NCBI GenBank assembly: GCA_005772895.1
Contig: SXIH01000009.1
Span: 1 to 44,120 of the forward strand
DNA from: Bacteroidota bacterium
Lineage (GTDB): Bacteria > Bacteroidota > Bacteroidia > 2-12-FULL-35-15
Direction of reading: 5' to 3'
Length of the DNA: 44,120 bases
In this document: piece by piece, positions 1 through 44,120 of the stretch
Layout of the letters: each line of letters begins with the position of its first letter
Position numbering within the stretch: the stretch's first letter is position 1
The notes under the pieces: generated by a model
Seen by the model: only the letters and a program-made list of their open reading frames with translations
The model's database searches: none
Told to the model about the DNA's origin: nothing
Program-made: the position numbers and the translations under genes

Positions 1-72
1 AGTGGTCGATTGCGGCAGTCTTGAAAACTGTTGACTGTAATAGGTCCGGGGGTTCGAATCCCTCTTTCTCCG
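1..72 (+). tRNA. tRNA-Ser (UGA anticodon), 5' end cut by window start
   Basis: The anticodon arm carries TGA in the context CTTGAAA. A long variable arm follows, as expected for a class II tRNA. The T-arm GGGGG-TTCGAAT-CCCTC (48-64) and the 3' acceptor strand TTTCTCC (65-71) with discriminator G72 are intact. The 5' acceptor strand and most of the D-stem lie before the window. CCA is not encoded. Confidence 0.93.
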
Positions 73-89
73 CTGATTTTATCAGATGA

Positions 90-113
90 AGCCCCACATA
101 TTGTGGGGCTTTT
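90..113 (+). terminator. Rho-independent terminator after tRNA-Ser
   Basis: A perfect 9-bp stem AGCCCCACA / TGTGGGGCT with the 3-nt loop TAT is followed by TTTC. It lies 18 nt after the tRNA 3' end and before the next promoter, so it probably ends the tRNA transcript. Confidence 0.8.
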
Positions 114-156
114 CATTTCTGGTAATTAAAAAAGTGTAAAAAATAGTTTAATTCCT

Positions 157-164
157 TAACTTTG
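157..164 (+). promoter_or_regulatory. Bacteroidota-type promoter -7 element (TAACTTTG)
   Basis: TAACTTTG matches the Bacteroidota -7 consensus TAnnTTTG and lies about 40 nt before the GWxTD gene start. The expected -33 TTG is not clearly present (GTG at 134-136), so the call rests on the -7 element and its position. Confidence 0.5.
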
Positions 165-203
165 CTCTAATCCCCGTCATGTGTATAAAAGCACAAAAAA
201 CGA

Positions 204-1712
204 ATGGTTATGAAAAAGTACCTGATTATCTTTAGTTTACCCTTTCTTTTAATAGCAAATAGCCTTTCAGCATCAAATGTAACGGCATATTTGACTTATG
301 GCACATTTTCAACACCGGCAAAAGGCCCATACCTGGAAACTTACCTTTCTGTAATAGGAAATTCATTAAAATTTGTAAAAAATACAAATGGAAAGTTTCA
401 AGGTGCAGTCGACATTTCTGTAGCCTTTAAACAAAACGGAGAGATAAAAAATGCCCAAAAGTACTCATTGATCAGCCCCGAAACTGACGATACTGTAAAA
501 GGAGTTCCCAATTTTATTGATCAACAACGATATGTTTTGGCAAATGGAGCTTATGATATGGAATTATCCATTGCCGATAAAAATAATCCGGGCGAAAAAC
601 CATTTGTTACAACTGTGCCAATTAAAATTGAATTTCCTGAAATAATAATGGGAATTTCAAGCATTCAATTACTTGAATCGTATGTTAAAGCAACGTCTCC
701 TACAATACTTACAAAAAGTGGTTACGATTTAATGCCATACGTTTCTAATTATTATCCTGAAAACATTACACGGTTAAAGTTTTACGCAGAAATGTATCAG
801 GCAAAAAAAATATTGGGAGAAGGTGAAAAATTAATTGTGACATATTATTTAGAGTCGTATGAAAGTAAAGTTCGTTTATCTGATTATAACGGGTTTAACA
901 AACAAGTAGCAAATGATGTAAATATTCTTTTATCAGAATTTAATATTGAATCCTTGCCTTCCGGAAACTACAATTTAGTAGTAGAGGTAAGAGACAAAGA
1001 AAATAAAATACAGGCTCAACAGAAGTCATTTATTCAGAGAACAAATAAGCCGGCTGCATTGAGTTTTGATGATATTAAAACAATTGCAATTACCAACACT
1101 TTTGTAAGTAATTATAAGAAGATTGATTCGATAAGATATTACATTAAATGTTTACGTCCGATTTCCAGTTCAAGCGAAATTCAGTTTGCCGAAAATCAAT
1201 TGAAAGGAAATGAATTGGAATTGATGCAGCAATATTTTTATAATTTTTGGAAATCCAGAAATGCACTTTCTCCGGAAATGGCTTGGTTAGATTATTATCA
1301 GGAGGTAATGAAAGTAAACAAAGAATTTGGTACGTACGGATTAAAAGGATTTGATAGCGACAGAGGAAGAGTTTATTTACAGTACGGACCACCGGATCAA
1401 AGAACAAAAAATAATTCGGAGCCTAGTGCTTATCCTTATGAAATATGGGAATATTACACTTTAGTTGACAAAACACAAATAATAAATAACCCCGGAAACA
1501 GACAATCGAGCAAAAATTTTGTTTTCTATAATCCGGATTTAGTGACAAATAAGTATACTTTAATTCACTCTGAAGCGCGTGGAGAAATCAACAATGTCAG
1601 ATGGAGATTATTGCTGCACAAGAGAGATACACAATCTCCTGATTTAGATAATGAAAGTGTTCCTACCCAATATGGGGGGAATGCAGATGATAATTTTAAT
1701 AATCCACGATAA
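204..1712 (+). CDS. GWxTD domain-containing secreted protein
   Basis: A 502-residue protein with a Sec-type signal peptide (MKKYLIIFSLPFLLIANSLSA) followed by long beta-rich stretches. The C-terminal third, roughly residues 345-500, matches the GWxTD domain known in Bacteroidota: a helix with FYNFWKSRN, then YYQEVMKVNKEFG, GFDSDRGRVYLQYGPPDQR and YPYEIWEYY, ending with the usual DDNFNNPR tail. The biochemical function of the family is not established; a cell-envelope location is inferred from the signal peptide. Starts at 204 and 210 are both in frame; starting at 210 gives the cleaner signal peptide MKKYL. A -7 promoter element lies just upstream. A glycosyltransferase gene follows after 19 nt and is probably co-transcribed. 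Confidence 0.85.
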   Translation: MVMKKYLIIFSLPFLLIANSLSASNVTAYLTYGTFSTPAKGPYLETYLSVIGNSLKFVKNTNGKFQGAVDISVAFKQNGEIKNAQKYSLISPETDDTVKGVPNFIDQQRYVLANGAYDMELSIADKNNPGEKPFVTTVPIKIEFPEIIMGISSIQLLESYVKATSPTILTKSGYDLMPYVSNYYPENITRLKFYAEMYQAKKILGEGEKLIVTYYLESYESKVRLSDYNGFNKQVANDVNILLSEFNIESLPSGNYNLVVEVRDKENKIQAQQKSFIQRTNKPAALSFDDIKTIAITNTFVSNYKKIDSIRYYIKCLRPISSSSEIQFAENQLKGNELELMQQYFYNFWKSRNALSPEMAWLDYYQEVMKVNKEFGTYGLKGFDSDRGRVYLQYGPPDQRTKNNSEPSAYPYEIWEYYTLVDKTQIINNPGNRQSSKNFVFYNPDLVTNKYTLIHSEARGEINNVRWRLLLHKRDTQSPDLDNESVPTQYGGNADDNFNNPR

Positions 1713-1731
1713 ATTAGAATCCAATCACTTT

Positions 1732-2763
1732 ATGAAGGTTGCAGTTGTCATTTTAAATTGGAATGGTAAAAAATTTCTTGAGAAGTTTCTTCCTTCCGTT
1801 TTTGAATACAATTCTTCTATAGCTGAAATCATAGTAGCGGATAACGCTTCAACTGACGATTCAATTACTTTCCTGAAAAGTACTTATCCAAAAGTCCGGA
1901 TAATTCAAAATGACGATAATGGTGGTTTTGCAAAAGGATATAACGATGCTTTAAAATTTGTAGAAGCTGAATATTATGTGCTTTTAAATTCGGATGTAGA
2001 AGTCACTCCCAATTGGATAGATGCTGTAATCAAACTGATGGATAGTAATAAATCCGTTGCTGCCTGTCAACCAAAAATAAAAGCATTTGACAATAAAAAA
2101 GCATTTGAATATGCAGGTGCAGCAGGCGGATTTATTGATAAATATGGATATCCGTTTTGCAGAGGAAGAATTTTAGATACGCTTGAAGAAGACAAAGGCC
2201 AATACAATGATGAAAGAGAAATTTTTTGGGCTACCGGAGCATGTTTGTTTGTGCGTTCGGAATGCTATCACAAAGTGAATGGTTTTGATGAAGATTTTTT
2301 TGCTCACATGGAGGAAATTGATTTGTGCTGGAGACTTAAAAACCTTGGATATAAAATTATGTATTGTCCGGATTCCACTGTTTATCACGTTGGAGGAGGG
2401 ACACTTAATAAAACAAGTCCGAAAAAAACATATTTAAACTTCAGAAATAATTTGATTTTACTTTGCAAAAATCATCCACCGCAATATTTCTTGTTAAAAT
2501 TAAAATGGAGAATGATATTGGATGGAGTAGCAGGGATCAAGTTTTTGTTATCCGGACAGTTTCCTCATTTTATTGCGGTGTTGAAAGCTCACTTCAGTTT
2601 CTATGGAAATATTGGAGCAATACTTAGAAAAAGAAAGGTGCTAAAAGCAAATGTAAAAACGTATACCACCACAGCCGTATATCTGCACAGCATTATTGCT
2701 GATTATTATATCAGAGGAAAAAGAACCTTTAAGGAAATTGATTTGAAGGATAGATTTTTGTAG
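1732..2763 (+). CDS. Glycosyltransferase family 2
   Basis: A 343-residue GT-A fold transferase, probably acting at the inner face of the membrane on a nucleotide-sugar donor. It opens with the family-2 signature VAVVILNWNGKKFL and VADNASTDDS. The metal-binding region is LLNSDVEV (near residues 84-91), and the acceptor-side motif is HMEEIDLCWRLKNLGYKI. The reading frame runs open back to 1651, but those extra 27 codons overlap the GWxTD gene and precede the canonical first strand, so I place the start at ATG 1732. Acceptor and sugar cannot be told from sequence. Similar rhamnosyl-type GT2 enzymes often modify surface polysaccharides, but that is only inference here. Confidence 0.88.
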   Translation: MKVAVVILNWNGKKFLEKFLPSVFEYNSSIAEIIVADNASTDDSITFLKSTYPKVRIIQNDDNGGFAKGYNDALKFVEAEYYVLLNSDVEVTPNWIDAVIKLMDSNKSVAACQPKIKAFDNKKAFEYAGAAGGFIDKYGYPFCRGRILDTLEEDKGQYNDEREIFWATGACLFVRSECYHKVNGFDEDFFAHMEEIDLCWRLKNLGYKIMYCPDSTVYHVGGGTLNKTSPKKTYLNFRNNLILLCKNHPPQYFLLKLKWRMILDGVAGIKFLLSGQFPHFIAVLKAHFSFYGNIGAILRKRKVLKANVKTYTTTAVYLHSIIADYYIRGKRTFKEIDLKDRFL

Positions 2764-2778
2764 CGATATTAACCCTGA

Positions 2779-2962
2779 ATATATCGTCCCTACGGGACTT
2801 TGCGTTGTTCCCCATATTTTATTTATCTATATTTCATCCCTACGGGATTGTTATGAAAGTTAGTAATCGAATTTATAAGATTGTCAATTGTCCCGTAGGG
2901 ACAATATATTGGTAGTAAAATAATATCACGCATAATTTAAAGTCCCGTAGGGACGATATATT
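2779..2962. repeat. Cluster of four REP-like TCCCTACGGGA hairpins
   Basis: Four short palindromes fill the gap after the glycosyltransferase: GTCCC-TAC-GGGAC (2786-2798), ATCCC-TAC-GGGAT (2836-2848), ATTGTCCC-GTA-GGGACAAT (2887-2905) and GTCCC-GTA-GGGAC (2942-2954). The first two are in one orientation, with an ATAT-rich head before the hairpin. The last two are inverted, with that head after it. The first and last copies are reverse complements over more than 20 nt. The arrangement resembles a bacterial interspersed mosaic element; it also lies where transcripts from both sides converge. Confidence 0.8.
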
Positions 2963-2981
2963 TTCAAGAAAATCTTATTCT

Positions 2982-3395
2982 TTAAGCAAAGCTCTCCACC
3001 GCCAATCTGTAAGAATCCATTCCAAACCCTGAAATAGAGCCTTTACATTTAGGTGCAATCAAAGAAGTGTGTCTGAAATCTTCACGGGCAAATACATTGG
3101 AAATATGAACTTCAATAACAGGGGTTTTTATGGAAGCAATTGCATCGCGTAAAGCAACAGATGTATGCGTATAACCACCAGCATTAATAATTATCCCATC
3201 AAAAGAAAAACCTACTTCATGCAGTTTATTGATTAATTCACCTTCTACGTTGCTTTGGTAGTATACCAAATCAATACTTGCGAATTTCTTTTTCAAATCA
3301 TTAAAATAGGCTTCAAAAGTCTGACTGCCGTAAACATCTGTTTCACGAGTACCTAATAAATTAAGGTTGGGGCCGTTTATAATGATGAGCTTCAC
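2982..3395 (-). CDS. aroQ: 3-dehydroquinate dehydratase, type II
   Basis: A 137-residue type II dehydroquinase, which converts 3-dehydroquinate to 3-dehydroshikimate in the shikimate pathway feeding aromatic amino acids. The family motifs are all present: GPNLNLLGTRE with Arg17, Tyr22 in VYGSQTF, NAGGYTHTSVALRDA (Asn71, His77), EVHISNVFAREDFRHTS (His97, Arg108). Length is close to the family norm of about 145. The start is GTG at 3393-3395. It is divergent from xerD, with a TATATTTG -7 element on the minus strand about 40 nt upstream. Supply of chorismate links it functionally to the trp operon at the other end of the window, though the two are not in one operon. Confidence 0.95.
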   Translation of the reverse strand: MKLIIINGPNLNLLGTRETDVYGSQTFEAYFNDLKKKFASIDLVYYQSNVEGELINKLHEVGFSFDGIIINAGGYTHTSVALRDAIASIKTPVIEVHISNVFAREDFRHTSLIAPKCKGSISGFGMDSYRLAVESFA

Positions 3396-3436
3396 TTAGT
3401 TGTTAGTTATGCTTTGTTAGTTATTTGTTCTTTTGG

Positions 3437-3444
3437 CAAATATA
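3437..3444 (-). promoter_or_regulatory. Promoter -7 element (TATATTTG) for aroQ
   Basis: On the minus strand this reads TATATTTG, an exact TAnnTTTG match, 41 nt before the aroQ GTG. The nearest upstream TTG (minus strand, 3471-3473) is 26 nt away, longer than the usual spacing, so the -33 is uncertain. Confidence 0.5.
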
Positions 3445-3516
3445 AGTGAAAAATCCGTTTGCTATTTTTACAAAAGTCTAATTTACCCTTTTAACTAAAT
3501 TACTTAATTAACTAAA

Positions 3517-4416
3517 TTGAACTGGAATGTTTACATAAAAGGGTTTAAATCCTTTTTGTCTTTGGAAAAATCTTTATCAGAGAACTCCATTGAAGCCTAT
3601 TTGCATGATGTAAATAAGTTTGTCCAGTTTCTGGAATTCCAAAAATACGATCTTTCACCAAAAGATATTCAATTAAAACACCTCCAGGAATTTGTTCAAT
3701 GGGTGAATGAATTAGGGATGACTGCTACTTCACAAGCCCGGTTGATTAGCGGAATTAAAGGTTTTTATAAATATTTATTATTAGAAAATGTATTAAGTGT
3801 TGACCCAACTGCTTTATTAGAAGCTCCACGATTGGCCAGAAAACTACCGGATACTTTGAGTTTAGATGAAATCAATAAAATAATTGATGCGATTGATTTA
3901 AGCAGGAAAGGCGGACAAAGAAACAAGGCAATGCTTGAAACATTATATAGCTGTGGATTGCGAGTAAGCGAATTGGTGAATTTAAAAATCTCGAATTTAT
4001 TTTTTAATGAAGATTATATTAAAGTTACTGGAAAAGGAGACAAGGAACGACTTGTACCCATTGGAAGTGTGGCAATAAAGCAGATTGAAATTTACAAGGA
4101 TGAAGTAAGATGTCACCTTGCAATAAAAAAAGACCAGGAAGATTTTTTGTTTTTAAATAACAGAGGAAGTAAAATTTCCAGAATTCATGTATTTACAACA
4201 ATAAAGCAATTAGCGTTTAAAGCAAGAATAAAAAAGAAAATCAGTCCACATACCTTCCGGCATTCTTTCGCATCTCATTTAATTGAAGGAGGCGCTGATT
4301 TAAGGGCTGTACAAGAAATGTTAGGACATGAATCAATAACTACAACAGAGATATACACTCACCTCGACAGAGATTATCTGAGAGAAGCAATAATCCGCTT
4401 TCATCCTAGATCATAA
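3517..4416 (+). CDS. xerD: Tyrosine recombinase XerD-like
   Basis: A 299-residue site-specific recombinase of the XerC/XerD class that resolves chromosome dimers at dif. An N-terminal SAM-like core-binding domain (about 1-105) precedes the catalytic domain. Every catalytic residue is visible: Arg149 (LRVSELVNL), Lys173 (GKGDKERLVP), His245 and Arg248 (HTFRHSFASHL), His271 (LGHESITTTEIYTHL) and Tyr280. The length equals that of Escherichia coli XerD. The start is TTG at 3517: the next upstream in-frame codons reach a TAA at 3505, and no ATG lies early enough to keep the first helix. No nearby mobile-element boundaries are seen, so it is read as the housekeeping enzyme; the choice of XerD over XerC is by overall resemblance only. 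Confidence 0.9.
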   Translation: MNWNVYIKGFKSFLSLEKSLSENSIEAYLHDVNKFVQFLEFQKYDLSPKDIQLKHLQEFVQWVNELGMTATSQARLISGIKGFYKYLLLENVLSVDPTALLEAPRLARKLPDTLSLDEINKIIDAIDLSRKGGQRNKAMLETLYSCGLRVSELVNLKISNLFFNEDYIKVTGKGDKERLVPIGSVAIKQIEIYKDEVRCHLAIKKDQEDFLFLNNRGSKISRIHVFTTIKQLAFKARIKKKISPHTFRHSFASHLIEGGADLRAVQEMLGHESITTTEIYTHLDRDYLREAIIRFHPRS

Positions 4417-4429
4417 TACTTTCAAAGTG

Positions 4430-4927
4430 TTACTTATCACCTTTTGGACCTTTAGTGTCTCTCAACTTATCAATCAACACTTTTTTGAATTGCTCTTCAG
4501 CATTGTAAAGCCGTGACACTTTTTTGATTGGCAAAACCGCTTTAAATTTTACGTTGTATTCTTTTTGTAAGTCAAGCTCTTTCTGACGAAATGCTAAATC
4601 GTTTTCAATTGCTTGTTCCACTTCTTTATCGGTTAAATCTTCAAAATTCTTTTTTGCTTCACGTTCATCTTGTCTGCGTTTTTTACGCAGTTCCTGCAAT
4701 TTATCGCTGTACTGATTGTAAACAGGCCAGAATTTTTGTGCTTCATCCGGAGTTAAGTCGAGCTTTGTTGTTAAAAATGCGATTTTCATCGATTCGATGT
4801 TATCGTTTTTTTCTTGTTTACGTTCGCCTTTTTCTTTTGGCGGAGGACCCATTGGCTGTGAATAGCTTATGCCTACTAATGAAATGAAGGCAAGGACAAG
4901 AATGGTCTTTAGAGCAGATGTTTTCAT
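4430..4927 (-). CDS. Periplasmic Spy/CpxP-like protein, last gene of ECF sigma operon
   Basis: A 165-residue secreted protein: signal peptide 1-23 (MKTSALKTILVLAFISLVG, cleaved near SYSQ), a short Pro/Lys linker, then charged helices including LDLTPDEAQKFWPVYNQY and ELRKKRRQDEREAKKNF. The helix-rich build with an LTPDEAxKF element resembles the Spy/CpxP periplasmic chaperone-like group, which in Bacteroidota is often encoded beside ECF sigma factors. It lies downstream of a sigma factor and a one-pass membrane protein in the same direction, consistent with an envelope-stress circuit. The function is inferred from this resemblance and position; the match to classic LTxxQ motifs is loose. Confidence 0.7.
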   Translation of the reverse strand: MKTSALKTILVLAFISLVGISYSQPMGPPPKEKGERKQEKNDNIESMKIAFLTTKLDLTPDEAQKFWPVYNQYSDKLQELRKKRRQDEREAKKNFEDLTDKEVEQAIENDLAFRQKELDLQKEYNVKFKAVLPIKKVSRLYNAEEQFKKVLIDKLRDTKGPKGDK

Positions 4928-4945
4928 TTTTTTTATATTTAATTT

Positions 4946-4992
4946 GTCACCCTGAGCTTGTCACTTCGAGCGGAGTCGAGAAGCGAAGGGCG
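4946..4992. repeat. Composite intergenic repeat (two palindromic modules, one nested)
   Basis: The outer module reads GTCACCCTGAGCTTGTC ... CGAAGGGCG. Its loop is interrupted by a second pseudo-palindrome, CTTCGAGCGGAGTCGAGAAG. It occupies the whole spacer between the Spy-like gene and the upstream membrane-protein gene, ending at the latter's stop codon. From memory, both modules resemble intergenic repeats frequent in Bacteroidota genomes; copy number could not be checked. Confidence 0.65.
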
Positions 4993-5580
4993 TTATAGTT
5001 CGTTGCTTAAATGTGATTCGTCAATATTATTATCCAGTAAATAATCTTCAATTCCGCTGTCATCTTCTGAAACACTTTCATTTTCAATAGACGCATCAGC
5101 TGTAAGATGTTCTAATATTTCCGATTCATTGATGTAGTATAAGTTATCTTCCAAAGAAAGTTCCTCAGCAACTTCAATATTTTTAATTTTGTTATTGTTG
5201 AAGTACTTAATCCCAGCAATAGCAATAAAAACGGTTACCACCAATGGAACAGCAAAACGTGGACGGAACAACAAAATCAACCATTCTAGTCCTGCTGACC
5301 TCTTTTTGCTTTCAACAACCCGCTCTTGCACAATTGTAGGAAGTTCTTCAAAATAATCTTTTGGCACTTCAAACGGGTTGTATTTATCAATACTCAAAAG
5401 AGTAGGAGCGAGTGCTTTTATTTCTTCTTCATCATCAATACGATTTTGTAGTTTAGATGTAAAAGAGTCAAAATAGGATTCAGATGGGTTGAAAGGGTTA
5501 TTGGTGCTGAGCTTCGAGAGCTTAGGAGCCATTCCTTTCAAATCATTGTCTTCATTTGATATGTTGTGATCGTCATTCAT
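4993..5580 (-). CDS. Probable anti-sigma factor, single-pass membrane protein
   Basis: A 195-residue protein with one predicted membrane helix (about residues 108-126, FRPRFAVPLVVTVFIAIAG), preceded by a roughly 107-residue acidic N-terminal part and followed by an acidic C-terminal part of about 70 residues. The N-terminal part holds two imperfect copies of one motif: LAPxLxxx...NPFxxPxxYF at about residues 17-37 and 57-77. It begins 31 nt after the ECF sigma gene. Gene order sigma, one-pass protein, periplasmic helical protein is typical of Bacteroidota sigma/anti-sigma units, so an anti-sigma role is inferred. No zinc-binding anti-sigma (HxxxCxxC) motif is present, so it is not a classical ZAS protein. 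No enzymatic domain is visible. Confidence 0.65.
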   Translation of the reverse strand: MNDDHNISNEDNDLKGMAPKLSKLSTNNPFNPSESYFDSFTSKLQNRIDDEEEIKALAPTLLSIDKYNPFEVPKDYFEELPTIVQERVVESKKRSAGLEWLILLFRPRFAVPLVVTVFIAIAGIKYFNNNKIKNIEVAEELSLEDNLYYINESEILEHLTADASIENESVSEDDSGIEDYLLDNNIDESHLSNEL

Positions 5581-5611
5581 TTTTTATTCGATACTTTTTT
5601 TCCTAAAAGGT

Positions 5612-6199
5612 TTAATCTTTTGTAAGGTAATCTTCTATTTTTTTTACAGCATGATGATAAGATGCTTTTAGCGCCCCTACGGAAGTTTCAAGGATTTTGC
5701 TCATCTCTTCATATTTCATTTCATCAAAATACTTCATGTTAAAAACAATGCGTTGCTTATCGGGCAATGTGAGTATAGCTTTCTGGAGTTTTGTTTGAAT
5801 TTCATCGCCTTTGTAATAACTGTCACTTTCCAGGTTATTCGATAAAAAAGCTGAAACATCATCCAAAGGAATTCCGGCCCGTTTTTTCTTTTGATTTAAA
5901 AAGTTTATGGATTCGTTGGTAGCAATGCGATACATCCAAGTAAAGAGTTGTGATTCTTCTTTAAAATTTCCCAGATTTCTCCAAACTTTGATGAATACAT
6001 TCTGAAGTACATCATCCGTATCATCATGGTCGATGATAATTTTGCGGATATGCCAATAAAGTCGTTTTTGGTATTCGCGAACCAATAGGTTAAATGCGTA
6101 GTTGCGCGTTTCTTCGTTACGAAACTGTTCGATAATCTCTTGGTCGAGAGCGGAGGCTTTTGAACTGCTATGTTTTATTTCACTTTCCATAGATGTCAC
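5612..6199 (-). CDS. ECF-type RNA polymerase sigma factor
   Basis: A 195-residue sigma-70 family protein with the two domains of ECF factors. Region 2 (about 40-110) contains YQKRLYWHIRKI, DDTDDVLQNVFIKVWRNL and FTWMYRIATNESINFLNQKKK. Region 4 (about 135-190) contains LPDKQRIVFNMKYFDEMKYEEMS and a recognition helix SVGALKASYHHAVKKIEDYL. Regions 1 and 3 are absent, as expected. It would recruit core RNA polymerase to a small regulon, probably envelope stress given the two genes downstream. It is preceded closely (32 nt) by the transketolase C-half gene, so it may also be transcribed from the metabolic promoter. Confidence 0.93.
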   Translation of the reverse strand: MTSMESEIKHSSSKASALDQEIIEQFRNEETRNYAFNLLVREYQKRLYWHIRKIIIDHDDTDDVLQNVFIKVWRNLGNFKEESQLFTWMYRIATNESINFLNQKKKRAGIPLDDVSAFLSNNLESDSYYKGDEIQTKLQKAILTLPDKQRIVFNMKYFDEMKYEEMSKILETSVGALKASYHHAVKKIEDYLTKD

Positions 6200-6231
6200 A
6201 AAGCCTTCCTAAAAGATTTGGTTTTGTGAGT

Positions 6232-7185
6232 TTATTTGCGTTTTAAAACCTTATTTACCGCTTCAACAATGTTCACGGCATCTAAACCATATTTTGTCAT
6301 TAATTGATCAGGTGTACCGCTTTCTCCGAAACTATCATTCACTGCCACCATTTCAATCGGAGTTGGCAACTCTCTTGCTAATAATTGTGCGATGCTGTCT
6401 CCCAATCCGCCATTCATCTGATGTTCTTCGGCAGTAACAACACATCTTGTTTTTTTAGCCGAGTTTATGACCGCAGTATTGTCTAAAGGTTTAATCGTAT
6501 GAATGTTTATTATTTCAGCGCTGATTCCTTTTGCTGCTAATTGCTCTCCTGCTTCAATAGCTTTCCATACCAAATGTCCTGTTGCGAAGATGGTAACATC
6601 GGTTCCTTCATTCAACATCACAGCTTTCCCAATCTCGAATTTTTGGTCAGATGCAGTGAAGTTCGGAACAGTTGGTCGTCCGAATCGTAAGTAAACCGGA
6701 CCTTCATGACTAGCTATAGCAATTGTAGCTGCTTTTGTTTGATTGAAATCACAAGGATTAATTACCACCATTCCAGGGAGCATTTTCATTAAACCTAAAT
6801 CTTCTAATATTTGATGTGTTGCGCCATCTTCACCAAGCGTTAGTCCGGCATGAGAAGCGCAGATTTTTACATTCTTTCCTGAGTAAGCAACTGATTGACG
6901 AATTTGGTCATAAACACGACCTGTAGAGAAGTTAGCAAAGGTTCCTGTAAAAGGGATTTTACCACCAATAGTTAAACCGGCTGCAATGCCTATCATGTTC
7001 GCTTCTGCAATACCTACTTGAAAAAATCTTTCCGGATGATCTTTTGCAAAAGCATCCATTTTTAATGAACCTGTTAAGTCGGCACACAAAGCAACAACAT
7101 TTGGGTTAGTCTTTCCTAGTTCTGATAATCCAGCTCCAAACCCTGAGCGGGTGTCTTTCTTTTCGGTAAAGGTGTATTTTTTCAT
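6232..7185 (-). CDS. Transketolase, C-terminal subunit (split enzyme)
   Basis: A 317-residue protein covering the pyrimidine-binding and C-terminal transketolase domains. Conserved stretches are VALCADLTGSLKMD, FFQVGIAEANMIGIAAGL (the glutamate that activates thiamine diphosphate), ASHAGLTLGEDGATHQILEDL, and the C-terminal domain from about residue 190 with VTAEEHQMNGGLGDSIAQLL. It corresponds to the second half of a normal transketolase of about 650 residues. The N-terminal half is encoded two genes upstream (8683-9531). The two subunits together should interconvert C5, C3, C7, C6 and C4 sugar phosphates of the non-oxidative pentose phosphate pathway. A 1-deoxyxylulose-5-phosphate synthase role is less likely because the N-half lacks that family's long insertions. 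Confidence 0.93.
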   Translation of the reverse strand: MKKYTFTEKKDTRSGFGAGLSELGKTNPNVVALCADLTGSLKMDAFAKDHPERFFQVGIAEANMIGIAAGLTIGGKIPFTGTFANFSTGRVYDQIRQSVAYSGKNVKICASHAGLTLGEDGATHQILEDLGLMKMLPGMVVINPCDFNQTKAATIAIASHEGPVYLRFGRPTVPNFTASDQKFEIGKAVMLNEGTDVTIFATGHLVWKAIEAGEQLAAKGISAEIINIHTIKPLDNTAVINSAKKTRCVVTAEEHQMNGGLGDSIAQLLARELPTPIEMVAVNDSFGESGTPDQLMTKYGLDAVNIVEAVNKVLKRK

Positions 7186-7230
7186 TTAATTTTTTATGTA
7201 GGTAATAGTTATAATATATTGTTAATCAGT

Positions 7231-8643
7231 TTAGTATAATCTAATTGCTGTCGACATTCCAGAATCAATTTTAAAGCGTTTTTCTATGGTATAAATCGAC
7301 TCTTTTGCATTCTTTGGCCGGTATTCAACTCTGTATTTCCCTGGTTGTAAATTGATTGTTTCCTGAACAAGACTGGAATTTAAGTTACACACCCAAATCA
7401 ATTTGTTGTTTTCTTCAAGGAATAAACTTCCTGGACCTTCGCTAGGCTTAGATATAGTAACAATTCCAGGTTGAGGGATTTCTATATATGTTGTTTTGCT
7501 TTGGCCAACATCTACTTTATCCAATTTGATTCTTGGAAGAGTTAAAATTTCCAAATCATACTTTCCAACAATGAATTTTTCTGTTGTGTTAAAGTGTTGA
7601 ACATGAAGTGTTTGCATCTCTCCATTTTTACGGATAATACAACTGATATTTTTAGTGTAATCGGGGTTGCCGGACATTTTTAAATTGATATATCCTTGCG
7701 GAGCATCCACACCAATTGTATTGTGTTTGCCCGGAACCAAATCTATTCCTTTCTTTTCAACAGGAGGAATAGTATGAACAACCATTTTATAAGTTCCAAT
7801 CGGATCTATCACAAGTGTATCCGGAACACCTTTCGTATTAAGTGTATGAAGGTAATTGTAACGGATAATGCCCGTTTGCTCATCATAAAAAGTCATGTTA
7901 ACGTCTGTTTCTGTTGGTCTTCCAATCTGATCATTCAAATTTACCTGAACAGTAGTGTTATTAAGCGCTTGAGAAATGACAATGTTTAGAATATTTTTAA
8001 AACTTGCCTCACTGGAAGCATCATAAAATTTTCCGATACAGCCAAAAGAGTTGATATAGCTTTGATCCAGCCCAATTCCAATTACAAAAGGTTTTAGTAT
8101 AATTCCTTTTTTCTGAAGAGCAAGAGAAACAGCACAAGGGTCGCCATCACATTCTTCGATTCCGTCTGTAATCAGGATTATGATGTTCCGCACATTAGGC
8201 GAGGAAGCTGAAGGGAAATCGTTTCCGCATTGTTCCAATGTATAGGCGATTGGAGTTGTGCCTTTCGGAACCAACATTTTCAATTTGTTTTTGATTGCTG
8301 TAGCATTGTTTTTTCCAAAAGGTACTTCCAGCTTTGTATCGGTACAACTACGTTCCGGACGAAGAGGAACCTGATGCCCGTAACAACGGAAAGCCAATTC
8401 TAAATTTGGATTGTCTACTTTTTGAATACTGTCTAAAAAATCGGTCAACATTTTCTTAGCCATATCCATTTTCATCCCGTTCTGCCATTGCCCGAACATA
8501 CTGAAGGACGCATCAAATACAAATTCGATTCTGGTTAGAGGTTTGACTTGCTGAGAAGATAAGTCAAAAGAGGTTAAGTTAAAAGTCAAAAGAAAAATGA
8601 CTGATAATAACCTGAATTTTATTTTTAGAATAGAATGTTTCAT
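7231..8643 (-). CDS. Secreted von Willebrand factor A domain protein
   Basis: A 470-residue exported protein: a signal peptide (about 1-31) and a VWA domain from about residue 36 to 225, then about 240 residues of beta-rich repeats. The metal-ion-dependent adhesion site is complete: DASFS (Asp44, Ser46, Ser48), the TTPIAYTL threonine and the ITDGIEECDGDP aspartate. Such domains bind protein partners through a divalent metal; the ligand is unknown. The gene sits between the two transketolase halves with gaps of 39 and 45 nt, an unexpected place for an exported protein. The coding strand shows an 11-bp complement between the upstream leader (AAGTTAAAAGT) and signal-peptide codons (ACTTTTAACTT), so the start could be embedded in a hairpin. 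Confidence 0.87.
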   Translation of the reverse strand: MKHSILKIKFRLLSVIFLLTFNLTSFDLSSQQVKPLTRIEFVFDASFSMFGQWQNGMKMDMAKKMLTDFLDSIQKVDNPNLELAFRCYGHQVPLRPERSCTDTKLEVPFGKNNATAIKNKLKMLVPKGTTPIAYTLEQCGNDFPSASSPNVRNIIILITDGIEECDGDPCAVSLALQKKGIILKPFVIGIGLDQSYINSFGCIGKFYDASSEASFKNILNIVISQALNNTTVQVNLNDQIGRPTETDVNMTFYDEQTGIIRYNYLHTLNTKGVPDTLVIDPIGTYKMVVHTIPPVEKKGIDLVPGKHNTIGVDAPQGYINLKMSGNPDYTKNISCIIRKNGEMQTLHVQHFNTTEKFIVGKYDLEILTLPRIKLDKVDVGQSKTTYIEIPQPGIVTISKPSEGPGSLFLEENNKLIWVCNLNSSLVQETINLQPGKYRVEYRPKNAKESIYTIEKRFKIDSGMSTAIRLY

Positions 8644-8682
8644 AGAACCCTTTTGAATTATGACTTAAAAACTTTTAACTTC

Positions 8683-9531
8683 TTAATAGTCTCCAAGTGT
8701 TTCAGCATTCTGATTCAAAGCCTGTGCCAATTGTTCATCATTAGGAGCAACGCCATGCCATTTGTGACTGCCCATCATAAAGTCGACACCATTGCCCATT
8801 TCTGTTTTCATTAATATCATAACCGGTTGTCCTTTGCCAGTATGTTCTTTAGCTTTTTTTAATGTTGTAACAACAGATGCAATATCATTTCCTTTTTCTA
8901 AATCCAATACATCCCAGCCGAATGCTTCAAACTTAGCACGTAAACTTCCCATGGGCAATACCTGATCGGTAGAACCATCAATCTGTTGTCCGTTCATATC
9001 CACTGTGCAAATCAAATTGTCTACTTTTTTCGCAGCAGCATACATGGCAGCTTCCCAAATTTGTCCTTCCTGCAATTCACCATCACCATGAAGTGTGTAC
9101 ACAATCGAATTATCTTTGTTTAATTTTTTTGCCAAAGCAGCGCCAATCGCAACAGACATACCCTGTCCGAGAGACCCCGAAGCAATTCTGACACCCGGTA
9201 AATGTTCATGTGTAGTTGGATGTCCTTGCAAACGGGTATTTAATTTTCTGAATGTTGCCAATTCTTTCACAGGAAAATATCCCGAATGCGCTAAAACACT
9301 ATAAAATACAGGGGAAATATGACCGTTCGAAAGAAAAAACACATCTTCGTTTATTCCATCCATCGAAAACTTAGCAGAGTTATGTTTCATAATCTCAAAA
9401 TAGAGCGAAACAAAGTATTCGGCACAACCCAAAGAACCGCCCGGATGCCCCGAATTTACTGCATGAACTTGTCGTACAATGTCCCTTCTAACTTGACTTA
9501 CAATTTTTTCTAATTCAGCTGTTGACGCCAT
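8683..9531 (-). CDS. Transketolase, N-terminal subunit (split enzyme)
   Basis: A 282-residue thiamine-diphosphate-binding half. The diphosphate/Mg motif GDG...N is present: HGDGELQEGQIWEAAMYAA through CTVDMNGQQIDG. Other conserved stretches are VNSGHPGGSLGCAEYFVSLYF, FFLSNGHISPVFYSVLAHSG, LQGHPTTHEHLPGVRIASGSLGQGMSVAIG and GNGVDFMMGSHKWHGVAPNDE. It ends where a full-length enzyme would continue into the pyrimidine domain, which is encoded separately at 6232-7185. It heads a run of six minus-strand genes; a minus-strand TACTTTTG element 40 nt upstream is a candidate -7. Confidence 0.93.
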   Translation of the reverse strand: MASTAELEKIVSQVRRDIVRQVHAVNSGHPGGSLGCAEYFVSLYFEIMKHNSAKFSMDGINEDVFFLSNGHISPVFYSVLAHSGYFPVKELATFRKLNTRLQGHPTTHEHLPGVRIASGSLGQGMSVAIGAALAKKLNKDNSIVYTLHGDGELQEGQIWEAAMYAAAKKVDNLICTVDMNGQQIDGSTDQVLPMGSLRAKFEAFGWDVLDLEKGNDIASVVTTLKKAKEHTGKGQPVMILMKTEMGNGVDFMMGSHKWHGVAPNDEQLAQALNQNAETLGDY

Positions 9532-9570
9532 AAAATAGGTTGATTAAATTGATTTTTTTACTTTAGCGTT

Positions 9571-9578
9571 CAAAAGTA
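9571..9578 (-). promoter_or_regulatory. Candidate promoter -7 element (TACTTTTG) for the transketolase run
   Basis: The minus strand reads TACTTTTG, fitting TAnnTTTG, 39 nt before the transketolase N-half ATG. No TTG at the right spacing upstream was found. Confidence 0.4.
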
Positions 9579-9681
9579 TCAATTTTTATAAGGCTTTTGG
9601 GGATTGTTGAAAAATCGCATTATTGTTGAAAACTCACGTAAATAAAGCTAAATAAGGGTTTTTATAATTTTTTGATATACT

Positions 9682-9689
9682 TATATTTG
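9682..9689 (+). promoter_or_regulatory. Candidate promoter -7 element (TATATTTG) for ychF
   Basis: TATATTTG matches the -7 consensus exactly. It would give a leader of roughly 115 nt before ychF, containing the inverted arms at 9702-9796. A -33 TTG at 19-21 nt spacing is not evident. Confidence 0.5.
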
Positions 9690-9701
9690 CAGGCTAAAAT
9701 A

Positions 9702-9796
9702 AATTAGAGAATTGTTGAATTGGAGAAATGGAGAAGGAAAAATTTTATTCATTGTCAAAAAACAAATAATTCTCTAATTCACTAAATCTCTAAATC
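9702..9796 (+). repeat. Inverted simple-sequence arms in the ychF leader
   Basis: A purine-rich arm (about 9702-9732, AATTAGAGAATTGTTGAATT) is complementary to a G-free arm (about 9765-9796, AATTCTCTAATTCACTAAAT), about 22 of 29 positions matching, and several mismatches would be G-U pairs in RNA. From 9755 to the ychF ATG at 9813 there is no G on the plus strand. The hairpin would end 16 nt before the start codon. Confidence 0.6.
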
Positions 9797-9812
9797 AATA
9801 ATTTTTTTAAAT

Positions 9813-10913
9813 ATGGCATTACAGTGTGGAATTGTGGGATTACCAAATGTTGGAAAATCAACTTTATTTAATTGTTTATCAAACGCTAAAGCACAAGCGG
9901 CAAATTTTCCGTTTTGTACGATAGAGCCTAACGTAGGCGTAATTACCGTTCCGGATGAGCGTTTGTCGGTTCTTGAAAAATTAGTAAACCCCGAAAGAGT
10001 TGTGCCAACCGTTGTTGAGATAGTTGACATTGCAGGATTGGTAAAAGGAGCAAGCAAAGGCGAAGGCTTGGGGAATAAATTCCTGGCTAACATCCGTGAA
10101 ACAAATGCAATTATTCATGTGCTACGTTGCTTTGATGATGATAACGTTGTTCACGTTGATGGTTCGGTTAATCCGGTGAGAGATAAAGAAATTATTGATA
10201 CAGAATTGCAGTTGAAAGATTTGGAATCGGTTGAATCCAAGATGAAGAAAGTGGAGAAGATGGCAAAAACAGGAAATGATAAGGATGCAAAAAAAGCATT
10301 TGAGGTTTTATCCAGTTTGAAAGAGTTGTTGGAGCAAGGGAAATCAGCAAGAGCAGCAAACCTTTCAGAGCAAGATAAAGTGCATGTAGCAGATTGTTGT
10401 TTGTTGACTTTGAAACCTGTTCTGTATGTATGTAACGTAGATGAGAAATCTGTAAAGACAGGAAATAAATATGTTGACCAGGTAAGAGAAGCTGTGAAGG
10501 AAGAAAATGCAGAGGTGTTAATCATCACAGCAGCTATGGAAGCGGAAATTGCTAGTTTGGAAACTTATGAAGAACGTCAACTATTTTTAGGTGAAATGGG
10601 ACTTACGGAGCCGGGAGTAAATTATCTGATAAAAGCAGCCTATAAAATCTTGAATTTGCAAACCTACTTTACAGCAGGAGTAAAGGAAGTAAGGGCATGG
10701 ACCATCAGTAAAGGAATGACCGCACCGCAAGCTGCAGGAGTGATTCATACCGACTTTGAAAAAGGATTTATTAGAGCTGAGGTGATTAAGTACAACGATT
10801 TTATTACTTTAGGCTCCGAAGCCGCATGTAAGGATGCCGGAAAAATGGGTGTAGAAGGAAAAGAATATGTGGTGAATGATGGAGATTTAATGCATTTTAG
10901 ATTTAACGTTTAA
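9813..10913 (+). CDS. ychF: Redox-regulated Obg-like ATPase YchF
   Basis: A 366-residue P-loop NTPase of the Obg/HflX superfamily that binds ATP rather than GTP and associates with ribosomes. Visible are the Walker A motif GLPNVGKST (residues 9-17), switch region FCTIEPNVGVI, DIAGLVKGASKGEGLGNKFLANIRE, the coiled-coil insertion (about 125-200), and the C-terminal TGS domain (TYFTAGVKEVRAWT ... GFIRAEVIKYNDF). Length matches the family (about 363). The ATG is preceded by an unusually G-free leader rather than a Shine-Dalgarno sequence. Confidence 0.96.
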   Translation: MALQCGIVGLPNVGKSTLFNCLSNAKAQAANFPFCTIEPNVGVITVPDERLSVLEKLVNPERVVPTVVEIVDIAGLVKGASKGEGLGNKFLANIRETNAIIHVLRCFDDDNVVHVDGSVNPVRDKEIIDTELQLKDLESVESKMKKVEKMAKTGNDKDAKKAFEVLSSLKELLEQGKSARAANLSEQDKVHVADCCLLTLKPVLYVCNVDEKSVKTGNKYVDQVREAVKEENAEVLIITAAMEAEIASLETYEERQLFLGEMGLTEPGVNYLIKAAYKILNLQTYFTAGVKEVRAWTISKGMTAPQAAGVIHTDFEKGFIRAEVIKYNDFITLGSEAACKDAGKMGVEGKEYVVNDGDLMHFRFNV

Positions 10914-10922
10914 AAAGATGTG

Positions 10923-10996
10923 AGTATTGAGATATTAGATTTGAGACAAAAAAATTAGGAAATGGTCTCTCATCTCATGTCTCACATCTCAATACT
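10923..10996 (+). repeat. Inverted simple-sequence arms between ychF and parE
   Basis: AGTATTGAGAT (10923-10933) is the exact reverse complement of ATCTCAATACT (10986-10996). The inner parts, TTTGAGAC and GTCTCTCA, also pair. The C/T-rich arm is built of TCTCA words and ends 6 nt before the parE ATG at 11003. The element may act as a leader hairpin or a mild intercistronic terminator. Confidence 0.65.
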
Positions 10997-11002
10997 TAGA
11001 AT

Positions 11003-12853
11003 ATGGCTAAAGAATCAAAATATACCGAAGACAGTATAAAAACGCTGGAGTGGAACGAGCACATTCGTTTACGCCCCGGAATGTACATTGGTAAATTGGG
11101 AGATGGTTCATCGCCCGATGATGGAATTTATATCTTGTTGAAAGAAACGCTTGATAATTGTATCGATGAGTATGTGATGGGGAATGGTAAGACGATTGAA
11201 GTCACCATAAAAGAAAAAACAGTTCGTGTACGAGATTATGGTCGTGGTATTCCTTTGGGAAAATTAGTGGATGTTGTTTCCAAGATTAATACAGGTGCGA
11301 AATACGATTCAGAAGCATTTAAGAAATCGGTTGGTTTGAATGGTGTAGGTACAAAGGCTGTAAATGCTTTATCAAGTTATTTTAATGTTCAGGCTTTCCG
11401 CGAAGGCAAAACTAAATCAGCAGATTTCTCTACTGGAGTTTTAACAAAAGAAACAAGAATTACAGATTCAGACGGAAGAATGGGAACTCTGGTTTCTTTT
11501 ACTCCTGACGAAAAAATATTCGGGAAGTATCACTTCATCAATGAATACATTGAAAAAATGTTGTGGAACTATGCCTACCTGAATACCGGTTTGACGATTA
11601 TCTATAACGGACAAAAATTTTATTCTGAAAATGGATTACTCGATTTACTATCACAAAATATCAATGGTCCGATTTTATATCCTAGTATTCACCTAAAAGG
11701 ATTCGATATTGAAGTGGCGATGACGCACAGCAATCAACAATATGGTGAAGAGTATTATTCTTTTGTAAACGGTCAGCACACAACTCAAGGTGGAACACAC
11801 CAAGGCGCTTTCAGAGAAGCATTGGTAAAAACCATTCGTGATTTTTATAAAAAAGATTTTGAGGCAGTCGATGTTCGTACATCCATCATTGCAGCAGTAA
11901 GTATAAAGGTTCAGGAGCCTGTTTTTGAATCTCAAACAAAAACAAAATTAGGTTCTACAGATGTTGGTCCTAAAGGTCCATCTGTAAAATCATTCATAGG
12001 TGATTTCTTAAAAACAGAATTAGATAATTTCCTTCACAAAAATCCGGAAACGGCTCAAGCGATTTTACAAAAAATTCAATCGAGTGAGCGTGAACGTAAG
12101 GATTTGCAAGGAATTCAGAAGTTGGCCCGTGAGCGCGCTAAGAAATCAAACCTGCATAACAAAAAATTACGTGATTGCAGAATTCATATGCAGTCGAACG
12201 ATGAACGTAAATTAGAAACTACTTTATTTATTTGTGAGGGAGATTCTGCAAGCGGTTCTATCACCAAAACACGTGATGTTAATGTGCAGGCAGTATTCAG
12301 TTTGAAAGGAAAGCCATTGAATGCATTTGGTTTAACAAAAAAGATTGTTTACGAAAACGAAGAATTCAATTTATTACAAGCTGCATTGAACATTGAAGAC
12401 GGAATTGAAAATTTGCGTTACAACAACATTGTAGTTGCAACCGATGCCGATGTGGATGGTATGCATATTCGTTTGTTGTTGATGACCTTCTTTCTTCAGT
12501 TCTTCCCTGATTTGGTGAAGAACGGACACGTGTATATTTTGCAAACACCATTGTTCCGTGTCAGAAATAAAAAAGAAACGATTTATTGCTATAGCGAAGA
12601 AGAACGCAAAGAAGCTATTGAAAAGTTAGGAGTAAAACCGGAGATAACACGATTTAAAGGTTTGGGAGAAATTTCGCCAGATGAATTTAAGTTGTTCATC
12701 GGAAAAGATATGCGTAAAGATCCTGTGATCATTGGGAAAGACAGAAGCATTGTAGATATGTTGGGATATTACATGGGTAAGAACACGCAAGAGCGACAGG
12801 ATTTTATTATTGATAATCTTGTAGTAGAGAAAGACCTTGTAGAAGGTGCATAG
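11003..12853 (+). CDS. parE: DNA topoisomerase IV subunit B (type IIA, ATPase subunit)
   Basis: A 616-residue GHKL-type topoisomerase subunit. The ATPase domain starts with [24 protein letters not shown], carries the catalytic glutamate in [13 protein letters not shown] (about residue 48) and the ATP-lid region [14 protein letters not shown]. The TOPRIM domain has CEGDSASG (about residue 412) and [10 protein letters not shown] (about 480). It partners ParC, encoded about 720 nt downstream. Pairing the two genes and the ParC tail suggests topoisomerase IV for decatenation; gyrase subunit B is the main alternative and only the rest of the genome could exclude it. A RAYT gene and repeats have separated the two subunit genes. 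Confidence 0.92.
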
Positions 12854-12860
12854 CCCCCAA

Positions 12861-13022
12861 GGTCGCTCCTAAGGAGATTGTAATGGATATCGTAGAGATT
12901 TAGTTACAAACAGAATGCTCCTACGGAGCAAAAAAATAATTATTGGTGATAGCTCCAGAGGAGCGATCTGATTGTAGAAATAAAGTAGAAATAAATATTA
13001 AAAGCTCCAGAGGAGCGACCTG
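12861..13022 (+). repeat. REP hairpins upstream of the RAYT gene (four copies)
   Basis: Four GCTCC-type hairpins: GGTCGCTCCTAAGGAG (12861-12876), TGCTCC-TAC-GGAGCA (12916-12930), AGCTCCAGAGGAGCGATCTG (12951-12970) and AGCTCCAGAGGAGCGACCTG (13003-13022). The last two have the hairpin followed by a GAyCTG tail. The first has that tail inverted in front of it. They lie between parE and the transposase start codon. Confidence 0.85.
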
Positions 13023-13026
13023 TTTT

Positions 13027-13521
13027 ATGCCAAATACGTATTCTCAAATTTATATTCAGGTCGTGTTCGCTGTTAAAGGAAGAGAAAATTTAATATCGAG
13101 AAACAATAGAGAGGAATTGCATAAATACATAACTGGCATAATTCAAAAACGTGATCAAAAAATGTTGTCAATATTTTGCATGCCAAATCACTCACATATA
13201 TTGATTGGATTAAAACCATCGATATCAGTCTCCGATTTAGTTAGAGACATAAAAGCAGGATCTTCAAATTTTATTAACGAACAAAAATGGATAAATGGAA
13301 AGTTTAGTTGGCAAGAAGGTTTTGGTGCATTTTCTTATTCAAGAAGTCAAATTGATAATGTTATTAAATACATTTTAAATCAGGAAGAGCATCATAAGAC
13401 AGTTTCATTCAAAGATGAGTACATTGATTTTCTGAAAAAATTTGAAATCGAATACGATGAAAAATACTTATTTGATTGGGCCGAAGAACAGGTCGCTCCT
13501 ACTGAGCTATTAAATAAATAA
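13027..13521 (+). CDS. REP-associated tyrosine transposase (RAYT, IS200-like Y1 family)
   Basis: A 164-residue Y1 HUH nuclease. It has the family opening YSQIYIQVVFAVKGRENLI, the metal-binding HUH motif in FCMPNHSHILIGL, and the catalytic tyrosine region VIKYILNQEEHHKTVSFKDEY. RAYTs are single-copy, non-self-mobilising relatives of IS200/IS605 transposases that nick and move nearby REP sequences. Six matching hairpins surround it, inverted on the two sides. The frame is open back to 12943, but that would translate REP DNA, so ATG 13027 is chosen. The final codons (VAPTELLNK) lie in a downstream REP copy, so the original C-terminus may have been replaced. Confidence 0.9.
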   Translation: MPNTYSQIYIQVVFAVKGRENLISRNNREELHKYITGIIQKRDQKMLSIFCMPNHSHILIGLKPSISVSDLVRDIKAGSSNFINEQKWINGKFSWQEGFGAFSYSRSQIDNVIKYILNQEEHHKTVSFKDEYIDFLKKFEIEYDEKYLFDWAEEQVAPTELLNK

Positions 13522-13560
13522 GTCTATTACTATTACAATCAGTACGCTCCTATGGAGCTT
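13490..13560 (+). repeat. REP hairpins downstream of the RAYT gene (two copies)
   Basis: CAGGTCGCTCCTACTGAGCT (13490-13509 region) is the inverted form of the GAGCGACCTG repeat found upstream and overlaps the last codons of the transposase. A second copy, ACGCTCC-TAT-GGAGCTT, is at 13544-13560, ending 14 nt before the parC ATG. Confidence 0.85.
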
Positions 13561-13574
13561 ATTAAATTAGGATT

Positions 13575-16295
13575 ATGAGTAAAGAAGAAAATATAAATGA
13601 TGAATTAGCAAGTGGAGGTGATGAATTACACAATGTGATTCACGTTTCCGGGATGTACCAAAATTGGTTTTTGGATTATGCATCGTATGTAATTCTAGAA
13701 CGTGCTGTTCCTTATGTGGAAGATGGTTTGAAACCCGTTCAGCGTAGAATTTTACATTCTATGAATGATTTAGATGATGGTCGTTACAATAAGGTTGCGA
13801 ATATCATTGGACATACTATGAAATATCACCCACACGGAGATATGAGTATTGGTGATGCTTTGGTGGCTTTGGGGCAAAAAGATTTATTGATTGATACACA
13901 AGGGAACTGGGGAAATATTTTAACGGGTGACAGAGCAGCGGCTCCTCGTTATATTGAAGCACGTTTATCAAAATTTGCTTTAGAAGTTGTATTTAATCCT
14001 AAAACAACAAAATGGCTTTCGAGTTATGATGGCAGAAATAAAGAACCCGAAACATTACCTGTAAAGTTTCCATTATTATTAGCACAAGGGGTAGAAGGAA
14101 TTGCAGTTGGATTAGCATGTAAAATGTTACCACATAATTTTAATGAATTGTGTGATGCATCAGTTCAATCATTGAAAGGAAAACGAACAGATATTCTTCC
14201 TGATTTTGCAACAGCAGGTATGGCTGATTTTAGCAATTACAATGATGGTTTGCGTGGTGGTAAGGTTAGAGTCCGTGCAAAAATTGCTCAGTTAGATAAA
14301 AAGACTTTAGTTGTTTCTGAAATTCCATTTGGTACAACAACTGGTTCATTGATTGATACTATTGTTGCTGCGAATGATAAAGGAAAAATCAAAATCCGTA
14401 AAGTAGAAGACAATACTTCCGAAAATGTGGAGATTGTGATTCATTTGGTTCCGGGAATTTCTCCTGACAAGACCATTGATGCACTTTATGCTTTCACAGA
14501 TTGTGAAGTTTCTATTTCTCCGAATGCTTGTATTATCGAAAATGATAAGCCACGATTTATTGGTGTAAACGAGATTTTGAAAATTTCTACCCGTCAGACA
14601 TTGGAATTGTTGAAACGGGAATTAGAAATTGAAAAAGGAGAATTACAGGAGTCGTATTTATTTGCATCCTTGGAAAAGATCTTCATCAAAGATGAAATGT
14701 ACATCGATTTCAAAAATTTTTCAGATAAAGAAACCTTGTTTGCTTATTTGGATGATAGATTTAAGAAATACAAAAAACAATTCATTCGTGTTATTACAAA
14801 TGATGATTTTGAGAAGTTGACACAAATTCCGATGATTCGTATCACACGTTTCGATTCAAAGAAAGCGGATGAGAAGATGAAAGCATTGGATGCACGCATA
14901 AATGAAATTGATCACCATTTGGCAAACATGATTGATTTTGCCGTGGAGTATTTCAAAAATTTGAAAAAGAAATATGGTGTTGGAAAAGAGCGTAAGACAG
15001 AAATTAAATCGTTTGAAAATATTGTGGCTACAAGTGTTGTAGTGGCAAACGAAAAATTATATGTGAACCGTGAAGAAGGATTTGCAGGATACGGATTGAA
15101 GAAAGATGAATTTGTTGGAGAGTGTTCTGATATAGATGATATTATAGTTTTCCTGAAAGATGGAACAATGAAAGTTTCCAAAGTAGCCGACAAAGCTTTT
15201 GTTGGAAAAGATTTAATTCACATTGCTGTGTTCAAGAAAAACGATGAGCGAACGGTTTACAACGTTATTTACCGTGATGGTAAATCGGGAAGTGTGTTTA
15301 TGAAACGATTCCCTGTTACCGGAGTTACACGTGATAAGGTTTACGATTTAACAAAAGGTACAAAAGAATCTCAGATATTATACTTCACTGCAAATCCAAA
15401 TGGAGAAGCTGAAACAGTAGAAGTGCAGTTGAAACCAATGCCGGGATTACGCAAAGTACAGTGGGATTTGAATTTTGCTGAATTGGCCGTAAAAGGCAGA
15501 AACTCTATGGGTAATGTGGTGACGAAATATTCTGTACGAAAAATTGTATTGTCAAAAGCAGGTGTTTCCACATTGGGAGCACGTGATATTTGGTTCGATG
15601 ATACTGTTCAACGTATCAATACAGATAAGCGAGGAGAATTCCTTGGAAGTTTTGCCCCTGAAGATAAAATTCTTACAATCACTCAAAATGGCCATTATAA
15701 GCTAAGTTCATTTGATGTGTCAAATCACTTTGATGCGGATATGATTTTGATTGAGAAGTTCAAACCAAAGAATCCCATTTCAGCCATTTATTTGGATGGG
15801 GAAAGTAAAACCTATTTTGTAAAACGATTTATGATTGAGCCTACTGATAAAAAAGTATTGTTTATTTCAGAATCAGAAGGCTCAAGAGTGGAGATTGTTT
15901 CTACTGAATTGCAGCCGATAGTAGAAGTGAAGTACAGTAAAGTAAAAGACAAAGAAGTTCCTTCCGAAAAAATTGATTTGACTCAATTTATAGAAGTGAA
16001 AGGAATGAAAGCGAAAGGAAATAAATTGTCGTATTCAAAAGTAAAAGATATCACCTTATTGCCACCGGTGGAAATTCCAATTGATGAAGATGTGCAGGAT
16101 GAATTTGAAGAAAGTGGTATGTCGCCATTAGAAGCAATTAAAAAAGCACAAGAGCCGGCAAAAGATAAAAATTTAATCTCGATTGATCAGCAGATTAATC
16201 AGCAGATAAAATTACCATCTCAAGAGAAAAAGAAAAAACCTAAAAAAGGTAAAAAAGGAAAAGAAGGCGGAAAAGATTTGAAGCTGGATTTTTAG
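13575..16295 (+). CDS. parC: DNA topoisomerase IV subunit A (type IIA, breakage-reunion subunit)
   Basis: A 906-residue subunit that cleaves and rejoins DNA. The winged-helix domain begins WFLDYASYVILERAVPYVEDGLKPVQRRIL. The active-site Tyr126 lies in DRAAAPRYIEARLS. The quinolone-region stretch is YHPHGDMSIGDALV. The tower and coiled-coil region follows, and the C-terminal domain from about residue 500 forms pinwheel-like repeats. A long Lys-rich tail (KKKKPKKGKKGKEGG) ends the protein. No gyrase-box QRRGGKG is visible in the C-terminal domain, which favours topoisomerase IV over GyrA. It is probably translated with parE, although separated by the RAYT unit. Confidence 0.92.
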   Translation: MSKEENINDELASGGDELHNVIHVSGMYQNWFLDYASYVILERAVPYVEDGLKPVQRRILHSMNDLDDGRYNKVANIIGHTMKYHPHGDMSIGDALVALGQKDLLIDTQGNWGNILTGDRAAAPRYIEARLSKFALEVVFNPKTTKWLSSYDGRNKEPETLPVKFPLLLAQGVEGIAVGLACKMLPHNFNELCDASVQSLKGKRTDILPDFATAGMADFSNYNDGLRGGKVRVRAKIAQLDKKTLVVSEIPFGTTTGSLIDTIVAANDKGKIKIRKVEDNTSENVEIVIHLVPGISPDKTIDALYAFTDCEVSISPNACIIENDKPRFIGVNEILKISTRQTLELLKRELEIEKGELQESYLFASLEKIFIKDEMYIDFKNFSDKETLFAYLDDRFKKYKKQFIRVITNDDFEKLTQIPMIRITRFDSKKADEKMKALDARINEIDHHLANMIDFAVEYFKNLKKKYGVGKERKTEIKSFENIVATSVVVANEKLYVNREEGFAGYGLKKDEFVGECSDIDDIIVFLKDGTMKVSKVADKAFVGKDLIHIAVFKKNDERTVYNVIYRDGKSGSVFMKRFPVTGVTRDKVYDLTKGTKESQILYFTANPNGEAETVEVQLKPMPGLRKVQWDLNFAELAVKGRNSMGNVVTKYSVRKIVLSKAGVSTLGARDIWFDDTVQRINTDKRGEFLGSFAPEDKILTITQNGHYKLSSFDVSNHFDADMILIEKFKPKNPISAIYLDGESKTYFVKRFMIEPTDKKVLFISESEGSRVEIVSTELQPIVEVKYSKVKDKEVPSEKIDLTQFIEVKGMKAKGNKLSYSKVKDITLLPPVEIPIDEDVQDEFEESGMSPLEAIKKAQEPAKDKNLISIDQQINQQIKLPSQEKKKKPKKGKKGKEGGKDLKLDF

Positions 16296-16544
16296 AGAAA
16301 TAAATGATACTTTTAGTTCCCTTTATTTTCGAATTTGAGAAAAGGTAAATTATTATTTAAAAACTGCTTCTTATGCAGAGACAGAAACGGTGCTAAAAAA
16401 CACTCCACTAAAAAGGTTACAAAATTATCCACCATTCTGATTAATAAATTGCAAAAGATGTTTTTTAACTTGTTTTCTTATATTTAGTTTGGTAGTAAAT
16501 AAAAATTAATTTAACTTTGCTTTAGTTTGTTTAAATTGTTAGCA
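16296..16544. other. Intergenic region with no gene before the DNRLRE protein
   Basis: About 250 nt without a convincing reading frame, RNA gene or strong hairpin. The only recognisable element is the promoter at 16489-16519. Confidence 0.5.
16489..16519 (+). promoter_or_regulatory. Bacteroidota promoter (-33 TTG, -7 TAACTTTG)
   Basis: TTG at 16489-16491 and TAACTTTG at 16512-16519 are separated by 20 nt, within the normal spacing of the Bacteroidota housekeeping promoter. The start codon at 16545 is 25 nt downstream. Confidence 0.7.
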
Positions 16545-17708
16545 ATGAAAAAATTATTTTTTTTGATTTTGCTCTGTTCGTGTGGGAATCTTTCTTCACA
16601 AGTAATTACATTGTCACCTGAAGCAGATTCATGGATATCTAGTGATCCGGCTGCTGTTACTTCAAATTTTGGAACCGACCCTAATCTTTATACTTATCCT
16701 TGGAGTTCTATGCCTGCCAATAGGAGGATAGTGATAAAATTCGACCTTTCGAGTCTTCTTGGTGCAACTATTTCTTCTGCATATTTAAGTTTCATGGAAA
16801 TTGGTACATTTGGTTTTAATCGAACACTTTCTGTTCATAGAATTACTACTCCCTGGTTAGAAAATACTGTTACTTGGAACAGTCCTTGGTCAACTGTCGG
16901 AGGCGATTATATAGTTGCGGCTTCCGGCAATCTTAACCCTGTTTGGTGTTGTTTTGATAGAGACAGCGTTGATTTGACTGCCGTTGTTCAAAACATTGCT
17001 AATTGTACTTATTTGGATTATGGTTGGTTAATCAAAGATGGATCTGAAGACAATTCACAACAATATTGGCAATTTGCATCTAAGGAGTATGGAACTATAT
17101 CTTCCCGTCCTGTTTTAAGAGTTACATATACTCCTGGCACTGCATGCACTCCTCCTCTTCCAATTGAATTACTTTCTTTTGAAGCAAATCGGGTTGGCTC
17201 TGAAATGCTTGTAAAATGTGATTGGAGCACTGCAACTGAAACTAATAATAATTATTTTGGTATTGAACGTAGTCAAGATTGCATAAACTTTTCTCAAATT
17301 GGAACTATGCTGGGTTCAGGTAATAGTTTAGTTACACAAAATTATACTTTCTATGATGACAAACCTTATTATGGCTTGTCATATTATCGTTTAAAGCAGG
17401 TAGATTTTGATGGCTCGTTTTCATATTCAGCAATAAAAACTGCGTTTATCGGTGGATTGGAAATAGTAAATATTTATCCTAGCCTTACTAGCGACTATGC
17501 AACAGTTATTATTTTAAATAGTTATGATACTGATTGCAGAGTCGAGATATTTAATAATCTTGGTCAAAAAATTTATGATACAAATATTTTTATACAAGGA
17601 AACAGAACAGAATTTAAAATTTCTTTTGTCCAATTTTCATCAGGCACTTATTCATTTCGTGCAACTTTACCAAGTGGAGAATTTACTCAAAAATTATATG
17701 TTAAATAA
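16545..17708 (+). CDS. DNRLRE domain protein with T9SS sorting tail
   Basis: A 387-residue secreted protein. The signal peptide is MKKLFFLILLCSCGNLSSQ; a lipobox-like ILLC is present, but a T9SS passenger is more likely. Residues about 20-200 match the DNRLRE jelly-roll type: ADSWISSDPAAVTSNFGTDPNLY, RRIVIKFDLSSL, TVTWNSPW. Next comes the Bacteroidota surface-protein module PLPIELLSFEA...ATETNNNYFGIERS...YYRLKQVDFDGSFSYS (about 205-305). The last 75 residues form a type A sorting domain ending FTQKLYVK. The family is known for adhesion or structural surface proteins; specific function unknown. TTG 16527 is in frame but would add residues before a clean signal peptide. Confidence 0.82.
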   Translation: MKKLFFLILLCSCGNLSSQVITLSPEADSWISSDPAAVTSNFGTDPNLYTYPWSSMPANRRIVIKFDLSSLLGATISSAYLSFMEIGTFGFNRTLSVHRITTPWLENTVTWNSPWSTVGGDYIVAASGNLNPVWCCFDRDSVDLTAVVQNIANCTYLDYGWLIKDGSEDNSQQYWQFASKEYGTISSRPVLRVTYTPGTACTPPLPIELLSFEANRVGSEMLVKCDWSTATETNNNYFGIERSQDCINFSQIGTMLGSGNSLVTQNYTFYDDKPYYGLSYYRLKQVDFDGSFSYSAIKTAFIGGLEIVNIYPSLTSDYATVIILNSYDTDCRVEIFNNLGQKIYDTNIFIQGNRTEFKISFVQFSSGTYSFRATLPSGEFTQKLYVK

Positions 17709-18052
17709 GATGCTTCAATAAGCAATCTTAGAATTTAGAGATTGCTACATTTTACTTTCTCCTTATCAATGTTGTTAATGCTGGGTAATTCTTAATGATA
17801 CTCTATAATCTAATTAGAAATAATCAGTGGCTTTGAATTCATTCATCCTTGAAAATTACTTCTTTTGTTATTTAATTGGTTACAAAACGATAATAATACA
17901 AATCATTCTTTCTTAAAAGGTACTCAAACCAATTTCATTTTCTGTTAATCCCTCACATGATAAGTTGATGCAATTTGCCTTTTCTTGCATTTCCCAATTT
18001 AAATACCGTAATTAGTAGAACAAATCATCCCATAATTTAATATTTATAATAA
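17709..18052 (+). other. Intergenic region between two T9SS cargo genes
   Basis: A 344-nt, AT-rich stretch. It holds a terminator-like hairpin at 17721-17746 and nothing else I can name. No TAnnTTTG element with a matching TTG was found before the next gene, although a promoter must exist unless the two genes are co-transcribed. Confidence 0.5.
17721..17756 (+). terminator. Probable terminator after DNRLRE gene
   Basis: AGCAATCT (17721-17728) pairs with AGATTGCT (17739-17746), and is followed by ACATTTTACTTTCT. The stem is perfect over 8 bp, but the T-run is interrupted. Confidence 0.5.
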
Positions 18053-20470
18053 ATGAAATTTAAAAAATTACTATTAGGAGCTTTTGCTGTTTTTGCAATT
18101 GCGTTAAATGCATCTGCTCAATTAAATCTTACTTATCAAGCTCAATTAACCTATCCAGGAGAAACCTGCGCAAACATTTGTGGTTATGTAGATTCTACCG
18201 GAAAAGAATATGCATTAGTTGGTGCTTCATTAGGAATGTCTATCGTAGACGTTTCCGTTCCAAGTGCTCCAGTTGAAGTGTTGAGAATACCAGGACCAGA
18301 CAACTTATGGAAAGAAATAAAAGTTCGTGGAAAATATGCTTATGTAACAACTGAAGCAGGTGGTGGTTTGCAGATTGTAAATATGAGCAGCTTGCCAAAT
18401 ACGGCAGGTGTAGTTTATCAAAACTGGGCACCAACCATTGGTGGAGCAGGTGGAGGAACTTTAGGGTCAATACATGCTTTGCACATTGATGGTAAATATG
18501 CGTATTTGTATGGAAGTAATTTATTTAATGGAGGAGCTTTAGTAGCGGATCTTACTGATCCATGGAATCCTGTGTACGTTGGTAATTATCAAAATTCTGT
18601 TTCTCCATATATTCATGATGGTTATGTACGAAATGATACAATGTATGGTGGACATATTTATGATGGCTTTTTCTCTGTTGTAGATTTTACAAATAAATCG
18701 GCACCAGTAGAATTAGCAAACCAATCTACACCAACAAATTTTACGCACAACACTTGGTTGTCTCAGGATAGCAAAACAATATTTACTACAGATGAAACAA
18801 ACGATTCGTATTTAACTTCTTATGACATTTCCAATTTAGGAAGTATAAGTGAATTGGATAGAATTCAATCAAATCCAGGTTCTAATTCAATAGTGCACAA
18901 TACGCATATCATTAATGTTTCTGGTAACGATTATGCAGTAACATCGTGGTATAAAGATGGTGTTGTTATTACAGATGTTGGTCGTCCTATCAATTTAGTA
19001 CATGTTGGAAATTACGATAACTATGCTGGATCGGGTGGTGGATTTGAAGGCAATTGGGGAGTTTATCCTTATTTACCTTCAGGAACAATTGTAGCGTCAA
19101 ACATTGACGAAGGATTGTGGGTTTTTTCTCCAAATTATGTTCGTGCATGTTACTTAGAAGGAATAGTTTCTGATAGTGCTTGTGGTGCATTGTTGAATAA
19201 TGCTACAATTACTATTTCAGTTGTGAGTGTTACAGATGTAACTGATATAGTTGGTCAGTATAGAACAGGAACACCAATTCCGGGAACATATACCGTTACA
19301 ATTGCTTGTCCGGGTTACACTTCTAAAGTTTTTACTGGAGTAGTTTTATCTCCAGGAATAGTAACAATTTTAAATGCTCAACTAGCTCCTTTAAGTACTG
19401 TTGCAATAAATGGAACTGTTCAGGATGTTGGAACATCAGCTCCTATAGCTTCTGCAGGAGTTTTGATAACTGATCCTTCAAACACTTATAATTTTGTGAC
19501 TGACGGAACAGGAAATTTCTCTAGCTGCAATGTTGTGAGTGGAACTAATTATGGAGTTTATGCAGGGAAATGGGGATACGAGACTTATTGTGCAACAGCA
19601 CAAACAATTAATTCTGGATCATCTTCTCTTTTGTATCAATTAACGCCTGGTTATTACGATGATTTTACTTTGAATTTTGGTTGGACGGTAAATACAGCTG
19701 TGGGAACTACATCAGGTGCTTGGGTTAGAGGTGTTCCATTAGGAACAATGAATGCAGGAGATGCAGCAAATCCCGGAGTTGATGATGCTACAGATTGCCA
19801 TACAATGGCGTATGTTACTGGAAACACTGGAACTTCAGGTTTTGATGACGATGTAGATGGTGGTTCAACAGTTTTAACTTCACCAATATTTGATCTTACA
19901 GGTTATGTTACTCCTCAATTGAATTATACTCGTTGGTTTTACAATGCTGGTGGCTCAGGAACTCCAAACGATTCCTTAAATATTTATTTGACAAACGGTT
20001 TAACAACTGTTTTAGTAGAAACAGTGATAGAAAGTTCACCGTTGAATTCAACATGGGTTCAAAAGGCATACGACATAACAACTTTAATTGCGCCAACTGC
20101 AAATATGAAAGTAATTGTAAGAACGGCAGATGCAAGTCCGGGACACATTACTGAAGCAGGATTTGATAAGTTTTTTATTACAAATTTTGTTGGGATAAAT
20201 GAAAATGCTGCAACTAATAATTCAGTTAAAGTTTCTCCAAATCCTTTTACAAACGAAACTGCAATAACCTATGAATTAAAAAATTCATTGTCGTCAAATG
20301 CAACAATTATTTTATCTGATGTAACTGGTAAAAAAGTTGCAACATTTGCTTTAACTCAAGCAAAAGGAACTGTAATGGTTAGCCCTGAGTTAAGTTCAGG
20401 AGTTTATTTTGTGAAGATTGTGAATGGAGAAGAAGTAACAACACCTGTGAAGATTTTGAAAATGAAATAG
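18053..20470 (+). CDS. Choice-of-anchor B family protein with T9SS sorting tail
   Basis: An 805-residue secreted protein. The signal peptide is 1-22 (ending NASAQ). Residues about 25-375 form the choice-of-anchor B/LVIVD beta-propeller-like region: ICGYVDSTGKEYALVGASLGMSIVDVS, YAYVTTEAGGGLQIVNMSSL, SPYIHDGYVRNDTMYGGHIYDGFFSVVDF, HNTHIINVSGNDYAVTSWYKDGVVITD. Then come two carboxypeptidase-regulatory-like beta sandwiches (about 378-520), a MAM/jelly-roll-like segment (about 530-710, DDFTLNFGWTVN...WFYNAG...), and the T9SS type A domain (VKVSPNPFTNETAITYEL...GVYFVKIVNGEEVTTPVKILKMK). It is probably exported to the cell surface. Ligand unknown. Confidence 0.87.
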   Translation: MKFKKLLLGAFAVFAIALNASAQLNLTYQAQLTYPGETCANICGYVDSTGKEYALVGASLGMSIVDVSVPSAPVEVLRIPGPDNLWKEIKVRGKYAYVTTEAGGGLQIVNMSSLPNTAGVVYQNWAPTIGGAGGGTLGSIHALHIDGKYAYLYGSNLFNGGALVADLTDPWNPVYVGNYQNSVSPYIHDGYVRNDTMYGGHIYDGFFSVVDFTNKSAPVELANQSTPTNFTHNTWLSQDSKTIFTTDETNDSYLTSYDISNLGSISELDRIQSNPGSNSIVHNTHIINVSGNDYAVTSWYKDGVVITDVGRPINLVHVGNYDNYAGSGGGFEGNWGVYPYLPSGTIVASNIDEGLWVFSPNYVRACYLEGIVSDSACGALLNNATITISVVSVTDVTDIVGQYRTGTPIPGTYTVTIACPGYTSKVFTGVVLSPGIVTILNAQLAPLSTVAINGTVQDVGTSAPIASAGVLITDPSNTYNFVTDGTGNFSSCNVVSGTNYGVYAGKWGYETYCATAQTINSGSSSLLYQLTPGYYDDFTLNFGWTVNTAVGTTSGAWVRGVPLGTMNAGDAANPGVDDATDCHTMAYVTGNTGTSGFDDDVDGGSTVLTSPIFDLTGYVTPQLNYTRWFYNAGGSGTPNDSLNIYLTNGLTTVLVETVIESSPLNSTWVQKAYDITTLIAPTANMKVIVRTADASPGHITEAGFDKFFITNFVGINENAATNNSVKVSPNPFTNETAITYELKNSLSSNATIILSDVTGKKVATFALTQAKGTVMVSPELSSGVYFVKIVNGEEVTTPVKILKMK

Positions 20471-20512
20471 AATGGAACGCTGATGACGCAGATATAGCGG
20501 ATGAAAGCGGAT
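20471..20512. repeat. Putative dispersed repeat (ACGCTGATGACGCAGA type)
   Basis: The segment AACGCTGATGACGCAGATAT then AGCGGATGAAAGCGGATTTT directly follows the preceding stop codon. Its higher GC content and phrase structure resemble a repeat I recall from other Bacteroidota intergenic regions. Only one copy is in the window, so repeat status is from recollection. Confidence 0.4.
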
Positions 20513-20533
20513 TTTTTTTGATTTTATAATATA

Positions 20534-20568
20534 AATCCCGTTAGGAATTATTCTTAACGGGATTTTTT
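20534..20568 (+). terminator. Strong Rho-independent terminator after the choice-of-anchor B gene
   Basis: A 14-bp stem, AATCCCGTTAGGAA / TTCTTAACGGGATT with one G-T pair and a TTA loop, is followed by a T-run. It is also largely symmetric, but the T-run favours plus-strand termination. Confidence 0.82.
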
Positions 20569-20653
20569 ATTTCAGAAAGCATCAATTTTCTCATCGTCAT
20601 GCAGTGCCACGAAACAGCACCTCCCGATTGTGTGTTTCACTTCTAATTATGAG

Positions 20654-20675
20654 ATCCCGTGTCGTAGCACGGGAT
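20654..20675. repeat. REP-like palindrome ATCCCGTG...CACGGGAT
   Basis: ATCCCGTG (20654-20661) and CACGGGAT (20668-20675) form a perfect 8-bp stem with loop TCGTAG. It lies in the convergent spacer between 20470 and 20711. It has no adjacent T-run, so I read it as a repeat element rather than a terminator. Confidence 0.6.
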
Positions 20676-20710
20676 GACAGTTGGGATGATGATTTTCCTC
20701 GAAAAATTTC

Positions 20711-21424
20711 CTAAAAAGAATACCCCAAACTCAAATCAAACATTAGATGAAGTGGTCCGTTATAATATTCTCCAAACTCTTCTGTGTCGAATTTTTGAAT
20801 TCTATAAGACGTAGCATGGTAATAAATTATATTCATTTTATACCCAGCTCCTGCAGAAATATCCATTGTTAATCTTCCCATCTTTCCAACCTGCACACCT
20901 ACAAGTAAATTAGCATTTAAGTGTCTTATGTCAAAATAAGTGTTGTTGTAATATCGATTTAAACCCCAGGCAATTCTAGCATTTGAATAAGAAAAATGCG
21001 GTGCAACATAAAATCCGTATGGAGCATAATGTCTGCGATTTACCAAATAAAATTTATGTGCATATTGAAATCTCCAGCCAGTAACTTTTAAAACATCGCT
21101 TGAGCCTTGTTTTGAAATTTTTTCAAATCCCCAATAAAAAACATTTTTACCTAAATAAGCAATGCTAACTTGATCAGACTGTTTTCTTCCGGTTGTAATT
21201 TCTGCAGTTAATCGATACTCGGATGTTAACAAGAGTACACTTCCTCCCGCTAAAAATCCAGTAACGCTTGTTTTTAAAACTAACGGTTGGAATGGAGGAT
21301 AAGGTTTTTTCTTTTTTGGAGGTTGTGATAATTTGATAGTATCACCAAAAGCATGAGCTTCAATACTTAAATTACCTAGTATTGCTATGCAGAAAAATAA
21401 AAATATTATTTTTTTATAATTCAT
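20711..21424 (-). CDS. Putative outer-membrane beta-barrel protein
   Basis: A 237-residue protein of unknown function. An N-terminal signal peptide (about 1-26, ending EAHA) is followed by a Pro/Lys segment QPPKKKKPYPPF and then alternating hydrophobic/aromatic strands such as LTAEITTGRKQSDQVSIAYLGKNVFYW and YGFYVAPHFSYSNARIAWGLN. The protein ends LMFDLSLGYSF with a terminal phenylalanine, which is typical of barrel proteins recognised by the Bam machinery. Its start overlaps the tsaD end by 11 nt, so the two are translated from one message. No relation to tRNA modification is implied by this overlap. Confidence 0.65.
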   Translation of the reverse strand: MNYKKIIFLFFCIAILGNLSIEAHAFGDTIKLSQPPKKKKPYPPFQPLVLKTSVTGFLAGGSVLLLTSEYRLTAEITTGRKQSDQVSIAYLGKNVFYWGFEKISKQGSSDVLKVTGWRFQYAHKFYLVNRRHYAPYGFYVAPHFSYSNARIAWGLNRYYNNTYFDIRHLNANLLVGVQVGKMGRLTMDISAGAGYKMNIIYYHATSYRIQKFDTEEFGEYYNGPLHLMFDLSLGYSF

Positions 21425-22451
21425 TAGCCTTGCTATTTAAATCATACCTGGCTATTGGTGCTGCTGTTTGATTGCTAAAATCATTTTTTAGGAATTTATA
21501 ATATCCTGTAATAGCAATCATTGCAGCATTATCAGTACAATATTCAAATTTAGGGATAAAAACTTTCCAATCCAACTCTTTTTGGCGCTTATTCAACTTG
21601 ATTCGTAATTCCGAATTAGCTGAAACACCTCCTGCTATTGCAATTTGTTTAATGTTTGTACGTTCAGAAGCAGACTCAAGTTTCGCAAGTAAAATATCAA
21701 TTATGGTTGATTGAATGGATGCGCATATATCTGCTAAATGTTCATTTACAAAATTTTCATTTTTTGATTTTTCAGTATTTATAAAATTCATAAATCCAGT
21801 TTTTAAACCACTAAAGCTGAAATTAAGATCAGGGATTTGAGGTTTTGAAAATTTATAGGCATTTGGATTGCCTTCTTTTGCATACTTATCAATCAATGGT
21901 CCACCAGGATAGGGTAATCCCATTATTTTAGCTGCTTTGTCAAATGCTTCACCGGCTGCATCATCAATCGTTTCACCCAGTATTTGCATATCGAAATAAT
22001 CGTTCACTAAAACAATTTGTGTATGACCGCCAGAAACAGTTAAACAAAGAAAAGGGAAAGATGGTTTTTCAATTCCTTCTTCAATAAAATGAGCCAAAAT
22101 ATGTCCTTGCATGTGATTTACTTCAATCAAAGGAATATTTAATCCTAAAGCAAACGCTTTTGAAAAAGATGTACCAACAAGTAAAGACCCCATTAATCCC
22201 GGACCACGGGTGAAGGCAATTGCATCAATATCTTCTTTTTTGATTCCGGCACGTTTTATTGCCTGATCTACCACAGGAATAATGTTCTGTTGATGAGCCC
22301 TGGAAGCTAATTCAGGAACAACACCTCCATAAAGTTCATGAATGCTTTGATTTGCCACAATATTGGCAAGTATTTTGCCGTCTTTTAATACAGCAGCAGA
22401 AGTATCGTCACAGGACGATTCGATTCCCAATATGGTGATGGATTTGCTCAT
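21414..22451 (-). CDS. tsaD: tRNA N6-threonylcarbamoyladenosine (t6A37) transferase TsaD
   Basis: A 345-residue ASKHA-fold enzyme that transfers the threonylcarbamoyl group to A37 of ANN-decoding tRNAs, with TsaB, TsaC and TsaE. Motifs present are ILGIESSCDDTSAAVL, the metal-binding HMQGH (His113, His117 in EVNHMQGHILAHF), PFLCLTVSGGHTQIVLV, DDAAGEAFDKAAKIMGLPYPGGP and the C-terminal CTDNAAMIAITGYY. Length agrees with bacterial TsaD. It is divergent from the TamB-like gene; no TAnnTTTG element was found in the short spacer. Confidence 0.96.
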   Translation of the reverse strand: MSKSITILGIESSCDDTSAAVLKDGKILANIVANQSIHELYGGVVPELASRAHQQNIIPVVDQAIKRAGIKKEDIDAIAFTRGPGLMGSLLVGTSFSKAFALGLNIPLIEVNHMQGHILAHFIEEGIEKPSFPFLCLTVSGGHTQIVLVNDYFDMQILGETIDDAAGEAFDKAAKIMGLPYPGGPLIDKYAKEGNPNAYKFSKPQIPDLNFSFSGLKTGFMNFINTEKSKNENFVNEHLADICASIQSTIIDILLAKLESASERTNIKQIAIAGGVSANSELRIKLNKRQKELDWKVFIPKFEYCTDNAAMIAITGYYKFLKNDFSNQTAAPIARYDLNSKANEL

Positions 22452-22557
22452 ATTTATTAACTTCGCACGGCAATGTTGTCGAACGTTTTAACGATTCAAA
22501 GGTATTAAAAAACTCTCAAACATATTATTCCGTTTTCTATCCCTAATAATATTCGTT

Positions 22558-25500
22558 TTGTTATTGGTTTTTCTTCTTATTCAGGTAAGAAGTGTTCAGG
22601 TTTATGCTGGACATAAGGCTGCAGAATATTTATCATCAAAATTAAATACCAAAGTCGTTATTGGAAGTGTAGATATTGAGTTTTTCAAGAAAATAGTATT
22701 GGAAGATATTTATATTGAGGATTTACATCACGACACACTTTTATATTCCAAAAAATTAAAAGTTGATATAAATAAACTTGATTTTGAAAAACATCAATTG
22801 TTTGTAAGCAGCATCATGCTATTAAATACAAAATCAAAGCTCATAAAATATGCAAAAGAAGATGATTTGAATTTACAATTCATCATTGATTTGTTTGTTG
22901 ATAGCGATACAACAAAAAAAACACCTTCTAAGGCATGGGAAATACGATTTGATGAAGTTACAATGGTTAATACCGATTTTACTTATAGAAGCGAACATGA
23001 TACTCTAGAAACAACAGGTGTAAACTATTTTGATTTAAATGTTAGAAAAGTAAACGGAAGACTAACTGATATTCAATTTGAGGAAGATACAATTCATGCA
23101 ACTATTGATTATTTATCGGCAATTGAAAAAAGTGGTTTTGAATTACAAAATTTCAGTAGCTATGTGAATGTAAGTCCGATTGGAATAAAACTAGACGAAT
23201 TAAAAATTAAAACTCCCGAAAGTACCATCTCTACAGATTTAAGTTTTAAATATCCCAACTATCGTGCTTTTAAAGATTTTATAAATAAAGTAAGAATTAA
23301 AGCAGAATTTGACAATTCACAAGTTGAGATAAATGATATTGCTTATTTCGCTCCACAACTCAAAGGCATATACAGGAATATCACAATTTCTGGAAAGGTT
23401 AGTGGAAAGGTTAGTGATTTGAAAGGTAAGGATATGGATTTGAAAATTGCTGAACATGCTGAATTTATTGGCGATGTTACAATGACAGGCTTGCCTAAAA
23501 TTGATGAGACTTTATTCTATCTGAATGTAGAAAAACTAACTACTAATTATTCCGATCTGAAAGAACTTCCTATTCCTCCCTTTGAAAACAATAAAAAGTT
23601 AAATGTTCCGGCAAATCTTGCTAAGCTTGGTAAAATGAATTTTAAAGGAACATTCACGGGTTTGTATAACGACTTTTATGCTTACGGTGATTTCAGTTCC
23701 GCATTAGGAAGTTTATCTTCCGATTTGTCAGTAAGACATGATGAGCAAAAGGACAAAGCAGTTTACAAAGGAAAATTAAAATCTCGTTCTTTTGATTTTG
23801 GAAAATTTTTGGATGCAAAGCTTTTAGGAAAAGCTACTATGGATGTAAATATTGATGGCGAAGGTTTTACGTTGGAAGATGTTGCTGCGAAATTAACAGG
23901 AAGCGTTAAAACTGTAGAGTTTAATAATTATACGTATCAAAATGTTGCTGTAGAAGGAACAATTGCAAAACAAATTTTCAAAGGAAAATTAAATGTAAAA
24001 GATGACAATATTGATTTTGATTTTATTGGTGATGTTGATTTTACAGGAAAATTGCCTAAGCTGGATTTTATTACTACATTAAATAGAGCAAATTTAACAG
24101 CATTACAGTTTGTGAAATCTGATAAAAAAATGGAACTGTCTACCCAGTTGCTTATAAATGTCACGGGTAATAACGTTGATAATTTAATTGGATTTATAAG
24201 TTTTGATAATACTATTTACAATGAGAACGACAAATTATACAAATTAAGTGTATTCGAACTTAACTTGGATAACGAAAGTGGAGTGAAATCCATTAAATTA
24301 TTATCTGATTTTGTTGATGCTAGAATTAAAGGTCAGTTTGAAGTGCTTGAGTTGCAAAATGCATTTACAAAAGTACTTAGTACTTACATCCCTTCTTACT
24401 TCGATAATAAAACGATCACAAATAATTCAGTTCAAAATTTTGATTATTCATTTTTGTTTAAGAAAACAGAAACAATATTAAGTTTACTTGCTCCAACTGT
24501 AAAAATTGCTCCCAAAACCTTAATCAAAGGAAATTTTAATTCTACCAGCAAACAGTTTACATTGAGTGGAAATTCAGATAAAATTAGTTTTTCTGATGTT
24601 GTATTTAAAAATTTATCTGCTATTGGAGCAACAACAAACGACCGTTTAGATTTTAGTGTTTCAAGTGAACGATTATTGTTGACTGATAGTTTAGGGTTAA
24701 CCGATTTTGGTATTCATACAATTACACGTTCAGATAGTGTGAATATGCAACTAGTTTGGAATAGTAGAACCGAAAGAGAGTATCGTGGAGATGTGAAATC
24801 ATTTCTGAACTTTAAACCTAATAATAAAATTGAGTTCAAAATTCTGCCATCAGTGGTGATCATTTCCGATTCTGTTTGGAATGTTGACAAGGATAATTAT
24901 GTTGTTATTGATACTTCACATATAAATATAAAAGCATTAACATTTGAGCACGAAAATCAGCTTATTTCCTTAAACGGAATTGTTTCTGAAGATAAGAATG
25001 ATCAATTGAAAGTTAAATTGGAAGAATTTAATCTAGAACACATAAATTTATTTACAAGTCAAGCTGGATTAAACTTAAAAGGATTTGCTAATGGCGAAAC
25101 CATAATTAATAATGTGTATAATAATGTTGTTCTTACAAGCGATTTAGATTTCAAGGCATTATATATAAATAACAATGAAATTGGAAAAGGTGATGTTGCA
25201 AGCGTTTGGGATCAAACAAAGGATGCGTTGTATTTACATGGTTCGTTTACTCAAAATGAAATTCCTAATATTTCTTTTGCGGGATATTATTATCCTAAAA
25301 AGGAAGAAAACAATCTTGACATGGAGTTGAATTTGCAAGCTGTAAGAATGCAAATGCTTCTTCCTTATGTAAAAGATTTTTGTTCAGAGTTTGATGGTCT
25401 TTTGTCGGGCAGTATGACTATTAAAGGTTCTACCAAAAAACCTGAAGTGAACGGATTGTTAAATGTAAATGCAAACAAGGTTAGAGTGAATTACTTAAAT

Positions 25501-27003
25501 ACGTATTATAAGTTCACTCATGATATTGTAATTGAAAGTGGTTCGTTTGGTATTGAAGGAATGACTATTTATGATATGCCTCATAATAATAAAGCGGTTG
25601 TTAACGGAAAAGTATATCATGATAATTTTAAAAATTTTCAGCTCGATTTTGATATTCGTACAAATAAATTTATGTGTTTGAATACTACTGAAGCAGATAA
25701 TAGTTTGTATTACGGACAAGCATATGTAACAGGGATTGTCAATATTTTCGGTTTTGTAAATAATGAATTATTGATTGATGCGAATGTAAAGACAGAAAAA
25801 ATCACATCGAATGATAAAACAGATAAGGTAAACTTCCTTTCAAAAACTGAACTTACGAAAGTGTTTATTCCTTTAGGAGGAACAACAGAAGTAACACAAA
25901 ATAATTTTATTACGTTCATCAAAAAAGACAGTTCATTAAAAGTGAATGATAACTACCAAGTTTCATTGGGCGGTATGGTTTTAAATTTTGATTTGGATGT
26001 TACGCCTGATGCTGAGATTCAATTAATATTTGATCAAAAGGTTGGAGATATTATTAAGGCAAAGGGAAGTGGTAATTTGAATTTAAAAATTGATAAAGGA
26101 GTTTTTAAAATGTATGGTGATTATTTAATTGAAAATGGAGATTACTTATTCACGCTTCAGAATATTATCAATAAAAAGTTTGACATCAAAAAAGGAGGAA
26201 CAATTAAATGGAGCGGAGTGCCATACAAAGCAGATTTAAATATTAGTGCAGTGTATAAAGCAAGAGCAAGTATCAAAACATTTTTCCCCGAAGATTCAAC
26301 CAATACAGCCTATAAAAAACGTTATCCTGTAGATGTTGTGATGAATATGACGAGCGATTTATTGTCACCTGAAATTGAATTTGAAATTGGATTACCTACT
26401 GTTGATGCAGCTACACGTCAAACTGTTATGAGTTATATTAATAATGATGCGGAAGAAAACCGACAAGTATTTTCATTATTGATTCTAAATAGTTTTGTTA
26501 CACCATATCAATTAAGTAATTCTGGTAGTGGAGGACCAACGGTAGCAGATGGAGTTAACTCCAATACAAGCGAAATGCTCTCCAACCAATTGAGTAATAT
26601 GCTTAGCAAAATAAGTAACGACTTTGATATTGGTGTAAATTATCGTCCCGGTGATGCCATTACAAAAGATGAATTGGAAGTTGCATTATCTACTCAATTA
26701 TTTGATGATAAACTTACAGTTGAAGGAAATATAGGAAACAATTCTAATTCGCAAAATGCGAATAGTGTGGTTGGTGATGTGAATATTGACTATAAATTAA
26801 CTGAGGATGGTAAAGTGAGAGTAAAAGCGTTTAATAAAGCAAACGATAATAGTCAAGCGGCAATTAATGGTGCATACACACAAGGTGTTGGAATATTTTA
26901 CAGAGAAGAATTTAATACAATTGGAGAATTGTATAAACAATATTTGCATACCATAAAAGGGTGGAAGGGGAGTGGAAAAAAAGAAGAAGAAACTACTCCG
27001 TAA
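22558..27003 (+). CDS. TamB-like translocation and assembly module protein
   Basis: A 1481-residue envelope protein. An N-terminal hydrophobic anchor precedes long beta-rich AsmA/TamB-like repeats (KVVIGSVDIEFFKKIVLEDIYIEDL at the start). The C-terminal 400 residues match the TamB domain (DUF490): GSGNLNLKIDKGVFKMYGDYLIENGDYLFTL, then GGTIKWSGVPYKADLNISAVYKARAS. TamB-type proteins bridge the periplasm in lipid transport or outer-membrane assembly. The TTG at 22558 trims the membrane anchor: the frame is open back to 22492, adding ILFRFLSLIIFVLL-type sequence but no ATG, GTG or TTG. ATT 22504 (IKKLSNILFRF) would give a full anchor. The true start is uncertain. Confidence 0.85.
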   Translation: MLLVFLLIQVRSVQVYAGHKAAEYLSSKLNTKVVIGSVDIEFFKKIVLEDIYIEDLHHDTLLYSKKLKVDINKLDFEKHQLFVSSIMLLNTKSKLIKYAKEDDLNLQFIIDLFVDSDTTKKTPSKAWEIRFDEVTMVNTDFTYRSEHDTLETTGVNYFDLNVRKVNGRLTDIQFEEDTIHATIDYLSAIEKSGFELQNFSSYVNVSPIGIKLDELKIKTPESTISTDLSFKYPNYRAFKDFINKVRIKAEFDNSQVEINDIAYFAPQLKGIYRNITISGKVSGKVSDLKGKDMDLKIAEHAEFIGDVTMTGLPKIDETLFYLNVEKLTTNYSDLKELPIPPFENNKKLNVPANLAKLGKMNFKGTFTGLYNDFYAYGDFSSALGSLSSDLSVRHDEQKDKAVYKGKLKSRSFDFGKFLDAKLLGKATMDVNIDGEGFTLEDVAAKLTGSVKTVEFNNYTYQNVAVEGTIAKQIFKGKLNVKDDNIDFDFIGDVDFTGKLPKLDFITTLNRANLTALQFVKSDKKMELSTQLLINVTGNNVDNLIGFISFDNTIYNENDKLYKLSVFELNLDNESGVKSIKLLSDFVDARIKGQFEVLELQNAFTKVLSTYIPSYFDNKTITNNSVQNFDYSFLFKKTETILSLLAPTVKIAPKTLIKGNFNSTSKQFTLSGNSDKISFSDVVFKNLSAIGATTNDRLDFSVSSERLLLTDSLGLTDFGIHTITRSDSVNMQLVWNSRTEREYRGDVKSFLNFKPNNKIEFKILPSVVIISDSVWNVDKDNYVVIDTSHINIKALTFEHENQLISLNGIVSEDKNDQLKVKLEEFNLEHINLFTSQAGLNLKGFANGETIINNVYNNVVLTSDLDFKALYINNNEIGKGDVASVWDQTKDALYLHGSFTQNEIPNISFAGYYYPKKEENNLDMELNLQAVRMQMLLPYVKDFCSEFDGLLSGSMTIKGSTKKPEVNGLLNVNANKVRVNYLNTYYKFTHDIVIESGSFGIEGMTIYDMPHNNKAVVNGKVYHDNFKNFQLDFDIRTNKFMCLNTTEADNSLYYGQAYVTGIVNIFGFVNNELLIDANVKTEKITSNDKTDKVNFLSKTELTKVFIPLGGTTEVTQNNFITFIKKDSSLKVNDNYQVSLGGMVLNFDLDVTPDAEIQLIFDQKVGDIIKAKGSGNLNLKIDKGVFKMYGDYLIENGDYLFTLQNIINKKFDIKKGGTIKWSGVPYKADLNISAVYKARASIKTFFPEDSTNTAYKKRYPVDVVMNMTSDLLSPEIEFEIGLPTVDAATRQTVMSYINNDAEENRQVFSLLILNSFVTPYQLSNSGSGGPTVADGVNSNTSEMLSNQLSNMLSKISNDFDIGVNYRPGDAITKDELEVALSTQLFDDKLTVEGNIGNNSNSQNANSVVGDVNIDYKLTEDGKVRVKAFNKANDNSQAAINGAYTQGVGIFYREEFNTIGELYKQYLHTIKGWKGSGKKEEETTP

Positions 27004-27009
27004 AATTCC

Positions 27010-28221
27010 TTACTCAATTTTCAAGGAGTGTCCCATTTTATCTCTTTTAGTTTGCAGATAAAATTTATTGTGTTCGTTTGATTCAATTTCAATAGAAACA
27101 TTATCAACTATTTCTAATCCATATCCAATAAGTCCGGCACGTTTTTTTGGATTATTACTCATCAATCTTATTTTTGATACTCCAAGATCTCTTAATATTT
27201 GCGCACCAACACCATAATCACGTTCATCAGATTTAAATCCTAAATCTTCGTTTGCTTCAACTGTATCACGTCCTTCTTCTTGCAATTTGTATGCTTTCAA
27301 TTTATTCATCAATCCAATTCCACGACCTTCTTGATTCATATAAACAATTACGCCCTTTCCTTCTTTTTCAATCATCTCCATTGATTTATGAAGTTGTGGA
27401 CCGCAATCACATCTGCAAGAACCAAAAATATCACCAGTTAAACATGATGAGTGAACTCTTACTAAAATAGGTTCATCTTTTTCCCATTTTCCTTTTGTTA
27501 ATGCTAAATGTTCTTGGTCGTTTGTTGTTTGTCGATATGCTACCAAATCAAAATTGCCCCATTGTGTTGGCATTTTCACTTCCACATCTTTTGTGATGAT
27601 ACTTTCATTTTTTATTCTGTAAGCAATTAAATCTTCAATTGAAATAATTTTTAGATTGTGCTTTTTTGAAATTTCTATCAATTCAGGCAAACGTGCCATT
27701 GTTCCATCTTCATTCATTATTTCAACCAAAGCACCAGCAGGTTCAAATCCGGCTAAACGAGCTAAATCAACCGTTGCTTCTGTATGCCCCGCTCTTCGTA
27801 GAACCCCACCATTTTTTGCTTTTAAAGGGAAAATATGTCCTGGCTTACCAAATTCTTCAGGTTTAATACTTGGATTTATAAGTGCTTGTACTGTTTTCGA
27901 ACGATCAGAAGCGGAAATACCTGTAGTGCAACCGTATCCTAATAAGTCAACTGAAACAGTAAATGCAGTTGAATGTTCTGCTGTATTATTTGTGACCATC
28001 ATTTCTAAACCCAATTCAGAACAACGTGCTTCTGTAATAGCAGCACAAATTAGTCCGCGCCCATGTGTAGCCATGAAATTAATTACTTCAGGAGTAACAT
28101 TTTGAGCAGCAGTAAGAAAATCACCTTCATTTTCACGACTTTCATCATCCACTACAATAATCACCTTTCCCGCTTTCAAATCGGTAATTGCTTCTTCAAT
28201 GGTATTTAAAATAGATTTCAT
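27010..28221 (-). CDS. ribBA: Bifunctional 3,4-dihydroxy-2-butanone-4-phosphate synthase / GTP cyclohydrolase II
   Basis: A 403-residue fusion that makes both riboflavin precursors. Residues about 1-205 are the RibB part: [72 protein letters not shown]. Residues about 206-403 are GTP cyclohydrolase II with the zinc cysteines in [17 protein letters not shown] (C-x10-C-x-C), NQEGRGIGL and the C-terminal [16 protein letters not shown]. The frame is open up to 28251, but ATG 28221 ([12 protein letters not shown]) fits family starts and sits 18 nt after a TATCTTTG -7 element. I see no FMN riboswitch in the leader. Confidence 0.96.
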
Positions 28222-28239
28222 GCTTATTGTTTGAGGGTA

Positions 28240-28247
28240 CAAAGATA
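28240..28247 (-). promoter_or_regulatory. Promoter -7 element (TATCTTTG) for ribBA
   Basis: The minus strand reads TATCTTTG, matching TAnnTTTG, 18 nt before the ribBA ATG. The short distance leaves no room for an FMN riboswitch. No clear -33 TTG is seen. Confidence 0.5.
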
Positions 28248-28332
28248 GCAAAAAATACTTGTTTTGCTTTATTTATGGAGATAGTGAGGGTTGGGAATGA
28301 AAGTAAAACCTAGTATTGACAAGTGTTTGATA

Positions 28333-28956
28333 TTACTTATATAAAATTTTAGTTATTGTAACTCCTAATCCATAGCCCTCATAATACGGATTATGTGGTC
28401 CTGAGCCCTGTCCATTGGATACGTGCATCCATTTTGTGCACAATTTTAAAGTGATATTTTCATTCATTTTATATCCAAAATCAACACCAGCGCGTAACAT
28501 AAAATTGTATAAGTCACCTCCAGGAGGAAAGTTTTTACCATAAAATATAGCGCCTGCTGATGCTGTTCCTGAAACAGAAAAACGATTCATTTCGAAAATA
28601 TTCTGACTGAATTTTAAAACAGGGCCAGCACCAAACGCTGCTGTTTTTATATAAACCAAATTGTTGTTGGTTGAAGTATACCAATCGAGAGAAGTTCCCC
28701 ATGCATATGTTGCAGTCAAACCAACATCAATATTTAATTTTGCTTTTTTAAAATAGTTTGTCCAGAAAAGTGCATTTAAAGAGGTAGTATGAATGGTTTG
28801 ATAATTACTGGAAGGCCAAATGAATTCAGGTCCAATTTCAATTTTTGCTTTGATAGATTTTGGTAAAACCGCACTATTTTCTTGTGAGAATAATTGATTT
28901 ACATTCATAAAGAAAAAATATATCAAGCAAAAAAATGTTCTAAGAATTGAATTCAT
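28333..28956 (-). CDS. PagL-like acyloxyacyl hydrolase / lipid A 3-O-deacylase family barrel
   Basis: A 207-residue outer-membrane protein with a signal peptide (about 1-25, ending LFSQ). The strands alternate as in a small beta barrel. Near the C-terminus, KWMHVSNGQGSGPHNPYYEGYGLG contains the PagL-type HxSN motif (His178, Ser180, Asn181), with Glu193 as a candidate third catalytic residue. PagL removes a 3-O acyl chain of lipid A in the outer leaflet; Bacteroidota homologues are usually only named acyloxyacyl hydrolase, and activity is not proven. The gene reads alone on the minus strand between ribBA and a tRNA. A near-palindrome ATGATAATTATCAT lies about 75 nt upstream. Confidence 0.78.
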   Translation of the reverse strand: MNSILRTFFCLIYFFFMNVNQLFSQENSAVLPKSIKAKIEIGPEFIWPSSNYQTIHTTSLNALFWTNYFKKAKLNIDVGLTATYAWGTSLDWYTSTNNNLVYIKTAAFGAGPVLKFSQNIFEMNRFSVSGTASAGAIFYGKNFPPGGDLYNFMLRAGVDFGYKMNENITLKLCTKWMHVSNGQGSGPHNPYYEGYGLGVTITKILYK

Positions 28957-29030
28957 TTAGTTTTCTTGTTAGAATAAAGGACTAAATTATTTTTATGTCA
29001 GGAAGTTGAGTATGAAGTGTGTCAGGAAAG

Positions 29031-29050
29031 ATTATGATAATTATCATGAT
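29031..29050. promoter_or_regulatory. Possible operator: near-perfect palindrome upstream of PagL-like gene
   Basis: ATGATAATTATCAT (29034-29047) is a perfect 14-bp palindrome that extends with one T-G mismatch to 20 nt. It lies 78 nt before the PagL-like start, in AT-rich DNA where palindromes are easier to find by chance. Confidence 0.3.
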
Positions 29051-29058
29051 TGAAAATC

Positions 29059-29089
29059 CAATAGAAGTATAAAGCGGGTGTTTATTTAC
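29059..29089 (-). other. Remainder of the spacer between PagL-like gene and tRNA-Met
   Basis: The 235-nt stretch 28957-29191 contains the palindrome above and the tRNA terminator. I see no reading frame or RNA gene in the rest. Confidence 0.35.
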
Positions 29090-29158
29090 CTCGGAATTAT
29101 GACTATTAGTCAAATTTTTTCATACAAAACAATATGAAAATTGAAGTTAAATAGAAAT

Positions 29159-29189
29159 AGGAAAGCCCCTGATTATCAGGGGCTTTCCT
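29159..29189 (-). terminator. Terminator-like hairpin after tRNA-Met
   Basis: A 14-bp perfect stem AGGAAAGCCCCTGA / TCAGGGGCTTTCCT with loop TTA starts 3 nt beyond the tRNA 3' end on the minus strand. The following minus-strand sequence (ATTTCTATTT) is T-rich but interrupted. The stem is symmetric and could work in either direction. Confidence 0.7.
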
Positions 29190-29191
29190 CG

Positions 29192-29265
29192 TAGCGAGAT
29201 CGGGAGTTGAACCCGAGACCTCAGGGTTATGAATCCTGCGCTCTAACCATCTGAGCTACCTCGCC
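29192..29265 (-). tRNA. tRNA-Met (CAU anticodon)
   Basis: The 74-nt cloverleaf read on the minus strand has acceptor GGCGAGG paired with TCTCGCT and discriminator A. The D-arm is AGCTCAGATGGTTAGAGC, the anticodon loop is TTCATAA with CAT, and the T-arm is TCGGG-TTCAACT-CCCGA. CCA is not encoded. CAU could also be initiator tRNA or a lysidine-modified tRNA-Ile; the anticodon stem lacks the three G-C pairs of initiators, so elongator Met is the working call. Confidence 0.92.
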
Positions 29266-29283
29266 ATATGGTTTTTGAGGGCG

Positions 29284-29291
29284 CAAATATA
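29284..29291 (-). promoter_or_regulatory. Promoter -7 element (TATATTTG) for tRNA-Met
   Basis: The minus strand carries TATATTTG, 18 nt before the tRNA 5' end, an ordinary distance for a tRNA promoter. No TTG -33 was found at standard spacing. Confidence 0.5.
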
Positions 29292-29405
29292 GTGTTTATC
29301 TTTTCATAATAAATAGGCACTTTAAATATTTTTAACAAAACACCAATATTGGAAGATTGATAATTTTTTATATATTGCGTGAGATTTGTTTAAAGTACAA
29401 TTCAG

Positions 29406-30461
29406 ATGGCAAAGAAGAAAAATTCGCCTAAAAAGGTGAAAAAAAATATAAAATCGGCTAAATCAAAGCCAGTGAAGAAGGCAAAGGTTACCAAACCTGC
29501 TAAAAAGTCGCCCCCTAAACCTGCCCGTCCGAAAGGCGGGAAGACTGCTAAGCCTGTAAAGTCAGCTAAACCCAAAGCAAAAAAGGTAGTTAAACCCATT
29601 AAAAAGAAGGTATCTAAACCAATTGCTAAACCTGCCCGTCCGGTAGGCGGGAAAGTTGTTAAAGTTGCGCCTAAAAAAGCTGTTAAACCAACCCCGAAGG
29701 GATCCAATGGGACAAAAGTTGTTAAAAAGCCAATTGCAAAAGTTGAGATTGTTAAATCTAAAGGCTCAAATAAGCCTTTGAAAGAAGAAAAAATTGTGAA
29801 ATTGGCAGTAAAGACTACAGAAAAAGAAAGTATCAAGCCCTCAAAAGATAAGAAACCAAGAGGAAAAGGTGGAAGAAAGCCGAAAAGAAAAGATGGAGAA
29901 GATGATGAACCTGAAATTGTTCACGATGAATTGATTGAACAATTGATTCAAAGCACAAAAAAGAAAAAGGCTGGTCCGAAAGTTCCAAAAATTTTGAAAA
30001 CTTTTGTGAATCCAATGACTTCGCTTACTGTTGCACCTGAGAACGCAGGAAAAAAAGGAGGATCAATTCCCAAAAAAGAACCAAAAGGAAAATTCGAATT
30101 AGAATATGTGATTCGTACTTCTGCGGGTATACTTTATGAATTTATTACTACACCTAGTGGTTTATCTGAATGGTTTGCTGATGATGTGAACATTCGTGAT
30201 GGGATATTTACTTTTTTCTGGGATGGAAGCGAACAAAAAGCAAAATTGCTTGGTTTTAAAGAAGAAAAATTTATTCGATTGAGTTGGATTGACAAACCAG
30301 ATGGAATGTATTTTGAATTCCGTATCGAAAAAGATGAACTTACCGGTGATATTTCATTGATCATTATAGATTTTGCTGATGAAGCAGCTGATATGCAAAC
30401 ATCTAAGCTTTTGTGGGATAGTCAAGTGAATAAATTGTTGGGTGTTTTAGGCTCTAATTAA
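29406..30461 (+). CDS. START-like domain protein with long histone-H1-like basic tail
   Basis: A 351-residue protein in two parts. Residues 1-225 are low-complexity and rich in Lys, Pro and Ala (repeated KPAK/KPVK units) and include an AT-hook-like PRGKGGRKPKRK at 151-162. Residues about 229-351 match the Bacteroidota START-like domain: FELEYVIRTSAGILYEFITTPSGLSEWFADDVN, FFWDGSEQKAKLLGF, YFEFRIEKDELTGDISLIIIDFADE. The usual family members are about 130 residues and lack the tail. The START-like fold suggests a hydrophobic ligand pocket and the tail suggests binding to DNA or another polyanion; both are inference. Within the tail, two palindromic DNA repeats are read in frame as PARPKGGK and PARPVGGK. 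Confidence 0.8.
   Translation: MAKKKNSPKKVKKNIKSAKSKPVKKAKVTKPAKKSPPKPARPKGGKTAKPVKSAKPKAKKVVKPIKKKVSKPIAKPARPVGGKVVKVAPKKAVKPTPKGSNGTKVVKKPIAKVEIVKSKGSNKPLKEEKIVKLAVKTTEKESIKPSKDKKPRGKGGRKPKRKDGEDDEPEIVHDELIEQLIQSTKKKKAGPKVPKILKTFVNPMTSLTVAPENAGKKGGSIPKKEPKGKFELEYVIRTSAGILYEFITTPSGLSEWFADDVNIRDGIFTFFWDGSEQKAKLLGFKEEKFIRLSWIDKPDGMYFEFRIEKDELTGDISLIIIDFADEAADMQTSKLLWDSQVNKLLGVLGSN
29520..29651. repeat. Two in-frame palindromic repeats in the START-like gene tail
   Basis: CCTGCCCGTCCGAAAGGCGG (from 29520) and CCTGCCCGTCCGGTAGGCGG (from 29631) are near-identical 21-nt units. Each can fold as CCCGTC...GGCGGG. They are 111 nt apart, in the same frame, and markedly more GC-rich than the surrounding AAR codons. 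A shorter CCCCGAAGGG palindrome follows at 29692-29701. Confidence 0.7.
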
Positions 30462-30477
30462 TTTTTATTCTTTTGAT

Positions 30478-31131
30478 GTGAAAGCCATCCTAAAAAACAA
30501 TCTTTCATTTTTAGTACCCTATTTTCTTTTTCTCCTGATTGGTGCTGTCGTTATTTTTGTTAATTCTAAAGCAGAAACACATCTTTCAATCAATTCATTT
30601 CACAATTCATTTTTTGATACAGTTAATACTTACACCACATATTTAGGAGATGGCTTTACAGCTGCTCTTTTGATTTTGATGATGTTGGCTGTTAAGTATC
30701 GTTATTTTATAATTCTTGCTTTATCTAATGTGGTTTCTGCTTTGATTGCTCAAGCATTAAAGCATTTTGTTTTTAATGATGTTGTGCGACCAAAGAAATT
30801 TTTTGAAGGAATTCAAGATTTATATTTTGTTCCTGGAATAGAAAATCATATGTTTAATAGTTTCCCATCAGGACATACTACTTGTGCATTTGCTTTATAT
30901 ATGTCGTTTGCCTTACTTACTAAAAATCGCTTTTATAAATTGTTATTTTTAATGCTAGGTTTACTTACCGGGTATTCCCGAATATACTTATCGCAACATT
31001 TTTTCGAAGATGTTTATGCCGGTTCTATTATTGGAGTTTCTACTTCTATAGTTGTTTTCTATTTTGTTCAGAAGAAAAATCATCCTTGGATGGAAAATTC
31101 TCTTGTAAATTTCTTCAAAAATGAACGCTAG
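30478..31131 (+). CDS. PAP2 family membrane phosphatase
   Basis: A 217-residue integral membrane phosphatase with about five or six hydrophobic helices. The three catalytic motifs are present: K-x8-RP (Lys95 to Arg104-Pro105 in LKHFVFNDVVRP), PSGH (Pro130 to His133 in FPSGHTTCAF), and SR-x5-H-x3-D (Ser167, Arg168, His174, Asp178 in YSRIYLSQHFFEDVYAG). Such enzymes dephosphorylate undecaprenyl pyrophosphate, phosphatidic acid or lipid A; the substrate here is not known. The start is GTG at 30478. The stop overlaps the next gene by 11 nt. The adjacent GT39 transferase uses polyprenyl-phosphate sugars, which makes a lipid-carrier recycling role plausible. Confidence 0.88.
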   Translation: MKAILKNNLSFLVPYFLFLLIGAVVIFVNSKAETHLSINSFHNSFFDTVNTYTTYLGDGFTAALLILMMLAVKYRYFIILALSNVVSALIAQALKHFVFNDVVRPKKFFEGIQDLYFVPGIENHMFNSFPSGHTTCAFALYMSFALLTKNRFYKLLFLMLGLLTGYSRIYLSQHFFEDVYAGSIIGVSTSIVVFYFVQKKNHPWMENSLVNFFKNER

Positions 31132-32755
31132 TGCACTCAGATATAACATTGTTATAACTTTAGGTGCATTATTATTATTTGTCCCGTTTTTAGGTGCTGT
31201 ACATTTATTTGATTGGGATGAAATTAATTTTGCAGAATGTGCCAGAGAAATGCTGGTAACTCAAGATTATTTCTCAGTTAAAATAAACTACCAAGCCTTC
31301 TGGGAAAAGCCTCCCATTTTTATTTGGATGCAAGCACTTTCAATGAATGTGTTTGGTGTAAATGAATTTGCTGCACGATTGCCTAATGCTATTTGCGGAG
31401 TTGTTACATTGCTTGTTCTCTTTAATATTGGCAGACGATTAGTTGATGAGCGTTTCGGACTATTGTGGGTATTAGCATACGCAGGTTCATTCCTTCCTCA
31501 TTTTTATTTTAAATCAGGAATCATTGATCCATGGTTTAATCTTTTTATTTTTTGTGGAATTTATTATTTTATTGTTTTTACAAATAATAAAAGTACACGA
31601 CTCTTAATTTTATCAGCTTTATTTATTGGATTAGGAATTCTAACCAAAGGTCCCGTTGCCGGATTGGTATTTGGATTATGCGTTGGAGTATTTTGGACTT
31701 TAAAACGTTTTCAATCCATTATGAGTGTTAAACACATTATCATTTATGGTTTGGCTGTTGCTTGTGTTGGTGGTTTGTGGTTCTTAATGTTGTATTTAAC
31801 TGGACATGCTGAAATCATCAAAGAATTTTTTGTATACCAAATCCGTTTGTTAAATACCCAAGATGCTGGACATGGTGGTCCGTTTTTTTACCATTGGATT
31901 GTTTTGTTGATTGGTTGTTTTCCTTTATCCATATTTGCTTTAAGAGCATTCAGAAGAAGCTCTTATGATACGCCTTATCAAAAACATTTTAAGTTGTGGA
32001 TGATGATTTTGTTTTGGGTGGTGTTGATTTTATTTAGTTTGGTTAAAACTAAAATTGTTCATTATTCATCTTTGTGTTATTTTCCTTTGAGTTTTTTAGG
32101 CGCTTATGTAATGTATAAGTTGGTTAGCGGAGAAATGAAGTGGAAAAAAAGTACAAGTATTTTATTGATTATTTTCTCTACCATAATTGGAATTGCAATT
32201 TCAGCCCTTCCAATCATCGATAAATACAAACAAAAAATTATTGATGCCGATTTAATCAAAGATATATTTGCTGTAGAAAACTTAAAAGCAACAGTTTCCT
32301 GGAGTGGAATAGAATGGTTGATTGGAATTATTTTAATTGTTGGAGTAGGAGCAATGCTGATTTTAATTAAACGAGGAAATGTAAAATGGGGAATTATTGG
32401 AATATTTATGATTAGTTTATTTGCTGTGAACATGTCTTCGGTATTGGTTGTCCCAAGAATAGAAAAATATTCACAAGGAGCAGCCATTGAATTTTATGAA
32501 TACTTGCAAGGAAAAGATTGTTATGTGGAAACGATAAGCTTCAAGAGCTACGCACATTTATTTTATTCGCACAAACAACCACAAACAAATCCTAATAGCT
32601 TTAACAGCGACTGGTTGCACCATGGTGCAATTGATAAACCAGCATACTTTGTAAGTAAGATTACTGCCTTAGAAGATGTTGCAAAATATTATCCTGAACT
32701 AAAAGAAATCTATCGCAAGAATGGATTTGTGTTTTGGATGAGGAGTGTGAATTAA
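31121..32755 (+). CDS. Glycosyltransferase family 39 (ArnT/PMT-type membrane protein)
   Basis: A 544-residue polytopic membrane glycosyltransferase. The first periplasmic loop carries the acidic catalytic motif HLFDWDEINFAECAREML (Asp31, Asp33, Glu34), followed by FWEKPPIFIWMQALSMNVFGVNEFAARLPNA, the conserved second motif of this clan. About ten more membrane helices follow, with a soluble C-terminal part of about 100 residues. ArnT/PMT-type enzymes transfer a sugar from a polyprenyl-phosphate donor to lipid A or protein on the outer side of the inner membrane. Donor and acceptor here are unknown. Translationally coupled to the PAP2 gene. Confidence 0.88.
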   Translation: MNASALRYNIVITLGALLLFVPFLGAVHLFDWDEINFAECAREMLVTQDYFSVKINYQAFWEKPPIFIWMQALSMNVFGVNEFAARLPNAICGVVTLLVLFNIGRRLVDERFGLLWVLAYAGSFLPHFYFKSGIIDPWFNLFIFCGIYYFIVFTNNKSTRLLILSALFIGLGILTKGPVAGLVFGLCVGVFWTLKRFQSIMSVKHIIIYGLAVACVGGLWFLMLYLTGHAEIIKEFFVYQIRLLNTQDAGHGGPFFYHWIVLLIGCFPLSIFALRAFRRSSYDTPYQKHFKLWMMILFWVVLILFSLVKTKIVHYSSLCYFPLSFLGAYVMYKLVSGEMKWKKSTSILLIIFSTIIGIAISALPIIDKYKQKIIDADLIKDIFAVENLKATVSWSGIEWLIGIILIVGVGAMLILIKRGNVKWGIIGIFMISLFAVNMSSVLVVPRIEKYSQGAAIEFYEYLQGKDCYVETISFKSYAHLFYSHKQPQTNPNSFNSDWLHHGAIDKPAYFVSKITALEDVAKYYPELKEIYRKNGFVFWMRSVN

Positions 32756-32771
32756 TCTTCTCGCCTATAGC

Positions 32772-32894
32772 ATGGTGTCGCAATTTGCGACACCATTAAC
32801 GAATAAAAACTTGATATCACAAATTGTGATATCAAGATAAATGAAGTTTATGGCTAAGCTGGGTAAGTTTTAAGGTCGCAATTTGCGACCTTAA
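32772..32894. repeat. Three perfect odd palindromes in tandem
   Basis: Between convergent genes lie three perfect palindromes, each with a 1-nt centre: 32772-32796 (12-bp arms, core GTGTCGCAATTTGCGACAC), 32810-32836 (13-bp arms, core GATATCACAAATTGTGATAT) and 32870-32894 (12-bp arms, core GGTCGCAATTTGCGACC). The first and third share TCGCAATTTGCGA. The second has the AT-variant TCACAAATTGTGA. No T-run follows any of them, so simple terminators are unlikely. Confidence 0.85.
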
Positions 32895-32961
32895 GATTTT
32901 GTCGAAGATTCTAAATATATATCACATGCATTTAGACACATTGTTTTTTTTCTAGTAGTAA

Positions 32962-33606
32962 TTAATAAGAATAATTGAATCCCTCATGTTGTTCCAGTAT
33001 TTTACCTGAATGGGCATCCACTATAATTATTTCGTTTTTGTGATTGACATTGCTTTCTTTTGTTGTTATATCAAGCATCCAAATAAAAGATCCGACTTCA
33101 TCATCATATAATAAATGTGCTTGGTAACGTTTTCCCTTGAGATCTTTAATTTTTCTTAATTCATTAATTGCTTCTTCTGGGCTAATTATTTTTTCTTTTT
33201 CAGGATACTTTGAAATATTTGGAAAATCGAAGTCCTCTAATATCTTTCCTGCAGAAGAAAGCAAAAGAATAGCTGATCCATTTTCATATTCGTTTACATA
33301 GCTGTAGTGAAGCACATAATCAGGGATAGTTGTGTCTGCTTTCATTTCTGGACTCATGATTTCTCTGTCAATTATCCTACCTCCGTAATAACTAAAGTCT
33401 TTGAATCGTTCAGCTCCTAACCAATTTTTAAGATAAGCATTTGCCGAATTTTGAATAATTATAGGTAAATCTTTAAAGTTAGAGGGTGCTTTTTTTGTTT
33501 GCTCTGCACCATAAAAGGTGTGTTTAGTCGATCTTATAGGCTTCGGTTTGTCACATGAAATAAGAAAACAACAAATTATACCTATAAATAGAATACATTT
33601 TCTCAT
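32962..33606 (-). CDS. Lipoprotein of unknown function
   Basis: A 214-residue protein with a lipoprotein signal peptide: MRKCILFIGIICCFLISC with lipobox Cys18, followed by Asp19. The mature part has no domain I can name with confidence. Its last strand, NEIIIVDAHSGKILEQHEG, resembles the end of PepSY-type domains, and an earlier LSSAGKILEDFDFP repeats this turn, so a PepSY-like fold is possible. The ATG overlaps the stop of the upstream glycosyltransferase by 4 nt (ATGA), so they are co-transcribed and translationally coupled. Confidence 0.75.
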   Translation of the reverse strand: MRKCILFIGIICCFLISCDKPKPIRSTKHTFYGAEQTKKAPSNFKDLPIIIQNSANAYLKNWLGAERFKDFSYYGGRIIDREIMSPEMKADTTIPDYVLHYSYVNEYENGSAILLLSSAGKILEDFDFPNISKYPEKEKIISPEEAINELRKIKDLKGKRYQAHLLYDDEVGSFIWMLDITTKESNVNHKNEIIIVDAHSGKILEQHEGFNYSY

Positions 33607-34352
33607 TTCTTCTTCTCATATCTCTTACACTTGTTCAATCCTAAATTATAAAAGAAGTGAGTGAATGAAACTCGCAAAACGCCTATTCCATATTTAGCAC
33701 TTCTACTAAAGTTGATAGAAGATGCTTCAGGGAAATACTTAGTTGGACAAGTAATTTCAGCAATTTCGAAACCTGCCATAAAAATTTGAGAAATCATTTC
33801 ATTATCAAAAACAAAATCATCGTTATTGGCTTCGTAGTTCACCGTTTCTAAAACTTCACGAGAAAAAGCACGATAGCCAGTATGATACTCAGATAATTTT
33901 TGATTGATTAAAATATTCTGCGAAAGCGTTAAACAACGATTGAAAATGTATTTATACATCGGCATTCCGCCTTTCAATGCACCTTTTCCTAAAATACGTG
34001 AACCAAATACAACAGGATATAAATCGTTGGCAATTATATGTGCCATTGATGGAATCAAATGAGGAGTATATTGATAATCGGGGTGAAGCATGATGACGAT
34101 ATCGCCACCTAATTCCAAGGCTTTATCATAACAGGATTTTTGATTTCCACCATATCCTCTGTTTTTCTGATGTTTGATGATGTGCTTTATTCCGAGTCGG
34201 GTAGCTACTTCAACTGTATCATCTTTACTCACGTCATCTACCAATACCACTTCGTCAACAATATCAAAAGGAATTTCTTTGTATGTTTTTTCTAGTGTAA
34301 GGGCTGCATTGTAAGCAGGCAGTACCACAACTACTTTTTTATTGTTTATCAT
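33603..34352 (-). CDS. Glycosyltransferase family 2, dolichyl/polyprenyl-phosphate sugar synthase-like
   Basis: A 249-residue GT-A enzyme. Signature stretches are VVVVLPAYNAALTLEKTYKEI, LVDDVSKDDTVEVA, KNRGYGGNQKSCYDKALELGGDIVIMLHPDYQYTP (metal-binding HPDYQ) and SEYHTGYRAFSREVLE. These resemble DPM1/GtrB-type synthases that load a sugar onto a polyprenyl-phosphate carrier, but no membrane helices are visible, so it is a soluble or peripheral enzyme. It could supply the lipid-linked sugar used by the GT39 enzyme on the other strand; this is inferred from their proximity only. It is divergent from the LptF/LptG gene. Confidence 0.88.
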   Translation of the reverse strand: MINNKKVVVVLPAYNAALTLEKTYKEIPFDIVDEVVLVDDVSKDDTVEVATRLGIKHIIKHQKNRGYGGNQKSCYDKALELGGDIVIMLHPDYQYTPHLIPSMAHIIANDLYPVVFGSRILGKGALKGGMPMYKYIFNRCLTLSQNILINQKLSEYHTGYRAFSREVLETVNYEANNDDFVFDNEMISQIFMAGFEIAEITCPTKYFPEASSINFSRSAKYGIGVLRVSFTHFFYNLGLNKCKRYEKKK

Positions 34353-34425
34353 TTTACAGGCTTCTTAGAGCAAAAATAACAAAATCATGAGAATATGCGT
34401 TCTATTTTCTTAGCATAGTTATTGT

Positions 34426-34433
34426 TATATTTG
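34426..34433 (+). promoter_or_regulatory. Promoter -7 element (TATATTTG) for the LptF/LptG gene
   Basis: TATATTTG is 7 nt before the ATG at 34441, so transcription would begin at or next to the start codon, giving a leaderless message. A -33 TTG at the right spacing is not present. Confidence 0.45.
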
Positions 34434-34440
34434 TGAGATA

Positions 34441-35868
34441 ATGAAAACACTCTATAAATTCATTTTAAAATCCTACATCGGTCCGTTTGTAATGACATTC
34501 TTCATTGCGATGTTTGTGTTTTTTATGATGTTTATTTTTAAGTATATCGATGATTTTGTTGGGAAGGGAATTGATGCTAGTATTTTGGCTGAATTGTTCT
34601 TTTATTTTTCTCTTACAACCATTCCAATGGCATTACCTTTAGCCATTTTACTTTCTTCTTTAATGACATTTGGTAATTTGGGTGAACATTTTGAGCTTAC
34701 TGCCATGAAGAGCTCCGGATTGTCCTTACAAAAAGTGATGTCGCCATTAATTGTTACGACCATTTGTTTATCCATTGCTGCATTTTATTTTTCCAACAAT
34801 ATTTTACCTTATACCAATTTAAAAGCAGGTTCATTGTTATACGATGTCCGTGAATCAAAGCCAGCATTGTTATTTAAGGAAGGCGTTTTTAATAATAGTA
34901 TTCAAGGATTCAGTATCAGAGTGGATAAAAAAGAGAAAGATGGAAAAACTTTAGGTGATATAATGATTTATGATCACAGAGATATGAAAGGAAACACTAC
35001 TGTTTTGTCGGCCAAATGGGGTAAAATGGAAGAGACAGCTGATAAAATGTTTTTGGTACTTTCTTTAAAAGATGGAGTGAGTTATAAAGAAATGAACGAT
35101 AATCCCAAAGATGCACAAACCCGACCTTTGATTCGTGATAAGTTTGAAGAAAGAGTTATTCGTTTTGATTTATCAGAATTTAAGATGAACAGAACAAATG
35201 AAGATTTGTTTAAGAGTAATTATCAAATGATGACGCTTTCACAATTAAACTATGTTGCAGATTCGTTGTATTTGAAGAATTATATGCGCAGAAATGATTT
35301 CGGTAAAAATTTAAAGAATTCTTATTATAGTAAGTCTACCGCATATTTTGCAAAGTTGGATTCCAATAAAATAGAACTGAATTCAAAAGATTACTTTTCA
35401 GATTTATCAAAACCGCAAAAATTAAGTGTAATTGATGCAGCAACAAATATGGTTAGGAATGCCAAAGCTTCTGCAGAGGGAATGAATTCAGATATAATTT
35501 CAGAAGAATATTCAATTTTTAGATGCAATGTAGAATGGCATAGAAAATTTACTCTTTCAATCGCTTGTTTGGTTTTGTTTTTCATCGGAGCGCCATTGGG
35601 CGCAATTATCCGAAAAGGTGGTTTAGGAATGCCGGTGGTTGTTTCAGTTGTGTTTTTTATCACTTTTCATATTTTATCCATTTCAGGAGAAAAATTAGCA
35701 AAAGAAGGAGAAGTTCTTCCATATCAAGGAATGTGGATGGCAACGGCTATACTTTTACCAATTGGAATTTTTCTTACAATAAAAGCAACATCGGATAGTA
35801 CTCTGTTTGATATGAATGCTTATATCGATCCTATTAAAAGATTATTCAGCAAAAAATCTGCTCAGTAA
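34441..35868 (+). CDS. LptF/LptG family permease (LPS export)
   Basis: A 475-residue YjgP/YjgQ family permease. It begins with LYKFILKSYIGPFVMTFFIAMFVFFMMFIFKYIDD, then FSLTTIPMALPLAILLSSLMTFGNLGEHFELTAMKSSG, the conserved coupling region to the LptB ATPase. A large periplasmic jellyroll lies in the middle (about 130-350). Three helices follow from about residue 365 (RKFTLSIACLVLFFIGAPLGAIIRKGGLG). With LptB and a second permease it would extract LPS from the inner membrane. F versus G cannot be decided. It is followed by glycosyltransferase genes 3 nt and then -1 nt apart, consistent with a small envelope operon. Confidence 0.92.
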   Translation: MKTLYKFILKSYIGPFVMTFFIAMFVFFMMFIFKYIDDFVGKGIDASILAELFFYFSLTTIPMALPLAILLSSLMTFGNLGEHFELTAMKSSGLSLQKVMSPLIVTTICLSIAAFYFSNNILPYTNLKAGSLLYDVRESKPALLFKEGVFNNSIQGFSIRVDKKEKDGKTLGDIMIYDHRDMKGNTTVLSAKWGKMEETADKMFLVLSLKDGVSYKEMNDNPKDAQTRPLIRDKFEERVIRFDLSEFKMNRTNEDLFKSNYQMMTLSQLNYVADSLYLKNYMRRNDFGKNLKNSYYSKSTAYFAKLDSNKIELNSKDYFSDLSKPQKLSVIDAATNMVRNAKASAEGMNSDIISEEYSIFRCNVEWHRKFTLSIACLVLFFIGAPLGAIIRKGGLGMPVVVSVVFFITFHILSISGEKLAKEGEVLPYQGMWMATAILLPIGIFLTIKATSDSTLFDMNAYIDPIKRLFSKKSAQ

Positions 35869-35871
35869 CAT

Positions 35872-37062
35872 ATGAAGATATTACAGATTTGCAGTAAAAT
35901 TCCTTATGCCCCTAAAGATGGTGGTGGTATTGCAATGAATATCTTAACTCAAGGATTGATGAATCAAGGAAATTTGGTTCATGTTTTAGCAATTAGTACT
36001 CCCAAACATTTTTTGAATGAAGATGCGATTGATTCAGACTATAAAAGAAGTACTTCTTTTCAATCTGTTTTTATTGATACATCGGTAAAACCAGTTAATG
36101 CAATTCTTAATTTATTTAGCTCTAAATCATATAATGTTGTTCGTTTCTATTCACTAGCATTCGAAAAAGTGTTAATCGAAAAATTAAAGTCAGAACAATA
36201 CGATATTATTCAACTGGAATCACTTTGGGTGACACCTTATTTTGATGTAATACGAAAACATTCAAAAGCAAAAATTGTTCTTCGTTCACATAATGTAGAA
36301 TATTTGATTTGGGAACGATTGGCATCAGAAGCTACAGGTATGTTAAAAAAGAAGTATTTGAGTTTGCTTGCTAAACGTTTGAAAAATTATGAATTAAATT
36401 TATTAAATAAGTATGATGCAATTGCTTGTATAACGGAATTAGATGCTTCTGTGTTTAAAAAAGCGGGTTGCACAATTCCTATTGTTCATATTCCTTTTGG
36501 AATTGATTTAGAAAAATATAAAGTAGATGATACTGATTTAGAAAAGCCTTCTGTGTTTCATATTGGAGCAATGGATTGGCAGCCCAATATTGATGGTGTT
36601 AATTGGTTTTTGAACAACGCATGGGATAAATTAATTGCTTTGTACCCCTCGCTAAAATTATATTTAGCGGGAAAAAATATTTCGTCAAATTATAATCAAA
36701 AGAATGTTATTATTGATGGAGAAGTGGCAAACGCACATCGTTATATAAGTTCAAAATCAATTATGGTTATTCCACTTTCATCTGGAGGTGGAATTCGTGT
36801 CAAAATAATAGAAGGAATGGCTTTGGGTAAAACAATTATTTCTACTTCAATTGGAGCAGAAGGAATTGAGTATGAAAACAAAAAAAATATTTTGATTGCT
36901 GATTCTCCAAGTGAGTTTGTTGATGCTATAGACAAATGCGTAAATGATAGTACTTTTGCAGATATGCTAGGTAGAAATGCAAGAATATTGATTGAAACCA
37001 AACACAACAACAAACTTATTTGTAGTAAATTATCAGATTTCTATAAATCATTGCTTAATTAA
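35872..37062 (+). CDS. Glycosyltransferase family 4
   Basis: A 396-residue GT-B enzyme. The N-terminal Rossmann half begins ILQICSKIPYAPKDGGGIAMNILTQGL. The donor-binding C-terminal half contains FHIGAMDWQPNIDGVNWFLN and SSGGGIRVKIIEGMALGKTIISTSIGAEGI, the E-rich signature of GT4. It is probably cytoplasmic and membrane-associated in polysaccharide or LPS assembly. It starts 3 nt after the LptF/LptG stop, and its stop overlaps the next gene's start by one base. Sugar specificity is not predictable. Confidence 0.88.
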   Translation: MKILQICSKIPYAPKDGGGIAMNILTQGLMNQGNLVHVLAISTPKHFLNEDAIDSDYKRSTSFQSVFIDTSVKPVNAILNLFSSKSYNVVRFYSLAFEKVLIEKLKSEQYDIIQLESLWVTPYFDVIRKHSKAKIVLRSHNVEYLIWERLASEATGMLKKKYLSLLAKRLKNYELNLLNKYDAIACITELDASVFKKAGCTIPIVHIPFGIDLEKYKVDDTDLEKPSVFHIGAMDWQPNIDGVNWFLNNAWDKLIALYPSLKLYLAGKNISSNYNQKNVIIDGEVANAHRYISSKSIMVIPLSSGGGIRVKIIEGMALGKTIISTSIGAEGIEYENKKNILIADSPSEFVDAIDKCVNDSTFADMLGRNARILIETKHNNKLICSKLSDFYKSLLN

Positions 37063-38228
37063 TGAAACTATTCGTTCTTTTATCGCGAGTGCCTTATCCT
37101 CTTGAAAAAGGGGATAAACTTCGTGCGTTTAATCAGATTAAAGAGCTATCACGCAAACACCAAATAGTTTTATTTGCATTGAACGATACAAAGTTGGATG
37201 AGAAAGCAATGACAGAATTAAAAAAGTACTGTGTTGCAATTTCAATTGTAAAGTTTTCCAAATTTACCATCTTCTTTAATTTAGTAAGAGCTTTCTTTAA
37301 TGGAAAACCTTTGCAAGTAGGTTATTTCTATTTTGATAAAGCTCAAAAAAAGGTAGATGAATTAATAGCAAAGCATAAGCCTGATCATATCTATTGTCAA
37401 CTTATCCGCACAGCTGAATACATAAAAAAATATCCGCATATTCCAAAAACGTTGGATTATATGGATGTGTTTTCAAAAGGAATGGAAAGAAGAAAATCTA
37501 CCGAGCCATTTTATATGAAGCCTTTTTTGGCTATGGAGTATCGTAGATTAAAGAGATATGAAAACAAAGTGTTTGCTTATTTTACAACTAAAACAATTAT
37601 TACAGAACAGGATAAAAATTTTATTCCTCATCCTCAAAAACAAAATATTGTTGTTGTGCCAAATGGGGTAGATACTACTTACTTTAAACCAATTGTTCAC
37701 AAAAAAGAGTTCGATTTGTTGTTTAACGGTAACATGAATTACCCTCCGAATATTGAAAGCGTTGAATATCTGGTAGAAAAAGTAATGCCATTTGTATGGC
37801 ACAAATTTCCAAACACTCGTTTGTTGATTTCTGGAGCCTCTCCGAGTAAAGAAATTTTGGATTTAGCATCTGATAAAGTTATTGTTTCGGGTTGGGTAGA
37901 TGATATTAGAATGAATTTTGCAAAGTCGAAAATTTTGGTTGCACCTATGCAAATAAGCATAGGATTGCAAAATAAATTATTGGAAGCTATGGCTATGCAA
38001 CTTCCTTGTATTACATCTTCTTTAGCAAACAATGCATTAGGGGCTAAGCCTAACGAACAAATTCTAGTAGCAGATACTCCAGAGCAATATGCCCGTCATA
38101 TTATTGATCTTTTGCAAAATGAAGCAAAAGCTAAACAGATTGCTATGAATGGCTACCAATTTGTTGTGAATGGCTTTAATTGGCAGAGTACAACCGCTAT
38201 TTTGGAGAAATTAATCTCTCGTAAATAA
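37062..38228 (+). CDS. Glycosyltransferase, TIGR03087-like sugar transferase
   Basis: A 388-residue GT-B transferase. N-terminal sequence KLFVLLSRVPYPLEKGDKLRAFNQIKELSRKHQIVLFAL is close to the TIGR03087 type, sugar transferases known from exopolysaccharide loci. The C-terminal half has LLFNGNMNYPPNIESVEYLVEKVMPFVW and GLQNKLLEAMAMQLPCITSSLANNAL. Coupled to the GT4 gene by a TAATG overlap. No exosortase or PEP-CTERM genes are in the window, so the TIGR03087 comparison speaks only to sequence type. It ends 19 nt before the trp promoter -33 element. Confidence 0.85.
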   Translation: MKLFVLLSRVPYPLEKGDKLRAFNQIKELSRKHQIVLFALNDTKLDEKAMTELKKYCVAISIVKFSKFTIFFNLVRAFFNGKPLQVGYFYFDKAQKKVDELIAKHKPDHIYCQLIRTAEYIKKYPHIPKTLDYMDVFSKGMERRKSTEPFYMKPFLAMEYRRLKRYENKVFAYFTTKTIITEQDKNFIPHPQKQNIVVVPNGVDTTYFKPIVHKKEFDLLFNGNMNYPPNIESVEYLVEKVMPFVWHKFPNTRLLISGASPSKEILDLASDKVIVSGWVDDIRMNFAKSKILVAPMQISIGLQNKLLEAMAMQLPCITSSLANNALGAKPNEQILVADTPEQYARHIIDLLQNEAKAKQIAMNGYQFVVNGFNWQSTTAILEKLISRK

Positions 38229-38246
38229 TCTTTTTTAAAAATAAAT

Positions 38247-38278
38247 TTGCTTTTTAACTTTAAACCGACTTATATTTG
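38247..38278 (+). promoter_or_regulatory. trp operon promoter (-33 TTG, -7 TATATTTG)
   Basis: TTG at 38247-38249 and TATATTTG at 38271-38278 are 21 nt apart, fitting the Bacteroidota housekeeping consensus. Transcription should begin around 38284-38287, at or just before the leader-peptide ATG at 38287, leaving virtually no 5' leader. Confidence 0.8.
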
Positions 38279-38286
38279 TCCCAGAA

Positions 38287-38346
38287 ATGAAAAAACAATT
38301 ATTAAATAACATGTGGTGGTGGTCGTACTCTTTGAGGACGGCATAA
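38287..38346 (+). CDS. trpL: trp operon leader peptide
   Basis: A 19-codon frame encodes MKKQLLNNMWWWSYSLRTA and ends with TAA. The three consecutive Trp codons (38314-38322) are the sensing site of a trp attenuator. It lies between a strong promoter and the terminator at 38376, and just upstream of trpE. It is too short for standard gene prediction. Confidence 0.9.
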   Translation: MKKQLLNNMWWWSYSLRTA

Positions 38347-38407
38347 GCTATTATTTAATATTAAGATATTTTAATAACGCCTGTTCTCTATATGAACAGG
38401 CGTTTTT
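38314..38407 (+). promoter_or_regulatory. trp transcription attenuator with alternative hairpins
   Basis: Three competing helices are visible. Protector: 38322-38330 with 38334-38342 (one A-G mismatch, one T-G pair). Antiterminator: GAGGACGG (38334-38341) with CTGTTCTC (38381-38388), eight contiguous pairs including two G-U. Terminator: 38376-38386 with 38394-38404. When ribosomes stall at the Trp codons, the protector is blocked and the antiterminator can form. When Trp is plentiful, ribosomes reach the stop codon and cover 38334-38341, so the terminator forms. This is the classical ribosome-mediated scheme, inferred here by hand folding. Confidence 0.82.
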
Positions 38408-38409
38408 TT
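38376..38409 (+). terminator. trp attenuator terminator hairpin
   Basis: AACGCCTGTTC pairs perfectly with GAACAGGCGTT (11 bp) with loop TCTATAT, followed by a run of T residues. It ends 20 nt before the trpE start. Confidence 0.9.
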
Positions 38410-38428
38410 ATTGTCTTAACTCAAGCAA

Positions 38429-39838
38429 ATGAATTTTAAAATTACCATAACATCTAAAAAAATATTAGCAGATACTTTCACAACGGTGAGTATTTATTTG
38501 AAATTACGTGATAAATTTCCAAATAGTATTTTATTGGAGAGCTCCGATTATCATGGAAATGAAAATAGTTTTTCATTTATCTGTTGTAAACCCATCGCAG
38601 GAATAAAGGTGGAGAATGAAACAATTGTCAGTTCTTTCCCGGATGGCTCATCAGTAGTAAAAAAAATTGATAGATCGGTTTCTGTTTCAGAAGAAATAAT
38701 GGCGTTTGGAGATTGTTTTGAGATAGAAATGAATCTAGCTTTTGCAGATAAAGCAATGAATGGAATGTTTGGTTATATCGCTTTTGATGGAGTAAGATAT
38801 TTTGAAGAAATTGATATAAAATCTAAAATGAAAGAACAAAAGAGTATTCCTGATGTTTTTTATAATATTTATCAATTTGTTATTGCTATTGACCATTTCA
38901 AAGATGAAATTACAATCTTTCAACACTCGTTTTCAAATGATGACAATGGAATAGAGCTGTTGGAGACATATATAAAGAATAAAAATTTCGCTTCTTATAA
39001 ATTTAAATCAGATGGAAATGAAGTCTCAAATTTTACAGATGAAGAATTTATTGAAATAATTAAAAAAGGAAAATCACATTGCAAAAGAGGAGATGTATTT
39101 CAAATGGTGCTTTCTCGTGAATTTTCTCAGCAATTCAAAGGCGATGATTTTAATGTTTATAGAGCTTTGCGTTCAATAAATCCGTCACCATATTTGTTTT
39201 ATTTTGATTATGGTAATTTTAAATTATTTGGTTCTTCTCCGGAAGCACAATTGATAATTAAAAAGAATATAGCTTCTATACATCCTATTGCAGGTACTTT
39301 TAAACGTACAGGAAATGATGTATCGGATGCCGAATCAGCAGAAAAATTAAAATCTGATGTAAAAGAAAATGCTGAACACGTAATGCTGGTTGATTTAGCC
39401 AGAAATGATTTGAGCAGAAACTGTACTGACGTGAAAGTGGAGAAATTTAGAGAAATTCAATATTATTCTCATGTTATTCACCTAGTTTCAAATGTTTCGG
39501 GTAAATTAAAATCCAATGTGCCAATTATGAAAATTGTTGGAGATACCTTTCCTGCTGGTACATTGAGCGGAGCACCAAAACATAAAGCCATGCAGTTGAT
39601 TGATGCATACGAAAAAGGAAATAGAAGTTTTTATGGTGGATGTATTGGATTTTTGGGATTTGATGGTACATTTAATAGCGCAATTATGATTCGTTCCTTT
39701 TTGAGCAAGAATAATACACTTTTTTATCAAGCAGGTGCTGGTGTAGTGGAATCATCGAATGAAGTAAGTGAATTAAATGAAGTTAATAATAAGCTGGCAG
39801 CTTTGAAGAAGGCGATTGAGTTAGCTTCAGGCATTTGA
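38429..39838 (+). CDS. trpE: Anthranilate synthase component I
   Basis: A 469-residue chorismate-using enzyme that forms anthranilate with ammonia delivered by TrpG. The N-terminal part has the tryptophan-binding LLESS motif (about residues 35-39), so feedback inhibition is probably retained. The catalytic domain has KRGDVFQMVLSREFSQQF, IHPIAGTFKRTG, ENAEHVMLVDLARNDL, PAGTLSGAPKHKAMQLI and the terminal FYQAGAGVVESSNEVSELNE. It is the first structural gene after the attenuator. Confidence 0.96.
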   Translation: MNFKITITSKKILADTFTTVSIYLKLRDKFPNSILLESSDYHGNENSFSFICCKPIAGIKVENETIVSSFPDGSSVVKKIDRSVSVSEEIMAFGDCFEIEMNLAFADKAMNGMFGYIAFDGVRYFEEIDIKSKMKEQKSIPDVFYNIYQFVIAIDHFKDEITIFQHSFSNDDNGIELLETYIKNKNFASYKFKSDGNEVSNFTDEEFIEIIKKGKSHCKRGDVFQMVLSREFSQQFKGDDFNVYRALRSINPSPYLFYFDYGNFKLFGSSPEAQLIIKKNIASIHPIAGTFKRTGNDVSDAESAEKLKSDVKENAEHVMLVDLARNDLSRNCTDVKVEKFREIQYYSHVIHLVSNVSGKLKSNVPIMKIVGDTFPAGTLSGAPKHKAMQLIDAYEKGNRSFYGGCIGFLGFDGTFNSAIMIRSFLSKNNTLFYQAGAGVVESSNEVSELNEVNNKLAALKKAIELASGI

Positions 39839-39873
39839 AAATTGAAAAATTGTAATATTGGAAAGTTGAAAGA
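39836..39873 (+). repeat. GAAAAATT-type simple repeat, left arm
   Basis: TGAAAATTGAAAAATTG then TAATATTGGAAAGTTGAAAG overlaps the trpE stop codon. Fourteen bases (AAATTGAAAAATTG) are exactly complementary to the arm at 40321-40355 on the other side of the inserted four-helix-bundle gene. Confidence 0.65.
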
Positions 39874-39915
39874 TTTAGCACAAATAGTAATAACAATGAA
39901 AAATTAAGAACATTT

Positions 39916-40314
39916 ATGGGAAAGATTAAACAATTTGAGGATTTGGATATTTGGAAAGAAGCAACAAATATTGCTATTGAGATTTATTTAATTAGTGAAA
40001 GAGGAAAATTGAAAACAGATTTTGGTATGAAGGATCAAATTAGAAGAGCAGCTATGTCTATCTCTGATAATATTGCCGAAGGATTTGAATATGAAAGTAA
40101 TATGCAATTTATCAGATTTTTAAGGTATTCAAAAGGTTCGCCAGGTGAGTTAAGGAATAAGTTATATGTATTGAAAAAAGTAGATTTTATAGATGAAGAA
40201 TTTTATGAGTCTATGCATAAAAGATTGATAGATTTATCAAAACAAATTAGTGGATTTATAAAATACTTAAGAGAATTCGAGAGGAACAAGAATTTTAATA
40301 AACAGAGTAATTAA
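39916..40314 (+). CDS. Four-helix-bundle protein (S23 / 23S rRNA intervening-sequence family)
   Basis: A 132-residue helical protein with the family signature: KIKQFEDLDIWKEATNIAIEIY, FGMKDQIRRAAMSISDNIAEGFEY, FIRFLRYSKGSPGELRNKLYVLKKV, FYESMHKRLIDLSKQISGFIKYL. Members form four-helix bundles and are often encoded in intervening sequences of 23S rRNA genes or scattered singly in Bacteroidota genomes; their function is not established. It splits trpE from trpG and is bordered by simple-repeat arms in opposite orientation. It has no evident role in tryptophan synthesis. Its reading direction and spacing let it ride on the trp transcript. Confidence 0.9.
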   Translation: MGKIKQFEDLDIWKEATNIAIEIYLISERGKLKTDFGMKDQIRRAAMSISDNIAEGFEYESNMQFIRFLRYSKGSPGELRNKLYVLKKVDFIDEEFYESMHKRLIDLSKQISGFIKYLREFERNKNFNKQSN

Positions 40315-40320
40315 AAATAA

Positions 40321-40355
40321 TTTTCAATTTTTCAATTTTTCAATTTGCAATTCTC
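40321..40355 (+). repeat. CAATTTTT-type simple repeat, right arm ending at trpG start
   Basis: TTTTCAATTTTTCAATTTTT then CAATTTGCAATTCTC runs with an 8-nt period directly up to the trpG ATG at 40356. It is complementary to the arm at 39836-39873. Confidence 0.65.
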
Positions 40356-40922
40356 ATGAAGATATTGGTATTAGATAATTACGACAGTTTTACCTACAAC
40401 TTAGTTCACTACTTGGAAAAAGTGAGTGACGCTACAATTGAAGTTCATCGCAATGATAAAATTTCCTTGAAAGAAATTGAAAAGTTTGATAAAATTTTGT
40501 TGTCGCCCGGCCCAGGAATTCCTTCTGAAGCTGGAATATTATTAGATGTGATAAAAACGTATGCTTCTTCAAAAAGTATTTTAGGTGTTTGTCTCGGACA
40601 ACAAGCTATTGCAGAAGCCTTTGGTGGTTCATTGAATAATATGACGGAGGTATTTCATGGTGTTTCTACTCCAATTGAAATTGTTGCTGAAGATCCGTTA
40701 TTCAAAAATGTTCCTAAAAAATTTAATGTTGGTAGATATCATTCCTGGTGTGTTAATAAAAGTGATTTTCCAAAAGATTTGGAAATAACAGCTGTTGATG
40801 AAAAGGGAAACATTATGGCTTTGAAACATAAAACGTTTGATGTAAGTGGAGTGCAGTTCCATCCAGAGAGTGTTTTAACGGAGCACGGATTACAAATGAT
40901 TGAAAATTGGATTAAAAAATAA
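40356..40922 (+). CDS. trpG: Anthranilate synthase component II (glutamine amidotransferase)
   Basis: A 188-residue class I glutamine amidotransferase that hydrolyses glutamine to feed ammonia to TrpE. Motifs are LVLDNYDSFTYNLVHYLE, LLSPGPGIPSEAG, the nucleophile Cys79 in LGVCLGQQAIAEAFGG, and His169/Glu171 in VQFHPESVL. It may also serve para-aminobenzoate synthesis, as in bacteria with a single subunit; this cannot be judged here. Its stop overlaps the trpD start (TAATG). Confidence 0.95.
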   Translation: MKILVLDNYDSFTYNLVHYLEKVSDATIEVHRNDKISLKEIEKFDKILLSPGPGIPSEAGILLDVIKTYASSKSILGVCLGQQAIAEAFGGSLNNMTEVFHGVSTPIEIVAEDPLFKNVPKKFNVGRYHSWCVNKSDFPKDLEITAVDEKGNIMALKHKTFDVSGVQFHPESVLTEHGLQMIENWIKK

Positions 40923-41911
40923 TGAAGACTATACTAAATAATTTATTTGAACATAAAACTTTATCGCAAAGTGAAGCGAAAGAGGTGTTATTCAATATTG
41001 CCTCCGAAAAGTATAACTCTTCGCAAGTAGCAGCTTTTATGTCGGTTTATCTTATGCGTTCAATAACTGTTGAAGAATTGTCGGGATTCAGAGATGCGAT
41101 GTTGGAATTGTGTTTAAAAATAGAATTTGATTCAAATGAGTCGATTGATATTGTTGGTACGGGTGGCGATGGGAAAGATACTTTCAATATTTCAACTCTA
41201 TCTTGTTTTGTGGTTGCTGGAGCAGGAATAAAAGTAACCAAACATGGGAATTATGGTGTATCATCTATAAGTGGTTCTTCAAATGTGCTGGAAGCAATTG
41301 GCTATAAATTCACAAACGATATAAGTGTTTTGCAAAAGCAATTAGATAAATCAGGAATTTGTTTTTTGCACGCCCCTCTTTTTCATCCTGCAATGAAAAG
41401 TGTTGCGCCCATCAGAAAAGAATTGGGTGTTCGTACCTTTTTTAATATGCTTGGACCAGTTGTGAATCCTTGCCTTCCAAAATATCAATTGTTGGGTGTT
41501 TATAATTTAGAAATGGCTCGTTTGTATAATTATTTATTGCAGAATACAAAAACGGATTACTCTATTGTTCATTCCTTAGATGGATATGATGAAATTTCAT
41601 TGACTTCCGATTTTAAAGTTATTACAAAAGACAAAGAACAAATTTTTCAACCAGCATCTGTAGGATTCAATAAATTAAAACAAGAAGATCTTTTTGGAGG
41701 CGTATCAGTTGATACAGCAGCCAAATTGTTTTTATCGGTTTTAAACGGAGATGGAAGCTCTGCACAAAATAATGCTGTGGTCGTAAATGCGGCTACTGCC
41801 ATTCATTGTGTTTTCCCAGAGAAATCCTATACCGATTGTATTAAAGACGCAGAAGAATCGTTGTTATCGAAAAAGGCCTTGAATGTTTATAAATCTTTAA
41901 TGAATAATTAA
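40922..41911 (+). CDS. trpD: Anthranilate phosphoribosyltransferase
   Basis: A 329-residue type IV phosphoribosyltransferase that joins anthranilate to PRPP. Key stretches are VGTGGDGKDTFNIST (about 78-92; the PRPP-binding glycine loop), KHGNYGVSSISGSSNVLEAIG, FLHAPLFHPAMKSVAPIRKELGVRTFFNMLGPVVNP. Length is normal (about 340). Adjacent to trpC with no gap. Confidence 0.96.
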   Translation: MKTILNNLFEHKTLSQSEAKEVLFNIASEKYNSSQVAAFMSVYLMRSITVEELSGFRDAMLELCLKIEFDSNESIDIVGTGGDGKDTFNISTLSCFVVAGAGIKVTKHGNYGVSSISGSSNVLEAIGYKFTNDISVLQKQLDKSGICFLHAPLFHPAMKSVAPIRKELGVRTFFNMLGPVVNPCLPKYQLLGVYNLEMARLYNYLLQNTKTDYSIVHSLDGYDEISLTSDFKVITKDKEQIFQPASVGFNKLKQEDLFGGVSVDTAAKLFLSVLNGDGSSAQNNAVVVNAATAIHCVFPEKSYTDCIKDAEESLLSKKALNVYKSLMNN

Positions 41912-42721
41912 ATGAATATCCTTGAAAAAATAATAGCTCAAAAGCAAAAAGAAGTTGCAGAGAGACAAAGCCTTTATCCAGTAAAACTATTGGAACGTTC
42001 TACTTTTTTTGAATCACCAACAGTTTCTTTTAAAAAATATTTACTGAGAGAAGATAAAGTGGGAATTATTGCTGAATTTAAACGCAAATCCCCATCCAAA
42101 GGAATTATTAATAAATATGCTGATGTTGAGCGGACTTCTATTGGTTATATGCAGTCAGGAGCAAGCGCTTTGAGTGTGCTTACTGATAATGAATTCTTTG
42201 GAGGTAAAAACGAAGACTTAACAATAGCTCGTAAGTTTAATTATTGTCCGATACTCAGAAAAGATTTCATTATAGATGAATATCAAATTGTGGAAACAAA
42301 ATCTATTGGTGCGGATGTTGTTCTTTTATTAGCGAACGTTTTAACTGCTTCACAAATTAAGCAATATGCTCAATTTGCAAAATCTTTAGGATTAGAAGTA
42401 TTGTTGGAAATCCGAGATGAAGAAGAGTTGAAATCTGTAAATCAATTTGTGGATGTTGTGGGTGTAAACAACCGTAATTTGAAAGACTTTACAGTAAATG
42501 TTTCACAATCCTTCAAACTGTCAAATCTAATTCCTTCTGATTTCATAAAAATTTCAGAAAGTGGAATTGATTCAGCTAATACTATTGTTGAATTGAGTGA
42601 TGCAGGCTTTAAAGGATTTCTAATGGGTGAATCGTTTATGAAAAATAATCGTCCAGAAAGGGCTTGTGCAAATTTTATTAAAGAAGTAAATACATTAAAA
42701 AATAGTTTAATAACTGTATGA
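41912..42721 (+). CDS. trpC: Indole-3-glycerol-phosphate synthase
   Basis: A 269-residue TIM-barrel enzyme that closes the indole ring with loss of CO2 and water. Catalytic motif GIIAEFKRKSPSKG has Glu55 and Lys57. Also present are SGASALSVLTDNEFFGG, ILRKDFIIDEYQIVETKSIGADVVLLL, VVGVNNRNLKDF and KISESGIDS. It is a single-function protein: trpF is encoded separately downstream, with a GNAT gene in between. Confidence 0.96.
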   Translation: MNILEKIIAQKQKEVAERQSLYPVKLLERSTFFESPTVSFKKYLLREDKVGIIAEFKRKSPSKGIINKYADVERTSIGYMQSGASALSVLTDNEFFGGKNEDLTIARKFNYCPILRKDFIIDEYQIVETKSIGADVVLLLANVLTASQIKQYAQFAKSLGLEVLLEIRDEEELKSVNQFVDVVGVNNRNLKDFTVNVSQSFKLSNLIPSDFIKISESGIDSANTIVELSDAGFKGFLMGESFMKNNRPERACANFIKEVNTLKNSLITV

Positions 42722-42722
42722 C

Positions 42723-43211
42723 ATGAATTTAAAATTTAAAAAAGCAACAAAAGCAGATGTAGCATTAATTGCTCAATTGGCGGATAGTATTTGGAGAAAA
42801 CATTATATCACTATAATAACAATGAAACAAATTGATTATATGTTGGAATTGATGTATTCGCCTGTTAGTCTTGAAAAACAAATGGATGAAGGGCATGAAT
42901 TCACATTGGTTTATAGCAAAGAAAAGCCCATTGGCTACATTTCATTAAGTACTGTTGACGGAAAGAATTATTTCTTACATAAGTTTTATATAGAAGTGGA
43001 AGATCAGGGAAAAGGAGTTGGTTCTGAATTATTCTCTCATGTTCTACAACAAATGAAAAATGCTGAATCAATTGAACTCTGTGTAAATAGAGAAAATTTT
43101 AAAACAGTAAATTTTTATTTCAAACATGGATTTGTAATTAAAAAAATAATAAATCAAGACATTGGTGGTGGATTTTTTATGAATGATTTTGTTATGATAA
43201 AGATGATATAA
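42723..43211 (+). CDS. GNAT family N-acetyltransferase
   Basis: A 162-residue GCN5-related acetyltransferase. The acetyl-CoA loop is DQGKGVGSELFSHVLQQM (QGKGVG), preceded by strand FLHKFYIEVE and followed by ELCVNRENFKTVNFYFKHGFVI, the family's C-terminal strand and helix. Substrate unknown. It is inserted between trpC and trpF with spacers of 1 nt on each side, so it is fully integrated in the trp operon. That tight packing argues against a recent random insertion and for co-expression with tryptophan synthesis. No known step of the pathway needs an acetyltransferase. Confidence 0.9.
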   Translation: MNLKFKKATKADVALIAQLADSIWRKHYITIITMKQIDYMLELMYSPVSLEKQMDEGHEFTLVYSKEKPIGYISLSTVDGKNYFLHKFYIEVEDQGKGVGSELFSHVLQQMKNAESIELCVNRENFKTVNFYFKHGFVIKKIINQDIGGGFFMNDFVMIKMI

Positions 43212-43212
43212 A

Positions 43213-43845
43213 ATGTTTTTAAAGATATGTGGATTAAAAGATCCGGAAAATATAAAACAAGTAGCTGCCTTAAAACCCAATTATATGGGTTTTATATTCT
43301 ACCCTCAATCAAAACGATTTGTTGGCGATGATTTTGTCATGCCTTCTGTTTCACCTGAAATTAAGAAAGTAGGAGTCTTTGTTAACGCCAACGCTAGTTT
43401 CATTATTGATAAAATTGACGAATATAAGTTGGATTTAATTCAATTACATGGAAACGAAACACCCGAGTTTTGCGAAGTATTAAATCATATTGTTCCGGTA
43501 ATAAAAGCATTTGGTATTGATGAGACGTTTGATTTTAATGCTCTCGAATTGTACAAGAATAGTTGCAGCTATTTTTTATTTGACTCAAAAACCAAAGAAT
43601 ATGGTGGTAGTGGAAAACAATTTGATTGGAATTTATTGGAAAAGTATGACAATAGCGTTCCGTTTTTTTTAAGCGGTGGTATTGGGTTGGAAGAGATTGA
43701 AAAATTGAAAAATTGGAAGATTGAAAAATTGAAAAATTATGTTGTTGACGTGAATAGCTTGTTTGAAACTGAGCCAGGAATAAAAGAAATTAAAAAACTA
43801 GAAAAATTATTAATGAAACATGAAAATTTAAGTCTGACTGATTAA
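43213..43845 (+). CDS. trpF: Phosphoribosylanthranilate isomerase
   Basis: A 210-residue TIM-barrel enzyme carrying out the Amadori rearrangement before TrpC. Catalytic Cys6 is in LKICGLKDPENI and Asp124 in FLFDSKTKEYGGSG. The phosphate-binding end is FFLSGGIGLEEI and VVDVNSLFETEPGIKE. Helix 7, residues 163-175 (EKLKNWKIEKLKN), is encoded by GAAAAATT-type simple repeats at 43699-43737, yet its length matches the family, so the protein is probably functional. A C/T-rich arm downstream of the gene is complementary to that stretch. Confidence 0.93.
   Translation: MFLKICGLKDPENIKQVAALKPNYMGFIFYPQSKRFVGDDFVMPSVSPEIKKVGVFVNANASFIIDKIDEYKLDLIQLHGNETPEFCEVLNHIVPVIKAFGIDETFDFNALELYKNSCSYFLFDSKTKEYGGSGKQFDWNLLEKYDNSVPFFLSGGIGLEEIEKLKNWKIEKLKNYVVDVNSLFETEPGIKEIKKLEKLLMKHENLSLTD
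43699..43739 (+). repeat. GAAAAATT-type simple repeat within trpF
   Basis: GAAAAATTGAAAAATTGGAA followed by GATTGAAAAATTGAAAAATT has an 8-nt period. From 43702 to 43726, 23 of 25 bases are complementary to the arm at 43851-43878. Confidence 0.7.
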
Positions 43846-43850
43846 ACTAA

Positions 43851-43878
43851 TCTTTCAATCTTACAATTTTCCAATTTG
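43851..43878 (+). repeat. C/T-rich arm between trpF and trpB
   Basis: TCTTTCAATCTTACAATTTT followed by CCAATTTG pairs with the repeat inside trpF and ends 9 nt before the trpB ATG. Confidence 0.65.
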
Positions 43879-43887
43879 TAATCAAAA

Positions 43888-44120
43888 ATGAATTATCAAG
43901 TTAACGAAAAAGGGTATTACGGAAATGTTGGTGGGGCATTTATTCCAGAGATGCTTTTTCCAAACGTGGAAGAACTTCGAGAAAAATATTTATCTATTAT
44001 TCAAGAAGAGAGTTTTCAACTTGAATTGAACGACTTGTTACGCGATTATGTTGGAAGGCCTTCGCCATTGTATTTTGCTAAACGACTTTCTGAACATTAT
44101 AAAACAAATATTTATTTAAA
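43888..44120 (+). CDS. trpB: Tryptophan synthase beta chain, N-terminal part (cut by window end)
   Basis: The first 77 codons of trp[26 protein letters not shown] and [24 protein letters not shown]. These match the N-terminal segment of the PLP enzyme that makes tryptophan from indole and serine. The PLP lysine lies beyond the window. The gene continues past 44120; trpA is expected next. Confidence 0.94.

Follow-up and report, generated by a model that had tools for sequence, protein, structure and literature searches.

The window, by which we mean the whole stretch of 44,120 nucleotides that was analyzed, carries a tryptophan operon on its plus strand, and coordinates refer to the window unless another contig is named. 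The first gene is trpE (anthranilate synthase component I, 38429-39838), followed by trpG (40356-40922), trpD (40922-41911), trpC (41912-42721), trpF (43213-43845), and trpB, which starts at 43888, continues past the window end, and was identified by eye from its opening residues; the order is thus trpE-trpG-trpD-trpC-trpF-trpB. Two other genes are interspersed. The one between trpE and trpG (39916-40314) encodes a four-helix-bundle protein (TIGR02436, 23S rRNA intervening sequence protein, PF05635), and the one between trpC and trpF (42723-43211) encodes a GNAT acetyltransferase. The upstream neighbor of the operon is a glycosyltransferase gene on the same strand (37062-38228). At positions 1-72 (plus strand), a match clipped by the window start scores 31.8 bits with the Rfam tRNA model, though ARAGORN does not report it.

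The leader upstream of trpE

All leader features lie on the plus strand between the glycosyltransferase gene and trpE. The sequence contains a -7 box of the type associated with the main Bacteroidota sigma factor, TATATTTG, at 38271-38278, which fits the consensus TAnnTTTG. The TTTG at 38246-38249, 21 nt upstream of this box and likewise read from the sequence, is a possible -33 element. A sigma-70 promoter scan found no site on the plus strand. In Flavobacterium psychrophilum the TAnnTTTG box is reported at -12 to -5 (PMC9723704), and placing the window's box at the same distance gives a predicted transcription start of 38283, with the ATG of a short frame following after 4 nt. The predicted 5' leader is therefore AGAA (38283-38286).

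The ATG at 38287 opens a frame of 19 codons, MKKQLLNNMWWWSYSLRTA (38287-38346, stop codon at 38344-38346), with three consecutive Trp codons at 38314-38322. Folding and the swap tests described below place an outer stem, P0, around the Trp codons (38300-38309 with 38351-38360). The protector hairpin, 1:2, spans 38322-38342 and pairs 38322-38330 with 38334-38342. The intrinsic terminator hairpin, 3:4, spans 38376-38404 and is followed by a T run; it was the single terminator-like site found by a terminator scan of 38200-38450, where 0.0 were expected, and it is further supported by covariation. The original prediction had listed the promoter, the frame, its Trp codons, the protector, and the terminator, and each of these is where it was said to be. 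Its antiterminator (38334-38341 with 38381-38388) involves nearly the same nucleotides, but the eight pairs with two G-U proposed for it can be improved upon. In the better version, 2:3 (38334-38388), GAGGACGGC (38334-38342) pairs with GCC-U-GUUCUC (38379-38388) through nine pairs, with one bulged U and one G-U.

Leaders in relatives and across the phylum

A TrpE search at an E value of 1e-60 was positive for 19 of 59 genomes (the source genome included), and a further eighty named loci were taken as the best 80 of 272; because both sets were selected by similarity to the window's TrpE, they are not a random sample. From 100 loci, two duplicates were removed. Among the 98 distinct loci (the window, L001, is one), three could not be judged: L007 and L027, which are cut by a contig end, and L094. 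This left ninety-five assessable loci. We scored a leader as present if the region upstream of trpE contained a frame with WW or WxW and, after it, a hairpin leading into a T run. Ninety of the ninety-five loci, including the window, have such a Trp-rich frame and terminator (90/96 if L094 is counted as a loss), and all ninety hairpins have energies of -11 kcal/mol or better. Among 950 dinucleotide shuffles of the ninety-five upstream regions, the loose criterion was satisfied once and the strict criterion never.

No WW or WxW frame was found in the remaining five assessable loci (L006, L012, L018, L040, L054). The original prediction had staked itself on relatives that retain trpE also retaining the Trp codons and stems, which holds for ninety of the ninety-five loci (the window's among them), with these five exceptions. 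The Trp run and hairpin are thus conserved and occasionally lost. One of the exceptions, L006, belongs to the window's genus. This locus keeps trpE and (by eye) the glycosyltransferase gene, but between them, upstream of 1501, the Trp leader frame and terminator are absent; the attenuator has apparently been lost. In L094 (upstream of 528), the second arm of the terminator stands alone before trpE, fused to unrelated sequence that resembles the end of a tRNA gene, and the junction looks like an insertion or an assembly join. The trp genes themselves are apparently patchy in the window's genus, since only 8 of 36 genomes (the source genome included) have a TrpE match at an E value of 1e-60.

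We also used a model, R1, trained on twenty-six leaders, some RF01692-positive and others not. Known members of the window's genus (L001-L008) were excluded from training; named MAG loci such as L023 may also belong to that genus. R1 finds the window's leader with 50.2 bits (E = 4.6e-10), and the runner-up within the window has an E value of 0.032. Among 296 genomes drawn evenly from Bacteroidota, with the source genome included, R1 matches 72 at an E value of 0.01 and the curated family RF01692 (Bacteroid-trp) matches 29 at 0.001, 27 of them above its cut-off, so that the ratio between the two is rough given the different E limits.

We inspected fifty of the R1 places, consisting of the thirty best loci returned and twenty weaker ones chosen by hand (E values from 5.5e-8 to 0.003). 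A script recognized a Trp leader in forty-six, and L130 and L142 were added by eye; no Trp leader was found at L153 or L157. A trp gene lies within the stretch at forty-seven of the fifty places and is absent in L141, L153, and L157. The gene that comes first varies by lineage: trpD-trpF follows the leader in L136, L145, L147-L149, and L152. In L150 the leader and the start of the trpE match are separated by well over 1 kb. Six matches (L138-L141, L155, and L156) come from another class of the phylum.

The promoter box recurs with the leaders. It is found in the same span before 76 of 90 leader ATGs, versus 1 of 231 other ATGs in those upstream regions. A predicted 5' leader could be assigned in eighty-three cases, with a median length of 10 nt; seventy-six measure 0-15 nt and seven measure 34-39 nt. 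The other seven leaders either lie too close to the end of the stretch (L008, L020, L056) or have no box (L014, L015, L016, L047). Start codons were picked by a rule that favored ATGs close to a -7 box, but other rules give similar values, with 0-15 nt in 74 of 81 box-bearing leaders when the most upstream in-frame ATG is taken and in 74 of 82 when the nearest is taken. A Shine-Dalgarno-like motif was flagged in only two of the ninety leaders, and the flag on L008 is a slicing artefact; translation in Bacteroidota is reported to begin without Shine-Dalgarno sequences (PMC9723704). In predicted length, the 5' leaders fall far below what is usual: 37 of 83 are at most 9 nt long, versus about 3.7 per cent of 5' UTRs under 10 nt reported for Bacteroides thetaiotaomicron (PMC7366714). 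The genome-wide median in F. psychrophilum is given as 24 nt, with 5.5 per cent of transcripts leaderless (PMC9723704). Near-leaderless loading is therefore best described as a tendency of these predicted leaders, neither specific to the window nor universal. The suggestion of a transcription start at or beside the ATG was about right as a prediction, with 4 nt in the window and 0-15 nt in 76 of the 83 leaders with a box.

The source genome (G000) holds a second leader, L101, on the minus strand of contig C26, before a prephenate dehydratase gene. Its box, TATCTTTG (2315-2308), is followed 18 nt downstream by an ATG (2289) that opens the frame MTQLNRYFFFPFYPGSYTGHPGRLICLIKR, with a run of Phe codons (MTQLNRYFFFPFY...) and the Phe/Tyr-rich peptide segment YFFFPFY. 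A terminator follows at 2180-2147 (-27.6 kcal/mol), and pairing of its first arm with the leader is predicted to be possible at -16.3 kcal/mol. L101 is likely a second attenuator of the same kind and, as judged from its sequence, supports leader-peptide attenuation as a general strategy in the source organism. A search for HisG in this genome, which is 93 per cent complete, returned no match, which leaves no his leader for comparison.

These results bear on the idea that something other than a ribosome senses tryptophan, such as a Trp-binding protein, a riboswitch, or a T-box type tRNA sensor, with the Trp codons being incidental. The leader folds better than chance (38283-38412, z score of -5.59), and it is still structured once the terminator is removed (-2.37), which such a sensor would explain. 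At Rfam gathering scores, however, the window contains tRNA genes only and no riboswitch or T-box. Leaders from distant lineages have little in common except the Trp run (which our search criterion required), and the same genome places a Phe run before its prephenate dehydratase gene. We consider a sensor of this type highly unlikely and favor a translating ribosome.

Pairing and predicted switching

Within Flavobacteriaceae, the antiterminator varies too little for covariation to be visible (a score of 0.034 versus 0.029 when shuffled, with a slide of +3 scoring higher at 0.049). We therefore chose swap tests between lineages, in which region 2 (34 nt beginning 6 nt past the Trp codons) was paired with region 3 of its own leader or of other leaders. 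For twenty-five leaders, picked by hand to represent one per lineage, the cognate mean was -15.67 kcal/mol versus -10.20 kcal/mol for swapped pairs. The cognate partner ranked first in eight of these and among the top three in eighteen; the window's ranked 6th of 25. The difference held for twenty-six leaders that do not follow the most common flavobacterial pattern (-14.99 versus -11.93 kcal/mol; L050 and L058 in this set are flavobacterial). It also held for all ninety leaders (-13.62 versus -11.43 kcal/mol). None of 20,000 permutations of the twenty-five leaders was as good, nor were any of 20,000 swaps of the outer stem in either 18 or 66 leaders, though these permutation figures are optimistic owing to the relatedness of the leaders. 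Regions 2 and 3 thus differ by lineage yet remain complementary.

Taken on its own, the window's antiterminator is marginal, with a fraction of 0.04 of region 2 dinucleotide shuffles pairing as well; it becomes firm once relatives are included. The corresponding value is 0.05 or less in fifty-five of the ninety leaders. The terminator covaries. In an alignment of seventeen leaders all cells are paired and six pairs have changed on both sides, giving 28 cells with two-sided changes versus 8.1 after shuffling, and sixty-five flavobacterial and similar leaders give 13 versus 0.8.

Because the glycosyltransferase gene is on the same strand and ends 148 nt before the hairpin, the hairpin could be nothing more than the terminator of that gene, and the Trp frame a chance reading. 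Yet a promoter box sits between the two, the frame and hairpin occur together before trpE or trpD-trpF across the phylum but in just one of 950 shuffles, and regions 2 and 3 retain their complementarity. We regard this explanation as extremely improbable, and return to the attenuator reading.

We modeled switching by constrained folding of RNA that ends at 38392. The predicted probability of the antiterminator was 0.014 in free RNA; it rose to 0.97-0.999 when a ribosome occupied the Trp codons and fell to 0.0 when one sat at the stop codon. The E. coli K-12 trpL leader behaved in the same way. But shuffles of the middle part of the window also pass the switch test, in 54 of 300 cases under strict rules and in 134 of 300 under looser ones. 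For six relatives, 5 to 47 of 300 shuffles pass the strict test. With shuffles passing so often, we rejected constrained folding as sole evidence for switching; the results are consistent with it and do not amount to proof. Among the ninety leaders, forty-three pass the strict test. A stalled ribosome leaves at least five antiterminator pairs in all ninety, and a ribosome at the stop codon leaves at most two in seventy-three. In free RNA there are at most two in forty-six, and in the other forty-four the untranslated RNA is not predicted to close off region 2. In Pontibacter the stop codon lies 17-20 nt past region 2, so that a ribosome there would hardly cover it, and this leader must require some other timing.

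Even with a stalled ribosome, the predicted minimum for the full-length RNA still contains the terminator (-21.0 kcal/mol), as it does for E. coli, and antitermination would therefore have to be kinetic. The window's antiterminator is weak relative to its own terminator (-10.7 versus -17.5 kcal/mol), whereas the same program gives -14.0 and -13.4 kcal/mol, respectively, for E. coli. These values are consistent with the earlier suggestion of a weak or tuned antiterminator.

Proposed mechanism and relation to known systems

The region 38283-38409 is very probably a ribosome-mediated trp transcription attenuator, with the mechanism as a whole predicted as follows. When charged Trp-tRNA is ample, the ribosome would run on to the stop codon (38344-38346) and mask region 2 (38334-38342); the terminator (38376-38404) would then form and end transcription near 38409. 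When it is scarce, the ribosome would stall on 38314-38322 and cover the first strand of the protector (38322-38330). Region 2 would then be available to 38379-38388 as a pairing partner, and RNA polymerase would continue into trpE. Should translation fail to begin, P0 and the protector would sequester region 2, with termination as the default. The ribosome would load onto a nearly leaderless RNA that has no Shine-Dalgarno site.

The anatomy of this leader, its conservation, and complementarity that is kept through change are established; from these we infer stalling, termination, antitermination, dependence on Trp, and the position of the 5' end. As in other trp-type attenuators, a short frame with tandem Trp codons precedes a trp operon and an intrinsic terminator precedes its first gene. 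The antiterminator is mutually exclusive with both the protector and the terminator, marginally so if the window is considered alone. The reading put forward in the original prediction is therefore supported by the position of the leader, its Trp codons, the terminator, pairings that exclude one another, and conservation accompanied by compensating changes.

Termination would yield an RNA of about 127 nt that begins 4 nt before the ATG. It could be argued that the leader is translated and terminates as proposed, but that its main output acts in trans, either as this short RNA or as the peptide, for which rnTrpL/peTrpL of Sinorhizobium meliloti sets a precedent (PMC7298713). We find this very doubtful as the main function, as the peptide is variable among lineages outside of the Trp run; moreover, a trans-acting output would be compatible with attenuation and does not exclude it. 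Attenuation in cis remains our preferred reading.

It is likely that many members of the phylum, which is reported to initiate without Shine-Dalgarno sequences, share one trp attenuator design; RF01692 covers only part of its range and leaves out the terminator and antiterminator. A broader hypothesis, which we offer only tentatively and think somewhat unlikely, is that a single design without a Shine-Dalgarno site, mostly with 0-15 nt before the ATG, spans all Bacteroidota. A ribosome loading at the 5' end would both sense Trp and melt the outer stem, near-leaderless initiation would set operon output alongside Trp-tRNA, and Bacteroid-trp would be a fragment of the whole. How the sensing ribosome loads in time on a near-leaderless RNA becomes directly testable in this system.

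Several published systems resemble this leader. Enterobacterial trpL (RF00513, Trp_leader) shares the tandem Trp codons, protector, antiterminator, and terminator, though the window scores 18.9 bits against a threshold of 41. Unlike enterobacterial trpL, the window has a predicted 5' leader of 4 nt and no Shine-Dalgarno motif, region 2 lies within the frame before the stop codon, and an outer stem surrounds the Trp codons. A leaderless trp leader is not itself new. In S. meliloti the trpL frame is at or adjoining the RNA 5' end; that species belongs to another phylum, and its RNA is reported to begin with the ATG itself rather than, as predicted here, 4 nt before it (PMC7298713). The ilvBNC leader of Corynebacterium glutamicum has also been discussed as a leaderless mRNA (PMC11857589). 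In 2010, authors who added Firmicutes noted that no leader-peptide system was known to have been shown outside Proteobacteria and Actinobacteria (PMC2965389).

Within the phylum, the same mechanism has been proposed for amino-acid operon leaders of F. psychrophilum, where strong indications of control by leader peptides are reported and 5' elements upstream of pheA and hisG are named (PMC9723704). The main text of that paper contains neither 'trp' nor 'tryptophan', and neither this anatomy nor a trp leader was found in it. We recognized no description of this anatomy in the Bacteroidota attenuator literature that we covered; subscription papers, including a 2010 comparative analysis of attenuation, were mostly outside its scope, so an earlier account is possible.

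The nearest family is RF01692, listed in PMC2864571, which also occurs in Bacteroidota before trp genes and has tandem Trp codons enclosed by an outer stem. The window scores 28.1 bits against its gathering score of 49, and a search of the source genome with RF01692 at an E value of 0.001 gave no match. Nine of twenty relatives' loci tested reach the threshold (two of the twenty, L040 and L054, have no Trp leader by our criterion). As it fails the curated threshold, we did not file the window's leader in RF01692. Given RF01692 and the published leaderless trpL of Sinorhizobium, the novelty is smaller than the original prediction implied. The leader is instead a new, diverged relative of a known kind of trp leader. 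Because the RF01692 consensus stops in the first arm of the terminator, and draws neither terminator nor antiterminator, the main addition made here is the full architecture together with its wider range.
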